From an uncultured Ignavibacterium sp. (GTDB lineage Bacteria; Bacteroidota; Ignavibacteria; Ignavibacteriales; Ignavibacteriaceae), in contig CALHAB010000101.1 in the NCBI GenBank assembly GCA_937934185.1, positions 1 through 44,714 of the forward strand: a DNA stretch of 44,714 nucleotides. The letters are read 5' to 3'. Every line of letters starts with the position of its first letter. Position 1 is the first letter of the stretch. The notes below the pieces were generated by a model, which was not told the DNA's origin, did not search any database, and saw only the letters and a list, made by a program, of their open reading frames with translations. A program made the translations under genes and the position numbers. Shown here in pieces: positions 1 to 44,714 of the stretch.

Positions 1-117
1 GATCCGAATGCAAGGTATCAGAATGGAAACTCACCACAACAATTAGTTGATGATGTTGTTACGAAGAAAATCAACGCGTCAACCCAGGAAGAAATTGATA
101 AACTGTTCAGGAAATAA
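1..117 (+). CDS. 3' end of an unidentified gene upstream of cheA
   Basis: An open frame enters from the left edge and ends at a TAA at 115-117, leaving only the last 38 residues. The stop overlaps the cheA ATG by one base (TAATG), so the gene is probably cotranscribed with cheA. The tail ends TQEEIDKLF, which resembles the SQxEIDALL peptide at the FliM N-terminus, and it also contains VDD as in the CheZ tail; both of those peptides bind CheY-P. A chemotaxis role such as a CheZ-like phosphatase is therefore possible, but too little sequence is present to name it. Confidence 0.6.
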   Translation, partial: DPNARYQNGNSPQQLVDDVVTKKINASTQEEIDKLFRK

Positions 118-1925
118 TGAGTAAAGTTGAAATCAATCCGATACTCAACGATCCCGAAATGAAGGAGATTGTTGATAGTTTTCTTGTAGAATCTAAAGAG
201 ATTATAGATTCTCTTGATCTGGATTTAATTGAACTGGAGAAAAGCCCAAATGATGAGAGTCTTCTGAATAAGGTCTTTCGTTCATTTCATACCATTAAGG
301 GAGCATCTGGTTTTCTGAATCTAAATAAACTTACTTCACTTACTCATCGGTGCGAAGATATTCTCAACAAACTGAGGAAGAAAGAAGCTCAACTTGATTC
401 AGCCATTATGGATTCGATTCTTTTAGGTTATGATAAGATGAAAGAATTAATAAATTCAATCGAATTAAATCATAATGAAGATGTAGATGTTGAAAATGTA
501 ATTCAGAAACTTCAGTTAACAATCAGCAGACTGGAGGGAAATTCCGAACTAACACCAAGAATTCCTGTTGAGAAAAAAAGCAGGAAAGGAAGAAAGAAAA
601 AAAATAGTGCAGAACAGACTGCTGCAGAGCATCAGAATGAAGTGATTCCTGAATCGGAAGAAATCACTAAAACTCTTCGGTCCGATGAACAGAAAAATGA
701 AGTTGAGAATAATAATCAGGAAAACAGAAAAGCAGATAACTCTATTCGCGTGGATGTAGAAAAACTTGATGAACTATTGAATATGGTGTCAGAACTTGTG
801 CTTGGGAGAAACCGCCTTGCTCAGATAAATCTTGAAGTATCAAGAGAATTTGAAGGAACACAACTTGCCCGTGAACTTGAAGACACAACAAAGCTGATTG
901 ATATGATGACAAATGAGCTGCAGCAGTTAGTTATGAAAACAAGGATGGTTAAAATTGGCAAAGTATTTAATAAATATCCAAGGCTTGTAAGAGATTTGTC
1001 GAAAATTGCAAACAAAAAAATTAATCTTATCATCGAAGGTGAAGAAACTGAACTCGATAAAACTCTCATCGAAGAAATCAATGATCCGCTTGTTCATATT
1101 ATAAGAAACAGTATTGATCACGGAATCGAAAAAGAAGAAGAGAGAATAAAAGCAGGTAAAAATCCTGCCGGCACAATTAAGCTTGGTGCTGAGCATGAAG
1201 GCAATAATATAATTATCACAATTGAAGATGATGGTAAAGGAATAGATCCTGAAGTAATAAAATCAAAAGCAGTAAGCAAAGGATTAATATCGCAACAAAA
1301 AGCCGATGAATTATCAAAACAGGATTTGCTTAATCTGATTTTTCTTCCCGGATTTTCAACCGCTGAAGTGGTTACCAACATTTCCGGAAGAGGAGTTGGA
1401 ATGGATGTAGTAAAGACCAATGTAACCAGGTTAAGAGGAATGATAAATCTTGAGTCAACGGTTGGTGTCGGAACTAAAATTCAGATAAAACTTCCGCTTA
1501 CTTTGGCAATAATAAGCGGAATGATAGTAAGAGTTGAAAAAGATCAGTTTGTTATTCCTCTTAACTCAGTTATTGAAGTTATCAGAGTTCATTCGGAAAA
1601 CATTTATTCAATTAACAACAAACCGGTTATAAAACTTCGCGATAGAATTATTCCACTTGTTTCTTTAAGAGAAGTGGTATTAAATCAAACCAAAAAATCA
1701 GAAAATAATATCTGGCAATATGTTGTCATTGTTGGGTTAGCGGAAAGACAAGCAGGAATTGAAGTTGATGAATTATTGGGACAGAAAGAAATTGTGATTA
1801 AATCACTTGGAAACTATATCGGAAGAGTTCCCGGTATAGCCGGCTCAACCATAATGGGTGATGGAACTGTAATTCTAATTCTTGATATAAATGAACTGAT
1901 AAACAAAACTCAGTATGACAAATAA
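117..1925 (+). CDS. cheA: Chemotaxis sensor histidine kinase CheA
   Basis: 602 aa. CheA autophosphorylates in receptor arrays and passes phosphate to CheY and CheB. The N-terminal HPt (P1) domain carries the phospho-acceptor His58 in SFHTIKGASG. A charged, Lys/Glu-rich linker of about residues 140-208 follows where many CheAs have a P2 CheY-binding domain; no P2 fold is evident. P3 dimerisation is about 209-290. The P4 ATPase shows the N box (IIRNSIDHGIE, N331), G1 (DDGKG, 371-375) and G2 (GRGVGMDVV, 424-432). A CheW-like P5 domain runs from about 463 to the end. The 3' end overlaps cheB by 11 bases. No cheW or cheR is visible in the window. Confidence 0.97.
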   Translation: MSKVEINPILNDPEMKEIVDSFLVESKEIIDSLDLDLIELEKSPNDESLLNKVFRSFHTIKGASGFLNLNKLTSLTHRCEDILNKLRKKEAQLDSAIMDSILLGYDKMKELINSIELNHNEDVDVENVIQKLQLTISRLEGNSELTPRIPVEKKSRKGRKKKNSAEQTAAEHQNEVIPESEEITKTLRSDEQKNEVENNNQENRKADNSIRVDVEKLDELLNMVSELVLGRNRLAQINLEVSREFEGTQLARELEDTTKLIDMMTNELQQLVMKTRMVKIGKVFNKYPRLVRDLSKIANKKINLIIEGEETELDKTLIEEINDPLVHIIRNSIDHGIEKEEERIKAGKNPAGTIKLGAEHEGNNIIITIEDDGKGIDPEVIKSKAVSKGLISQQKADELSKQDLLNLIFLPGFSTAEVVTNISGRGVGMDVVKTNVTRLRGMINLESTVGVGTKIQIKLPLTLAIISGMIVRVEKDQFVIPLNSVIEVIRVHSENIYSINNKPVIKLRDRIIPLVSLREVVLNQTKKSENNIWQYVVIVGLAERQAGIEVDELLGQKEIVIKSLGNYIGRVPGIAGSTIMGDGTVILILDINELINKTQYDK

Positions 1926-3024
1926 TAAAAAAATAAAAGTGCTTGTTATTGATGATTCCGCTTTTATGAGAAAGACTCTTTCTTTTATGCTCGAAAGTGC
2001 AGGTGATATTGAAGTGGTTGCTGCTGCGAAAAATGGACTTGAAGGTTATGAATTAATTAAAACTCATCAGCCGGATATCGTGACTCTTGATTTTGAAATG
2101 CCTGGGATGAATGGACTGGAGACGCTCGATAAAATTATGAAAGATAATCCGGTTCCGGTTTTAATGGTAAGTTCATTTACAACTGAAGGTGCTGAAATAA
2201 CAATTAAAGCACTATCTTTAGGTGCGGTGGATTTCCTTCCGAAAGAGCCAACTTCTGTTTCCAGCGGAATCATGAAAATAAAGGATGAACTGATTGATAA
2301 GATCAGAAATATCTATAAGCAGACTTCAATAGCAACAAGACTGAGAAGAATATCAAATATTACAATTGGCGAGAAGAAACCGAATAAAGTTAAAACTCAG
2401 TTACAGAATTGGTTTCCGGCATTTGATATCAGAGCAATTCTAATCGGAATTTCAACAGGAGGACCTTTATCATTACAAAAAGTAATTCCACATTTACATC
2501 CTCATTTACCGGTTCCGGTCGTAGTTGTTCAACATATGCCTCCGATGTTTACTAACTCATTAGCTGAAAGATTAAATAAGTTAAGCGAGCTAACTGTAAA
2601 AGAAGCATCAGATAATGATTTACTTGAACCTTCAAAAGTTTATCTGGCTCCGGGCGGCAAGCATTTATTAGTTTCTCAAAATTCTGGTCGTGTGTCTTTA
2701 AAAATTTCTGAAACTCCCGATAATACATTGTACAGACCTTGCGTTGATGTAACATTAAATTCAATGATAGATGTATTTGGAAAAACTGTTCTTCCTATAA
2801 TTATGACTGGGATGGGTAAAGATGGATTGGAGGCAGTTAAAGGATTAAAGCAAATTGGCGGTTACGCTCTAGCACAGGATGAAGAAAGCAGTGTTGTTTA
2901 TGGAATGCCGAAAGCAATAGCAGATAATAATCTGGCTGATTTGATTTTACCATTAGATAAAATAGCTCATCAGATAAATAAAATATTTAAATACGAGTAT
3001 TCTTATGCAGGAAATGTTGTTTGA
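1915..3024 (+). CDS. cheB: Chemotaxis response regulator / protein-glutamate methylesterase CheB
   Basis: 369 aa. CheB demethylates and deamidates chemoreceptors when phosphorylated by CheA. The receiver domain (about 7-125) has the acidic pair D13-D14, phospho-acceptor D59 in LDFEMPGM, and K110. The C-terminal methylesterase domain (about 170-360) has the catalytic triad S180 (GISTGGP), H207 (VVQHMPP) and D303 (TGMGKDG). Its start lies inside the cheA end, so the two are translationally coupled. Length and domain order are typical of the family. Confidence 0.97.
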   Translation: MTNNKKIKVLVIDDSAFMRKTLSFMLESAGDIEVVAAAKNGLEGYELIKTHQPDIVTLDFEMPGMNGLETLDKIMKDNPVPVLMVSSFTTEGAEITIKALSLGAVDFLPKEPTSVSSGIMKIKDELIDKIRNIYKQTSIATRLRRISNITIGEKKPNKVKTQLQNWFPAFDIRAILIGISTGGPLSLQKVIPHLHPHLPVPVVVVQHMPPMFTNSLAERLNKLSELTVKEASDNDLLEPSKVYLAPGGKHLLVSQNSGRVSLKISETPDNTLYRPCVDVTLNSMIDVFGKTVLPIIMTGMGKDGLEAVKGLKQIGGYALAQDEESSVVYGMPKAIADNNLADLILPLDKIAHQINKIFKYEYSYAGNVV

Positions 3025-3238
3025 AGTAATAAACTCAAATGGATTAAAAAGCGGAAAGAATGTCATAAAATCCGAAGAGCTTCACCTCGAAGGCAAAACT
3101 AAAATTTCATTTGAGGAAGATGAAATTGATGGAATAAAGATTGTTCTTAACAAAGATGAAAACAATAATGTCCGCGAAATAAAATTTATCTGCAGCTGCG
3201 GACAAACAAAATCAATTATTCTTGATTACGGCGAATAA
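3005..3238 (+). CDS. Hypothetical 77-aa protein with a C-terminal CxCG motif
   Basis: Not recognised. The frame overlaps the cheB end by 20 bases and is the last gene before a strong terminator, so it belongs to the cheAB transcript. The sequence is acidic and predicted to be mostly beta-strand, ending FICSCGQTKSIILDYG. The CSCG pair could bind metal, but two cysteines alone would need a partner or dimer. A second in-frame ATG lies three codons downstream. There is no signal peptide or membrane segment. Codon use matches the neighbours, which favours a real gene. Confidence 0.65.
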   Translation: MQEMLFEVINSNGLKSGKNVIKSEELHLEGKTKISFEEDEIDGIKIVLNKDENNNVREIKFICSCGQTKSIILDYGE

Positions 3239-3267
3239 AGTTTACGCATAGCATAGCTCCCTCCGAT

Positions 3268-3305
3268 GAGCCGCCTTGCTTCGGTAAGGCGGTTCCTCTC
3301 TTTTT
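3268..3305 (+). terminator. Rho-independent terminator after the cheAB operon
   Basis: A stem of about 12 bp pairs GAGCCGCCTTGC (3268-3279) with its partner ending at 3295, capped by a C(UUCG)G tetraloop, then CTCTC and five Ts. It is GC-rich against an AT-rich background. The rest of the gap up to 3449 has no gene; it holds the palindrome ATTGATCAAT (3326-3335) of unknown meaning. Confidence 0.9.
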
Positions 3306-3449
3306 AATAAAGCAAGTTACTATTTATTGATCAATTTTTCTTTTTCTTGATTCTTCTAAACTTCTGAGTAATAACTGACAGTTGTTTATAATTAGCCAAC
3401 TAATCAAACGAAGAAACAAAAAATCTCTTAATCTTAAAATCATTTTGCG

Positions 3450-3465
3450 TGGTATCATATTTGTC
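3450..3465 (+). promoter_or_regulatory. Sigma-54-like -24/-12 promoter upstream of flgB
   Basis: TGGTATCATATTTGTC. GG at 3451-3452 is followed after 10 bases by G at 3463, the sigma-54 spacing (consensus TGGCAC-N5-TTGCW). The usual GC at -12 is GT here. The same form occurs before three other blocks in this window. It lies 42 bases ahead of the flgB ATG, leaving a leader of roughly 17 bases. Confidence 0.6.
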
Positions 3466-3492
3466 ACTGCCTTTACAAAACAGGTAAAGGTA

Positions 3493-3879
3493 ATGAATAC
3501 ACCGACAATAAAACTTCTTGAAAAATTTATTGATTACTGCTCAGTTAAAAACAAAGTGATCAGTAAAAACATTGCTAACATCGGAACAGAAAACTACAGA
3601 AGAGAAGATGTTTCTTTTCAGGAAATGCTCGATACAAAGATGAATCAGATGAGAACCACTAATCCAAAACACATCAGTTTTCTCCCAACCAGCGAAAATC
3701 AGTTCCAGATTTTTAAAGACAAAGCAATGGAAAATGTCTCAGGTGTTAATAATGTGGATATAGATAAAGAAATGTCTGAGTTAGCTTCAAATGCACTGCT
3801 GTTCAGATTTTCATCGAAAAAAATCGGAGACTATTATCGTGGTCTTCAAAATGTAATTAAAGGCGGAGGTAAATTATGA
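3493..3879 (+). CDS. flgB: Flagellar proximal rod protein FlgB
   Basis: 128 aa from the chosen ATG. The frame stays open upstream to 3382, but the ATG at 3493 is preceded by an AAAGG ribosome site and gives the family length and N-terminus, and the longer version would run through the promoter-like element. FlgB forms part of the proximal rod on the FliE/MS-ring assembly. The N-terminal amphipathic helix contains NIANIGTENYRRED, the rod/hook family signature. The C-terminus has the usual helix for coiled-coil packing. ATGA overlap with flgC. It is the first gene of the flgB-flgE operon. Confidence 0.93.
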   Translation: MNTPTIKLLEKFIDYCSVKNKVISKNIANIGTENYRREDVSFQEMLDTKMNQMRTTNPKHISFLPTSENQFQIFKDKAMENVSGVNNVDIDKEMSELASNALLFRFSSKKIGDYYRGLQNVIKGGGKL

Positions 3880-4373
3880 AAATAGGTGATAACATTCTTG
3901 GTTTTGGAATAAGTGCTAAAGGTCTGAGTGTTCAGAGAAAGAAAATGAATCTGATTGCAGAAAATCTTGCTAACGGAAATTCTGTCAGAACAGCTGATGG
4001 TCAGCCGGTTAAAAGAAAAATTCTGAATGTAACTCAGAAGAAGAATGTTCTTAACCAGCAGGTTGCTGACTTTTCAAAAACTATGAAGCTTGCAACAACT
4101 AATCCTAATCATATTTCAAATCCGACTTTGATTACCAATAAAACAAGTTCAACTTCTGATCTTGAGTTCAAAGTGGCTGAAGATAATACGCCCGGCGATA
4201 TTGTCTATATGCCCGAGCATCCGAATGCTGATGAAAATGGATATGTGCAGATGTCGAACATAAACACTATTACTGAGATGATTGATATGATTGCTGCATC
4301 AAGAAGTTATGAAGCAAATCTCACAGCATTCAACGCATCAAAACAAATGGCAAAAGATTCTTTGGAGATATAA
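3876..4373 (+). CDS. flgC: Flagellar proximal rod protein FlgC
   Basis: 165 aa. FlgC polymerises with FlgB and FlgF in the rod. The N-terminal helix has the rod/hook signature (AENLANGNSV). The central part contains the FlgC-typical stretch MPEHPNADENGYV, and the C-terminal helix has MIAASRSYEANL, the common family ending. Its first four codons overlap flgB through ATGA. Lengths of 130-150 aa are common, so this one is slightly long, with the extra residues in the middle region. Confidence 0.95.
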   Translation: MKIGDNILGFGISAKGLSVQRKKMNLIAENLANGNSVRTADGQPVKRKILNVTQKKNVLNQQVADFSKTMKLATTNPNHISNPTLITNKTSSTSDLEFKVAEDNTPGDIVYMPEHPNADENGYVQMSNINTITEMIDMIAASRSYEANLTAFNASKQMAKDSLEI

Positions 4374-4374
4374 A

Positions 4375-4617
4375 ATGAAAATCGGACAAAACTCAAATCA
4401 GAATTTTATCAACAACATTACTGTAAACAGCAGAATTAATCGTGCATATTCACAAAATGTAAAATCATCTGAAGAAGTTTTGAATGAAAAAGAAAAACAG
4501 TTCTTTGCACAAATGTTTCCGGACAAAAGTTCTGAAATAATGGAATACAGTTTTTACGGAAAGTCCGGAAAACTTAATAACATAAAAATTGGTTCACACT
4601 TCGACAGGAGAGGTTAA
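4375..4617 (+). CDS. Hypothetical 80-aa protein between flgC and fliE
   Basis: Not recognised. The ATG at 4375 starts one base after the flgC stop; the frame is open further upstream inside flgC, but that part is a shadow of flgC. The N-terminal third is Asn-rich, followed by a helical EKEKQFFAQMFP stretch and a C-terminal Gly/Ser-rich part ending IGSHFDRRG. It has no signal or membrane segment. Its position between rod genes suggests a rod, MS-ring or export accessory role, but that is context only. Most flgB-flgC-fliE clusters have nothing here. Confidence 0.7.
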   Translation: MKIGQNSNQNFINNITVNSRINRAYSQNVKSSEEVLNEKEKQFFAQMFPDKSSEIMEYSFYGKSGKLNNIKIGSHFDRRG

Positions 4618-4618
4618 T

Positions 4619-4909
4619 ATGGCTATTGAATCCATTGGCGGCAAACTTCCTTCACTTATTCAGGAAGTTCAGAAACAAACGAAGGATATTTCCGGATTCG
4701 GAAATGTTCTTGGTGAATTTATCGGATCTGTAAATGATGATCAGTTAAAGTCATCTCAGATAACAAATGATTTTATTAATGGTGATGGAGTTGAAATTCA
4801 CGAGGTGATGATTGCCGGAGAGAAAGCTAAAACAAGTCTGGAACTTCTGATGGAAATCAGAAACAAAACAATTGATATGTATCGCGAACTAACAAGAATG
4901 TCAATATAA
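4619..4909 (+). CDS. fliE: MS-ring/rod adapter FliE
   Basis: 96 aa from the ATG at 4619, which has a good GGAGAGG ribosome site; an in-frame ATG 30 bases upstream lies inside the preceding gene. FliE joins the FliF ring to the rod and is an early export substrate. The C-terminal half shows the family pattern IHEVMIAGEKAKTSLEL followed by IRNKTIDMYRELTRM. Size (about 100 aa) and position between flgC and fliF fit. Confidence 0.94.
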   Translation: MAIESIGGKLPSLIQEVQKQTKDISGFGNVLGEFIGSVNDDQLKSSQITNDFINGDGVEIHEVMIAGEKAKTSLELLMEIRNKTIDMYRELTRMSI

Positions 4910-4913
4910 TGTT

Positions 4914-6512
4914 ATGAGCAAAAATCCAACCGAAGCATTAACATCAGCATTAAATTCACTTTCGCTTCAGCAGAAAGTTCTTATCGGCGGAACTGCTGTT
5001 ATTACAATGGTGCTCATCATCATACTTGTTACGATGATGAATGAACCATCATACTCAGTTTTGTATGCAAATCTTACTCAACAGGATGCTTCCAAAGTAG
5101 TTGATCATTTGAGTGCTCAGAAAATTCCTTATAAGATTGAAGATAACGGAACAGTAATTAAAGTGCCTAAAGATAAATTGTATGAAACAAGATTGGAGTT
5201 AGCCGGAAAAGGAATTCCTACTTCAGGTACAATCGGATATGAACTGTTTGATAAATCAACAATGGGAATGTCCGATTTCATGCAAAAGTTAAATTATAAA
5301 AGAGCACTTGAAGGAGAACTTGCCAGAACAATACTTGGCCAGGATGGAGTTGAAGGTGCAAGAGTTCACATCGTTTTTCCTGAAAGAACTATTTTCCGTG
5401 ATGAACAAAAGCAGCCAACAGCATCAATAGTTCTTAAGTTAAGAGACAATTACAAATTGCAGCGAACAAGTGCAATGGCAATCGTTAATCTTGTCGCAAG
5501 TGCTGTTGAAGGTCTTTCGACAAACAACATTACTCTTATTGACACACACGGCAGACTGTTGTGGAAAGAAGATAGTGACGGGACAATGACCATATCATCA
5601 GGAAAACAATATGAAATAAAAAATTCTGTTGAAACTTATCTTGCACAAAAAGCACAAACTATACTTGATAATGTTCTCGGATATGGAAATGCACTTGTTC
5701 AGGTTAATGCAGAGTTAAATTTCGATCAGGTTGAAAAAACTATGGAACTTTATGATCCTGAATCACAGGTTGTTGTAAGTGAGCAAACATTAAAGTCATC
5801 AAATGTTGGTAAAGCAATCGGCGATACATCAGCTCAATCAACAGAAAATGTTACTACAAATTATGAGATAAGTAAAACCGTTCAGCGTGTGGTTGAAGGA
5901 ACGGGAAATATTTTACGGTTGAGTGTTGCAGCAGTTATTAATGATGTTCCGAAGCAAATTGAGAAAGATGGAAAAACAGTAATTGAGTATGTCCCCCGCT
6001 CTCAGGACCAGATACGTAAACTCGAAGAATTAATTAAGAGTGCTGTTGGAGTAAATCCCGAAAGAAATGATCAGGTTTCAATTGTTAACATACCTTTTGA
6101 AACAAAACCAACTGATGAATTGGTTGAAGAATCCTCTCCCTGGTTTGAAGATGCAAACGGTATATCAAATCTTGTTTTGGTTCTTTTAGCAATAGGAGCA
6201 TCAATATTTCTGTTGAAAGGATTGATGTCAAAACTAAAGAGTGAAAAAATATTTTTAGGAACCATTCCAAGTGAACTAAGTCCTGCAGGTGCAGGAGGAG
6301 GAACGCATATGTTATCATCAAAACATTTGCCCGGTGCACTTAACGAAATAAAAAAGAAAAAAGATTTACTTCCTGTTGGCGATATTGAAGATGAAATAAC
6401 CGATGAAGCAATCAGAAAGAAAACCAGACAGGAAAAAATTCAAAACTATGTTTCAAAAAATCCAACTGAAGCTGCAAAACTAATTAACACCTGGCTGCAC
6501 GAAAATGAGTGA
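4914..6512 (+). CDS. fliF: Flagellar MS-ring protein FliF
   Basis: 532 aa. FliF forms the MS ring in the inner membrane and houses the export gate. Two membrane segments are seen, about residues 22-42 and 417-437, flanking a large periplasmic part with the ring-building motif domains (for example YKRALEGELARTI and GARVHIVFPER). The cytoplasmic C-tail ends NPTEAAKLINTWL, the FliG-binding helix. The start lies four bases after the fliE stop, and the end overlaps fliG by 8 bases. Confidence 0.97.
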   Translation: MSKNPTEALTSALNSLSLQQKVLIGGTAVITMVLIIILVTMMNEPSYSVLYANLTQQDASKVVDHLSAQKIPYKIEDNGTVIKVPKDKLYETRLELAGKGIPTSGTIGYELFDKSTMGMSDFMQKLNYKRALEGELARTILGQDGVEGARVHIVFPERTIFRDEQKQPTASIVLKLRDNYKLQRTSAMAIVNLVASAVEGLSTNNITLIDTHGRLLWKEDSDGTMTISSGKQYEIKNSVETYLAQKAQTILDNVLGYGNALVQVNAELNFDQVEKTMELYDPESQVVVSEQTLKSSNVGKAIGDTSAQSTENVTTNYEISKTVQRVVEGTGNILRLSVAAVINDVPKQIEKDGKTVIEYVPRSQDQIRKLEELIKSAVGVNPERNDQVSIVNIPFETKPTDELVEESSPWFEDANGISNLVLVLLAIGASIFLLKGLMSKLKSEKIFLGTIPSELSPAGAGGGTHMLSSKHLPGALNEIKKKKDLLPVGDIEDEITDEAIRKKTRQEKIQNYVSKNPTEAAKLINTWLHENE

Positions 6513-7545
6513 ACAACAATACAAAGAAGATTTACTTAGTAAAGAGCAGATAAACGGAATTCAGAAAGCTGCTCTGTTAATGATTGCTCTTGATATTGAA
6601 ACAGCTGCTGCTGTATTGAAATATCTTGATCCGGAGCAGGTTGAGAAAATCTCCGCTGAGATTACAAGAGTAAAAAATATTCCTTCCAAAGTTGTTGATT
6701 CGATTATGCAGGACTTTTATGATATGGTTACTGCAAGAGAATATGTTCTGGAAGGTGGTTTGGAATATGCTCAGGCAATCCTCGAAAAATCTTTTGGAAT
6801 GAACAAAGCGATTGAAATTGTTGATAAAGTAAAATCACTTACAACACTCAAAGGATTCGATGTTCTTAAAAAAGCAGATTCTGTTCAGCTCGTTTCTTTC
6901 CTCAGCAAAGAACATCCGCAGACAATCGCTTTGATTTTGTCTCATCTGAATCCAGATCAGACTGCAGAAGCACTGAAAGAACTTTCTCCGGAACTCAGAG
7001 CTGATGTCGCTTATAGAATCGCAACACTCGGTAAAGTCTCTCCACAAACATTAAAGCAAATTGAAAAAGTTGTTGATGAGATGGCCGGAACAACATTGAG
7101 CCAGTCTGTTAGTAAAATCGGCGGATCAAAAAGTCTTGCAAATATTCTGAACCGGCTTAATATAAATCTTACAAAAGAAATTCTTGAACAGCTTGAAATA
7201 AATGATCCTGATGTTGCAGCAGAAGTGAAAAGATTAATGTTCATGTTTGAAGATATAATCAACATACAGGATAAAGACATTCAGAAAATTCTTAAAGAAG
7301 TTGACAGAAAAGATCTCGCACTAGCATTGAAGGTTGCTGATGATGCACTTCGCAATAAAATTTTCTCAAATATGTCAGAAAGAGCAGCTGACTTGTTGAA
7401 AGAAGAATTGCAGTATATGGGCATGGTTAAACTCAAAGAAGTTGAAGCGGCTCAATCCAAGATAATAGACATAATTAAGAGTCTCGAAGAGAGCGGTGAA
7501 ATCTCACTTAATATGCGCGGCAGTAAAGAGGATGTTTATGTCTAA
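6505..7545 (+). CDS. fliG: Flagellar motor switch protein FliG
   Basis: 346 aa. FliG is the rotor protein that binds FliF, FliM and the stator. The N-terminal domain (about 10-110) binds the FliF tail. The middle domain has the conserved EHPQ motif at 136-139, which contacts FliM. The C-terminal domain carries the charged torque helix (VDRKDLALALKVAD) and ends in the usual MRGSKEDVYV-like tail. Length matches the family (about 335-345 aa). It overlaps both fliF and fliH. Confidence 0.97.
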   Translation: MSEQQYKEDLLSKEQINGIQKAALLMIALDIETAAAVLKYLDPEQVEKISAEITRVKNIPSKVVDSIMQDFYDMVTAREYVLEGGLEYAQAILEKSFGMNKAIEIVDKVKSLTTLKGFDVLKKADSVQLVSFLSKEHPQTIALILSHLNPDQTAEALKELSPELRADVAYRIATLGKVSPQTLKQIEKVVDEMAGTTLSQSVSKIGGSKSLANILNRLNINLTKEILEQLEINDPDVAAEVKRLMFMFEDIINIQDKDIQKILKEVDRKDLALALKVADDALRNKIFSNMSERAADLLKEELQYMGMVKLKEVEAAQSKIIDIIKSLEESGEISLNMRGSKEDVYV

Positions 7546-8167
7546 TGTTATTAAACTAAACGGCAAATCGGCAAGAGTTAATGTTAAGATTAGTGATGAA
7601 TCATTTGCACCGCTTGAAAATGATCACAAAGAAAACACGCTTGAACTGGAATTACATAACAGATATATAGCTGGTTTTAATGATGGTCAGAAAGATGCAG
7701 CAGCAAGATTACAAAATGAGTATCTTGAAAAACTAAAGGTTAGATATAATCAACTTGAAGAATTGATGAATCATTTAGAAGAGAACATAAAAAATCAGAG
7801 CGAAAATTTCAGTCAGCTTGTCATTGATACATCATTTGCGATTGCTGAAAAAATTATTCAACGAGAGATTGATAAAGATTCAAACATTGTAAGTGTTATC
7901 GAAAGTTGTCTTAAAAAAGTAATGACTGCAAACAGCATTCTGATAAAGCTTAATCCAAAGGATTTCGATTTCGTAACAAATGATCTTAAAGATTTAAACA
8001 AAACTTTAGATGTTTCAAGAATCAAACTTGAAAAAGATGAAATGATTGAAAAAGGCGGCTGTCTTATCGAAACTGAAATCGGAAATGCTGATGCACGGAT
8101 TTCTTCTCAGTTAAATGAATTAAAAAGAAAACTTGAGCAATTAAGCGAACAGAATAATGATAATTGA
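7538..8167 (+). CDS. fliH: Flagellar export apparatus stator FliH
   Basis: 209 aa from the ATG at 7538, chosen because an AGAGG site sits six bases upstream; an earlier in-frame ATG (7532) is too close to that site, and one at 7496 lies deep in fliG. FliH binds and restrains the FliI ATPase and tethers it to FliN. The sequence is a long charged helix (about 40-95) followed by a compact domain with AIAEKIIQREID, typical of FliH and V-ATPase E-type stalks. Context between fliG and fliI supports the call. Sequence conservation in this family is low. Confidence 0.88.
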   Translation: MSNVIKLNGKSARVNVKISDESFAPLENDHKENTLELELHNRYIAGFNDGQKDAAARLQNEYLEKLKVRYNQLEELMNHLEENIKNQSENFSQLVIDTSFAIAEKIIQREIDKDSNIVSVIESCLKKVMTANSILIKLNPKDFDFVTNDLKDLNKTLDVSRIKLEKDEMIEKGGCLIETEIGNADARISSQLNELKRKLEQLSEQNNDN

Positions 8168-9473
8168 ATTAGCTGAAAAATATAAAAGTGTTATCAAAAG
8201 TACCGAAACAATAAAGCTTAGTGGAAAAGTAAGCGATGTGATTGGTTTGGTTATAGTTTCAGTAGGACCTAATGTATCGCTTGGCGAGATTTGTTCGATA
8301 GTTGACAGAAACGGAAATGAAGTCTGTAAATCAGAAGTTGTTGGCTTTAAAGACGGTAAAGTTCTTTCAGTTGCGCTGGGTGAGGTTCAGAACATTTCAC
8401 CAAAATCAGAGATTATAGCAGAAGGAAAATCATTTTCTGTTGGTGTTGGAAAAGAATTGTTGGGAAGAGTTATCGATGGTCTTGGTAATCCGATTGATGG
8501 AAAAGGAGAATTAAAAGTTTCTTCATACAGATCAATCTATCGTGAAGCACCAAATCCTTTACACAGAAAACGAATTGAAACTCCACTGCAAACCGGTGTT
8601 CGTGCAATTGATGGATTACTTACAATCGGTAAAGGACAACGAATGGGAATTTTTGCCGGCAGCGGCGTTGGTAAAAGTGTTACTCTGGGAATGATTGCAC
8701 GAAACACAAATGCTGATGTAAATGTAATTACACTTATAGGAGAACGGGGAAGAGAAGTAAGAGAATTTATTGAAAGAGATTTGGGTGAAGAAGGACTGCA
8801 GAGATCAGTAGTTGTGGTTGCAACGAGTGATAAATCAGCACTGATCAGAATGAAAGGTGCATTTATCGGGACAACAATTGCAGAATACTTCCGTGATCTT
8901 GGAATGGATGTTCTGCTGATGATGGATTCTGTAACAAGATTTGCAATGGCTCAGAGAGAAATCGGACTTGCAATCGGTGAACCGCCGACAACAAAAGGAT
9001 ATACACCAAGTGTGTTTGCAACACTACCAAAACTTTTGGAAAGAGCCGGTACTTCTGATAAAGGTTCCATTACAGGATTATACAATGTTCTTGTTGACGG
9101 CGATGATTTAACTGAACCAATTGCTGATGCAGTTCGCTCAATACTCGATGGACATATTGTGCTTTCGCGTCGTCTTGCAAACAGTGGACAATTTCCTGCT
9201 GTTGATCCATTGCAGAGTGTAAGCAGAGTAATGCCTGATATTACAACTAATGATCATAGAGAAAGAATAAAAATTTTTAACGAAATACTTGCAACTTATA
9301 AAGAAGCAGAAGACCTCATAAACATCGGCGCTTATGTTAAAGGAAGCAATCCTGCAATTGATCATGCTCTTTCCAAAATTTCTCAGCTTAAGTCTTTTTT
9401 AAGGCAGGATATGTTTGAAAAGACTGATTTTAACTCAACAATCAAAAGATTAAATGAAATTATTCAACTGTAG
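8157..9473 (+). CDS. fliI: Flagellar export ATPase FliI
   Basis: 438 aa. FliI is the hexameric ATPase of the flagellar type III secretion system. The Walker A motif AGSGVGKS is at 167-174, Walker B is in VLLMMDSVTRFAM, and the family stretch GEPPTTKGYTPSVFA follows. The N-terminal beta-barrel domain and C-terminal helical domain are both present. The start overlaps the fliH end by 11 bases. It differs from F1 beta subunits by the secretion-type GERGREVREF motif. Confidence 0.97.
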   Translation: MIIELAEKYKSVIKSTETIKLSGKVSDVIGLVIVSVGPNVSLGEICSIVDRNGNEVCKSEVVGFKDGKVLSVALGEVQNISPKSEIIAEGKSFSVGVGKELLGRVIDGLGNPIDGKGELKVSSYRSIYREAPNPLHRKRIETPLQTGVRAIDGLLTIGKGQRMGIFAGSGVGKSVTLGMIARNTNADVNVITLIGERGREVREFIERDLGEEGLQRSVVVVATSDKSALIRMKGAFIGTTIAEYFRDLGMDVLLMMDSVTRFAMAQREIGLAIGEPPTTKGYTPSVFATLPKLLERAGTSDKGSITGLYNVLVDGDDLTEPIADAVRSILDGHIVLSRRLANSGQFPAVDPLQSVSRVMPDITTNDHRERIKIFNEILATYKEAEDLINIGAYVKGSNPAIDHALSKISQLKSFLRQDMFEKTDFNSTIKRLNEIIQL

Positions 9474-9480
9474 ATAAGCT

Positions 9481-9915
9481 ATGGCAAAATTTATTTTCAG
9501 ACTGGACTCAGTTAAAAGAGTAAAAGAGAATTATGAAAAGAAAGCTAAAAGAGAATTAGCTGTTATAAATAATTACATAAATGATCATCAGAAAATTCGG
9601 GAGAAACTTATTGAGGAAATAAATTCATTGAGAAATAATGTTAAGCCCAGAATGACTGCTTCGGAATTAAAATTTCTCGGTGGATATAAAAACTCACTTA
9701 ATACGAGAATAAAAAATGAAGAAGCAGAATTAACACGACTCGAACAGGAAAAGTTAAGAAAAGTTTCTGAAGTGATGCAGAAAGCGAAAGAGAAAAAAAT
9801 ATTAACTCAGCTTGAGGAGCATCAGCATAAAGAATTTATTAAAGAAGAAAACAAAAGTGAGCTTAAACAATTTGATGAAATTGCTATACAGAATTTTAGC
9901 CGGGATAAAAAATGA
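9481..9915 (+). CDS. fliJ: Flagellar export chaperone/stalk FliJ
   Basis: 144 aa, almost entirely a two-helix coiled coil rich in Lys and Glu. FliJ sits in the FliI ring like the gamma stalk of F1 and links it to FlhA. The N-terminus FIFRLDSVKRVKEN has the FliJ-type pattern. The start is seven bases after fliI, and the end overlaps the next gene by ATGA. Identification rests on the pattern, the length (about 147 aa) and the position after fliI. Confidence 0.9.
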   Translation: MAKFIFRLDSVKRVKENYEKKAKRELAVINNYINDHQKIREKLIEEINSLRNNVKPRMTASELKFLGGYKNSLNTRIKNEEAELTRLEQEKLRKVSEVMQKAKEKKILTQLEEHQHKEFIKEENKSELKQFDEIAIQNFSRDKK

Positions 9916-10550
9916 AAACATACATACTTAATACTCTGCCATTTGTTTTTGCATTTATAGTAGTAACTGGTGTGATCATTTATCTGAACGGACAATTTAA
10001 CAACATATTTCAATTTGATTTCACACCGAAAAATCAGGTTTATTCTGAACAAAAAGATCCGACTCAATTAGATCAAACAAAAGAAATTAAATCAACAGAT
10101 AAAAAAATGGGAGCAAAAAATGATTCATTGTTAGTCTCTGAATTTCCAACTGATTCAATCTTTAATGCAAATCTGACCGAAGACAAAATTATTCCTCAAA
10201 CAGAGATTGACTCTGACATAAAAGAAAATTCTAAAAAAGAATTAAAAAAACAACTTGAAAAGAAACCTGAAGCAGAGATTAACAAGATTGAACAAAAGTT
10301 CACATCAAATCAAACAAATCAATCAAATGAACCCAAGCAGCAAAAACAGGATTCGTCTTACAGCAACTGGTTAAAGAAAGTATCAAAACTTCTTGAGCAG
10401 ATGGAACCTTCCAAAGCATCTAAAATAATTCAGAACTATTCCGATAATGTGGCAAGAGATATAATCTATACAATGAATAAAAAAAGTGCTGCAAAAATTG
10501 TTTCTGAATTAAGTCCGGAAATTGCTCAAAGAATTATAAGGTATGACTGA
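9912..10550 (+). CDS. YlxF/MotE-like membrane-anchored protein with MgtE-N-type C-terminus
   Basis: 212 aa. A single membrane segment (about residues 7-25) is followed by a long, charged, low-complexity linker (about 35-145) and a small helical C-terminal domain (about 150-212) with MEPSKASKIIQNYS and KKSAAKIVSELSP. That two-repeat pattern is like the MgtE N-terminal domain seen in the MotE chaperone of rhizobia and in Bacillus YlxF. The position between fliJ and fliK is the same as ylxF. A likely role is a periplasmic or cell-envelope helper in export or the motor. Function in this organism is unproven. Confidence 0.75.
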   Translation: MKTYILNTLPFVFAFIVVTGVIIYLNGQFNNIFQFDFTPKNQVYSEQKDPTQLDQTKEIKSTDKKMGAKNDSLLVSEFPTDSIFNANLTEDKIIPQTEIDSDIKENSKKELKKQLEKKPEAEINKIEQKFTSNQTNQSNEPKQQKQDSSYSNWLKKVSKLLEQMEPSKASKIIQNYSDNVARDIIYTMNKKSAAKIVSELSPEIAQRIIRYD

Positions 10551-13096
10551 TGTTTATCAATTCACTTTTTCTGTCTGAGCTGCTGAATCTGAAAACTGAA
10601 AAGCAATCATCCGCTCAGGATGAAAACGGTTTTTCACACCTGTTTTCAGAAATAATAAAAATCAAGAATGCCGCTGAAGAAACTTCGTTCGTACCTGAAA
10701 ATATCGGCGGAACTTTACTCGACCATAAGACAATTTTTATTTCCAATTCATCTCCGCTTGAAAATAAATCAATCAGTAAATCAACCTCTGCAGCAGGAAT
10801 TATTGTAGAGCTTTATAAACTTTTCAACTCAGATAATAGTCTTCCGAAAAGTGATTCTGCAAATCTGATTTCATCATTAAATAAAATTACAACAGATAAA
10901 AATCAGTTTCTGAATAGTATTCAGGTGCTTATAAAAAACATTCTAAGCGATACGAATAATCAGAGCAATGAAGTTGAGGTAAGATATGTTTCAAAGAATT
11001 TAATTGAAACAAAAAAAGTTAATCAGGAGAATCTTTTTCAGTTTACAGAGTATCTTTCAAAACTGATTGAAGGAAATCAATCATTTTCATTTGTTATCGG
11101 AGCCAATTCAAAGCAAATATTGTTCGATGTAGAGAACCTCTCTTCTGATATTGAGGAAAAGACCAATTCACAATTAGTTCAAAGTACTGTTAAAGCAACG
11201 ATTGAAAGCGATTTGGAATTTGAATCTGAGACTGAGTCAGCTACTGAAAATGCTGGATTGAAAACTGATGCAATACAAAATATTTGTGATAAAGAAGTTG
11301 ATGAAAATTTATTATTAGTAAAAACCGACAGTAAAGAAAATTCAAAACAATTCTCAGATTCAATCAGTAATAATCAAAGAGTAAACTTGGTCGAGAATCG
11401 GAAATCAAAACCGGAAGTTATTTATTCATTCAATGAAAAAAGCTCCCTTAATACAAAATTGAAACCTGAGAATGAAAATTTAAATTCGATAATCAGCAAT
11501 GAGAAAGAAATATTCACTTCATCATTTACAAAATCAAAATCATCTGAAAACGAAATTAAAGTTGAGATTGATGGAGAGTTAATAAGTCATAAGTCCGACA
11601 AAACTTTGAAAACAGAAAAGCCGGAATTTAAGTTCGATGGTATCGGAGAGGTTAAAATCGTTATAAAAGAAAAATCTTCACTCTCATTTCCAGCAAATGA
11701 AAACCGAATTGCAGTAGAAAATTCAACTAAAGAAACTTTTATTACAGAAAATCAACCGAAAAGATTAAATCATAATTTTGAACTCCAAAACTTCAGATCT
11801 GAAAAAGTAAATCCGGAGATTAAGCAGCCCTTAAACAATAAACAGGAATTATCAGAAAAAGATTTACCGAAAATTATCAGTACACAAAGCAATGAACCGA
11901 AAATTAGTCGTGCAGGATTACCTCTAATTGCAGATTACCAGGATTGGGATCTGGTTTTTGAAAAAAGTACAATTCAAGTCAATAATGATTTCAGGAAAGA
12001 TACAACATTAGAAAGCAAAACTTCTTCTGATGAAAAAGATGATCATATTCAAATACCTGAATCAGCTGACTTAAAGCAGCAGAAAGAATTTAAGAAGACT
12101 TCTGAAAGTTCAATTAAAGCAGAGTTGGAAAAAACAACAGACAAGAAAGCAATCAATTCCTTCGAAGAGATCAAAGAGTTTAATGTTGTTTCAGAACCAA
12201 AAGAAAAAGTATTGCATCTGAAATTTTCAGGCGAAAAAAAAATAGTTACAGTAACAGATACGGCTAAGGAAAAAGTAATTTTATATGCAGAAGAAGTAAA
12301 AGCAAAAACTTTTATTGAACAGCAAAATGTATCGGATGAAAAAACAGCTGTAAGTATCAATTCAAATAGATTTGCTCACGAAAAGAATTCTAATGATCAT
12401 AAATCCTCAGTTGTAAATGAAATAAGAACACAGAGTAATGAATCTATGAACAACAAAAGTTTTGAAAATCAAAATCAGAACAAGAGCGAGGCCAGGCAGA
12501 TTGATATTAACTCCAATCAAATCAATAAAGAAGAAAATATTCCAAATGAAAAAAGTTTCGGGTCAGAATTTATCAGTTCTAACAAGCAGTTCATACAACC
12601 AGAAATAAAGTCACATCTTCTCAACAGTAAAACTATAGTTGAACACTTTATAAAAAATCCCGTAGAGTCAGGAACACTTGAAAAGTTTTTACAGATACTG
12701 GATAAGCAGGAAATTATTCAGAGATCAGAAATAGTCAGTTATTCAAAGCAAAGTCATTCAGTGGAAATAAAATTATCGCCCGAGGAATTGGGAAGTATAA
12801 AAATATTACTCGATACAAACGATAATAATGTGAGCGCTAAAATTGAAGTGGGGAATGAGCATACAAGAGCAATTGTAGTTAATAATCTTTCGCAGCTTAA
12901 AGAAAGTTTAAATCAGCAAGGAATAAATCTGAATAATGTTAATGTAACAGTTTCAACGGAAGATCAAAGGAATCCGGAACAATCAAAACAAAAGATCAAA
13001 AAGAAATCACAGAGTGATAATTCAAAAGTTGAAATTACTGAGGAAAAGAAAACTGTGAGAAATTTAGGATACAACACATACGAGTATTTAGCGTAG
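10550..13096 (+). CDS. fliK: Flagellar hook-length control protein FliK (long form)
   Basis: 848 aa, about twice the length of enterobacterial FliK. FliK measures hook length and switches export specificity through FlhB. Residues up to about 690 are low-complexity, Lys/Glu/Ser/Asn-rich and fast evolving, as expected for the ruler part. The C-terminal Flg_hook domain (about 735-805) has [15 protein letters not shown] and a second half with [15 protein letters not shown], the part that docks on FlhB. The ATG overlaps the preceding stop by one base. Extra ruler length could mean a longer hook; that is inference. Confidence 0.92.
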
Positions 13097-13106
13097 GAGA
13101 AAAATT

Positions 13107-13790
13107 ATGCAAACAGGAATAACAAGCGGCTTGGGATATCTGAATAACACAACAGCAGGAAAATCAGTTTTAGGTAAAGATGATTTTCTTAAGCTGATGC
13201 TGACACAGATGAAAAGCCAGGATCCTTTGAACCCGATGGAATCAACTGAGTTTGCTGCACAGCTTGCACAGTTCAGTTCACTTGAGCAGCTGCTTAATCT
13301 GAATAATCAGATGAAAACCAGCATTGATGCAAATTTCTATCTGACACAATCTATCAATAATACTCTGGCTGCAACTTTTATTGGTAAAGAAGCAAAGTTA
13401 TCAACTAATAAATTTCAGTTTAACGGACAGGAATCACAGACTATTGGTTATAATCTTGGTTCGCGTGCAACGAATGTTACAATAAAAATTTACAATGAAG
13501 ATGGAGCATTGGTAAAGACAATTGAAAACTCTCCGGCTAATGCAGGTGATAATAAACTTTCCTGGGATTTCACCGATAATAATGGCAACACCGTTCCTTA
13601 TGGTAAGTACAGATTTGAAGTTGAAGCAATTGATGCAAATGAAAATCCGATTAGAGTTTCAAAATATGTTCTTGGAAAAATTGGCGGAGTAAGATTTACA
13701 GAATTCGGAACCAAACTTTTAATCAACGGAACTGAATTTAATCTTTCTGACATTCTGGAAATTTTTGAACCTTCAAACGGAGGAAACTAA
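13107..13790 (+). CDS. flgD: Hook-cap protein FlgD
   Basis: 227 aa, preceded by a TAGGAG ribosome site. FlgD caps the growing hook. The N-terminal part has the diagnostic [17 protein letters not shown] and a segment with [15 protein letters not shown] tudor/FN3-like Ig domain follows (about 95-195), with [14 protein letters not shown] and [10 protein letters not shown], the FlgD Ig signature. Position between fliK and flgE is classical. Confidence 0.96.
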
Positions 13791-14162
13791 ATGTATGAAA
13801 TAAATGGAATCAAAGTACCATTTCTGCCGATCAATAATTATGACGGCGAACAGGTACGAAACAAAAGTTCGGCTGAAAGTTTTGAATCAATATTTCAGCA
13901 GGAACTTGAGAAACTAAAATTTTCTCATCACGCGCTGAAGCGTCTTGAAGAAAGAAACATCAGTTTAAGTGATGACGATATGTTGAAGATAAACACGGCT
14001 GTTGAAAAAGCTGAACAGAAAGGAGCTAAAGATTCTCTTGTTATGATGAACTCAACAGCGTTTATCGTAAATATCCCGAACAGAACAATCATTACTGCTT
14101 TACCTGTTGAAAGCGGTAATGAAAATGTGTTCACAAATATTGATTCAGTAGTGTTTGCATAG
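13791..14162 (+). CDS. Flagellar operon protein of the TIGR02530 (flg_new) family
   Basis: 123 aa. The core FSHHALKRLEERNI, followed by an alternating strand/helix stretch ending in NRTIITALP, matches the small flagellar operon protein family found between flgD and flgE in clostridia, spirochaetes and others. Its biochemical role is unknown; linkage to hook assembly is by context. The start is directly after the flgD stop (TAAATG). The stop is followed by the only sizeable gap in this operon, the flgE leader. Confidence 0.85.
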   Translation: MYEINGIKVPFLPINNYDGEQVRNKSSAESFESIFQQELEKLKFSHHALKRLEERNISLSDDDMLKINTAVEKAEQKGAKDSLVMMNSTAFIVNIPNRTIITALPVESGNENVFTNIDSVVFA

Positions 14163-14178
14163 CATTAATTAACTGTTA

Positions 14179-14264
14179 CGGGCGGGACCTCAAAAGGACG
14201 CCCGGTCCGATGGACTGACTGAAGTCGGACACCTTTTAACAAAAACTTAAAATATCAGGAGGTC
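14179..14264 (+). promoter_or_regulatory. Structured 5' leader of flgE with GGA motifs and a possible SD-blocking arm
   Basis: Hairpin 1 pairs CGGGCG (14179-14184) with CGCCCG (14199-14204), with an inner CCT/AGG. Hairpin 2 pairs GTCCGA (14205-14210) with TCGGAC (14225-14230). Five GGA triplets occur at 14185, 14196, 14212, 14227 and 14258; the one at 14212 sits in the loop of hairpin 2 and the last is in the ribosome site AGGAGGTC. GACCTC (14186-14191) is complementary to GAGGTC (14259-14264). CsrA binds GGA in loops and over ribosome sites, and csrA is encoded at 39090. The regulatory role is inference. Confidence 0.6.
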
Positions 14265-14267
14265 ATT

Positions 14268-15902
14268 ATGTCACTTCTAAATTCTCTTTTCTCGGGCGTT
14301 TCCGGATTAAGAAACCATCAGGCAATGATGGATGTTATCAGCAACAACATCGCTAATGTTAACACAATCGGTTATAAAGGTTCGCGTGTTACATTCAGTG
14401 ATACATTCAACAAAATTATCCGATACGGTTCAAACCCAACTGATACAGCCGGCGGAACAAATACTTTTCAGATTGGTTTGGGTATGAAGCTGAATTCTGT
14501 TGACAGAAACTGGACGCAAGGTACATTTGAAGGAACCGGAATTGTAACCGATCTTGCACTTCAGGGAAAAGGTCTTTTCATTCTTGAAAACAATGGCGAA
14601 AGATTTTATTCAAGAGCAGGTGCATTCATTTTTGATGCTCAGGGAAGATTAGTTAATTCCCAGAATGGTGCTATTGTTCAGGGTAAGGTTGCAAATGAAG
14701 AAGGCATCATTCCTCCGGGAAACTATCTTGAAGATATTATCATTGATACAAATTTAAGATTACCTGCAGTTGCAACAACTGATATCACCTGGGGTGGAAA
14801 TCTGGACAGCTCTTCAAGTCTTACAAGATCTGAAAATTATCTGCAGACAGGCAACATCAATTCAAACATAAACATTGGAGATTCTGTAACAGATACAAAT
14901 AAAGTTTATGATGAAAATGGTAATGAATATACTTTTACAGTAACATACACAAAAACAGCTGCCGATACTTATAATATGACTTATGTTTTAAAGGATGCTA
15001 ACGGTAATAATGTTAATGGTCCAACAACGGCTACAGTAGTTTTTGATTCCGTAACAGGTCAAATGTTAACAATAAACGGCGGTGCTCCTGCTCCGATTAA
15101 TATTCAGGATGTTGGATTGGGAATAAACTTTAACTTTGATCCTACTTCTGTAACACAAACCGGAAATTCAACTACACTTGCTTCAACTGTTGATTCAAAC
15201 AGAAAGCCGACAATAGTTACCGGTTCTTTAACAATCTTTGATTCACTTGGTTCGCCTCATGTTCTTACAATCAAATTCACAAAGACATCAAACAATAACT
15301 GGAACTGGAGCTGTACTGTTCCTCCTGCAGACGGAACTTTAAGCGGCGCAAGCGGAACAATAACTTTCAATCCTGATGGATCAATTTCTTCAATATCTCC
15401 AAATCCACCAGTACTAACTTTTACTCCTAACAGCGGTGCAAGTCCTCAGAATATTGTTCTCAATCTTGGAACTGGTTTCAGCGGAATTACACAGACATCA
15501 TCAAGTTCTGTTGTGTCTGCATTATCGCAAAATGGTTCTGCTGCTGCATCGCTTTCAAATATCAACATTGATAAATACGGATATATCATCGGAGTATTCA
15601 CAAACGGACAAAGCAGACCACTTGCTCAGATACTTCTTGCTACTTTTCCGAATCTTAATGGCTTGATCAGTGTGGGCGAAAATATGTTTACTGTATCTGC
15701 AAACACAGGCGATCCTCTTATTGGTGATCCTGGTGAAACAACCGGAACAACAATTCAATCAGGCGCACTTGAACAATCAAATGTTGATCTGTCAGAAGAG
15801 TTCACAAGAATGATTGTTTCACAGAGAGGATTTCAGGCAAGTGCAAGAGTAGTAACCGTATCTGATACATTACTTCAGGAAATTACAAACCTCGTAAGAT
15901 AA
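14268..15902 (+). CDS. flgE: Flagellar hook protein FlgE with two FlaE-type domains
   Basis: 544 aa against about 400 in enterobacteria. FlgE builds the hook. The N-terminal helix has ISNNIANVNTIGYKGSR, and the C-terminal helix has LEQSNVDLSEEFTRMI, the standard rod/hook ends. Between them the surface part has two similar units, about 205-295 (VYDENGNEYTFTV, then TGQMLTINGGAP) and 315-405 (TIFDSLGSPHVLTIKFTK), both like the FlaE hook domain, which explains the size. A strong AGGAGGTC ribosome site precedes the ATG. It is the last gene of its operon, before a terminator. Confidence 0.96.
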   Translation: MSLLNSLFSGVSGLRNHQAMMDVISNNIANVNTIGYKGSRVTFSDTFNKIIRYGSNPTDTAGGTNTFQIGLGMKLNSVDRNWTQGTFEGTGIVTDLALQGKGLFILENNGERFYSRAGAFIFDAQGRLVNSQNGAIVQGKVANEEGIIPPGNYLEDIIIDTNLRLPAVATTDITWGGNLDSSSSLTRSENYLQTGNINSNINIGDSVTDTNKVYDENGNEYTFTVTYTKTAADTYNMTYVLKDANGNNVNGPTTATVVFDSVTGQMLTINGGAPAPINIQDVGLGINFNFDPTSVTQTGNSTTLASTVDSNRKPTIVTGSLTIFDSLGSPHVLTIKFTKTSNNNWNWSCTVPPADGTLSGASGTITFNPDGSISSISPNPPVLTFTPNSGASPQNIVLNLGTGFSGITQTSSSSVVSALSQNGSAAASLSNINIDKYGYIIGVFTNGQSRPLAQILLATFPNLNGLISVGENMFTVSANTGDPLIGDPGETTGTTIQSGALEQSNVDLSEEFTRMIVSQRGFQASARVVTVSDTLLQEITNLVR

Positions 15903-15921
15903 TCACACCTAAGCCCTCGTT

Positions 15922-15951
15922 AAGGGAGCTCATCAATGGGCTCCCTTTTTT
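15922..15951 (+). terminator. Rho-independent terminator after flgE
   Basis: AAGGGAGC (15922-15929) pairs perfectly with GCTCCCTT (15940-15947) across a 10-base loop, and a T run continues to 15951. It closes the flgB-flgE transcript. From 15952 to 16024 the sequence is AT-rich with nothing else recognisable. Confidence 0.92.
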
Positions 15952-16024
15952 AACCACCTGTTGAATAGTAACCACTTTATTAAATCAAATAATTCTGTTT
16001 AATTAAAATTCACTTAAAAATTCG

Positions 16025-16040
16025 TGGCATATTGGTTGAA
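16025..16040 (+). promoter_or_regulatory. Sigma-54-like -24/-12 promoter upstream of fliL
   Basis: TGGCATATTGGTTGAA, with GG at 16026-16027 and G at 16038, the sigma-54 spacing. It is the least typical of the four such sites (GA instead of GT or GC at -12). A start of transcription about 12 bases on would fall only a few bases before the fliL ATG at 16055. Confidence 0.5.
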
Positions 16041-16054
16041 AAACCAATTCTGCA

Positions 16055-16630
16055 ATGAAAGAAGAAAAACAAAATAAAGAACAGAAACCTGTAGAAACCT
16101 TAAAGAAAAATTCTGCTATGAAACCAAAACTTTTAATTGTTGGGCTGCCGCTTTTTATTGTCCAGCTCGTGGCAGTTTATTTTATCACTGCTAATATTCT
16201 AATTCCAAAAGATCATAAACCGAATTCAAAAGAAGAAGTTAAAACGGAACAAGTATCTGAAGAACAGAAAGAAAAGAAAAAAGAAAAGAATGATAAATCA
16301 TCAGAGACTGAAAGTAATACCAGTTTGGGAGAAAACATTTTTAATCTTGATGATATCATTGTAAATCCTGCAGAAACAAACGGGAAGACTTTGGTTCTTG
16401 CAAGTTTAGGTTTTGATTTAGCTACACCTGAAGCAAAAAAAACAATGGAAGAGAAAGTGATAATTGTAAAAGATGCGGTTATAACTTTGCTCTCCAGCAA
16501 AACAGTTCCTCAGTTAAGTAATACCGCTTACCGGGATTCTCTGAAAGCAGAAATGATTTCTGATCTTTCAAGGAAAATGCCCGGAGTTAAAATCAACAAC
16601 ATTTATTTCAGTAAATTCATAATTCAATAA
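16055..16630 (+). CDS. fliL: Flagellar basal body-associated protein FliL
   Basis: 191 aa. FliL is a single-pass inner-membrane protein that surrounds and supports the stator. A cytoplasmic N-terminus is followed by a membrane segment (about 26-48) and a Lys/Glu-rich linker. The periplasmic domain from about 95 shows NLDDIIVNPAETNGK and ends in INNIYFSKFIIQ, the typical FliL ending. The start is uncertain: the ATG at 16055 has no clear ribosome site, and the ATG at 16118 (codon 22) would still keep the membrane segment. Confidence 0.88.
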   Translation: MKEEKQNKEQKPVETLKKNSAMKPKLLIVGLPLFIVQLVAVYFITANILIPKDHKPNSKEEVKTEQVSEEQKEKKKEKNDKSSETESNTSLGENIFNLDDIIVNPAETNGKTLVLASLGFDLATPEAKKTMEEKVIIVKDAVITLLSSKTVPQLSNTAYRDSLKAEMISDLSRKMPGVKINNIYFSKFIIQ

Positions 16631-16631
16631 T

Positions 16632-17606
16632 ATGCCTGATGTAGTATCACAACAAGATATTGATGCCCTGTTAAAAAGCGGCGGGCAGGAAATTCCTAAA
16701 CAAAAGGAAGAGAATGAAATTCAACCTTATGATTTTCGTCTTCCTAACAGAATATCCAAGACACAACTCAGAACAATAAGAACAATTCACGAAAACTTTG
16801 CAGAAAGTTTCAGTTCTTTTCTGGTTACAAAACTGCAGACGATTGTTAATATGTCTGTTAATACAGTTGACCAGATTTATTATTCTGAATATGTAATGTC
16901 AGTGCCTGATCCTGCTTGTCTTTTTACATTCAGTATCAAGCATACAGACATAAAAGGAATTCTTGAACTGAATGTTGATCTTGCACTTGCGCTTGTTGAC
17001 AGATTACTTGGAGGAAATGGTACAAGCACAAAACAGCAAAAGATAATCACTCCGATTGAACAAAAAGTTCTTCAGACCGTTGTTGAGAAAGTTATGTTCG
17101 ATATGAAAAAAGCCTGGCAGATAATTGACAACTTTGATTTCGTTTCTGAAAGGTTTGAACCGGATGTTGATTTTGTTCAGCTTACTTCACCGAATGAATC
17201 AGTTCTTCTGATAACTTTCGAAGTTGAACTTGGTGAGAAATCGTACTTTATGAATATATGCTTTGCGACTTTTGCTTTTGATCCGATTATCTCAAAGCTT
17301 TCGTCCAAAAAACTTTCATCAGTTCGTCCTACAAAGTATAACGGAATGAGTGCTCAGGAATTGATCCGCAAGCAGCTGAATTCTGTTCTGTTACCTGTTA
17401 CAGTTGAGCTTGGAAAATCCACAATTACTTTGCAGGAAATGCTCGAACTGAAAGCAGGCGATATGATAATACTTAATAAAAAAATTCACGAAGAACTTAC
17501 TGTAAAAGTCAATGGCAAAACTTTTTATTATGGTTATCCGGGAATTGTAAACAATCACAAAGCAGTAAAAGTAACAAAGAATCTTTTAACCGATAATTCT
17601 TTTTAA
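16632..17606 (+). CDS. fliM: Flagellar motor switch protein FliM
   Basis: 324 aa. FliM is the C-ring protein that receives CheY-P. The N-terminal CheY-binding peptide VSQQDIDALLKSGG is at 5-18. The middle CheC-like domain has the GGNG loop at 127-130, which contacts FliG. The C-terminal SpoA domain (about 240-320) pairs with FliN and shows ITLQEMLELKAGDMI. The start is one base after the fliL stop. Length is normal. Confidence 0.97.
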   Translation: MPDVVSQQDIDALLKSGGQEIPKQKEENEIQPYDFRLPNRISKTQLRTIRTIHENFAESFSSFLVTKLQTIVNMSVNTVDQIYYSEYVMSVPDPACLFTFSIKHTDIKGILELNVDLALALVDRLLGGNGTSTKQQKIITPIEQKVLQTVVEKVMFDMKKAWQIIDNFDFVSERFEPDVDFVQLTSPNESVLLITFEVELGEKSYFMNICFATFAFDPIISKLSSKKLSSVRPTKYNGMSAQELIRKQLNSVLLPVTVELGKSTITLQEMLELKAGDMIILNKKIHEELTVKVNGKTFYYGYPGIVNNHKAVKVTKNLLTDNSF

Positions 17607-17616
17607 GGAAATAATT

Positions 17617-17997
17617 ATGGCTGATGAATTAAACAAACAGACAGAAAATCAAAAAGTTAAAAACGGTTCTACGAAATCCGCTGCAGCGGCAGAGTTTCCA
17701 CAGTTTGAAGAATCACAATTTCAGGGATTTGAAGCCGGTGAAAAAATTAACTTCATAAAAGACCTTCAGCTTAATGTTTACATTGAGCTTGGCAGAACTC
17801 AGATGCAGATTAAAGATATTCTCGAGTTAGAACGCGGCTATGTTATCGAGCTTGATAAACTTGCCAGCGAGCCGGTGGATATTTATGTGAACAATAAAAA
17901 AATTGCTGAAGGCGAAGTGGTGGTAATTGATAAACACTTCGGAATCAGGATAGTCAATCTTACCGATGATGCAGCTCAATTTAAAGGAATTTCATAA
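17617..17997 (+). CDS. fliN: Flagellar motor switch protein FliN
   Basis: 126 aa. FliN forms the base of the C ring and docks FliH. A variable N-terminus (to about 45) is followed by a single SpoA domain with YIELGRTQMQIKDILEL and VNNKKIAEGEVVVID. There is no CheC phosphatase domain, so this is FliN and not the FliY type of Bacillus, although the operon order is Bacillus-like. An AAGGA ribosome site precedes the ATG. The stop overlaps the fliO start (TAATG). Confidence 0.96.
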   Translation: MADELNKQTENQKVKNGSTKSAAAAEFPQFEESQFQGFEAGEKINFIKDLQLNVYIELGRTQMQIKDILELERGYVIELDKLASEPVDIYVNNKKIAEGEVVVIDKHFGIRIVNLTDDAAQFKGIS

Positions 17998-18329
17998 TGT
18001 CCTTTTTTGAAATTCTTAAACTTGTGTTTCCGTTATTCCTAATCGTTGCGATGCTTTATGGTGTTTTACTGTTTGTAAAAAAATATCAGTTCAAAGGAAG
18101 CAAACTTAATTCGGATAATTTCAGAATTGTTACAACACTTATGCTGATGCCGAAAAAATATTTATCAGTTGTAAAAGTAAATGACAAAGTTTTAATACTT
18201 GGTTTAAGTGAACAGAATATAACACTACTCAAAGAAATGAATGCAGAAGAATTAAGTTTGAACGATGACTCGCAGCTTCAGAACAATCCAAATTTTTTAG
18301 ATGTATTCAAGAAGATGATCAGACAATGA
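17997..18329 (+). CDS. fliO: Flagellar biosynthesis protein FliO
   Basis: 110 aa. An N-terminal membrane segment (about 8-27) is followed by a small cytoplasmic domain with IVTTLMLMPKKYLSVVKVNDKVLILGLSEQ split over two strands, the FliO pattern. FliO helps assemble the FliP ring. The family is weakly conserved, but the topology, size and position immediately before fliP make the call firm. Its end overlaps fliP through ATGA. Confidence 0.9.
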   Translation: MSFFEILKLVFPLFLIVAMLYGVLLFVKKYQFKGSKLNSDNFRIVTTLMLMPKKYLSVVKVNDKVLILGLSEQNITLLKEMNAEELSLNDDSQLQNNPNFLDVFKKMIRQ

Positions 18330-19093
18330 AAACGAAAGTAATACTTATTGCTCTTGTATCGATGTTTATAATCTCCTCATCCACTCTGGCTCAGCAAACT
18401 CAAAGCTTAAGCTTTCCGATTCCAAAAATAAATGTTGATGTCGGAACCTCTCAGAATGGAAAAGATGTTGCGGTAACTCTCCAGATTCTTCTGCTGATGA
18501 CGATTCTTGCTTTGGCTCCTTCGATAATTATAATGACAACATCATATCTCAGAATTATCATTGTTTTTCATTTCCTCAAAAGTGCACTTGGAACTCAGCA
18601 AATGCCGCCGGGACAGTTGCTTGCCGGTGTTGCGCTGTTTATTACTTTTTTTGTGATGGCTCCAACCTGGAATAAAGTAAATCAGGATGCTCTTAAACCT
18701 TTACTCGATGAAAAGATTTCAGTTGAAGAAGCATACAATAAAGGAATCGAACCAATCAGAGAGTTTATGTTCAAGCATGTGCGTGATGAAGACCTTGAAC
18801 TTTTTGTTTCAATGGCAAGTATGAGCAGACCAAACAACAGAAACGAACTTCCAACATACATTGTTGTTCCTGCTTTTGTTTTAAGTGAATTAAGAACCGG
18901 TTTTATAATCGGATTTTTTCTTTTCATTCCATTTATAATGGTTGATCTTATCATCTCATCAATATTGATGTCAATGGGCATGATGATGCTTCCGCCAATG
19001 TTAATCTCTCTTCCATTTAAAATTTTATTATTCATTCTTGTCGACGGCTGGAATTTAATCGTCGGCTCGGTTGTAAGGAGTTTTGCACAATGA
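18326..19093 (+). CDS. fliP: Flagellar type III export gate protein FliP
   Basis: 255 aa. FliP forms the core export pore with FliQ and FliR. A cleavable signal peptide is seen (residues 1-22, ending STLAQQ), as in other FliPs. Conserved FliP stretches include SYLRIIIVFHFLKSALGTQQMPPGQ and SMGMMMLPPMLISLPFK, here noted by their parts. About four membrane segments follow the signal. It overlaps both fliO and fliQ by four bases (ATGA). Confidence 0.97.
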   Translation: MKTKVILIALVSMFIISSSTLAQQTQSLSFPIPKINVDVGTSQNGKDVAVTLQILLLMTILALAPSIIIMTTSYLRIIIVFHFLKSALGTQQMPPGQLLAGVALFITFFVMAPTWNKVNQDALKPLLDEKISVEEAYNKGIEPIREFMFKHVRDEDLELFVSMASMSRPNNRNELPTYIVVPAFVLSELRTGFIIGFFLFIPFIMVDLIISSILMSMGMMMLPPMLISLPFKILLFILVDGWNLIVGSVVRSFAQ

Positions 19094-19359
19094 CAGAAGA
19101 AGTAGTAGTCGAAATACTGAAAGAAGCTTTCTTTACTTCGTTTTATATTTTGCTTCCTGTTCTTGGTGTAGCACTGATTGTTGGAATAATAGTTTCAATC
19201 TTTCAGGCGGCAACATCAATTCAGGAAATGACTTTAACATTTATTCCGAAGATACTTATTACCGCTCTAGCAATAATTCTTCTTCTACCCTGGATGATGG
19301 ACAGAATGATCGCTATAACCATCAAGTTTTTTACAATGTTTAATTCATTCATAAGGTGA
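19090..19359 (+). CDS. fliQ: Flagellar type III export gate protein FliQ
   Basis: 89 aa with two membrane segments (about 16-38 and 53-75). FliQ packs around the FliP-FliR pore. The family stretch VSIFQAATSIQEMTLTFIPK is present in the loop, together with the C-terminal phenylalanine-rich end. Its length is standard (about 89 aa). An overlapping frame starting at 19083 is a shadow. Confidence 0.97.
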   Translation: MTEEVVVEILKEAFFTSFYILLPVLGVALIVGIIVSIFQAATSIQEMTLTFIPKILITALAIILLLPWMMDRMIAITIKFFTMFNSFIR

Positions 19360-19361
19360 AT

Positions 19362-20132
19362 ATGTTCAGTGTAAGAGAATTCATCATATTGTTTTTAATA
19401 TTTCTCAGAATCTCTTCTGCTTTTGTTTCTGCACCTTTCTTTGGCAACAGAATTATCCCTGTTGTTACCAAACTATTCATTTCGATGGTTATCAGTTACA
19501 TTATTTTTTTATCAACAGATCATTCTGCTATCAAAGATATTCCAACCGGATGGCTGCTTTTGATATATTCTTTCAAAGAAGTTATCACAGGTTTGATAAT
19601 AGGTTTTGCACTGCAGTTTGTTTTCTTCGGAGTAAGCTATGCCGGAACACTGATTGGATTTGAAATCGGATTGAATCTTGCCGAAGTATTTAATCCTTCA
19701 GAGGAAGTTAATTCAAATATAATCGGTGAGATTCTCTACTATAGCGCAATAATGATTTTCTTGCTAATCAACGGACATCATTATCTGATAAGAGCATTGC
19801 AGCAATCTTTTAATATCATTGGAATTGGAATGTTCTCATTTCCTGAGCCGCTTTATCAGACAATGATAAAACTTGCAGGAAGTGTATTTGTAATCGCTGT
19901 TAAAATTGCAACACCAATTCTGGTTTCGTTTTTCCTGATAAATATCGCAGAAGGAATTATTTCAAGAATGATTCCAAATATGCAGGTCTTCTTTGTAACT
20001 CAACCGCTTAAAGTCGGACTTGGTTTGTTAATGCTCGGATTAATCTCACCGGTTTTTATTTATATGATAAAAAATTTATTGCGTGATTATGAAAATCAGC
20101 TCTATGTGTTAATAACTTCGATGAGTTCATAA
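19362..20132 (+). CDS. fliR: Flagellar type III export gate protein FliR
   Basis: 256 aa from the ATG at 19362, chosen because AAGGT lies five to nine bases upstream; a GTG at 19356, overlapping the fliQ stop, is possible but sits on that ribosome site. FliR is the single-copy gate subunit. It has about six membrane segments and the conserved start FLRISSAFVSAPFFG, and later FALQFVFFGVSYAG and LIGFEIGLNLAEVFNP in the middle part. It ends two bases before flhB. Confidence 0.96.
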   Translation: MFSVREFIILFLIFLRISSAFVSAPFFGNRIIPVVTKLFISMVISYIIFLSTDHSAIKDIPTGWLLLIYSFKEVITGLIIGFALQFVFFGVSYAGTLIGFEIGLNLAEVFNPSEEVNSNIIGEILYYSAIMIFLLINGHHYLIRALQQSFNIIGIGMFSFPEPLYQTMIKLAGSVFVIAVKIATPILVSFFLINIAEGIISRMIPNMQVFFVTQPLKVGLGLLMLGLISPVFIYMIKNLLRDYENQLYVLITSMSS

Positions 20133-20133
20133 A

Positions 20134-21204
20134 ATGGCAGAGTTTGAAGGACAGGAAAAAACCGAGCAACCGTCATCGAAGAAACTCGAAGACGCGAGAA
20201 AAAAAGGAATGGTTGCAAAGAGTATAGAAGTTAATTCTCTTATAATCGTTGTTACCGGTTTGATCACAATTTTTTTATTACAGTCATACATTGGACAAAG
20301 GATGAGCAGTTTTACAATAAATATTTTTAATTCACTTGATACTTTACCGAAGAAAATTTCTCTTCTGCCTAACATGGCTTTAGACTGGTATATGTTTTTT
20401 ATTTCTGTGTTAGCACCACTTATGACTGCAGTAGTAATCGCTGGTCTCGCCTCCAACATTTCTCAGGTTGGATTTAAGCTCAGTCCCGAAGCCCTCGCTC
20501 CGAAATTTTCAAAGTTAAATCCGGCAAAAGGCATTAAGAGAATTTTTTCCTCAAAGTCAGTTGTGGAAGTCTTTAAGACATTATTAAAGTTCTTCGTAAT
20601 TGCATTATTTACTTATCTGATTCTCAGTGATTTGATTGTTGCATCAGCATATCTGGATAATCTGAATCCGGCTGAAGTTATAATTTTTATGTTAGATAAT
20701 GCGTTTTCACTTTTGTGGAAGATTGCATTACTGTATGCGGTTATTGCAGCTATTGATTTTGTTTATCAAAGATACAAATTCAAAAAAGATATGATGATGA
20801 CCAAGCAGGAAGTGAAGGAAGAAATGAAGCAGCTTGAAGGTGATCCGACTGTAAAAGGAAGAATCAGGAAAATGCAAATGCAGGCAGCTCAGCAGAGAAT
20901 GATGGCTAATCTTCCCACTGCTGATGTTGTGATAACAAACCCGACGCACTATGCTGTCGCACTGAAATATGATATGACAAAAGATTCAGCTCCTGAAGTA
21001 ATAGCAAAGGGTGTTGACTTACTAGCTCAAAGAATTAAAAAAGTTGCAGCAGAACATAACATACCTTTGCACGAAGACAGGGAACTTGCAAGAGCTTTGT
21101 ATAAAATGTGTGATGTTGGAGATAAAATACCACCATCATTGTTCAAAGCAGTAGCGCAAGTGCTGGCTTATGTTTACAATCTTAAGAAAAATAAAAAGTA
21201 TTGA
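20134..21204 (+). CDS. flhB: Flagellar export switch protein FlhB
   Basis: 356 aa. FlhB controls export specificity after autocleavage. The N-terminal charged part (EKTEQPSSKKLEDARKKG) is the family signature. Four membrane segments are followed by the cytoplasmic domain with the self-cleaving NPTH at 269-272 and the NPTHYAVALKYD context. The end of the cytoplasmic domain, EDRELARAL and VGDKIPPSLFKAVA, is intact, so cleavage and interaction with FliK are expected. Confidence 0.97.
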   Translation: MAEFEGQEKTEQPSSKKLEDARKKGMVAKSIEVNSLIIVVTGLITIFLLQSYIGQRMSSFTINIFNSLDTLPKKISLLPNMALDWYMFFISVLAPLMTAVVIAGLASNISQVGFKLSPEALAPKFSKLNPAKGIKRIFSSKSVVEVFKTLLKFFVIALFTYLILSDLIVASAYLDNLNPAEVIIFMLDNAFSLLWKIALLYAVIAAIDFVYQRYKFKKDMMMTKQEVKEEMKQLEGDPTVKGRIRKMQMQAAQQRMMANLPTADVVITNPTHYAVALKYDMTKDSAPEVIAKGVDLLAQRIKKVAAEHNIPLHEDRELARALYKMCDVGDKIPPSLFKAVAQVLAYVYNLKKNKKY

Positions 21205-21212
21205 GTTGAATA

Positions 21213-23261
21213 ATGAAACTGTTTGGAAAAAATTCTGATTTAATGCTTGCTTTCGGATTAATCCTGATACTCGGATTAATGATTATTCCGCTGCCTGCAG
21301 TTTTATTGGATTTCTTCCTTGCATTAAGTATAACTCTTTCCGTTCTGATACTTGTCGTTTCATTATTTATAAATTCACCGCTGGATATTTCGGTATTTCC
21401 AGGGTTATTATTGGTTTCAACACTATTCAGACTTGCGTTAAACATCAGCTCAACAAGATTGATTCTTATTGACGGATATGCAGGAAAAGTTATAGAAACT
21501 TTCGGATCATTCGTTGTTCGCGGTGATTATGTGGTTGGATTTATAGTATTCATAATTCTTGTTATAATTCAGTTCATAGTAATTGTAAAAGGTTCCGGAA
21601 GAATTTCAGAAGTAGCTGCAAGATTTACTCTGGATGCAATGCCCGGAAAACAAATGGCAATTGATGCAGATTTAAATACAGGATTGATTAACGAAGATCA
21701 GGCAAGAGAAAGAAGAGAAAAAATTTCGCGCGAAGCTGAATTTTATGGTGCGATGGACGGTGCAAGTAAATTCGTAAAAGGTGATGCTATTGCAGGATTG
21801 ATTATCAACTTCATTAACATAGTTGGCGGTTTTATAATCGGAATTGGTCAGCGAGGATTAACAATTACTGATGCATTGCAGCAATACACAATCCTCACAA
21901 TTGGTGATGGTCTGGTCTCACAGGTTCCGGCGCTGCTTATTTCAACTGCTGCCGGCTTTGTTGTAACCAGAAATGCTTCAGGAGTTTCACTCGACTCGCA
22001 ATTTAAAACTCAGCTGTTTTCAAATCATAGAGTGCTTGCAATTGTAGCTGCAACAATTTTTCTTTTTGGATTTTTGCCCGGAATGCCAACCATTCCGTTT
22101 TTAATTCTGGGAGTTTCACTTGCAGTAAGTTCTTATATGAAGAAGAAAACTTCTCAAACTGTTGATGAATCAATTACAGATGAGAAAGTTACATCTCCGA
22201 TTCCTGAAGAAACAGTTGAACAGTATCTGCAGGTTGATCCGATAGAAATTGAAATTGGTTATGGCTTGATTTCACTCGTTGATGAAAATCAGGGAGGAAA
22301 TCTTTTTCAGAAAATTTCTGCAACAAGAAAATTTATCGCTCTTGAATACGGCGTTTTGATTCCACCGGTTCGTGTTCGTGATAACTTACAGTTGAACCCA
22401 AACCAGTACATCATAAAAATTAAAGGCAATATTGTTTCATCAGATGAAATTTTTCCTGACAGATATCTTGCAATGAATCCCGGCGGTATCACCGAGCAAC
22501 TTCAGGGAATTCCTACAAAAGATCCGGCTTTTGGTTTAGACAGTTATTGGATTACAAGAGATGAAAAAGACAGAGCAGAGATGCTTGGTTACACTGTAGT
22601 TGATGCCATTTCAGTTCTTTCAACCAATCTACAGGAAACATTAAAAAAGAATTTTGAAAAAATTCTTACGCGTCAGGCGGTTAAACAGTTACTTGATGCT
22701 CTTAAGAAAGATTATCCTGCAGTAGTTGATGAGATTCAGCCGGATACTTTGCCTCTTGGCACTATTCAAAAAGTATTGCAGAATCTTTTGAAAGAATATA
22801 TTCCAATAAAGGATATGGTTCAGATTATTGAATCGCTTATTGACTATTCAAAGGTTACCAAAAACATCGATGTATTAACGGAGTATGTGAGACATTCATT
22901 GGGAAATACAATCGCAAATTTATACAAGGACTCAAACGGTATAATCCACGCTGCAGCAATAGGTGAGGGACTTGAGCAATACATAACCAGATCTTTACAG
23001 AATCAGAAAGAAGCAACGCAAACATTAGGTCTAACACCTCAAATGCTTGCTGAATTAAAAGTTGCTCTTGAAAATCTTTATGAAAAATTTAATTCACTTG
23101 GTTATCAGCCGATATTGATAACATCTGCAACAATTCGTCCTTATTTCTATCGTTTGATAAATTCTTCCTTCCCTGATTTTGTAGTTCTTTCTTATACAGA
23201 ACTTCCATCAAATGTTGAAATTGAATTCATAGATAATCTGGAGATAAACAATGCAGGTTAA
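21213..23261 (+). CDS. flhA: Flagellar export gate protein FlhA
   Basis: 682 aa. FlhA forms the nonameric ring that receives substrates and chaperones and couples ion flow. About eight membrane segments lie in the first 320 residues. The FHIPEP-type signature is seen in FRLALNISSTRLIL, and the loop DAMPGKQMAIDADLNTG is also conserved. The cytoplasmic half (about 340-680) has the substrate/chaperone-binding subdomains, including ITRDEKDRAEMLGYTVVD. Length is normal. The 3' end overlaps flhF by 11 bases. Confidence 0.97.
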   Translation: MKLFGKNSDLMLAFGLILILGLMIIPLPAVLLDFFLALSITLSVLILVVSLFINSPLDISVFPGLLLVSTLFRLALNISSTRLILIDGYAGKVIETFGSFVVRGDYVVGFIVFIILVIIQFIVIVKGSGRISEVAARFTLDAMPGKQMAIDADLNTGLINEDQARERREKISREAEFYGAMDGASKFVKGDAIAGLIINFINIVGGFIIGIGQRGLTITDALQQYTILTIGDGLVSQVPALLISTAAGFVVTRNASGVSLDSQFKTQLFSNHRVLAIVAATIFLFGFLPGMPTIPFLILGVSLAVSSYMKKKTSQTVDESITDEKVTSPIPEETVEQYLQVDPIEIEIGYGLISLVDENQGGNLFQKISATRKFIALEYGVLIPPVRVRDNLQLNPNQYIIKIKGNIVSSDEIFPDRYLAMNPGGITEQLQGIPTKDPAFGLDSYWITRDEKDRAEMLGYTVVDAISVLSTNLQETLKKNFEKILTRQAVKQLLDALKKDYPAVVDEIQPDTLPLGTIQKVLQNLLKEYIPIKDMVQIIESLIDYSKVTKNIDVLTEYVRHSLGNTIANLYKDSNGIIHAAAIGEGLEQYITRSLQNQKEATQTLGLTPQMLAELKVALENLYEKFNSLGYQPILITSATIRPYFYRLINSSFPDFVVLSYTELPSNVEIEFIDNLEINNAG

Positions 23262-24351
23262 AAAATTCACAGCACAATCTTTAAGCGAAGCCACCAGACA
23301 AATGAAAAATGAACTCGGTTATGAAGCTGTTATACTTAGCACCAGAGTTATAAATGACAGAAAAAATCCTTCAGTTAAACTTTATGAAATTACTGCCGGA
23401 TTGGATGAGCTTCCCGCTGATAACAATAAAAAGCATACAAGCAATGCACATAAAACATTTCTTGAAGAACTTGCAAAAATTTCTGATACTGTTTACAGGA
23501 AAAATTCTGCAAGAATAAAAGAAGCTTATGGTAAAGCTGTTGAAGAGAAAGTTAAAGAATCAGAAGAAACAATTGAGAAAAAACTTAAATCAGTATTTCA
23601 CAAATTAGCTGATAAGGAGGTTCAGAAATCTGTTATCGTTTCTGTAATGGATCAGATTAAACGATATAAAAATTTTCTGCAACCTGATAATGTTGAGAAT
23701 TATGTTAAGACTTGTCTGAGTTCACTGATTCTTACCAGAAATTTTGATGTTACTCCAAAGAAGAATAAAGTTGTTGCCTTAGTTGGTCCGACTGGAGTTG
23801 GTAAAACTACTACGATTGCTAAACTTGCTTTGATTGCCAAAATAATCCACAAGCTCGATGTTGGTTTGATATCAATTGACACATTTCGTCTTGGCGCAAT
23901 TGATCAGCTGCAAAGCTTTGCTGATGTTAGTCACATTGACTTACTTGTTGCCTACAAACCTGAGGAAATGCCAGCACTTCTTAAAAAGTTTTCAAAGAAA
24001 GATATTGTTTTTATAGACACGGTTGGAAGAAGCCAGAATAAATCTGAACAATTAAAACTCAATCAGGATTTTCTTTCAACAATTAAAGTTGATGAGACAT
24101 TGCTTGTTTTAAATTCGTCAGCTTCATACAGAACCTTATCAGATGTTGCTTCAAAGTTCAAAGCATTTAATTACAGCGGATTTATTTTCAGTAAAGTTGA
24201 TGAAGCTCCTGTTCATGGAAATATAGTTAACCTTGTAACCAAAACCGGAATTCCTGTTTCATTTATTACAAACGGACAGGTGATACCAGATGATATACTT
24301 GCTGCAGATCCTGAAAACATTGCAAATCTAATTCTTAACAGCAGTTTATGA
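23251..24351 (+). CDS. flhF: Flagellar SRP-like GTPase FlhF
   Basis: 366 aa. FlhF is an SRP-family GTPase that fixes where the flagellum is built. The B domain (about 1-70) starts with KKFTAQSLSEATRQMKNELG, the family N-terminus. The NG domain has the P-loop GPTGVGKTTT (179-188), the SIDTFRLGAIDQL motif and IDTVGR. The start overlaps flhA and the end overlaps flhG by ATGA. With FlhG it suggests a defined (often polar) placement and number of flagella. Confidence 0.96.
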   Translation: MQVKKFTAQSLSEATRQMKNELGYEAVILSTRVINDRKNPSVKLYEITAGLDELPADNNKKHTSNAHKTFLEELAKISDTVYRKNSARIKEAYGKAVEEKVKESEETIEKKLKSVFHKLADKEVQKSVIVSVMDQIKRYKNFLQPDNVENYVKTCLSSLILTRNFDVTPKKNKVVALVGPTGVGKTTTIAKLALIAKIIHKLDVGLISIDTFRLGAIDQLQSFADVSHIDLLVAYKPEEMPALLKKFSKKDIVFIDTVGRSQNKSEQLKLNQDFLSTIKVDETLLVLNSSASYRTLSDVASKFKAFNYSGFIFSKVDEAPVHGNIVNLVTKTGIPVSFITNGQVIPDDILAADPENIANLILNSSL

Positions 24352-25235
24352 TAACCGGACAATTAAAAAGAATCATCGAACTGCAATCGTTTGAAGCTGA
24401 ACTAACTGGTAATAAAAAAAATATTTGTGCAGTTGTTTCAGGAAAAGGAGGTACAGGTAAAACTGTTTTCTCTGTTTTTCTGTCACACTTGCTTTCTGAA
24501 AAACAGAATAAAGTTCTTCTTGTTGATTTGGATATCAATCTCGCTAACATTCATTTCTTAATGAACGAAACACCTGTAAAATCACTCAACAACTATTTCA
24601 ATAAAAATGAAGATCTGCAAAACTTAGTAACTGAATATTCAGATTACTTTCACATCATTTATGGTCTCAATTCATATTCAATAAAAGATATTCCATTTAA
24701 GTCTTCGCTGGAACGACTAATCAGAGATATTGATTTGATAAGTTCGAAATATGATTTGGTAATACTTGATCTCGGAGCAGGATTAAGTGAATTAACTTTA
24801 AATGCTTTAAGAATTTCAGGAATTAAAATTATTGTTTCTGTTCCTGAAGCGACTTCGGTGATGGATGCTTATGCTGTGATAAAAATGTATGAAAATTTTG
24901 ACAAGCCAACAGAGTTTCAACTGGTTATGAATCGCTGTCTCGATAAAAATGATGGAGCAGAAGGATTCAAAAAATTATCAAAAGCTGTTCATAGTTTTTT
25001 AAAGAGTTCTGTAAATCTTCTTTCAATCATAAATGAAAGCAAAGAAATCAGACAATCAGTTGCCGGGCAATCTCTTTTTGATGATGCAAAATCTGATAAT
25101 CAATTCATTTCAGAGTTTAAGGTGGCCGCTGATAAAATTGATAAATATATTCATCTGACTAATATTAACCAGCCATCAAAAAGATCTTCATTAACTGCTT
25201 CAAAAAACAACTCAAAAAGCTCAATAATCCTCTGA
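24348..25235 (+). CDS. flhG: MinD-like ATPase FlhG (FleN/YlxH)
   Basis: 295 aa. FlhG restrains FlhF and limits flagellar number. The deviant Walker A KGGTGKT is at 33-39, after the QSFEAELT leader that in FlhG contacts FlhF. Switch elements VDLDINLANIHFL and LDLGAGLS are present, and the C-terminal part has a membrane-targeting type helix. A serine/lysine-rich tail ends the protein. It is the last gene before a promoter-like gap. Confidence 0.95.
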   Translation: MITGQLKRIIELQSFEAELTGNKKNICAVVSGKGGTGKTVFSVFLSHLLSEKQNKVLLVDLDINLANIHFLMNETPVKSLNNYFNKNEDLQNLVTEYSDYFHIIYGLNSYSIKDIPFKSSLERLIRDIDLISSKYDLVILDLGAGLSELTLNALRISGIKIIVSVPEATSVMDAYAVIKMYENFDKPTEFQLVMNRCLDKNDGAEGFKKLSKAVHSFLKSSVNLLSIINESKEIRQSVAGQSLFDDAKSDNQFISEFKVAADKIDKYIHLTNINQPSKRSSLTASKNNSKSSIIL

Positions 25236-25252
25236 TATTTTTTTAAGATGCT

Positions 25253-25268
25253 TGGCATGCTGTTTGTC
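25253..25268 (+). promoter_or_regulatory. Sigma-54-like -24/-12 promoter upstream of the orf-fliA block
   Basis: TGGCATGCTGTTTGTC, with GG at 25254-25255 and G at 25266, the sigma-54 spacing, and the same TTGTC ending as the sites before flgB and the PAS kinase. It lies in the 53-base gap after flhG, 35 bases before the ATG at 25289. It would place fliA under sigma-54 control. No terminator is seen between flhG and this site. Confidence 0.6.
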
Positions 25269-25288
25269 TTTCAGACAATGGTGATGAT

Positions 25289-25525
25289 ATGAATAAAATA
25301 ATATTAAATATCGGTTTACTCATTTTCTGCTTCTCGATCGTCTTTTTCAGTCAGAGAGAAATGCCAATCGTAGAAGTCATAACAAAATCATTTATAGTTT
25401 TTATTTCTTCAACGGTTATTCTGAGTGTTACTGCAATAGTTCTGTTAAAATTAATTCAGAAAACCGAAAGCAGTACAAATGAAAATTCTGATCACACAAT
25501 TTTAGGAAGCAAAGCTCATGAATAA
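25289..25525 (+). CDS. Hypothetical 78-aa membrane protein cotranscribed with fliA
   Basis: Not recognised. Two hydrophobic segments (about 4-20 and 30-55) are separated by a short polar turn, and a hydrophilic tail of about 23 residues follows, predicted cytoplasmic or periplasmic depending on topology. The 3' end overlaps the fliA start by eight bases, so translation is coupled. In other bacteria small membrane proteins next to sigma genes can be anti-sigma factors, but nothing in the sequence shows that here. Confidence 0.7.
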   Translation: MNKIILNIGLLIFCFSIVFFSQREMPIVEVITKSFIVFISSTVILSVTAIVLLKLIQKTESSTNENSDHTILGSKAHE

Positions 25526-26147
25526 TTCTGAACTATGGAAAGAGTATAAGCTAACTCCGACGCCTGCACTCAAAAAGGAAATCATAATGAAATATTTAAA
25601 TCTTGTTCATTATGTTATCCGCAAAACCCCTTTATCAAAAAATCAGATTCTTGATGAGCGTGATTTTTTCCAATATGGTATTGAAGGATTAAGTGAAGCT
25701 GTTGACAGATTTGATCCTGATTACGGAACTAAGTTCGAGACCTATGCAATTCAGAGAATCCGCGGAAAAATTATTGATGAGCTCAGAAAACTTCAGAGTA
25801 AATTCAAAACAGAAGAAGGTGATCAGACAATTGATAATTACTACACAAATCTTTCAATTAATAATCAGATTGATGATGAAGATGGCTATACACTTGCAGA
25901 AGTTATTCCGAACGATCAATTGACACAATCTGAAGAAGTTGAAAAGAATGAGATGAAAGAAATTCTGCTTAATGCACTGAAAGGACTTAATGAAAGAGAC
26001 AGACTTATCATTTCACTTTACTACTATGAAAATCTTAATTACCAGGAAATTGCAAAGCTGATGAACATAACCATTTCAAGAGTTTCCCAAATTCACTCAA
26101 GAATTCTTAAAAATCTGAAATCAAAATTGTTAGTTTATAATGAATAA
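25518..26147 (+). CDS. fliA: Flagellar sigma factor FliA (sigma-28), apparently without region 3
   Basis: 209 aa against about 240-260 in most FliA. FliA directs late flagellar transcription. Region 2 (about 20-92) has LDERDFFQYGIEGLSEAVDRF and FETYAIQRIRGKIIDELRKL in parts, the typical FliA core. Region 4 (about 145-205) has LNERDRLIISLYYYENLNYQEIAK and ISRVSQIHSRIL in parts. Between them only about 50 acidic residues are seen, without the LGR-P-EIA type pattern of region 3. Overlaps the 78-aa gene and the HDOD gene by eight bases each. No flgM is found in the window. Confidence 0.93.
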   Translation: MNNSELWKEYKLTPTPALKKEIIMKYLNLVHYVIRKTPLSKNQILDERDFFQYGIEGLSEAVDRFDPDYGTKFETYAIQRIRGKIIDELRKLQSKFKTEEGDQTIDNYYTNLSINNQIDDEDGYTLAEVIPNDQLTQSEEVEKNEMKEILLNALKGLNERDRLIISLYYYENLNYQEIAKLMNITISRVSQIHSRILKNLKSKLLVYNE

Positions 26148-27018
26148 TTTCACTGAGAATATTGAAGCCAAAAGAGAATGGAGCAAAAAGATGCTCGCTG
26201 GAATCAGGAATCTTCCTCCTGTTCCTTTCATAATGGTTGAGATATCCAAACTTCTCGATAATCCGCGAACCGGTGCCGCTGATCTGGGAAAAATTATCAG
26301 TAAAGATCAGGCGATGGTTGCAAAAATTTTGAGTGTCGCAAACTCACCTTTGTACGGACTTCCTCGTCGTGTTTCTACAATAGAATTTGCAATCGTGATA
26401 CTTGGCTTTGACCAGATAAAAAATATTGTCATTGCTTTTTCGATGATGGAAGCTTTCAGAACAAAGGAAGACAGAAGATGGAACCGGAGAGCTTACTGGG
26501 TTCATTCTCTTATGGTTGCAAGTGGTGCCAAAAGAATTGCAGATGATTTGGGAATAAGAAAATCAGGCGAAGCTTTTACTGCAGGATTGTTGCACGATCT
26601 TGGCATCTCTGTTATTCAAAAATATTTCAATGATGATTTTCAGAAAATAAATAACCTTGTTGAGCAGCAGCAGATGAGATTTATTAACGCCGAGGAAAAA
26701 ATTCTCGGAATATCTCATCAGGAAATTGGAAAGTATTTGATTGAAAAATGGAACTTGCCGGTTGGACTTGGTGAAGCTATCCTTTATCACCATCAGCCAT
26801 CGCTTGCAGAAGAAGAAAGAAAACTTGCTGCTGTTGTTCATCTTGCTGATTATATGACACAAAGATTTCAAATTGGCAATTTCAACTGGGATGAAAGTAT
26901 AGATCTCGATTTAGGAGTTGTTGAAATTCTTCAGCTTGGCGATGAAAGCTATCTTGAAAGCTTGATTGAAAGCTATCAGGAATTGTTCAAAGTAAATTTA
27001 GAATCATTAAATCTATAA
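26140..27018 (+). CDS. HDOD domain protein (first of a tandem pair)
   Basis: 292 aa. An HDOD domain fills most of the protein: the PPVPFIMVEISKLLDNP start, then SKDQAMVAKILSVANSPLYGL, then LLHDLG. HDOD domains resemble HD phosphodiesterases but usually serve as regulatory scaffolds in signalling and motility; whether this one is catalytic is unknown. The gene overlaps fliA by eight bases and is followed nine bases later by a clear paralogue. A role downstream of or in partnership with the flagellar signalling proteins is inference from context. Confidence 0.88.
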   Translation: MNNFTENIEAKREWSKKMLAGIRNLPPVPFIMVEISKLLDNPRTGAADLGKIISKDQAMVAKILSVANSPLYGLPRRVSTIEFAIVILGFDQIKNIVIAFSMMEAFRTKEDRRWNRRAYWVHSLMVASGAKRIADDLGIRKSGEAFTAGLLHDLGISVIQKYFNDDFQKINNLVEQQQMRFINAEEKILGISHQEIGKYLIEKWNLPVGLGEAILYHHQPSLAEEERKLAAVVHLADYMTQRFQIGNFNWDESIDLDLGVVEILQLGDESYLESLIESYQELFKVNLESLNL

Positions 27019-27027
27019 AGGTATAAT

Positions 27028-27912
27028 ATGATAATGACTGATTTATCTCTGCAGCAAAAACGGGAACGAACTACTAAAATTATTTCCAACATTCTGAATC
27101 TGAATGTGATTCCCAAAGTTATTTTTGAGTTGATGAAAATTCTTGACAATCCGAATACGACTGCACACGAACTAAATAAGATTATCAGCAAAGACCAGGC
27201 GCTTGTTACAAAAATTCTGTCAGTTGCAAACTCACCTTTGTATGGATTACAAAGAAAAGTTTCCACTATTGATTTTGCAATTCTGGTTCTTGGTTTCAAA
27301 GAATTGAAAAGCATCATATCAGTCATTTCAATTTCAGATGCTTTGAAGAACAAAACTGATAAGTATCTCAATCAGAAAGAATTTATGCTTCACTCGTACA
27401 TGGTTGGAGCCGCAAGTAAAAAGATTGCAAAAGATATGGGATTTCAGAACTCAGGTGAAGCATTCATTGCCGGCTTTCTTCACGATATCGGAATATCAAT
27501 CGTTCATCGTTATCTGCATTCAAACTTTGCAATGATTTTTGATTTAATGGAAAGCCAGAAAATGACTTTCAGAGATGCAGAAGTAGAAGTCAATGGAATG
27601 ACTCACGAGGAGATAGGAAGTTTTCTTTTAGAGAAGTGGAATTTTCCTGCAGAAATTTGTGATGCTGTTTTGAATCATCACAATCCCGGCAAGTCTCAGC
27701 TTAGTCCGGCTATGGCTTCAATCATCAGTGTTGCAGATTATATGACTCAATCACTTAAAGTAGGTGAACTGAAAATAGATAAAGACAACCATCTTGATGA
27801 ATATACTTTAAGCAAATTCAATTTCGAGAAAGAACTTGATGCAGAAAAATTTGCAGCAAAGTATAAAGATCTCTTCTGGGAACAATTAGAATTTGTAAGG
27901 TTTTTAAATTGA
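27028..27912 (+). CDS. HDOD domain protein (second of a tandem pair)
   Basis: 294 aa, collinear with its upstream neighbour. Shared stretches include SKDQALVTKILSVANSPLYG, KVSTIDFAI and FLHDIG, so the pair arose by duplication. An AAAGG ribosome site precedes the ATG at 27028; an alternative ATG lies two codons later. The most divergent region is the part after the second HD-like motif. The stop overlaps a TTG start of the following kinase-like gene (TTGA). Confidence 0.88.
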   Translation: MIMTDLSLQQKRERTTKIISNILNLNVIPKVIFELMKILDNPNTTAHELNKIISKDQALVTKILSVANSPLYGLQRKVSTIDFAILVLGFKELKSIISVISISDALKNKTDKYLNQKEFMLHSYMVGAASKKIAKDMGFQNSGEAFIAGFLHDIGISIVHRYLHSNFAMIFDLMESQKMTFRDAEVEVNGMTHEEIGSFLLEKWNFPAEICDAVLNHHNPGKSQLSPAMASIISVADYMTQSLKVGELKIDKDNHLDEYTLSKFNFEKELDAEKFAAKYKDLFWEQLEFVRFLN

Positions 27913-29198
27913 GAGTAATAAAAGAAAATAATCAGGAATTTCACTCATTTACGCTTTCGCTGAAGCAGCTTGAGAGAAGCAGTTCACAAAGCGGAACTGT
28001 GTTTGTTGAAAAGAATGATGAAAGTCTTTCTGATTTAAATGGGAAAGATTCATCTCTCAACAGGATTCATAACTTCACCAAAAAAATTAATTCTCATACA
28101 AATCTTCAGGATATTTTATCAGACTTTAAGAACGAAGTAAAAAGTCTGACTTTCTTTAATGAACCAGAGATATTTCTGATAAATGAAAAAACATCCAATT
28201 GTTTTCCGCTCAACACAAACTGTAAAGAAAATATTTCCTCATTTGTCAGAAGAAATCTCAGTGCCGGAGTTATTGATTGGATTGCTGAAACGAGAAGTTA
28301 TAAAATTATTCCTTACGGAAATTATAATTCTCTTTCATTCGGTTTGAATTGTCTTATCGTACCGATTTTTAACAGTGGAAAGTTCAAAGGTGTACTTTCA
28401 ACTATTACTTCATTTACGGAACTTGATAAAGAATCTGCTGAACTCAAGCTTCTCGTAACATTATTGGATATTACTTTTTCAAAAATTCAATTTGAATTAA
28501 CAAAGAACGAATTAAACAATGTTTATTCAGAGCTGCAGTCAGTTCAATCAAAGCTTGAGAATGATTATAAACTTGCAGCACTTGGCGAACTTGCTTACAG
28601 AAGCATTGAAGAAATTTCATCGCCAATTCAGGTGATACTCAGCTATGCAGATTTACTGAAACGCGAATATCCGGAGATTGATGAAGAGATGACTGATCTG
28701 ATTAAAAAGAAAGTTTATGATATCAAATCAATACTTGAAAGATTAGTCAAATTCATCACAACAGATGATAAAGCGAAAAAAGTTGTTCCTTGTTCAGTAA
28801 ATGAAGTTATTGTTGAATTCAGAAAGCTTGTTGAACCAGCACTTAATGCAGAGAACTGTGAGTGCGTTCTGGACCTTGAAGAAAATATACCTTCGATTTT
28901 AAGCAATAAAAATTATCTCAACCAGATTTTTATAAACGGATTCAGTCTTATAAATCCTTTAACTGAACCGGGCGGCGGAGTGATTATACAGAGCCGTTAC
29001 TCAAAACAAAGAATTGTTGTCAAAATGTTATTTACAAAATCAGTTGATCTTACTAAGATAAATGAACAGGAAGTTGGTATGAACATTCTTAAATCTTTAA
29101 TGGATAAACACGAGGGTGAATTCCTTATAAACTCCGATGAAGCAACCGGAAGCACATTAGTTTTTTCGTTTCCATTAATCAGAAAGGTGAGAGAATGA
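27909..29198 (+). CDS. GAF-containing degenerate histidine kinase (probable pseudokinase)
   Basis: 429 aa from a TTG that overlaps the previous stop (TTGA), with AAGG eight bases upstream. A GAF-like domain (about 50-195) is followed by a coiled coil (about 195-222) and a DHp-like helix. The H box reads LGELAYRSIEEISSP where an active kinase has AHEINNP: the phospho-acceptor His is E234. The ATPase-like C-terminus lacks the N-box Asn and any DxGxG motif. It probably cannot autophosphorylate and may sense a ligand or scaffold other signalling proteins. A sequencing error cannot explain several separate losses. Confidence 0.85.
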   Translation: MRVIKENNQEFHSFTLSLKQLERSSSQSGTVFVEKNDESLSDLNGKDSSLNRIHNFTKKINSHTNLQDILSDFKNEVKSLTFFNEPEIFLINEKTSNCFPLNTNCKENISSFVRRNLSAGVIDWIAETRSYKIIPYGNYNSLSFGLNCLIVPIFNSGKFKGVLSTITSFTELDKESAELKLLVTLLDITFSKIQFELTKNELNNVYSELQSVQSKLENDYKLAALGELAYRSIEEISSPIQVILSYADLLKREYPEIDEEMTDLIKKKVYDIKSILERLVKFITTDDKAKKVVPCSVNEVIVEFRKLVEPALNAENCECVLDLEENIPSILSNKNYLNQIFINGFSLINPLTEPGGGVIIQSRYSKQRIVVKMLFTKSVDLTKINEQEVGMNILKSLMDKHEGEFLINSDEATGSTLVFSFPLIRKVRE

Positions 29199-29506
29199 AT
29201 ATTGATTTGATTTTTTATCTGGTGCTTGCTGTAATATTTCTGTTATCAGTCACCGGATTTTACTTTATAAATAGAACCAAAAGAGAAAACCAACTGCTGC
29301 TTAAAAGAAATATTTCGTTATTAAGAGAAGAAAAAATAATAACTGCTGTTGAACCCAACAGAACTAAGAAAAGAAGAAAACTTCTCCGGCGGATTAAATC
29401 TGGCAATGAACTCAATGATCAACAGGTTTTATCTGAAGCTCAGAAAAACAAGCTTTCTGCCGGAGAGATTCTTCTTGCAAACAAAATTAATTCTTTCAGC
29501 AATTAG
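29195..29506 (+). CDS. Hypothetical 103-aa membrane-anchored protein
   Basis: Not recognised. One N-terminal membrane segment (about 5-25) is followed by a very basic cytoplasmic part with a RTKKRRKLLRRIKSG cluster (about 56-70) and a helical end. ATGA overlap with the kinase-like gene and an 11-base gap to flgF show cotranscription. The basic patch could bind lipid head groups or nucleic acid; neither is shown. Compositional bias matches neighbouring genes. Confidence 0.68.
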   Translation: MNIDLIFYLVLAVIFLLSVTGFYFINRTKRENQLLLKRNISLLREEKIITAVEPNRTKKRRKLLRRIKSGNELNDQQVLSEAQKNKLSAGEILLANKINSFSN

Positions 29507-29517
29507 CAGGTCGTAAA

Positions 29518-30225
29518 ATGATTAAAGGTATTTATCACGCAGCCCGGAGTCTTGAAACTCAGAATAAAAATATGGAAAGGATTGCTAACAATCTTGCTAA
29601 TCTTAATACTGTCGGATACAAACGCGAAGGAATGTTTGTTCAGATACTTAATCAGTTGGGAGGACCGCAAATAAAAAGTCCTGTTGACCTGAGACAAGGC
29701 GAATTATTCGAAACCAAAAATCCGCTTGATGTTGCGATTGTTGGAATTGGTTTATTTATAGTTAAAACTGATAAAGGATATGAATATGTCCGAAACGGAA
29801 ATTTTCAGATTTCGCAGGAAGGTTTTCTCGTTGATAAAGATGGTAGAAAGGTTATCGGAAAAAACGGCGAAATAAATTTATCGGAGTATCAGCTTGATGA
29901 AAACAATCTTCTTACAATAACCAGAAACGGAGAAATTAAAGTCGGAGAAAATTCTGTTGATAATTTACTGATTGCAAAACTAAATGAAGATAGTTACGAG
30001 TACAGAAAAGAAGGTCTTAACTTTGATTCGTTATCAGATATCGAAGAGCTTGCAGATGAAAATGAATATCAGATTCTGCAGGGTTATCTGGAGGAATCAA
30101 ATGTTAATCCGATCCAGGAAATGGAAAATATGATCCGTGTTTCCAAAGATTATGAATCATCCTACAAAATGGTCATTAGTCTGGATGAGTCATTACAAAA
30201 ATCATCTGAAATAGGAAAAATCTAA
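29518..30225 (+). CDS. flgF: Flagellar rod protein FlgF
   Basis: 235 aa. FlgF sits in the proximal part of the rod. The N-terminal helix has IANNLANLNTVGYKREG, and the C-terminus has LEESNVNPIQEMENMIRVS, the rod/hook signatures. The central part (DVAIVGIGLFIVKTDKGYEYVRNG) is the common FlgF/FlgG core. The gene stands directly before flgG, and it is shorter than FlgG and less conserved, which favours FlgF. An 'FlgG paralogue' label would also be acceptable. Confidence 0.9.
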   Translation: MIKGIYHAARSLETQNKNMERIANNLANLNTVGYKREGMFVQILNQLGGPQIKSPVDLRQGELFETKNPLDVAIVGIGLFIVKTDKGYEYVRNGNFQISQEGFLVDKDGRKVIGKNGEINLSEYQLDENNLLTITRNGEIKVGENSVDNLLIAKLNEDSYEYRKEGLNFDSLSDIEELADENEYQILQGYLEESNVNPIQEMENMIRVSKDYESSYKMVISLDESLQKSSEIGKI

Positions 30226-30235
30226 GAGGTTAAAT

Positions 30236-31036
30236 ATGAGTACAAGAGCACTAAGAACAGCAGCTTCCGGTATGTATGCACAGCAGATAAACATTGAAGT
30301 TATATCGAACAACATTGCCAATATGAACACAACCGGCTTTAAAAAGAATAAGCCCGAATTCCAGGATCTAATGTATCAGGAAGTTGCGGTTAATCCGATT
30401 AATTCATCTGCTCCGGGAATTAAATCAACAGGAACAGAAGTAATTCAGGTTGGTAATGGTGTTAAACCATCATCAACACAAAAAATATTTATGCAAGGTG
30501 ATCTTGTTCCTACAAATAATTTGCTCGACCTCGCAATTCAGGGCGATGGATTTTTCCAGATAAGAAAACCTGACGGAACATTTGTTTATACACGCGATGG
30601 TTCATTCAAAGTTAATGCTGAAGGCATAATCGTAACAAGCAGCGGTTATTCACTTGACCCGGAAATCAGAATAGATGAAAACTCGGTTGGCTTTTCTGTT
30701 TCGAGAGATGGTGTGATTGAATTGCAGCAAAGAGACGGAACAAATATTCCGGTTGGAAATATTCAATTAGTAAGATTCTTAAATCCTGCCGGACTTATGG
30801 CTTTGGGCGACAATCTTTACGCAGAAACAGAGGCAAGCGGAGTTCCGATGTTTGGAACGCCGGGCATTGATGGCTTTGGTGAAATTCATCAGGGATTTCT
30901 TGAATCATCAAATGTTGATGTTGTCGAAGAAATGATTTCAATGATTACTGCCCAGAGAGCTTATGAAATTAACAGCAAGACTGTTAAAACAGTTGAAGAG
31001 ATGATGACAATGGCTAACAATCTTAAAAGAGGTTAA
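30236..31036 (+). CDS. flgG: Flagellar distal rod protein FlgG
   Basis: 266 aa, the standard FlgG length (about 260). FlgG builds the distal rod that crosses the P and L rings. The N-terminus has LRTAASGMYAQQINIEVISNNIANMNTTG in parts, and the C-terminus has LESSNVDVVEEMISMITAQRAYEINSK in parts. The DLAIQGDGFFQI core is intact. An AGAGGT ribosome site precedes the ATG. Confidence 0.97.
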   Translation: MSTRALRTAASGMYAQQINIEVISNNIANMNTTGFKKNKPEFQDLMYQEVAVNPINSSAPGIKSTGTEVIQVGNGVKPSSTQKIFMQGDLVPTNNLLDLAIQGDGFFQIRKPDGTFVYTRDGSFKVNAEGIIVTSSGYSLDPEIRIDENSVGFSVSRDGVIELQQRDGTNIPVGNIQLVRFLNPAGLMALGDNLYAETEASGVPMFGTPGIDGFGEIHQGFLESSNVDVVEEMISMITAQRAYEINSKTVKTVEEMMTMANNLKRG

Positions 31037-31054
31037 ATAAAAGGAGAATGAGTT

Positions 31055-31693
31055 GTGATTCTGATTTTTGTCATATTGCTTTCAATTTCAATTTCAGCTC
31101 AGAACTTCAAGTCCGAAGTCGAAAATTATTTTAATCATAAGCTGAAAGGTTATGACAAAATTGAAGTTTCATTTCTTAATGATATAACACAGCATAATTA
31201 TAAAATTGATGAGAGCCGCGAACTGAAAATAAAAGGTTCAACAGTTTATCTTCCTGTTAAATATTCTGACAGGAACAGATTGGTTAATTCAATTCTCACT
31301 ATTCAGCTTAAACTTTATAAACTTATTCCAGTAGCAATAAAAGAAATTAAAAGAAAAGAAAAAATTGAATCAAACAGTTTTATGCTTCAGATCGTTGATG
31401 TTTCTTCATTAAAATATTCTGAAGCAGCAATTGTCTCTGATCTGAATTCAGTTCGTGCAAAAAGTTTAATCAAAGAAGGTCAGATAATTACTAAAGATCT
31501 AATAGAAGAAATTCCTGTTGTTCAATCAGGTTCCAGAGTTTTGGCAGAATATGTTAAAGGCTCAGTAGTCATAAGCACAGAAGCAGTTGCAAGACGGGAT
31601 GGAAGAGTTGATGAAGTAATTGATATTCTCACTGCTTCAAATGAATTGTTGAAAGCAAAAGTAATTAATTCACAAAAAGTTTTAATCGAGTAA
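31055..31693 (+). CDS. flgA: P-ring assembly chaperone FlgA
   Basis: 212 aa from a GTG start eight bases after an AAAGGAG ribosome site. An ATG seven bases upstream is in another frame. A short signal peptide (about 1-15, ending ISAQ) sends it to the periplasm, where FlgA helps FlgI form the P ring. The C-terminal SAF-type domain has AIVSDLNSVRAKSLIKEGQIIT and a final part with KVINSQKVLIE. Position between flgG and flgH supports the call. Confidence 0.9.
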   Translation: MILIFVILLSISISAQNFKSEVENYFNHKLKGYDKIEVSFLNDITQHNYKIDESRELKIKGSTVYLPVKYSDRNRLVNSILTIQLKLYKLIPVAIKEIKRKEKIESNSFMLQIVDVSSLKYSEAAIVSDLNSVRAKSLIKEGQIITKDLIEEIPVVQSGSRVLAEYVKGSVVISTEAVARRDGRVDEVIDILTASNELLKAKVINSQKVLIE

Positions 31694-31697
31694 GACT

Positions 31698-32267
31698 ATG
31701 AAAAAAATATTTCTGTTCATTGCATTGATATCAGTTTCCATTCTTCCTCAGGAGATGAGAAAGAATGCGGCTTATTCACTTTTCTCTGATGAGAAAGCTG
31801 CAAGAGTGGGCGATGCAATCACTATAATAGTTGTTGAATCTTCCATCGCAACCAATAACGCAGAAACAAAAAGCGGAAGAGAAACAAATCTTGGATTTGA
31901 TCTCTCAGGTCAGTTTGATAAAACAAAATTACCTTCCGGCAGTCTGGATATCGGAAGTGGAAATGACTTTAAAGGTTCCGGCTCAACAAAAACTTCGGGA
32001 GTAATTCAGACTAAAATAAGTGCAACTATTGATTCAGTCCTTTCAAATGGAAATCTGATTATTAGAGGTAGCAAAAAAATTACAATCAACGGTGAAGAGC
32101 AATTAATCTCAATCAAAGGCATTGTAAGAACCTCTGATGTCCGTGCTGATAACTCGGTTTTATCTTATAACATTTCTGATGCGGAAATTACATTTGAAGG
32201 AAACGGAATTGTAAGCGATGTTCAGTCGCCGGGTCTTTTAACAAAATTTTTAAGAATGCTTTTTTAG
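31698..32267 (+). CDS. flgH: Flagellar L-ring protein FlgH, without lipobox
   Basis: 189 aa. FlgH forms the outer-membrane L ring. The core has ARVGDAITIIVVESS and later SYNISDAEITFEGNG, the FlgH pattern, and the C-terminus ends in the usual KFLRMLF. A signal peptide (about 1-17) is present but no cysteine follows it; most FlgHs are lipoproteins. Anchoring would then differ. The protein is also shorter than the usual 220-230 aa. An outer membrane is implied. Confidence 0.92.
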   Translation: MKKIFLFIALISVSILPQEMRKNAAYSLFSDEKAARVGDAITIIVVESSIATNNAETKSGRETNLGFDLSGQFDKTKLPSGSLDIGSGNDFKGSGSTKTSGVIQTKISATIDSVLSNGNLIIRGSKKITINGEEQLISIKGIVRTSDVRADNSVLSYNISDAEITFEGNGIVSDVQSPGLLTKFLRMLF

Positions 32268-32274
32268 GTAAACT

Positions 32275-33369
32275 ATGAAAACCTCAAAGCTGATTTTATT
32301 TGTATTGATAATTATTTCTCAGCAAATCTTTTCTCAAAGAATAAAAGATATTGCATATCTCAACAGCGATCACACCGAACAGGTGATAGGATACGGACTT
32401 GTTGTTGGTTTAGCTGGCACAGGTGACAGCTATCGTACTCAGTTTACGATGCAGTCTATTACAAGTATGTTAAAAAGATTTGGCATCACTGTTCCTCAGA
32501 CAGATGTCAGAACAAGAAATGTTGCAGCAGTAATGGTTACTGCTTCACTTCAACACAACTTTAAACCAGGATTTAAGTTTGATGTAATCGTATCATCACT
32601 TGGTGATGCAACAAGTCTTCTGGGCGGAACTTTATTGATGACTCCGCTTTCAGCAATTAACGGCGAAGTATATGCAATGGCTCAAGGTCCGATTTCAATC
32701 GGCGGTTATGATTTTAATACTTACACAGGAAATCGTGTTGCAAAAAATCATGCATTAACCGGACGGGTTCCGCTTGGCGGAGTTCTGAAAGAAAATCTTC
32801 CTCAGAATACTGTTACTAATAATGAACTGAGCATTTTCCTGAAAATGCCTGACTTAACAACTTCCAACAATGTTGCACTCGCGATTAATGAAAAGTTCGG
32901 ACAGAACACTGCAATTTCAATTGACGCTGCTGAAGTCAGAGTGAAAATTCCTGCAGATAAACAAACAGATGTTATCAGTTTTCTTGCTGAGCTTGAATCA
33001 CTTCCTGTTCAAACTGATTATGTTGCAAAAGTTATACTTAACGAGAGAACAGGGACAGTTGTTGCCGGAAATAATGTTCAGATAAAACCTGTCAGCATTA
33101 CTCACGGAAGTTTGAACATTACAATAAGAAATTATCCATTTGTTTCACAGCCTGGAGCTTTTTCAAGCGGTACGACTGCAATTGTTAATAATGCAATTCC
33201 GTATGTTCAACAGGATTCTACAAACACAATAGCAATTCAGGGTGCAAGCAATGTTCAGGAAGTTGCTTCCGCACTTAATTCACTTAAGGTTTCTCCGAAA
33301 GATATAATTGCAATCTTTCAGGCACTTAAAGAAGCCGGTGCACTTGTAGCGGAACTTGTAATAATGTAG
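32275..33369 (+). CDS. flgI: Flagellar P-ring protein FlgI
   Basis: 364 aa with a signal peptide (about 1-20). FlgI forms the peptidoglycan-level P ring. The sequence has RIKDIAYLNSDHTEQVIGYGLVVGLAGTGD at the mature start in parts, and VVAGNNVQIKPVSITHG and the C-terminal DIIAIFQALKEAGALVAEL in parts, all FlgI landmarks. Length is typical. Confidence 0.97.
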   Translation: MKTSKLILFVLIIISQQIFSQRIKDIAYLNSDHTEQVIGYGLVVGLAGTGDSYRTQFTMQSITSMLKRFGITVPQTDVRTRNVAAVMVTASLQHNFKPGFKFDVIVSSLGDATSLLGGTLLMTPLSAINGEVYAMAQGPISIGGYDFNTYTGNRVAKNHALTGRVPLGGVLKENLPQNTVTNNELSIFLKMPDLTTSNNVALAINEKFGQNTAISIDAAEVRVKIPADKQTDVISFLAELESLPVQTDYVAKVILNERTGTVVAGNNVQIKPVSITHGSLNITIRNYPFVSQPGAFSSGTTAIVNNAIPYVQQDSTNTIAIQGASNVQEVASALNSLKVSPKDIIAIFQALKEAGALVAELVIM

Positions 33370-33377
33370 TATGAAAA

Positions 33378-34190
33378 ATGAGTGACATAAATTTGAAAAT
33401 AACTAATCCCAATAAGCACATTTCTCAGGTGCAACATCAGACTTATCAAAAGAATATTGATAAGAAAAAACTTGCTGATGCTTCAAAGCAATTTGAGAGT
33501 CTGCTTACTTCGATGATGTTAAAAAGTATGTCACAAACTACAGGCGGATTATTTGGTGAGGAAAGTTTTGGCGGCGATTTCTTTGAGTCAATTTTCCAGT
33601 ATGAAATAGCAAATCATATCGCAAAGGGAAAAGGACTTGGTGTTGCAGATATGATTTACAAAAAAATAACAGGTGAAAGTATTTCGAATGTCAACACTGA
33701 TAAAGAGATTGATCAGCTTCCTGTAAAAACTGCACCAAAGATAGAATACAAAAAACCTGAAGTGCCTTCTGTTAAACCAACCGAGCAAGCACTTGACAGG
33801 GTTTCGAGATATGATTCAATCATAGAAGAAGCTGCACAGACTCACGGTGTTGATAAAAACATTATTAAGGCAGTAATACTTGCAGAATCTGCAGGTAAAG
33901 AAAATGCACTTTCATCGGCTAATGCAAAAGGATTAATGCAATTGATTGATGCAACAGCAGATTATTTGGGTGTAAGAAATGTCTGGAATCCGAGAGAAAA
34001 TATCTTTGGCGGCACTAAATATTTGGCAGAACTTCTTCGAAAATATGATGGGGATCTGAAGCTTGCTTTGGCAGGTTATAATGCCGGTCCCGGCAATGTA
34101 GATAAATACAATGATATTCCGCCTTTTACAGAAACACAGACTTATGTAAAACGCGTGATGGGCTACTTAAATCATCTTGAGGCAATGTAA
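33378..34190 (+). CDS. flgJ: FlgJ-like rod-binding protein fused to an SLT lytic transglycosylase domain
   Basis: 270 aa. The N-terminal rod-binding domain (about 25-98) has ASKQFESLLTSMMLKSM and GGDFFESIFQ, which caps the growing rod. The C-terminal domain (about 140-265) is a lytic transglycosylase of the SLT type: catalytic E170 in ILAESAGKENAL, then NAKGLMQL, and LALAGYNAGPGNVDKY. Enterobacterial FlgJ instead carries a glucosaminidase domain. No signal peptide is seen, so the protein is expected to leave through the flagellar exporter. Start follows flgI by eight bases. Confidence 0.93.
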   Translation: MSDINLKITNPNKHISQVQHQTYQKNIDKKKLADASKQFESLLTSMMLKSMSQTTGGLFGEESFGGDFFESIFQYEIANHIAKGKGLGVADMIYKKITGESISNVNTDKEIDQLPVKTAPKIEYKKPEVPSVKPTEQALDRVSRYDSIIEEAAQTHGVDKNIIKAVILAESAGKENALSSANAKGLMQLIDATADYLGVRNVWNPRENIFGGTKYLAELLRKYDGDLKLALAGYNAGPGNVDKYNDIPPFTETQTYVKRVMGYLNHLEAM

Positions 34191-34642
34191 TGAAAATTAT
34201 CAGACTGCTCGAAATAATGCGAAGTCAGCTAAATAAACTTCAGGAAATGTATGAAGTGCTTCAGCAGATGCAGAATGCAATGGTAGAATCTGATTATAAT
34301 AGTTTCGAAAAAACTATTGAGCAGCAGGAAAAAATTTTAGCAGAAGTTCGATCTCAGGAGAAAGAACGAATTGATATACTCAAAGATTTACTTCAGAGTG
34401 ATATTCTTCCCGAAAAAAATGTTCTGGTTAAAAAATTATTTGAAGCTGAACCGGAATCTGATTTAAGTCTTCAGGAAGAATATCATAATATCAGAAATTC
34501 TTTAGTCAATGTTGTCGGCGAAATTGAAAATCTGAATTTTCAGAACAAGTATCTGATTGATCATTCAAGAAAATTTATTAAAGAGCTTGTTACAAATCTG
34601 TATGGAGTTAAAAATCAGAAACTTTTAGACAGAAAGGTTTAG
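34190..34642 (+). CDS. flgN: FlgN-like export chaperone for FlgK/FlgL
   Basis: 150 aa, helical, with long coiled-coil stretches (about 10-65 and 85-140). FlgN binds FlgK and FlgL and delivers them to the exporter. The sequence is weakly conserved in this family; identification rests on size, helical makeup and position directly before flgK and flgL. The ATG overlaps the flgJ stop by one base (TAATG). No flgM is found beside it, unlike in enterobacteria. Confidence 0.78.
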   Translation: MKIIRLLEIMRSQLNKLQEMYEVLQQMQNAMVESDYNSFEKTIEQQEKILAEVRSQEKERIDILKDLLQSDILPEKNVLVKKLFEAEPESDLSLQEEYHNIRNSLVNVVGEIENLNFQNKYLIDHSRKFIKELVTNLYGVKNQKLLDRKV

Positions 34643-34644
34643 CG

Positions 34645-36003
34645 ATGGCAATAACAAAAATATTCGACATATCATCACGCAGTCTTTCTGTTTACAGAAG
34701 AGCACTGGAAGTAACAAGCCATAATATTGCAAATGCAAATAATCCTGCTTTCTCAAGACAAAGAGTAATTTTTGAAACAGATATTTCTGATTTGAATGCA
34801 GGAAAAGTCTGGGGTAACGGAGTTCGGATTTCTGATGTTCAGAGAGTAAGGGATTCTTTACTTGAAGCTCACTTCAGAGAAGCGAATTCAAAATACTACA
34901 ATAACAGCCGTCAAAGTCAGTTGATAAACAATATTGAGCAGTTCTTCTCTGAACCTGGTGATTTAGGACTTTCAAACCTTTTCTCCGGCTTCTTCAATAG
35001 TTTTGATGAACTAGCAACTTCACCTAATTCAACTCCTATGAGACTGAGCGTTATCAATGCTGCAAATAATCTCGCAGCAAAAGTAAACACAATCAATCAG
35101 TCTTTTGCAAGAATGAAGCAGGACATTAAAGATGAATTTCAGAATCAGGTTCAGACTGTTAATTCACTGCTTAAACAAATTCATCAGATAAACAAAGAAC
35201 AATTCTCAAACAGTTATAAAGGACTTGCCATTAATGATCTTCTTGATAAAAGAGATGATCTGATTCAGCAACTAAGTCAGATAGTTAACATTACAGTAAC
35301 ATATGATCAGAATAATAATGCAAATGTCTCAATAGGCGGAGCTTTGGCTGCAGATGGTCTGCACGCTGCAGAATTTGAAGCAACAGAATCAAATGGCAGA
35401 CTTGCAATCAGATTAAAGAATGGCGGTATTCCTGTAATATTAAACGGCGGACAGCTTAATGCGCTATCAGAAATTTATTCGGACAAAATTCCTGCCTATA
35501 AGAAAAATCTTGATCAGATAATCACAGCTTTTGTTGATGCAGTTAATCAGGTTCACAAACAAGGTTATTCAATTACTAATCCGCCGCAAACAAATATTAA
35601 TTTCTTTGAAAGTTATGAGAACGGTGTTCTGAAAGTAAATCAGAATATACTTAATAATCCATCTTTAATTTCAATCTCTTCCGATGCGAGCAATGGCAAT
35701 GGGGATATTGCATTGCAGATTGCCGGATTGCGTGAAGCACAGATTATAAACGGAGCAAGTGTTATTGATGCTTACTCAGCATTCATTAATGGAATTGGTA
35801 ATGACGGTTTATTACAGACCAATTATGCTCAGGCAAATAATATGGTTCTTGCTCAGCTTGAAGATCAACGACAATCAGTTTCAGGAGTATCAATTGATGA
35901 AGAAATGACTAATGTTCTGAAATTTCAGAGGTCTTATGAAGCATCTGCAAAACTTATTACCGTTGCTGACGAAATGATAAGAACAATTCTGGAGATGGTC
36001 TGA
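34645..36003 (+). CDS. flgK: Hook-filament junction protein FlgK
   Basis: 452 aa. FlgK is the first junction protein between hook and filament. The N-terminus has VTSHNIANANNPAFSRQRV, and the C-terminus has SGVSIDEEMTNVLKFQRSYEASAK in parts, both typical of FlgK. The family core with FNSFDELATSPNS is present. It is somewhat short (about 550 aa in enterobacteria), lacking part of the surface domains. Its last base overlaps the first base of flgL. Confidence 0.96.
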   Translation: MAITKIFDISSRSLSVYRRALEVTSHNIANANNPAFSRQRVIFETDISDLNAGKVWGNGVRISDVQRVRDSLLEAHFREANSKYYNNSRQSQLINNIEQFFSEPGDLGLSNLFSGFFNSFDELATSPNSTPMRLSVINAANNLAAKVNTINQSFARMKQDIKDEFQNQVQTVNSLLKQIHQINKEQFSNSYKGLAINDLLDKRDDLIQQLSQIVNITVTYDQNNNANVSIGGALAADGLHAAEFEATESNGRLAIRLKNGGIPVILNGGQLNALSEIYSDKIPAYKKNLDQIITAFVDAVNQVHKQGYSITNPPQTNINFFESYENGVLKVNQNILNNPSLISISSDASNGNGDIALQIAGLREAQIINGASVIDAYSAFINGIGNDGLLQTNYAQANNMVLAQLEDQRQSVSGVSIDEEMTNVLKFQRSYEASAKLITVADEMIRTILEMV

Positions 36004-37250
36004 TGAGAATTACAGAAACAATGATGTCAAATTATTACATCGGAAGTATCAATCAACTGAAATCGAAGATCGCTCTTTTGCAGCGGCAGATATCTTCCGG
36101 TGTTAGAATTGAGAAACCATCTGATTCTCCAACCGGCGCAGTTAAAGTTATCAGAAATAATGATCAGATAAATCAGATTGATACTTATCTGAAAAATATT
36201 CAGTCAGGTTTATCATTCTTAAATCAAACAACATTTGCGTTGCAATCAATTCAGGATGAAGTCGTTAATGTTGTCGGTAAACTTGAAGAGCTTGTTAATC
36301 CAATCAATCAGCAGAATATGAGTTTATATGCTGATATGCTTGAAAATTCTTTAAGACTTATGGTTGATGTTGCAAATTCAAAAGCTGATGGCAAATTTAT
36401 TTTTGGAGGAACAGATCAGTCAGGCAAACCTTTTGTTTATTCCGCTGATGGTCAGACAATTGAACAGAACACAAAAATTAATGGATATAACAATGTCAGA
36501 ATAAGTCAGGGAATTCAACAAAGAATAAATATAACCGGACTAGAAATATTCGGGACAATAGTTTCAGCTGATGGTACGCTTGATAAAAATTCAGCCGTTG
36601 GAAATATCGTTACTCAGAACAGAAACATTTATGATAATCTAGGAAATCAGTATTCGCTTCAGGTTAATATTCAGAAGACGAACAGCAATCAATATGAATT
36701 AACATATTCAATTATAGATTCTAATTCAAATACAATATACAATTCGCCTTCGCCAGTACAATTGGCTTTTAGCGCAACAACCGGAGCTCTGGAAACAATT
36801 AATGGCAGCGCTCCTTCAATTATCAGTGTTAATGTGCCTTCAAACAAAATTAACTTTAATCTGGATTTAAGTCAGTTAAGAGAGACTGATACTGATCAGG
36901 TTGTGCTAAATGCTAATCAGGATATTGACATTTTCAATCAGCTTAAAATAATTATTGATAATCTGAGAAATGGAATTCCACCAACAGATGAACAAAGAGC
37001 AGCTGTGAATGCTTTTAATTCAAAGGTTATCGGAAAACTTTCAGAGATTGGAAATATTATTAATCAGTTTACAACAATTGAGAACATGCTTACACAGCAG
37101 AATCTTGATTTAACAGAAAATAATTCTCAGGTAAATGGTGTTGATGTTGCAAAGGCAATAATTGAATTACAGAATCAGGATTATCTGTTACAACTTTCCC
37201 AAAAACTGGCTGCAACAATTTTACCTAAATCGCTTCTGGATTACTTATGA
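36003..37250 (+). CDS. flgL: Hook-filament junction protein FlgL with an inserted FlaE-like domain
   Basis: 415 aa against about 300-320. FlgL is the second junction protein and has flagellin-like ends: N-terminus with ISSGVRIEKPSDSPTGAVKV and C-terminus with DVAKAIIELQNQDYLLQLSQKL in parts. An extra unit at about residues 200-290 resembles the FlaE hook domain of FlgE in this window: IYDNLGNQYSLQV, then TGALETINGSAP and INFNLD, against VYDENGNEYTFTV, TGQMLTINGGAP and INFNFD in FlgE. It sits between the family landmarks TGLEIFG and LKIIIDNLRNG. Confidence 0.95.
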   Translation: MRITETMMSNYYIGSINQLKSKIALLQRQISSGVRIEKPSDSPTGAVKVIRNNDQINQIDTYLKNIQSGLSFLNQTTFALQSIQDEVVNVVGKLEELVNPINQQNMSLYADMLENSLRLMVDVANSKADGKFIFGGTDQSGKPFVYSADGQTIEQNTKINGYNNVRISQGIQQRINITGLEIFGTIVSADGTLDKNSAVGNIVTQNRNIYDNLGNQYSLQVNIQKTNSNQYELTYSIIDSNSNTIYNSPSPVQLAFSATTGALETINGSAPSIISVNVPSNKINFNLDLSQLRETDTDQVVLNANQDIDIFNQLKIIIDNLRNGIPPTDEQRAAVNAFNSKVIGKLSEIGNIINQFTTIENMLTQQNLDLTENNSQVNGVDVAKAIIELQNQDYLLQLSQKLAATILPKSLLDYL

Positions 37251-38023
37251 TAAAAAAGTTCGGAACAATTAACGGATTTTTATTAGGCATCGTATCAGTA
37301 TTTGGTGCGTTTATCTGGGAAGGCGGAGCAGTTAATGCTTTATTTCTTCTTCCTCCGATGTTAATTGTTTTTGGTGGAACATTTGCAGCGGTAATAATTG
37401 GTTTCGGTTTCGAAAACTTTAAAAATATTTTTAAGCTAATAAAGCTTGCTTACTTTCCACCTAATTATAATCCTCATCCGATAATCAATACTTTTGTGCA
37501 GCTTGCATTCAAAGCAAGAAAAGAAGGATTACTTTCAATCGAAAAAGATATTGAGAAAATTGATTTTTTCTTTTGCAAAAAACTTTTGCGCAATGCAATT
37601 GATGGAACTGATCCCGAAACACTTCAGGATTTAGCTGAGCTTGAAATGAAAACAATTCAGGAAAGACACTACTCAAACATTTTTATTTTTACTAAAATGG
37701 GCGGATACGCTCCAACAATGGGAATACTTGGAACTGTGATGGGTTTGATTATGGCGTTATCTCACGCAGGTGCTGATCCGACAACATTAATAAAAAGTAT
37801 TGCAACAGCTTTTATAGCTACTCTCTGGGGTGTATTCACAGCAAATTTAATTTGGTTACCAATAGCAGATAAATTAAAAAAATGTCACTTGGACGAAAAA
37901 CAGATGATGCAACTCTCATTGCAGGGAGTTCTGGCTTTACAAAGCGGAGAAATTCCGGTTTTGGTGAAATCCAGACTGGTAAGTATGCTTCCTCAAAGAG
38001 AGCAAGAGCAAATGCACAGATAG
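37247..38023 (+). CDS. motA: Stator protein MotA (first set)
   Basis: 258 aa. MotA forms the ion channel of the flagellar stator with MotB. Four membrane segments are seen (about 7-24, 30-50, 145-172, 180-203). The MotA signature is in GGYAPTMGILGTVMGLIMAL, given here in parts, and the C-terminus has LQGVLALQSGEIP. The length resembles the PomA/MotP/Bacillus MotA subgroup. ATGA overlap with flgL. The 3' end contains an A7 run (37876-37882) that coincides with the only ATG of the motB frame. Confidence 0.95.
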   Translation: MIKKFGTINGFLLGIVSVFGAFIWEGGAVNALFLLPPMLIVFGGTFAAVIIGFGFENFKNIFKLIKLAYFPPNYNPHPIINTFVQLAFKARKEGLLSIEKDIEKIDFFFCKKLLRNAIDGTDPETLQDLAELEMKTIQERHYSNIFIFTKMGGYAPTMGILGTVMGLIMALSHAGADPTTLIKSIATAFIATLWGVFTANLIWLPIADKLKKCHLDEKQMMQLSLQGVLALQSGEIPVLVKSRLVSMLPQREQEQMHR

Positions 38024-38694
38024 ATGAGTATGAAGAATCTCCTTTTCACGAATCTGCTGAGAAGGACAGATACCTTATTACTTATGCTGATCTGATTACC
38101 TTGCTGCTGGGTCTTTTTATTTTACTTTATACTGCATCGAATCTTGATATTCAGAAGTATGAAAAGATGCTCAGTGCTTTTGGAAATGTGTTCGGAACTG
38201 AAGTAACAAAAATCAAAGTTGATGCAATTCCTGAAAAAGTAATTTCAACTCCGCTGGATAAACTGAAAAATGATATCAATCAGCTTATTGCAGAAAATGA
38301 TTATTCAAAATCAATCAGAATGGAAGAGAATGAAAGAGGAATTACTATTCACATACTTGAAGATATTGTTTTTCCTTCCGGCTCAGCGGAACTGAAAAGT
38401 ACTTCCAAACTCGTTCTTAAAAGAGTTGCTGATATAATTAAAAAATTACCAAACGATATAAGAGTTGAAGGTCATACTGATAATATTCCAATCAGTTCAT
38501 CCGCATTTCCTTCAAACTGGCATTTATCGGTTGCGAGAGCATTAAATACAGCATACTATCTGATAAAAAACGAAGGAGTAAATCCTGATAAGGTTTCAAT
38601 CGTTGGTTATGCGGAATACAAACCGATTGACTCAAATGATACTCCTTATGGAAGAGCTTCAAACAGAAGAGTGGACATAGTAATAATTAAATAA
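37882..38694 (+). CDS. motB: Stator protein MotB (first set), start uncertain
   Basis: 270 aa from the only ATG upstream of the membrane segment. MotB anchors the stator to peptidoglycan and carries the ion-binding Asp. The membrane segment has TYADLITLLLGLF with D70 (by this start). The C-terminal OmpA-like domain has VEGHTDNIPIS and GRASNRRVDIVI. The ATG overlaps motA by 142 bases and has no ribosome site. No ATG, GTG or TTG occurs in frame between it and the membrane segment. An ATA at 38020, overlapping the motA TAG as ATAG, would give a typical N-terminus with the Asp at residue 24. Confidence 0.9.
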   Translation: MSLGRKTDDATLIAGSSGFTKRRNSGFGEIQTGKYASSKRARANAQIDEYEESPFHESAEKDRYLITYADLITLLLGLFILLYTASNLDIQKYEKMLSAFGNVFGTEVTKIKVDAIPEKVISTPLDKLKNDINQLIAENDYSKSIRMEENERGITIHILEDIVFPSGSAELKSTSKLVLKRVADIIKKLPNDIRVEGHTDNIPISSSAFPSNWHLSVARALNTAYYLIKNEGVNPDKVSIVGYAEYKPIDSNDTPYGRASNRRVDIVIIK

Positions 38695-38702
38695 GAAAGA
38701 TT

Positions 38703-39086
38703 ATGAAACTTAAAACAGACCAATTTGGTGAAATTGAATTTTCTGAAGACCTTATTCTGAATTTTCATGAAGGTCTTTATGGATTTGAGCAATTAAAAAA
38801 ATATTTGCTCGTCAAAACAGATGATGATTTATTTTTCTGGTTAACTTCAGTTGACAGACCAGAAATTTGTTTCCCGTTAGTTGGAACAAGAATCATTGAC
38901 GAAAATTTTCCTGAAGTTGAAAACTACGAGGCATTTGCAATTGTAACATTAAACAAAGATCCGCTAAAAATTACAGCAAATCTAAAAGCTCCGGTTTACA
39001 TCAATCAGGATAAAAAGGACGGATTTCAGAAAATCATTGACACAGATAAATACCCGATAAATTATAAACTTTTTGTAGAGAGCTGA
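38703..39086 (+). CDS. fliW: Flagellar assembly factor FliW
   Basis: 127 aa. FliW binds flagellin and the translational repressor CsrA, linking flagellin level to CsrA activity. The sequence has FHEGLYGFEQLKKYLLV at the start and AIVTLNKDPLKITANLKAPVYIN in parts, the FliW signature. It stands directly before csrA, as in Bacillus and Campylobacter relatives. The start is eight bases after motB with an AAGAAAG ribosome site. Confidence 0.95.
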   Translation: MKLKTDQFGEIEFSEDLILNFHEGLYGFEQLKKYLLVKTDDDLFFWLTSVDRPEICFPLVGTRIIDENFPEVENYEAFAIVTLNKDPLKITANLKAPVYINQDKKDGFQKIIDTDKYPINYKLFVES

Positions 39087-39089
39087 GCT

Positions 39090-39323
39090 ATGCTGATACT
39101 AACGAGAAAACTTAACGAGGAAATAAATATTGATGGGGAAATTACTATAAAAATTATTTCGATTTCCGATAATCAGGTGAAGCTGGGAATTGAAGCACCA
39201 AAAGATGTTCAGATAGTTAGAAAAGAAGTTCTGGAAAGAGTAAAAGAAAGCACTAAAGATGCGCTCAGGAAAATAAATGAGAAGCCGTCTGAAATTAAAG
39301 GATTGAAAATCAAAAAAATCTGA
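39090..39323 (+). CDS. csrA: Translational regulator CsrA
   Basis: 77 aa. CsrA is a dimer that binds GGA in RNA hairpins and ribosome sites and usually represses translation. The N-terminus MLILTRKLNE is intact with RNA-binding R6, and R44 lies in VQIVRKEV. The C-terminal helix is extended, as in FliW-linked CsrA. Starts three bases after fliW. A candidate RNA target in this window is the flgE leader at 14179. Confidence 0.97.
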   Translation: MLILTRKLNEEINIDGEITIKIISISDNQVKLGIEAPKDVQIVRKEVLERVKESTKDALRKINEKPSEIKGLKIKKI

Positions 39324-39324
39324 A

Positions 39325-40026
39325 ATGAATAATAAACCATTAAATATTCTGATTGTTGATGATTCTGATTTAACAAGAAGTTCATTGACTAAACTTTTTT
39401 CTGATTATCAGTGTAATATTATTACAAGCATTGACGGACTTGATGGAATTCAGAAATCACTAACATCAAAACCCGATATAATTTTACTTGATATTCTGAT
39501 GCCTAATCTTGACGGCATCAAAATGCTTCAGGTAATTAAAATCATTGATGAACTGAAAAAAATTCCTGTAATCGTAATAAGCGGTAACAGTAATAAAACT
39601 AATGTATTTGCCTGTCTTGAAGCTGGTGCTGATAAAGTTATAACAAAACCAATCGATGAGGATAATCTAATCAAGTCAATAGAAGAGTTGACGAAAAGAA
39701 AACTTACTCATAATACAAAATCGGATAATCTGATTACAGATGACACGATAAATGAACTGAAAAAAATATATATCAAAGCATTTCCGCAGAGAGAAATACA
39801 AATTAATAAAGCAATAGCCGAGCGTGATAAATATGCAGTTGGAAATATTTTTCACGAGCTCAAAGGTGTGTCTGCATCAATGGGATTCCCTGAAGTTACT
39901 GAAATAAGCAGAATGATTGAACTTGCATTGAACTCAGAGAAGATTGACTGGAATTATATAAAAAATCAGACTGATGAAATAATTTCTTTAATTGAAAGAA
40001 AAGCATTCTCATTCAACGGAGACTAA
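39325..40026 (+). CDS. Response regulator with C-terminal HPt-like domain
   Basis: 233 aa. The receiver domain (about 5-125) has D12-D13, phospho-acceptor D56 (LLDILMPNLDG) and K108. After a short linker the C-terminal part (about 138-228) is all-helical with FHELKGVSASMGF, where H177 matches the phospho-His of HPt domains. Such a protein could pass phosphate between receivers. It starts two bases after csrA and lies between the two stator sets. Which kinase feeds it is unknown. Confidence 0.88.
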   Translation: MNNKPLNILIVDDSDLTRSSLTKLFSDYQCNIITSIDGLDGIQKSLTSKPDIILLDILMPNLDGIKMLQVIKIIDELKKIPVIVISGNSNKTNVFACLEAGADKVITKPIDEDNLIKSIEELTKRKLTHNTKSDNLITDDTINELKKIYIKAFPQREIQINKAIAERDKYAVGNIFHELKGVSASMGFPEVTEISRMIELALNSEKIDWNYIKNQTDEIISLIERKAFSFNGD

Positions 40027-40029
40027 TTT

Positions 40030-40890
40030 ATGTTCGTAATTATCGGAATAGTAGTCGTGATTGGAGCTGTGCTTGGTGGTTTTACTATGGCACATGGGAA
40101 TCTCGCCTTACTTATTCAACCTGCTGAATTCGTAATTATACTGGGAGCTGCACTAGGAAGTTTGCTTGTTGCATCGCCGTTAGGTGTTATCAAAAAAATC
40201 TTTGGTTCAATTCCACATCTGATTAAAGGAGTAAACTTTACCAAACAGGATTATCTTGAACTCCTGAAATCATTTAACGATTTGTTCCTGCTTGCTCAAA
40301 GAGATGGTTTACTTGCAATTGAAAAACATGTCGAAAGTCCCAAAGACAGTGAAATACTTTCACTCAGCAAAACTTTTATTAACAATCATTATGCTGCAAC
40401 TTTTTTTTCAGACACAATGAAAGTGATGCTTTCTGGTGGTGTTCCTCCACACGAGCTTGAAGCTCTGATTGATGCTGAAATAGAAACATTTGAAATGGAA
40501 TCCAAACCGGTTGTTAATGCAATTTCCAAAGTTGGTGATTCATTTCCGGGGCTTGGTATAGTTGCAGCTGTACTCGGAATCATCGTAACAATGAGTTCTA
40601 TTGACGAAGGTGCAGCAACAGTTGGAATGCATGTGGCTGCAGCTCTGGTTGGAACATTTCTGGGTGTGTTAATGGCTTATGGCTTTGTTAATCCGATTGC
40701 AACCAATCTTGAATTACAACACGAATTGGAAAAACGATATCTCGAAACAATTAAAGCTTGTATTGTTGCTTATGCAAAAGGGAATCCTCCGATTATAGCT
40801 GTTGAAATTGCCAGAAGAACTATTTTCAGTGATTACAGACCTTCATTCCAGGAACTTGAAAATTATATTCGCGGGAAGAGTGATAAGTAA
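40030..40890 (+). CDS. motA: Stator protein MotA (second set)
   Basis: 286 aa, the length of the enterobacterial MotA type. The sequence has four membrane segments and the MotA core SFPGLGIVAAVLGIIVTM, then GTFLGVLMAYGFVNP. It differs clearly from the first MotA (258 aa), so this is a second stator type, not a recent duplicate. It starts three bases after the receiver-HPt gene; its last base is the first base of the next gene. Confidence 0.95.
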   Translation: MFVIIGIVVVIGAVLGGFTMAHGNLALLIQPAEFVIILGAALGSLLVASPLGVIKKIFGSIPHLIKGVNFTKQDYLELLKSFNDLFLLAQRDGLLAIEKHVESPKDSEILSLSKTFINNHYAATFFSDTMKVMLSGGVPPHELEALIDAEIETFEMESKPVVNAISKVGDSFPGLGIVAAVLGIIVTMSSIDEGAATVGMHVAAALVGTFLGVLMAYGFVNPIATNLELQHELEKRYLETIKACIVAYAKGNPPIIAVEIARRTIFSDYRPSFQELENYIRGKSDK

Positions 40891-41666
40891 TGTCTAAAGA
40901 TCAGGAAACTCCGATAATTGTTAAAAAGGTCCACAAAGGTCATGGACATCACGGTGGTGCGTGGAAAGTTGCTTATGCAGATTTTGTAACAGCTATGATG
41001 GCTCTGTTCATCGTGCTTTGGATTTTAGGTCAGGATGAAAAAGTTGTACAGAATGTCGCTGGTTACTTTAAAGATCCTGTTGGATTTTCAGACAAAATGA
41101 GATCAATCATTGAAGGAAAATCTGATTTACCAAGCATACTTGATTCAGCTTTCATTAAAAAGAAACTCAGAGAAGAAGAACAGAAGCAGCTTGAATCAAT
41201 GGGAAATGAGATCTTAAACCAGCTGAAGAACACACCGGAATTTGAAAAGCTTGCTGATCAGGTTAAGATAGAAATTGCAAAAGAGGGTTTGAGAATTGAA
41301 ATGATTGACTCCGCAAATGATATATTTTTTGAAGTAGGAACATCTCAATTAAAACCTGAAGCAATAAAATTGTTGGAAAAAATAAGTGCTAACCTTCAAA
41401 AGCTTCCTAACAAAGTTGTAATTGAAGGACATACTGATTCACGACCCTATAGTGGGGAGGGAAGAGGTTATTCAAATTTCGAGCTAAGTTCAGAAAGAGC
41501 AAATGCTGCACGAAGAGTTCTTGTACTTTCAGGTTTACCAACAGGCAGAGTTGATGAGGTTAGAGGTTATGCCGATACAAGGTTACTCGATAAGAATGAT
41601 CCATTCAGTGTTGTAAACAGAAGAATCAGTATCGTAATTAAATATGCAACGGAGGAACCACAATGA
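40890..41666 (+). CDS. motB: Stator protein MotB (second set)
   Basis: 258 aa. The N-terminal His/Gly-rich part (HKGHGHHGG) and membrane segment VAYADFVTAMMALFIVLW have the ion-binding Asp at D31 and resemble proton-type MotB of enterobacteria. The periplasmic OmpA-like domain has VIEGHTDSRPY and NFELSSERANAARR, and the ending RRISIVIKY. Together with the second MotA this gives an alternative stator. Ion choice is inference from the membrane segment. Confidence 0.95.
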   Translation: MSKDQETPIIVKKVHKGHGHHGGAWKVAYADFVTAMMALFIVLWILGQDEKVVQNVAGYFKDPVGFSDKMRSIIEGKSDLPSILDSAFIKKKLREEEQKQLESMGNEILNQLKNTPEFEKLADQVKIEIAKEGLRIEMIDSANDIFFEVGTSQLKPEAIKLLEKISANLQKLPNKVVIEGHTDSRPYSGEGRGYSNFELSSERANAARRVLVLSGLPTGRVDEVRGYADTRLLDKNDPFSVVNRRISIVIKYATEEPQ

Positions 41667-42055
41667 AAAAGTTGCTTATTGTTGAAGACGATACACTTAC
41701 ACAGCAGTTATATCTGGTTTATTTCAGAAAATCCGGAATTGAACCATATATAACCGATAATGGTGAAGAACTTTTTACAATTCTCCATCAGGAAAATATT
41801 GGCTTAATTTTAATGGATATAAATCTGACAAATACTTATTTTAGAGGCGAGAAAATGGATGGGATAAAGCTGAGTCGGTTGATTAAGTCAAACTCTGAAA
41901 CAAAAAAAATTCCAATCATAATTGCAACCGGATTTTCTGCATTTAATCAAAATGACTCTCTTGTCAGACAAACTCAGGCTGAAGAACTGATTGTCAAACC
42001 TATTACTAACTTTAAATCATTTGTTCAGAAAGTAAATCAATACCTAATACATTGA
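41663..42055 (+). CDS. Single-domain response regulator
   Basis: 130 aa. A CheY-like receiver: acidic pair E8-D9-D10, phospho-acceptor D52 (ILMDINL), and K115 or nearby in IVKPI. An insertion after the acceptor (NTYFRGEKMDGI) lengthens the loop that holds the MDG motif. It is not a clear CheY orthologue. It overlaps motB by ATGA and the next receiver gene through TTGA. Its position beside the second stator suggests motor control, but this is inference. Confidence 0.88.
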   Translation: MKKLLIVEDDTLTQQLYLVYFRKSGIEPYITDNGEELFTILHQENIGLILMDINLTNTYFRGEKMDGIKLSRLIKSNSETKKIPIIIATGFSAFNQNDSLVRQTQAEELIVKPITNFKSFVQKVNQYLIH

Positions 42056-42711
42056 AAGAAAAAGATAAAATATTAATTGTAGAAGACGAGAAGGATACAA
42101 GATTTATCCTCGAAAAATTATTGACTAAAAATGATTTTGAAGTCGTTACTGCCAATAATGGTCTCGATGCATTGGAAGTTCTTAAGACTTTCTCGCCAAA
42201 AGTTATTCTTGCAGATTGGACTATGCCGGTTATGGATGGACTCAAACTTTGTAACGAAGTAAAGTCTGATCCAAAGTTAAAAATTATTTACTTTATTATT
42301 CTTACTGCCCGAACATCATTAAGAGACAGAATAACAGGGCTTGATGTTGGCGCAGATGATTTTCTCATTAAGCCGATTGAAAATCAGGAACTGATAGCCA
42401 GAATAAAATCCGGTGTAAGAATTTATGATCTGCAGAGTGAATTAAAATCAATTGAGCATAGTAAAGCACTGGTTGAAATTGCCTGCACAATCGGACATAA
42501 CTTTAATAACCCTTTGAGCAGTTTGACTATGGCTCTTCAAAATTTAAAGCTTGAAATTTCTGAAAAGAAGCTGGATAAGATTGAAGAGGACTTTGAAATC
42601 ATTGATAAGTCGATCGAAAAAATCAAACAACTAATCAAACAACTCACAAACCTTGAAAATCCTCAGGTTATCGACTACACTGACGACAGCAAAATGATAA
42701 AACTTGATTAG
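42052..42711 (+). CDS. Receiver fused to a histidine-kinase DHp domain without ATPase domain
   Basis: 219 aa from a TTG overlapping the previous stop (TTGA). The receiver (about 5-125) has E11-D12, D55 (ILADWTMPVMDG) and K108. The C-terminal part (about 130-205) is a DHp-type helix pair with IGHNFNNPLSS, where H149 matches the phospho-His of kinases. The protein ends without any HATPase motifs. It may act as a phosphotransfer dimer, like Spo0B in principle. Last gene before the sigma-28-like site. Confidence 0.88.
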   Translation: MKEKDKILIVEDEKDTRFILEKLLTKNDFEVVTANNGLDALEVLKTFSPKVILADWTMPVMDGLKLCNEVKSDPKLKIIYFIILTARTSLRDRITGLDVGADDFLIKPIENQELIARIKSGVRIYDLQSELKSIEHSKALVEIACTIGHNFNNPLSSLTMALQNLKLEISEKKLDKIEEDFEIIDKSIEKIKQLIKQLTNLENPQVIDYTDDSKMIKLD

Positions 42712-42721
42712 TCTGCTACTT

Positions 42722-42747
42722 TAAAGTTAAGCTGTTTACTTCGATAA
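42722..42747 (+). promoter_or_regulatory. Sigma-28-like promoter upstream of the 214-aa gene
   Basis: TAAAGTTA (42722-42729), a 10-base spacer and TTCGATAA (42740-42747). The FliA consensus is TAAAGTTT-N11-GCCGATAA. The -35 and the CGATAA core match; the GC of the extended -10 does not. Predicted transcript start is near 42754, giving a short leader with the GAGGT ribosome site of the 42768 gene. Confidence 0.65.
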
Positions 42748-42767
42748 TTTATTGAGGTAATGCAGTC

Positions 42768-43412
42768 ATGTTAAATAAAATAGAAAATATTACTCTTAAT
42801 CCGAATTCAAGGAATGAAATAAAGTCCCCGAAAAAAGATACGCCTGCACATCATCTTGCTAAGAAAGAAAGCTTTTCTGATACAATTACTTTTTCAGCTG
42901 CACTTTTGTTTTTATCTCAGATAAAATGGCGACTAAAAAAAATCAATCATATTTCTCAGGACGAACTGGAAATTGAAATAATTGCAAATGACATCAGTTA
43001 TTCAACTATTGTAAATCTGAAAGAACTATCCGTAAATGATTTAAATTTCAAAATTCAGAATGAATTCCCATTCAAACACAACAAATCTCTATACAGCATA
43101 AGCTTGTTATTTAATTATCAGAATATTGAATCTGCAGATGAAGAAAAATTATATGAACCGGTAAATAAACTGTTCTACCGGATTCCATCTTATGAATATG
43201 CTGATGAAAAAGAAATCAGTTCAACTTTTTATTATGAATTACTTGAAGGTATTGAAAGTGATCTGATTGAATCCTTATCAATGATTTACAGAAATATGAT
43301 TCAGTTTTCTGATAAACTGACAGGGAAGAATAACCTGAATGCAATTGATAATCAGGAAAAAGCAGAAAAAATGATTAAGATCAATAAAATTTTAATCAAT
43401 CACATCTCTTAA
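42768..43412 (+). CDS. Hypothetical 214-aa protein, probably sigma-28 dependent
   Basis: Not recognised. GAGGT precedes the ATG by nine bases. An Asn/Lys-rich, probably disordered N-terminus (1-35) is followed by a helical stretch (FSAALLFLSQIKWRLKKI), mixed alpha/beta sequence and a helical end with an NQEKAEKMIKINKIL stretch. No signal peptide or clear membrane segment. The sigma-28-like promoter and the terminator after it mark a one-gene late flagellar unit. In other bacteria such units encode motor, filament or chemotaxis proteins. Confidence 0.82.
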   Translation: MLNKIENITLNPNSRNEIKSPKKDTPAHHLAKKESFSDTITFSAALLFLSQIKWRLKKINHISQDELEIEIIANDISYSTIVNLKELSVNDLNFKIQNEFPFKHNKSLYSISLLFNYQNIESADEEKLYEPVNKLFYRIPSYEYADEKEISSTFYYELLEGIESDLIESLSMIYRNMIQFSDKLTGKNNLNAIDNQEKAEKMIKINKILINHIS

Positions 43413-43427
43413 TACTTTTTTAATGCT

Positions 43428-43448
43428 AATTACAGCAAGTAATTTTTT
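43428..43448 (+). terminator. Rho-independent terminator after the 214-aa gene
   Basis: AATTAC (43428-43433) pairs with GTAATT (43439-43444) around an AGCAA loop, and the T run extends to 43448. The stem is short and AT-rich, so the call is less firm than for the other two terminators. Confidence 0.6.
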
Positions 43449-43688
43449 CTTGGCTTGTAAAAGCAACCTGCAACTATTAGTCCTCTGAAAAAATATTTAC
43501 TCATTTTAAAATTCATTGTAAAAAATTTTTCCTGTAGGAATATTTTTATTTATAACCAAGTGTTTAATATTCAGCAGAATAAGAATTGAAAAGATAAATT
43601 TACTGTTCACATTTAAACAGAAATCATTATCTGTACAATAATTTACAAAGAATTATTGGTGGCTCAATTCTGTAAAAAATTTTCTGAG
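43449..43688 (+). other. AT-rich intergenic stretch with an imperfect inverted repeat
   Basis: No gene is seen between the terminator and the PAS kinase promoter. An inverted repeat lies at 43642-43676: TTTACA(AA)GAATT on the left and AATTCTGTAAA on the right, about 11 bp per arm with a two-base bulge. It ends about 13 bases before the -24 element at 43689, so it could bind a regulator. No similar repeat stands out before the other three promoter-like sites. Confidence 0.45.
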
Positions 43689-43704
43689 TGGCATTTAAGT
43701 TGTC
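43689..43704 (+). promoter_or_regulatory. Sigma-54-like -24/-12 promoter upstream of the PAS kinase
   Basis: TGGCATTTAAGTTGTC, with GG at 43690-43691 and G at 43702. Its distance from GG to the start codon (42 bases) is identical to that of the flgB site. The TTGTC ending is shared with the flgB and fliA-block sites. Confidence 0.6.
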
Positions 43705-43731
43705 TTTTAACAGAAGTTTATTTGGTAAAAT

Positions 43732-44714
43732 ATGGAACTTGAAAAAGAAATATTAAACAATAATCAATACAATCTGCTTGATTCGTTGTTAAGTCATCCT
43801 TCACTGGGAGTTGTACGAATTACCTCTGAAGGAATTCCAGTGTTGGCTAATCAAACAGCTTTAAAGTTTTTAAACATTGAATCATTTACAGAGCTGATAG
43901 AGTTATATAACCAGAGTGAATCCTTCCGGAATAATTTCAATACTCACAAGTATTTTAAATTCATTCATCAGGAAATCAAGAACAGTTATCTTGAGACTGA
44001 ATGGTTAAATAAAAATGGCAAAGTTGTTTTTTTCAAAGAGTTCGTAAAAGCTGTTTATAATAATTCGGATTTCCCTGAATATTTTGACTGCGTTATTGAA
44101 GACCAAACGGATAAAAAAATTGTTGAACAGCTGATTAAAAATTGTCAGACAAGAGATTTTCAAATACTGAAAGCATTACCGGACATTTTGTTTATTGTTT
44201 CTTCAGATGGAACTTTACTTGACAGTAAATTCAACTCTCACTCAAGTTTTTTCAAAAATCCTGCTTTACTGATTGGAAGAAAAATAAGTTCGGTTTTTCC
44301 CAGGTCGGTTTCTGAAAAATTATTTGAAGCAATTGAAAATACTCTCAGTACAAATCAGTTAAGTTCAGTTGAATTTTCAGTAACATCGGATGAAAAAGAA
44401 ATATTCTATGAAGCAAGAATTGTTGTAAATTCTGAAAATCAGGCTTTAATGCTGCTGCGTGATGTTACACTTCAGAAAGAAGCTGAAGCACAGTTAAGAA
44501 AAGTCACAGAAGATTTAAAGCAGGCAAATGCTTCCAAAGATAAATTCTTTTCGATTATCGCCCACGATCTCCGAACACCTTTAATCGGTTTGATTGGTTA
44601 TGCAGAGATTTTATCGGAAGATATTGATGAGCTTGAGCTTTCTGAAATAAAAGAATACTCGACTAATATTGTTGAGATCTCAAGACAGACAATTAAACTG
44701 CTTTCTAATCTTCT
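43732..44714 (+). CDS. PAS-PAS sensor histidine kinase (3' end outside the window)
   Basis: The first 327 codons are present and the frame runs off the right edge. Two PAS-like domains are seen (about 15-125 and 145-250), the second ending LLRDVTLQKEAEAQL, followed by a coiled coil and a HisKA domain with SIIAHDLRTPL, H278 being the phospho-acceptor. No membrane segment is seen, so it is a soluble kinase. A TTTGGT ribosome site precedes the ATG. Its sigma-54-like promoter suggests it belongs to the flagellar regulon; it is a candidate donor for the receivers at 39-42 kb. Confidence 0.9.
   Translation, partial: MELEKEILNNNQYNLLDSLLSHPSLGVVRITSEGIPVLANQTALKFLNIESFTELIELYNQSESFRNNFNTHKYFKFIHQEIKNSYLETEWLNKNGKVVFFKEFVKAVYNNSDFPEYFDCVIEDQTDKKIVEQLIKNCQTRDFQILKALPDILFIVSSDGTLLDSKFNSHSSFFKNPALLIGRKISSVFPRSVSEKLFEAIENTLSTNQLSSVEFSVTSDEKEIFYEARIVVNSENQALMLLRDVTLQKEAEAQLRKVTEDLKQANASKDKFFSIIAHDLRTPLIGLIGYAEILSEDIDELELSEIKEYSTNIVEISRQTIKLLSNL

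Follow-up and report, generated by a model that had tools for sequence, protein, structure and literature searches.

The 5′ leader of flgE, the gene for the hook protein (14268–15902, + strand; Pfam FlgE_D2, Flg_bbr_C and Flg_bb_rod), had been read in the initial annotation as an RNA switch controlled either by CsrA or by its own structure. The question is which of these two readings holds, and what might recognize the leader. In the window, i.e. the entire 44,714-nt stretch of DNA that was analyzed, the leader covers 105 nt (14163–14267) between flgE and the gene for the flagellar protein TIGR02530 (flg_new / Flagellar_put; 13791–14162, + strand; E 1.6e-32), which is considered below as a candidate partner. 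All five GGA triplets that had been noted in the leader were located, with starts at 14185, 14196, 14212, 14227 and 14258, and one of them (14212) indeed lay in a hairpin loop and another (14258) in the Shine–Dalgarno (SD) site. Five triplets in 105 nt corresponded to P ~0.03 and were equalled by 1.7% of the window stretches. The genes for CsrA (39090–39323) and FliW (38703–39086) were both found in the same window, as had been claimed. An open reading frame at 36003–37250 combined N- and C-terminal flagellin domains with an FlgE_D2-like insert and is probably FlgL. The leader was not the only sizeable gap, since 152 nt followed flgE (15903–16054) and two more gaps, of 143 and 215 nt, were present near 3.2–4.6 kb.

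Two hairpin modules directly upstream of flgE

Directly 5′ of flgE we found an RNA element of ~57 nt (14178–14234, + strand), which was matched exactly by two covariance models built from relatives, the family model R1 and the broader model R2, and which covaried in the alignments A2, A4 and A7. The two adjacent hairpins proposed earlier were thus present, with the comparative evidence being decisive and the single-sequence folding statistics modest (z = −2.65 for the 57-nt element and −1.25 for the whole leader). Hairpin 1 (H1; 14179–14204, + strand) consists of a lower stem (14179–14184/14199–14204), a GG bulge (14185–14186, + strand) followed by one nucleotide opposite a purine (A14187 opposite A14198 in the window), a short upper stem (14188–14190/14195–14197) and a variable apical loop. 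The GG bulge (G8 and G9) was invariant in 91 of 91 sequences, and the base that followed was A in 60, C in 26 and U in 5 of them. The opposing purine was conserved and unpaired, and the length of the apical part ranged from 3 to about 40 nt among relatives.

Hairpin 2 (H2; 14205–14230, + strand) has a covarying stem of 7–8 bp (14205–14211/14224–14230 in the window) and a 12-nt loop (14212–14223, + strand) with the consensus N-GA-H-Y-GA-C-N-GA-N. The three GA steps, at 14213–14214, 14217–14218 and 14221–14222, are spaced by four nucleotides and were kept in 89–91 of the 91 sequences with variable bases between them; the outer two could form tandem sheared G·A pairs. A three-frame stop function of UGACUGACUGA was rejected because the base before the second GA was C in 52/91. 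Extra hairpins were inserted between H1 and H2 in three leaders (L033, L251 and L266), and because such insertions are tolerated, H1 and H2 are separable modules.

Covariation and conserved unpaired letters

The alignment A7 contained 91 sequences from two classes and, like A4, was fitted to the models, whereas A2 was restricted to the family and was made with plain MAFFT without model fitting. In A7, two-sided changes were observed in 16 of 17 pairs, divided into 6/6 in the lower stem of H1, 2/3 in its upper stem and 8/8 in H2, including G–U types. Paired cells reached 95.4% compared to 35–47% in slid controls, two-sided cells numbered 426 compared to 114 in shuffles, and none of 500 shuffles reached any of the measures. 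The family alignment A2 already contained 11 two-sided pairs, and A4 was consistent with A7. The structural half of the initial reading was thereby strongly supported, as both hairpins covary in flgE leaders of two classes.

The G–U pairs argue that RNA rather than DNA is conserved, and a DNA cruciform or operator was rejected on these pairs together with the strand-specific letters of the loop. A transcription terminator was likewise rejected: no conserved U-run followed H2 and no terminator-like site was found on the + strand. The invariant unpaired letters suggest specific recognition rather than a bare hairpin. On this comparative sequence evidence, the element is a coding-strand RNA structure under strong selection.

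Distribution of the element in Bacteroidota

The genome searches with the models covered one phylum, Bacteroidota, and the genomes compared were mostly metagenome assemblies. Within the family of the window, a FlgE search gave a match in 38 of 80 genomes, and all 30 flgE leaders that were fetched carried the same element. R1 identified it in 35 of the 80 family genomes, in exactly one copy each and in flagellated genomes only. Three family genomes had a flgE match and no R1 hit; in two of them (G008 and G065) flgE was cut at a contig end, and the third (G020) had weak paralogue matches only. The element was thus present in 35/35 family genomes with an intact flgE start. Across the class Ignavibacteria, R1 gave hits in 80 of 391 genomes. 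Deeper families supplied another 33 flgE leaders that were absent from the R1 hits; with the filters off, R2 matched 30 of them, the weakest two of these 30 matches (L270 and L273, E 0.02–0.03) being uncertain. Beyond the 30 matches, the element was recognized by eye, with its inserted hairpin, in L251. The flgE leader L258 (G266) had only an R2 E of 3e-4, the hairpins were not confirmed by eye, and it is regarded as uncertain. R2 gave no match in L271 and L272, and no flgE start was located in either leader. Nearly every flagellated family sampled in Ignavibacteria therefore has the element in its flgE leaders. In another class of Bacteroidota, R2 gave hits in 22 of 196 genomes, and the position upstream of flgE was read in 19 of the 22.

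A strict exact-match pattern was also run against 84,980 species and returned 78 loci, all of which (78/78) were scored by R1. The loci were labelled Ignavibacteria, Ignavibacteriales, Melioribacteraceae, Stygiobacter and similar, or just 'Bacteroidetes' or 'bacterium'. A mobile repeat was rejected, as the element is single-copy in its own genome and had no match in viral contigs. Searches of the open-licence literature found no published description of a conserved hook-gene RNA element and nothing on a flagellar RNA motif in Bacteroidota.

The carriers across the two classes were almost exclusively flagellar genes, and this bears on a small-molecule riboswitch, e.g. one that senses a motility-controlling second messenger. 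A compact conserved leader RNA with invariant unpaired letters at two places would fit such a sensor. We consider it highly improbable, given the nearly exclusive flagellar carriers with one copy per genome, the lack of an Rfam match and the absence of a common pocket in separable hairpins.

Genomic context and proposed role

Within the family, the 3′ edge of H2 was 25–47 nt from the start codon, placing it at the 5′ border of the region where ribosomes load. The TIGR02530 gene immediately preceded the element in 76 of 78 loci, at a distance of 15–181 nt in these 76. In two genera of the order, second copies of the element stood directly before flagellin (L094 in G152, 1904–1963, and L096 in G278, 1946–2002). 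The variable gap to the upstream gene, together with these two extra copies, demonstrated that the element associates with the downstream gene, which is flgE and twice also flagellin. Other copies were observed in two further loci. In L300 (G433) flgE was duplicated in tandem, with a separate element before each copy. In L098 (G271) a second element (2010–2067) preceded a 661-aa putative secreted protein, whose N-terminus resembled, by eye, a decayed flgE start, so that this copy perhaps arose when the flgE leader was partly duplicated.

A covarying structure whose position before one gene class is fixed, as was found here, characterizes a structured cis-regulatory leader. A cis-regulatory role is highly likely, and the reading that we favor, somewhat more readily than its alternatives taken together, is that of a structured RNA within the flgE 5′ leader that acts in cis and would be read by a trans-acting factor. 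The factor, probably a protein, would recognize the bulged GG together with the GA loop and would adjust the translation or the stability of the hook-protein mRNA during flagellar assembly. Hook protein, the principal substrate exported at the hook stage, would in this way be supplied in appropriate quantity or with appropriate timing. Conservation alone is compatible with control of translation, with RNA processing or with stability.

Alternatively, the element could act in mRNA processing or stability: an RNase that cuts the polycistronic flagellar mRNA at or near the hairpins would leave flgE with a stable 5′ end of its own, and the abundant hook protein would then outweigh its operon neighbors. 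The intercistronic site in front of an operon gene for a protein required in large numbers, the strong hairpins, and the extra copies before flagellin, another abundant product, all agree with this. In C. jejuni, flgE mRNA is processed by RNases (PMC11187230). Simple stabilizers do not, however, need an invariant GG bulge and a triple-GA loop, letters that suggest specific recognition, and we regard an element for processing or stability as rather unlikely.

GGA sites, CsrA and FliW

In the CsrA half of the initial reading, CsrA would bind at GGA triplets in the leader, and this binding would be relieved by FliW, as for flagellin in Bacillus and Campylobacter. When the leaders were aligned for conserved pairs and GGA sites, the pairs were conserved and the GGA sites were not. 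The GGA in the loop of H2 was present in only 12 of 82 relatives, and the one in the window is genus-level noise. At the bulge, GGA was present in 60/91 sequences and was replaced by GGC or GGU in 31/91, in whole families, and five rows of the 91-sequence alignment had no GGA at either site in H1. Judged by these letters, the conserved unit is GG and not GGA. The GGA of the SD site was present wherever an SD existed.

Among the 67 flagellated genomes of the class that were tested, 66 had both CsrA and FliW, and neither was found in the ten genomes without flgE. Since both follow flagella generally here, their co-occurrence with the element says little. Four genomes that are 97–100% complete carried the element, and neither CsrA nor FliW was detected in them: G336, which is 97% complete and belongs to family f31 inside the class, and G548, G486 and G622 from the other class. 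The three genomes of family f31 (G336, G429 and G382) all lacked detectable CsrA, and two of them, G336 and G429, have flgE with the element. The results demonstrated that the element is independent of CsrA/FliW and, as several leaders without an SD retain it, of the SD site. CsrA is therefore unlikely as a conserved partner, and control by CsrA as a conserved function of the element was not borne out. The presence of CsrA and FliW in the window and in nearly all flagellated genomes tested in the class, the GGA within the flgE SD itself and the strong enrichment of C. jejuni flgE mRNA in CsrA co-precipitation (PMC4894983) speak for this reading. Nevertheless, the conservation of GG where the letters GGA are not conserved, and the persistence of the element in genomes without detectable CsrA, make it very unlikely. 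Binding of CsrA to the SD region in SD-bearing species may occur and would be a separate matter.

Pairing between hairpin 1 and the SD site

It had also been proposed that GACCTC (14186–14191) pairs with GAGGTC (14259–14264) at the SD site in competition with H1. The complementarity is present in the letters of the leader. The SD sequence GGAGGT (14258–14263, + strand) lies outside the element conserved across classes; it was invariant in 30 family flgE leaders and missing from several leaders of the second class. The pairing itself was unfavorable near the window, where a forced H1:SD fold was 6–7 kcal/mol worse than the best fold in the three nearest genomes, and nearly isoenergetic in some relatives.

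These energies bear on a switch built of RNA alone, in which the 5′ strand of the upper stem of H1 (ACCU...) would alternately pair with the flgE SD and the opening of H1 would shut off translation. In its favor, the forced H1:SD fold came within 0–3 kcal/mol of the optimum in many relatives, and in five it was the optimum. Moreover, when the order of the apical loop was compared to permuted loops, SD complementarity was favored by 0.8 kcal/mol. However, this bias also fits a UYYR tetraloop, the sequences are related, the fold is costly in the genomes nearest to the window, and H1 is kept in relatives without an SD site. We regard such a switch as distinctly unlikely. Because SD-less leaders of the other class keep the element, SD pairing is at most a local addition to it.

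TIGR02530 as a candidate partner

If the element is read by a trans-acting factor, as we favor, the protein encoded next to it is a lead. In an AF2 model of TIGR02530 (pLDDT 75), RelE, ParE and HigB chains filled most of the top VIA rows with Z up to 6.5, below the Z of 8 from which VIA fold matches are safe. Foldseek comparison of the model gave E > 0.1. A weak match to DUF4258 (E 0.016, below the DUF4258 cut-off) agreed with a RelE-like fold, the TIGR02530 profile gave nothing significant against PDB sequences, and nothing on TIGR02530 was found in the open-licence literature searched. TIGR02530, with its predicted RelE-like fold, is a candidate partner of the element. In a more specific form, TIGR02530 would be a tamed RNA-binding or RNA-cutting RelE-like protein that recognizes the bulged GG and the loop with its GA steps, in a hook-stage checkpoint separate from CsrA/FliW that predates the split of the two Bacteroidota classes. 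This is a speculative proposal and a long shot. The element would suggest a role for a flagellar protein that lacks an assigned function.

Comparison with known systems

The element is kept in nearly every sampled flagellated lineage of a large, little-studied group and so gives direct access to the way in which this group adjusts the supply of hook protein to assembly. As a candidate structured RNA tied to flagellar genes, it resembles Rfam families such as flg-Rhizobiales. An Rfam 15 scan of the window gave no family at gathering score, and weak scans of relatives (E up to 2–5) gave no credible match to the element. In B. subtilis, the hag leader (Hag-FliW-CsrA) is the site of post-transcriptional control of flagellin via CsrA GGA sites. 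Both leaders precede a gene for an axial flagellar protein, and such control is known for hag; in contrast to hag, with its flagellin target and GGA sites, the flgE element belongs to the hook gene and conserves different letters. The C. jejuni flaA leader, in which CsrA binds two GGA stem-loops (PMC4894983), is also similar to the flgE leader, with two adjacent covarying stem-loops before a flagellar structural gene in a genome with CsrA and FliW. In flaA, both loops are ANGGA, one lies over the RBS, and CsrA binding was demonstrated (PMC4894983). The flgE element, by contrast, has no conserved GGA and persists where CsrA and FliW are not detected. Control by mRNA leaders, already known for flagellin, would here serve the hook gene.
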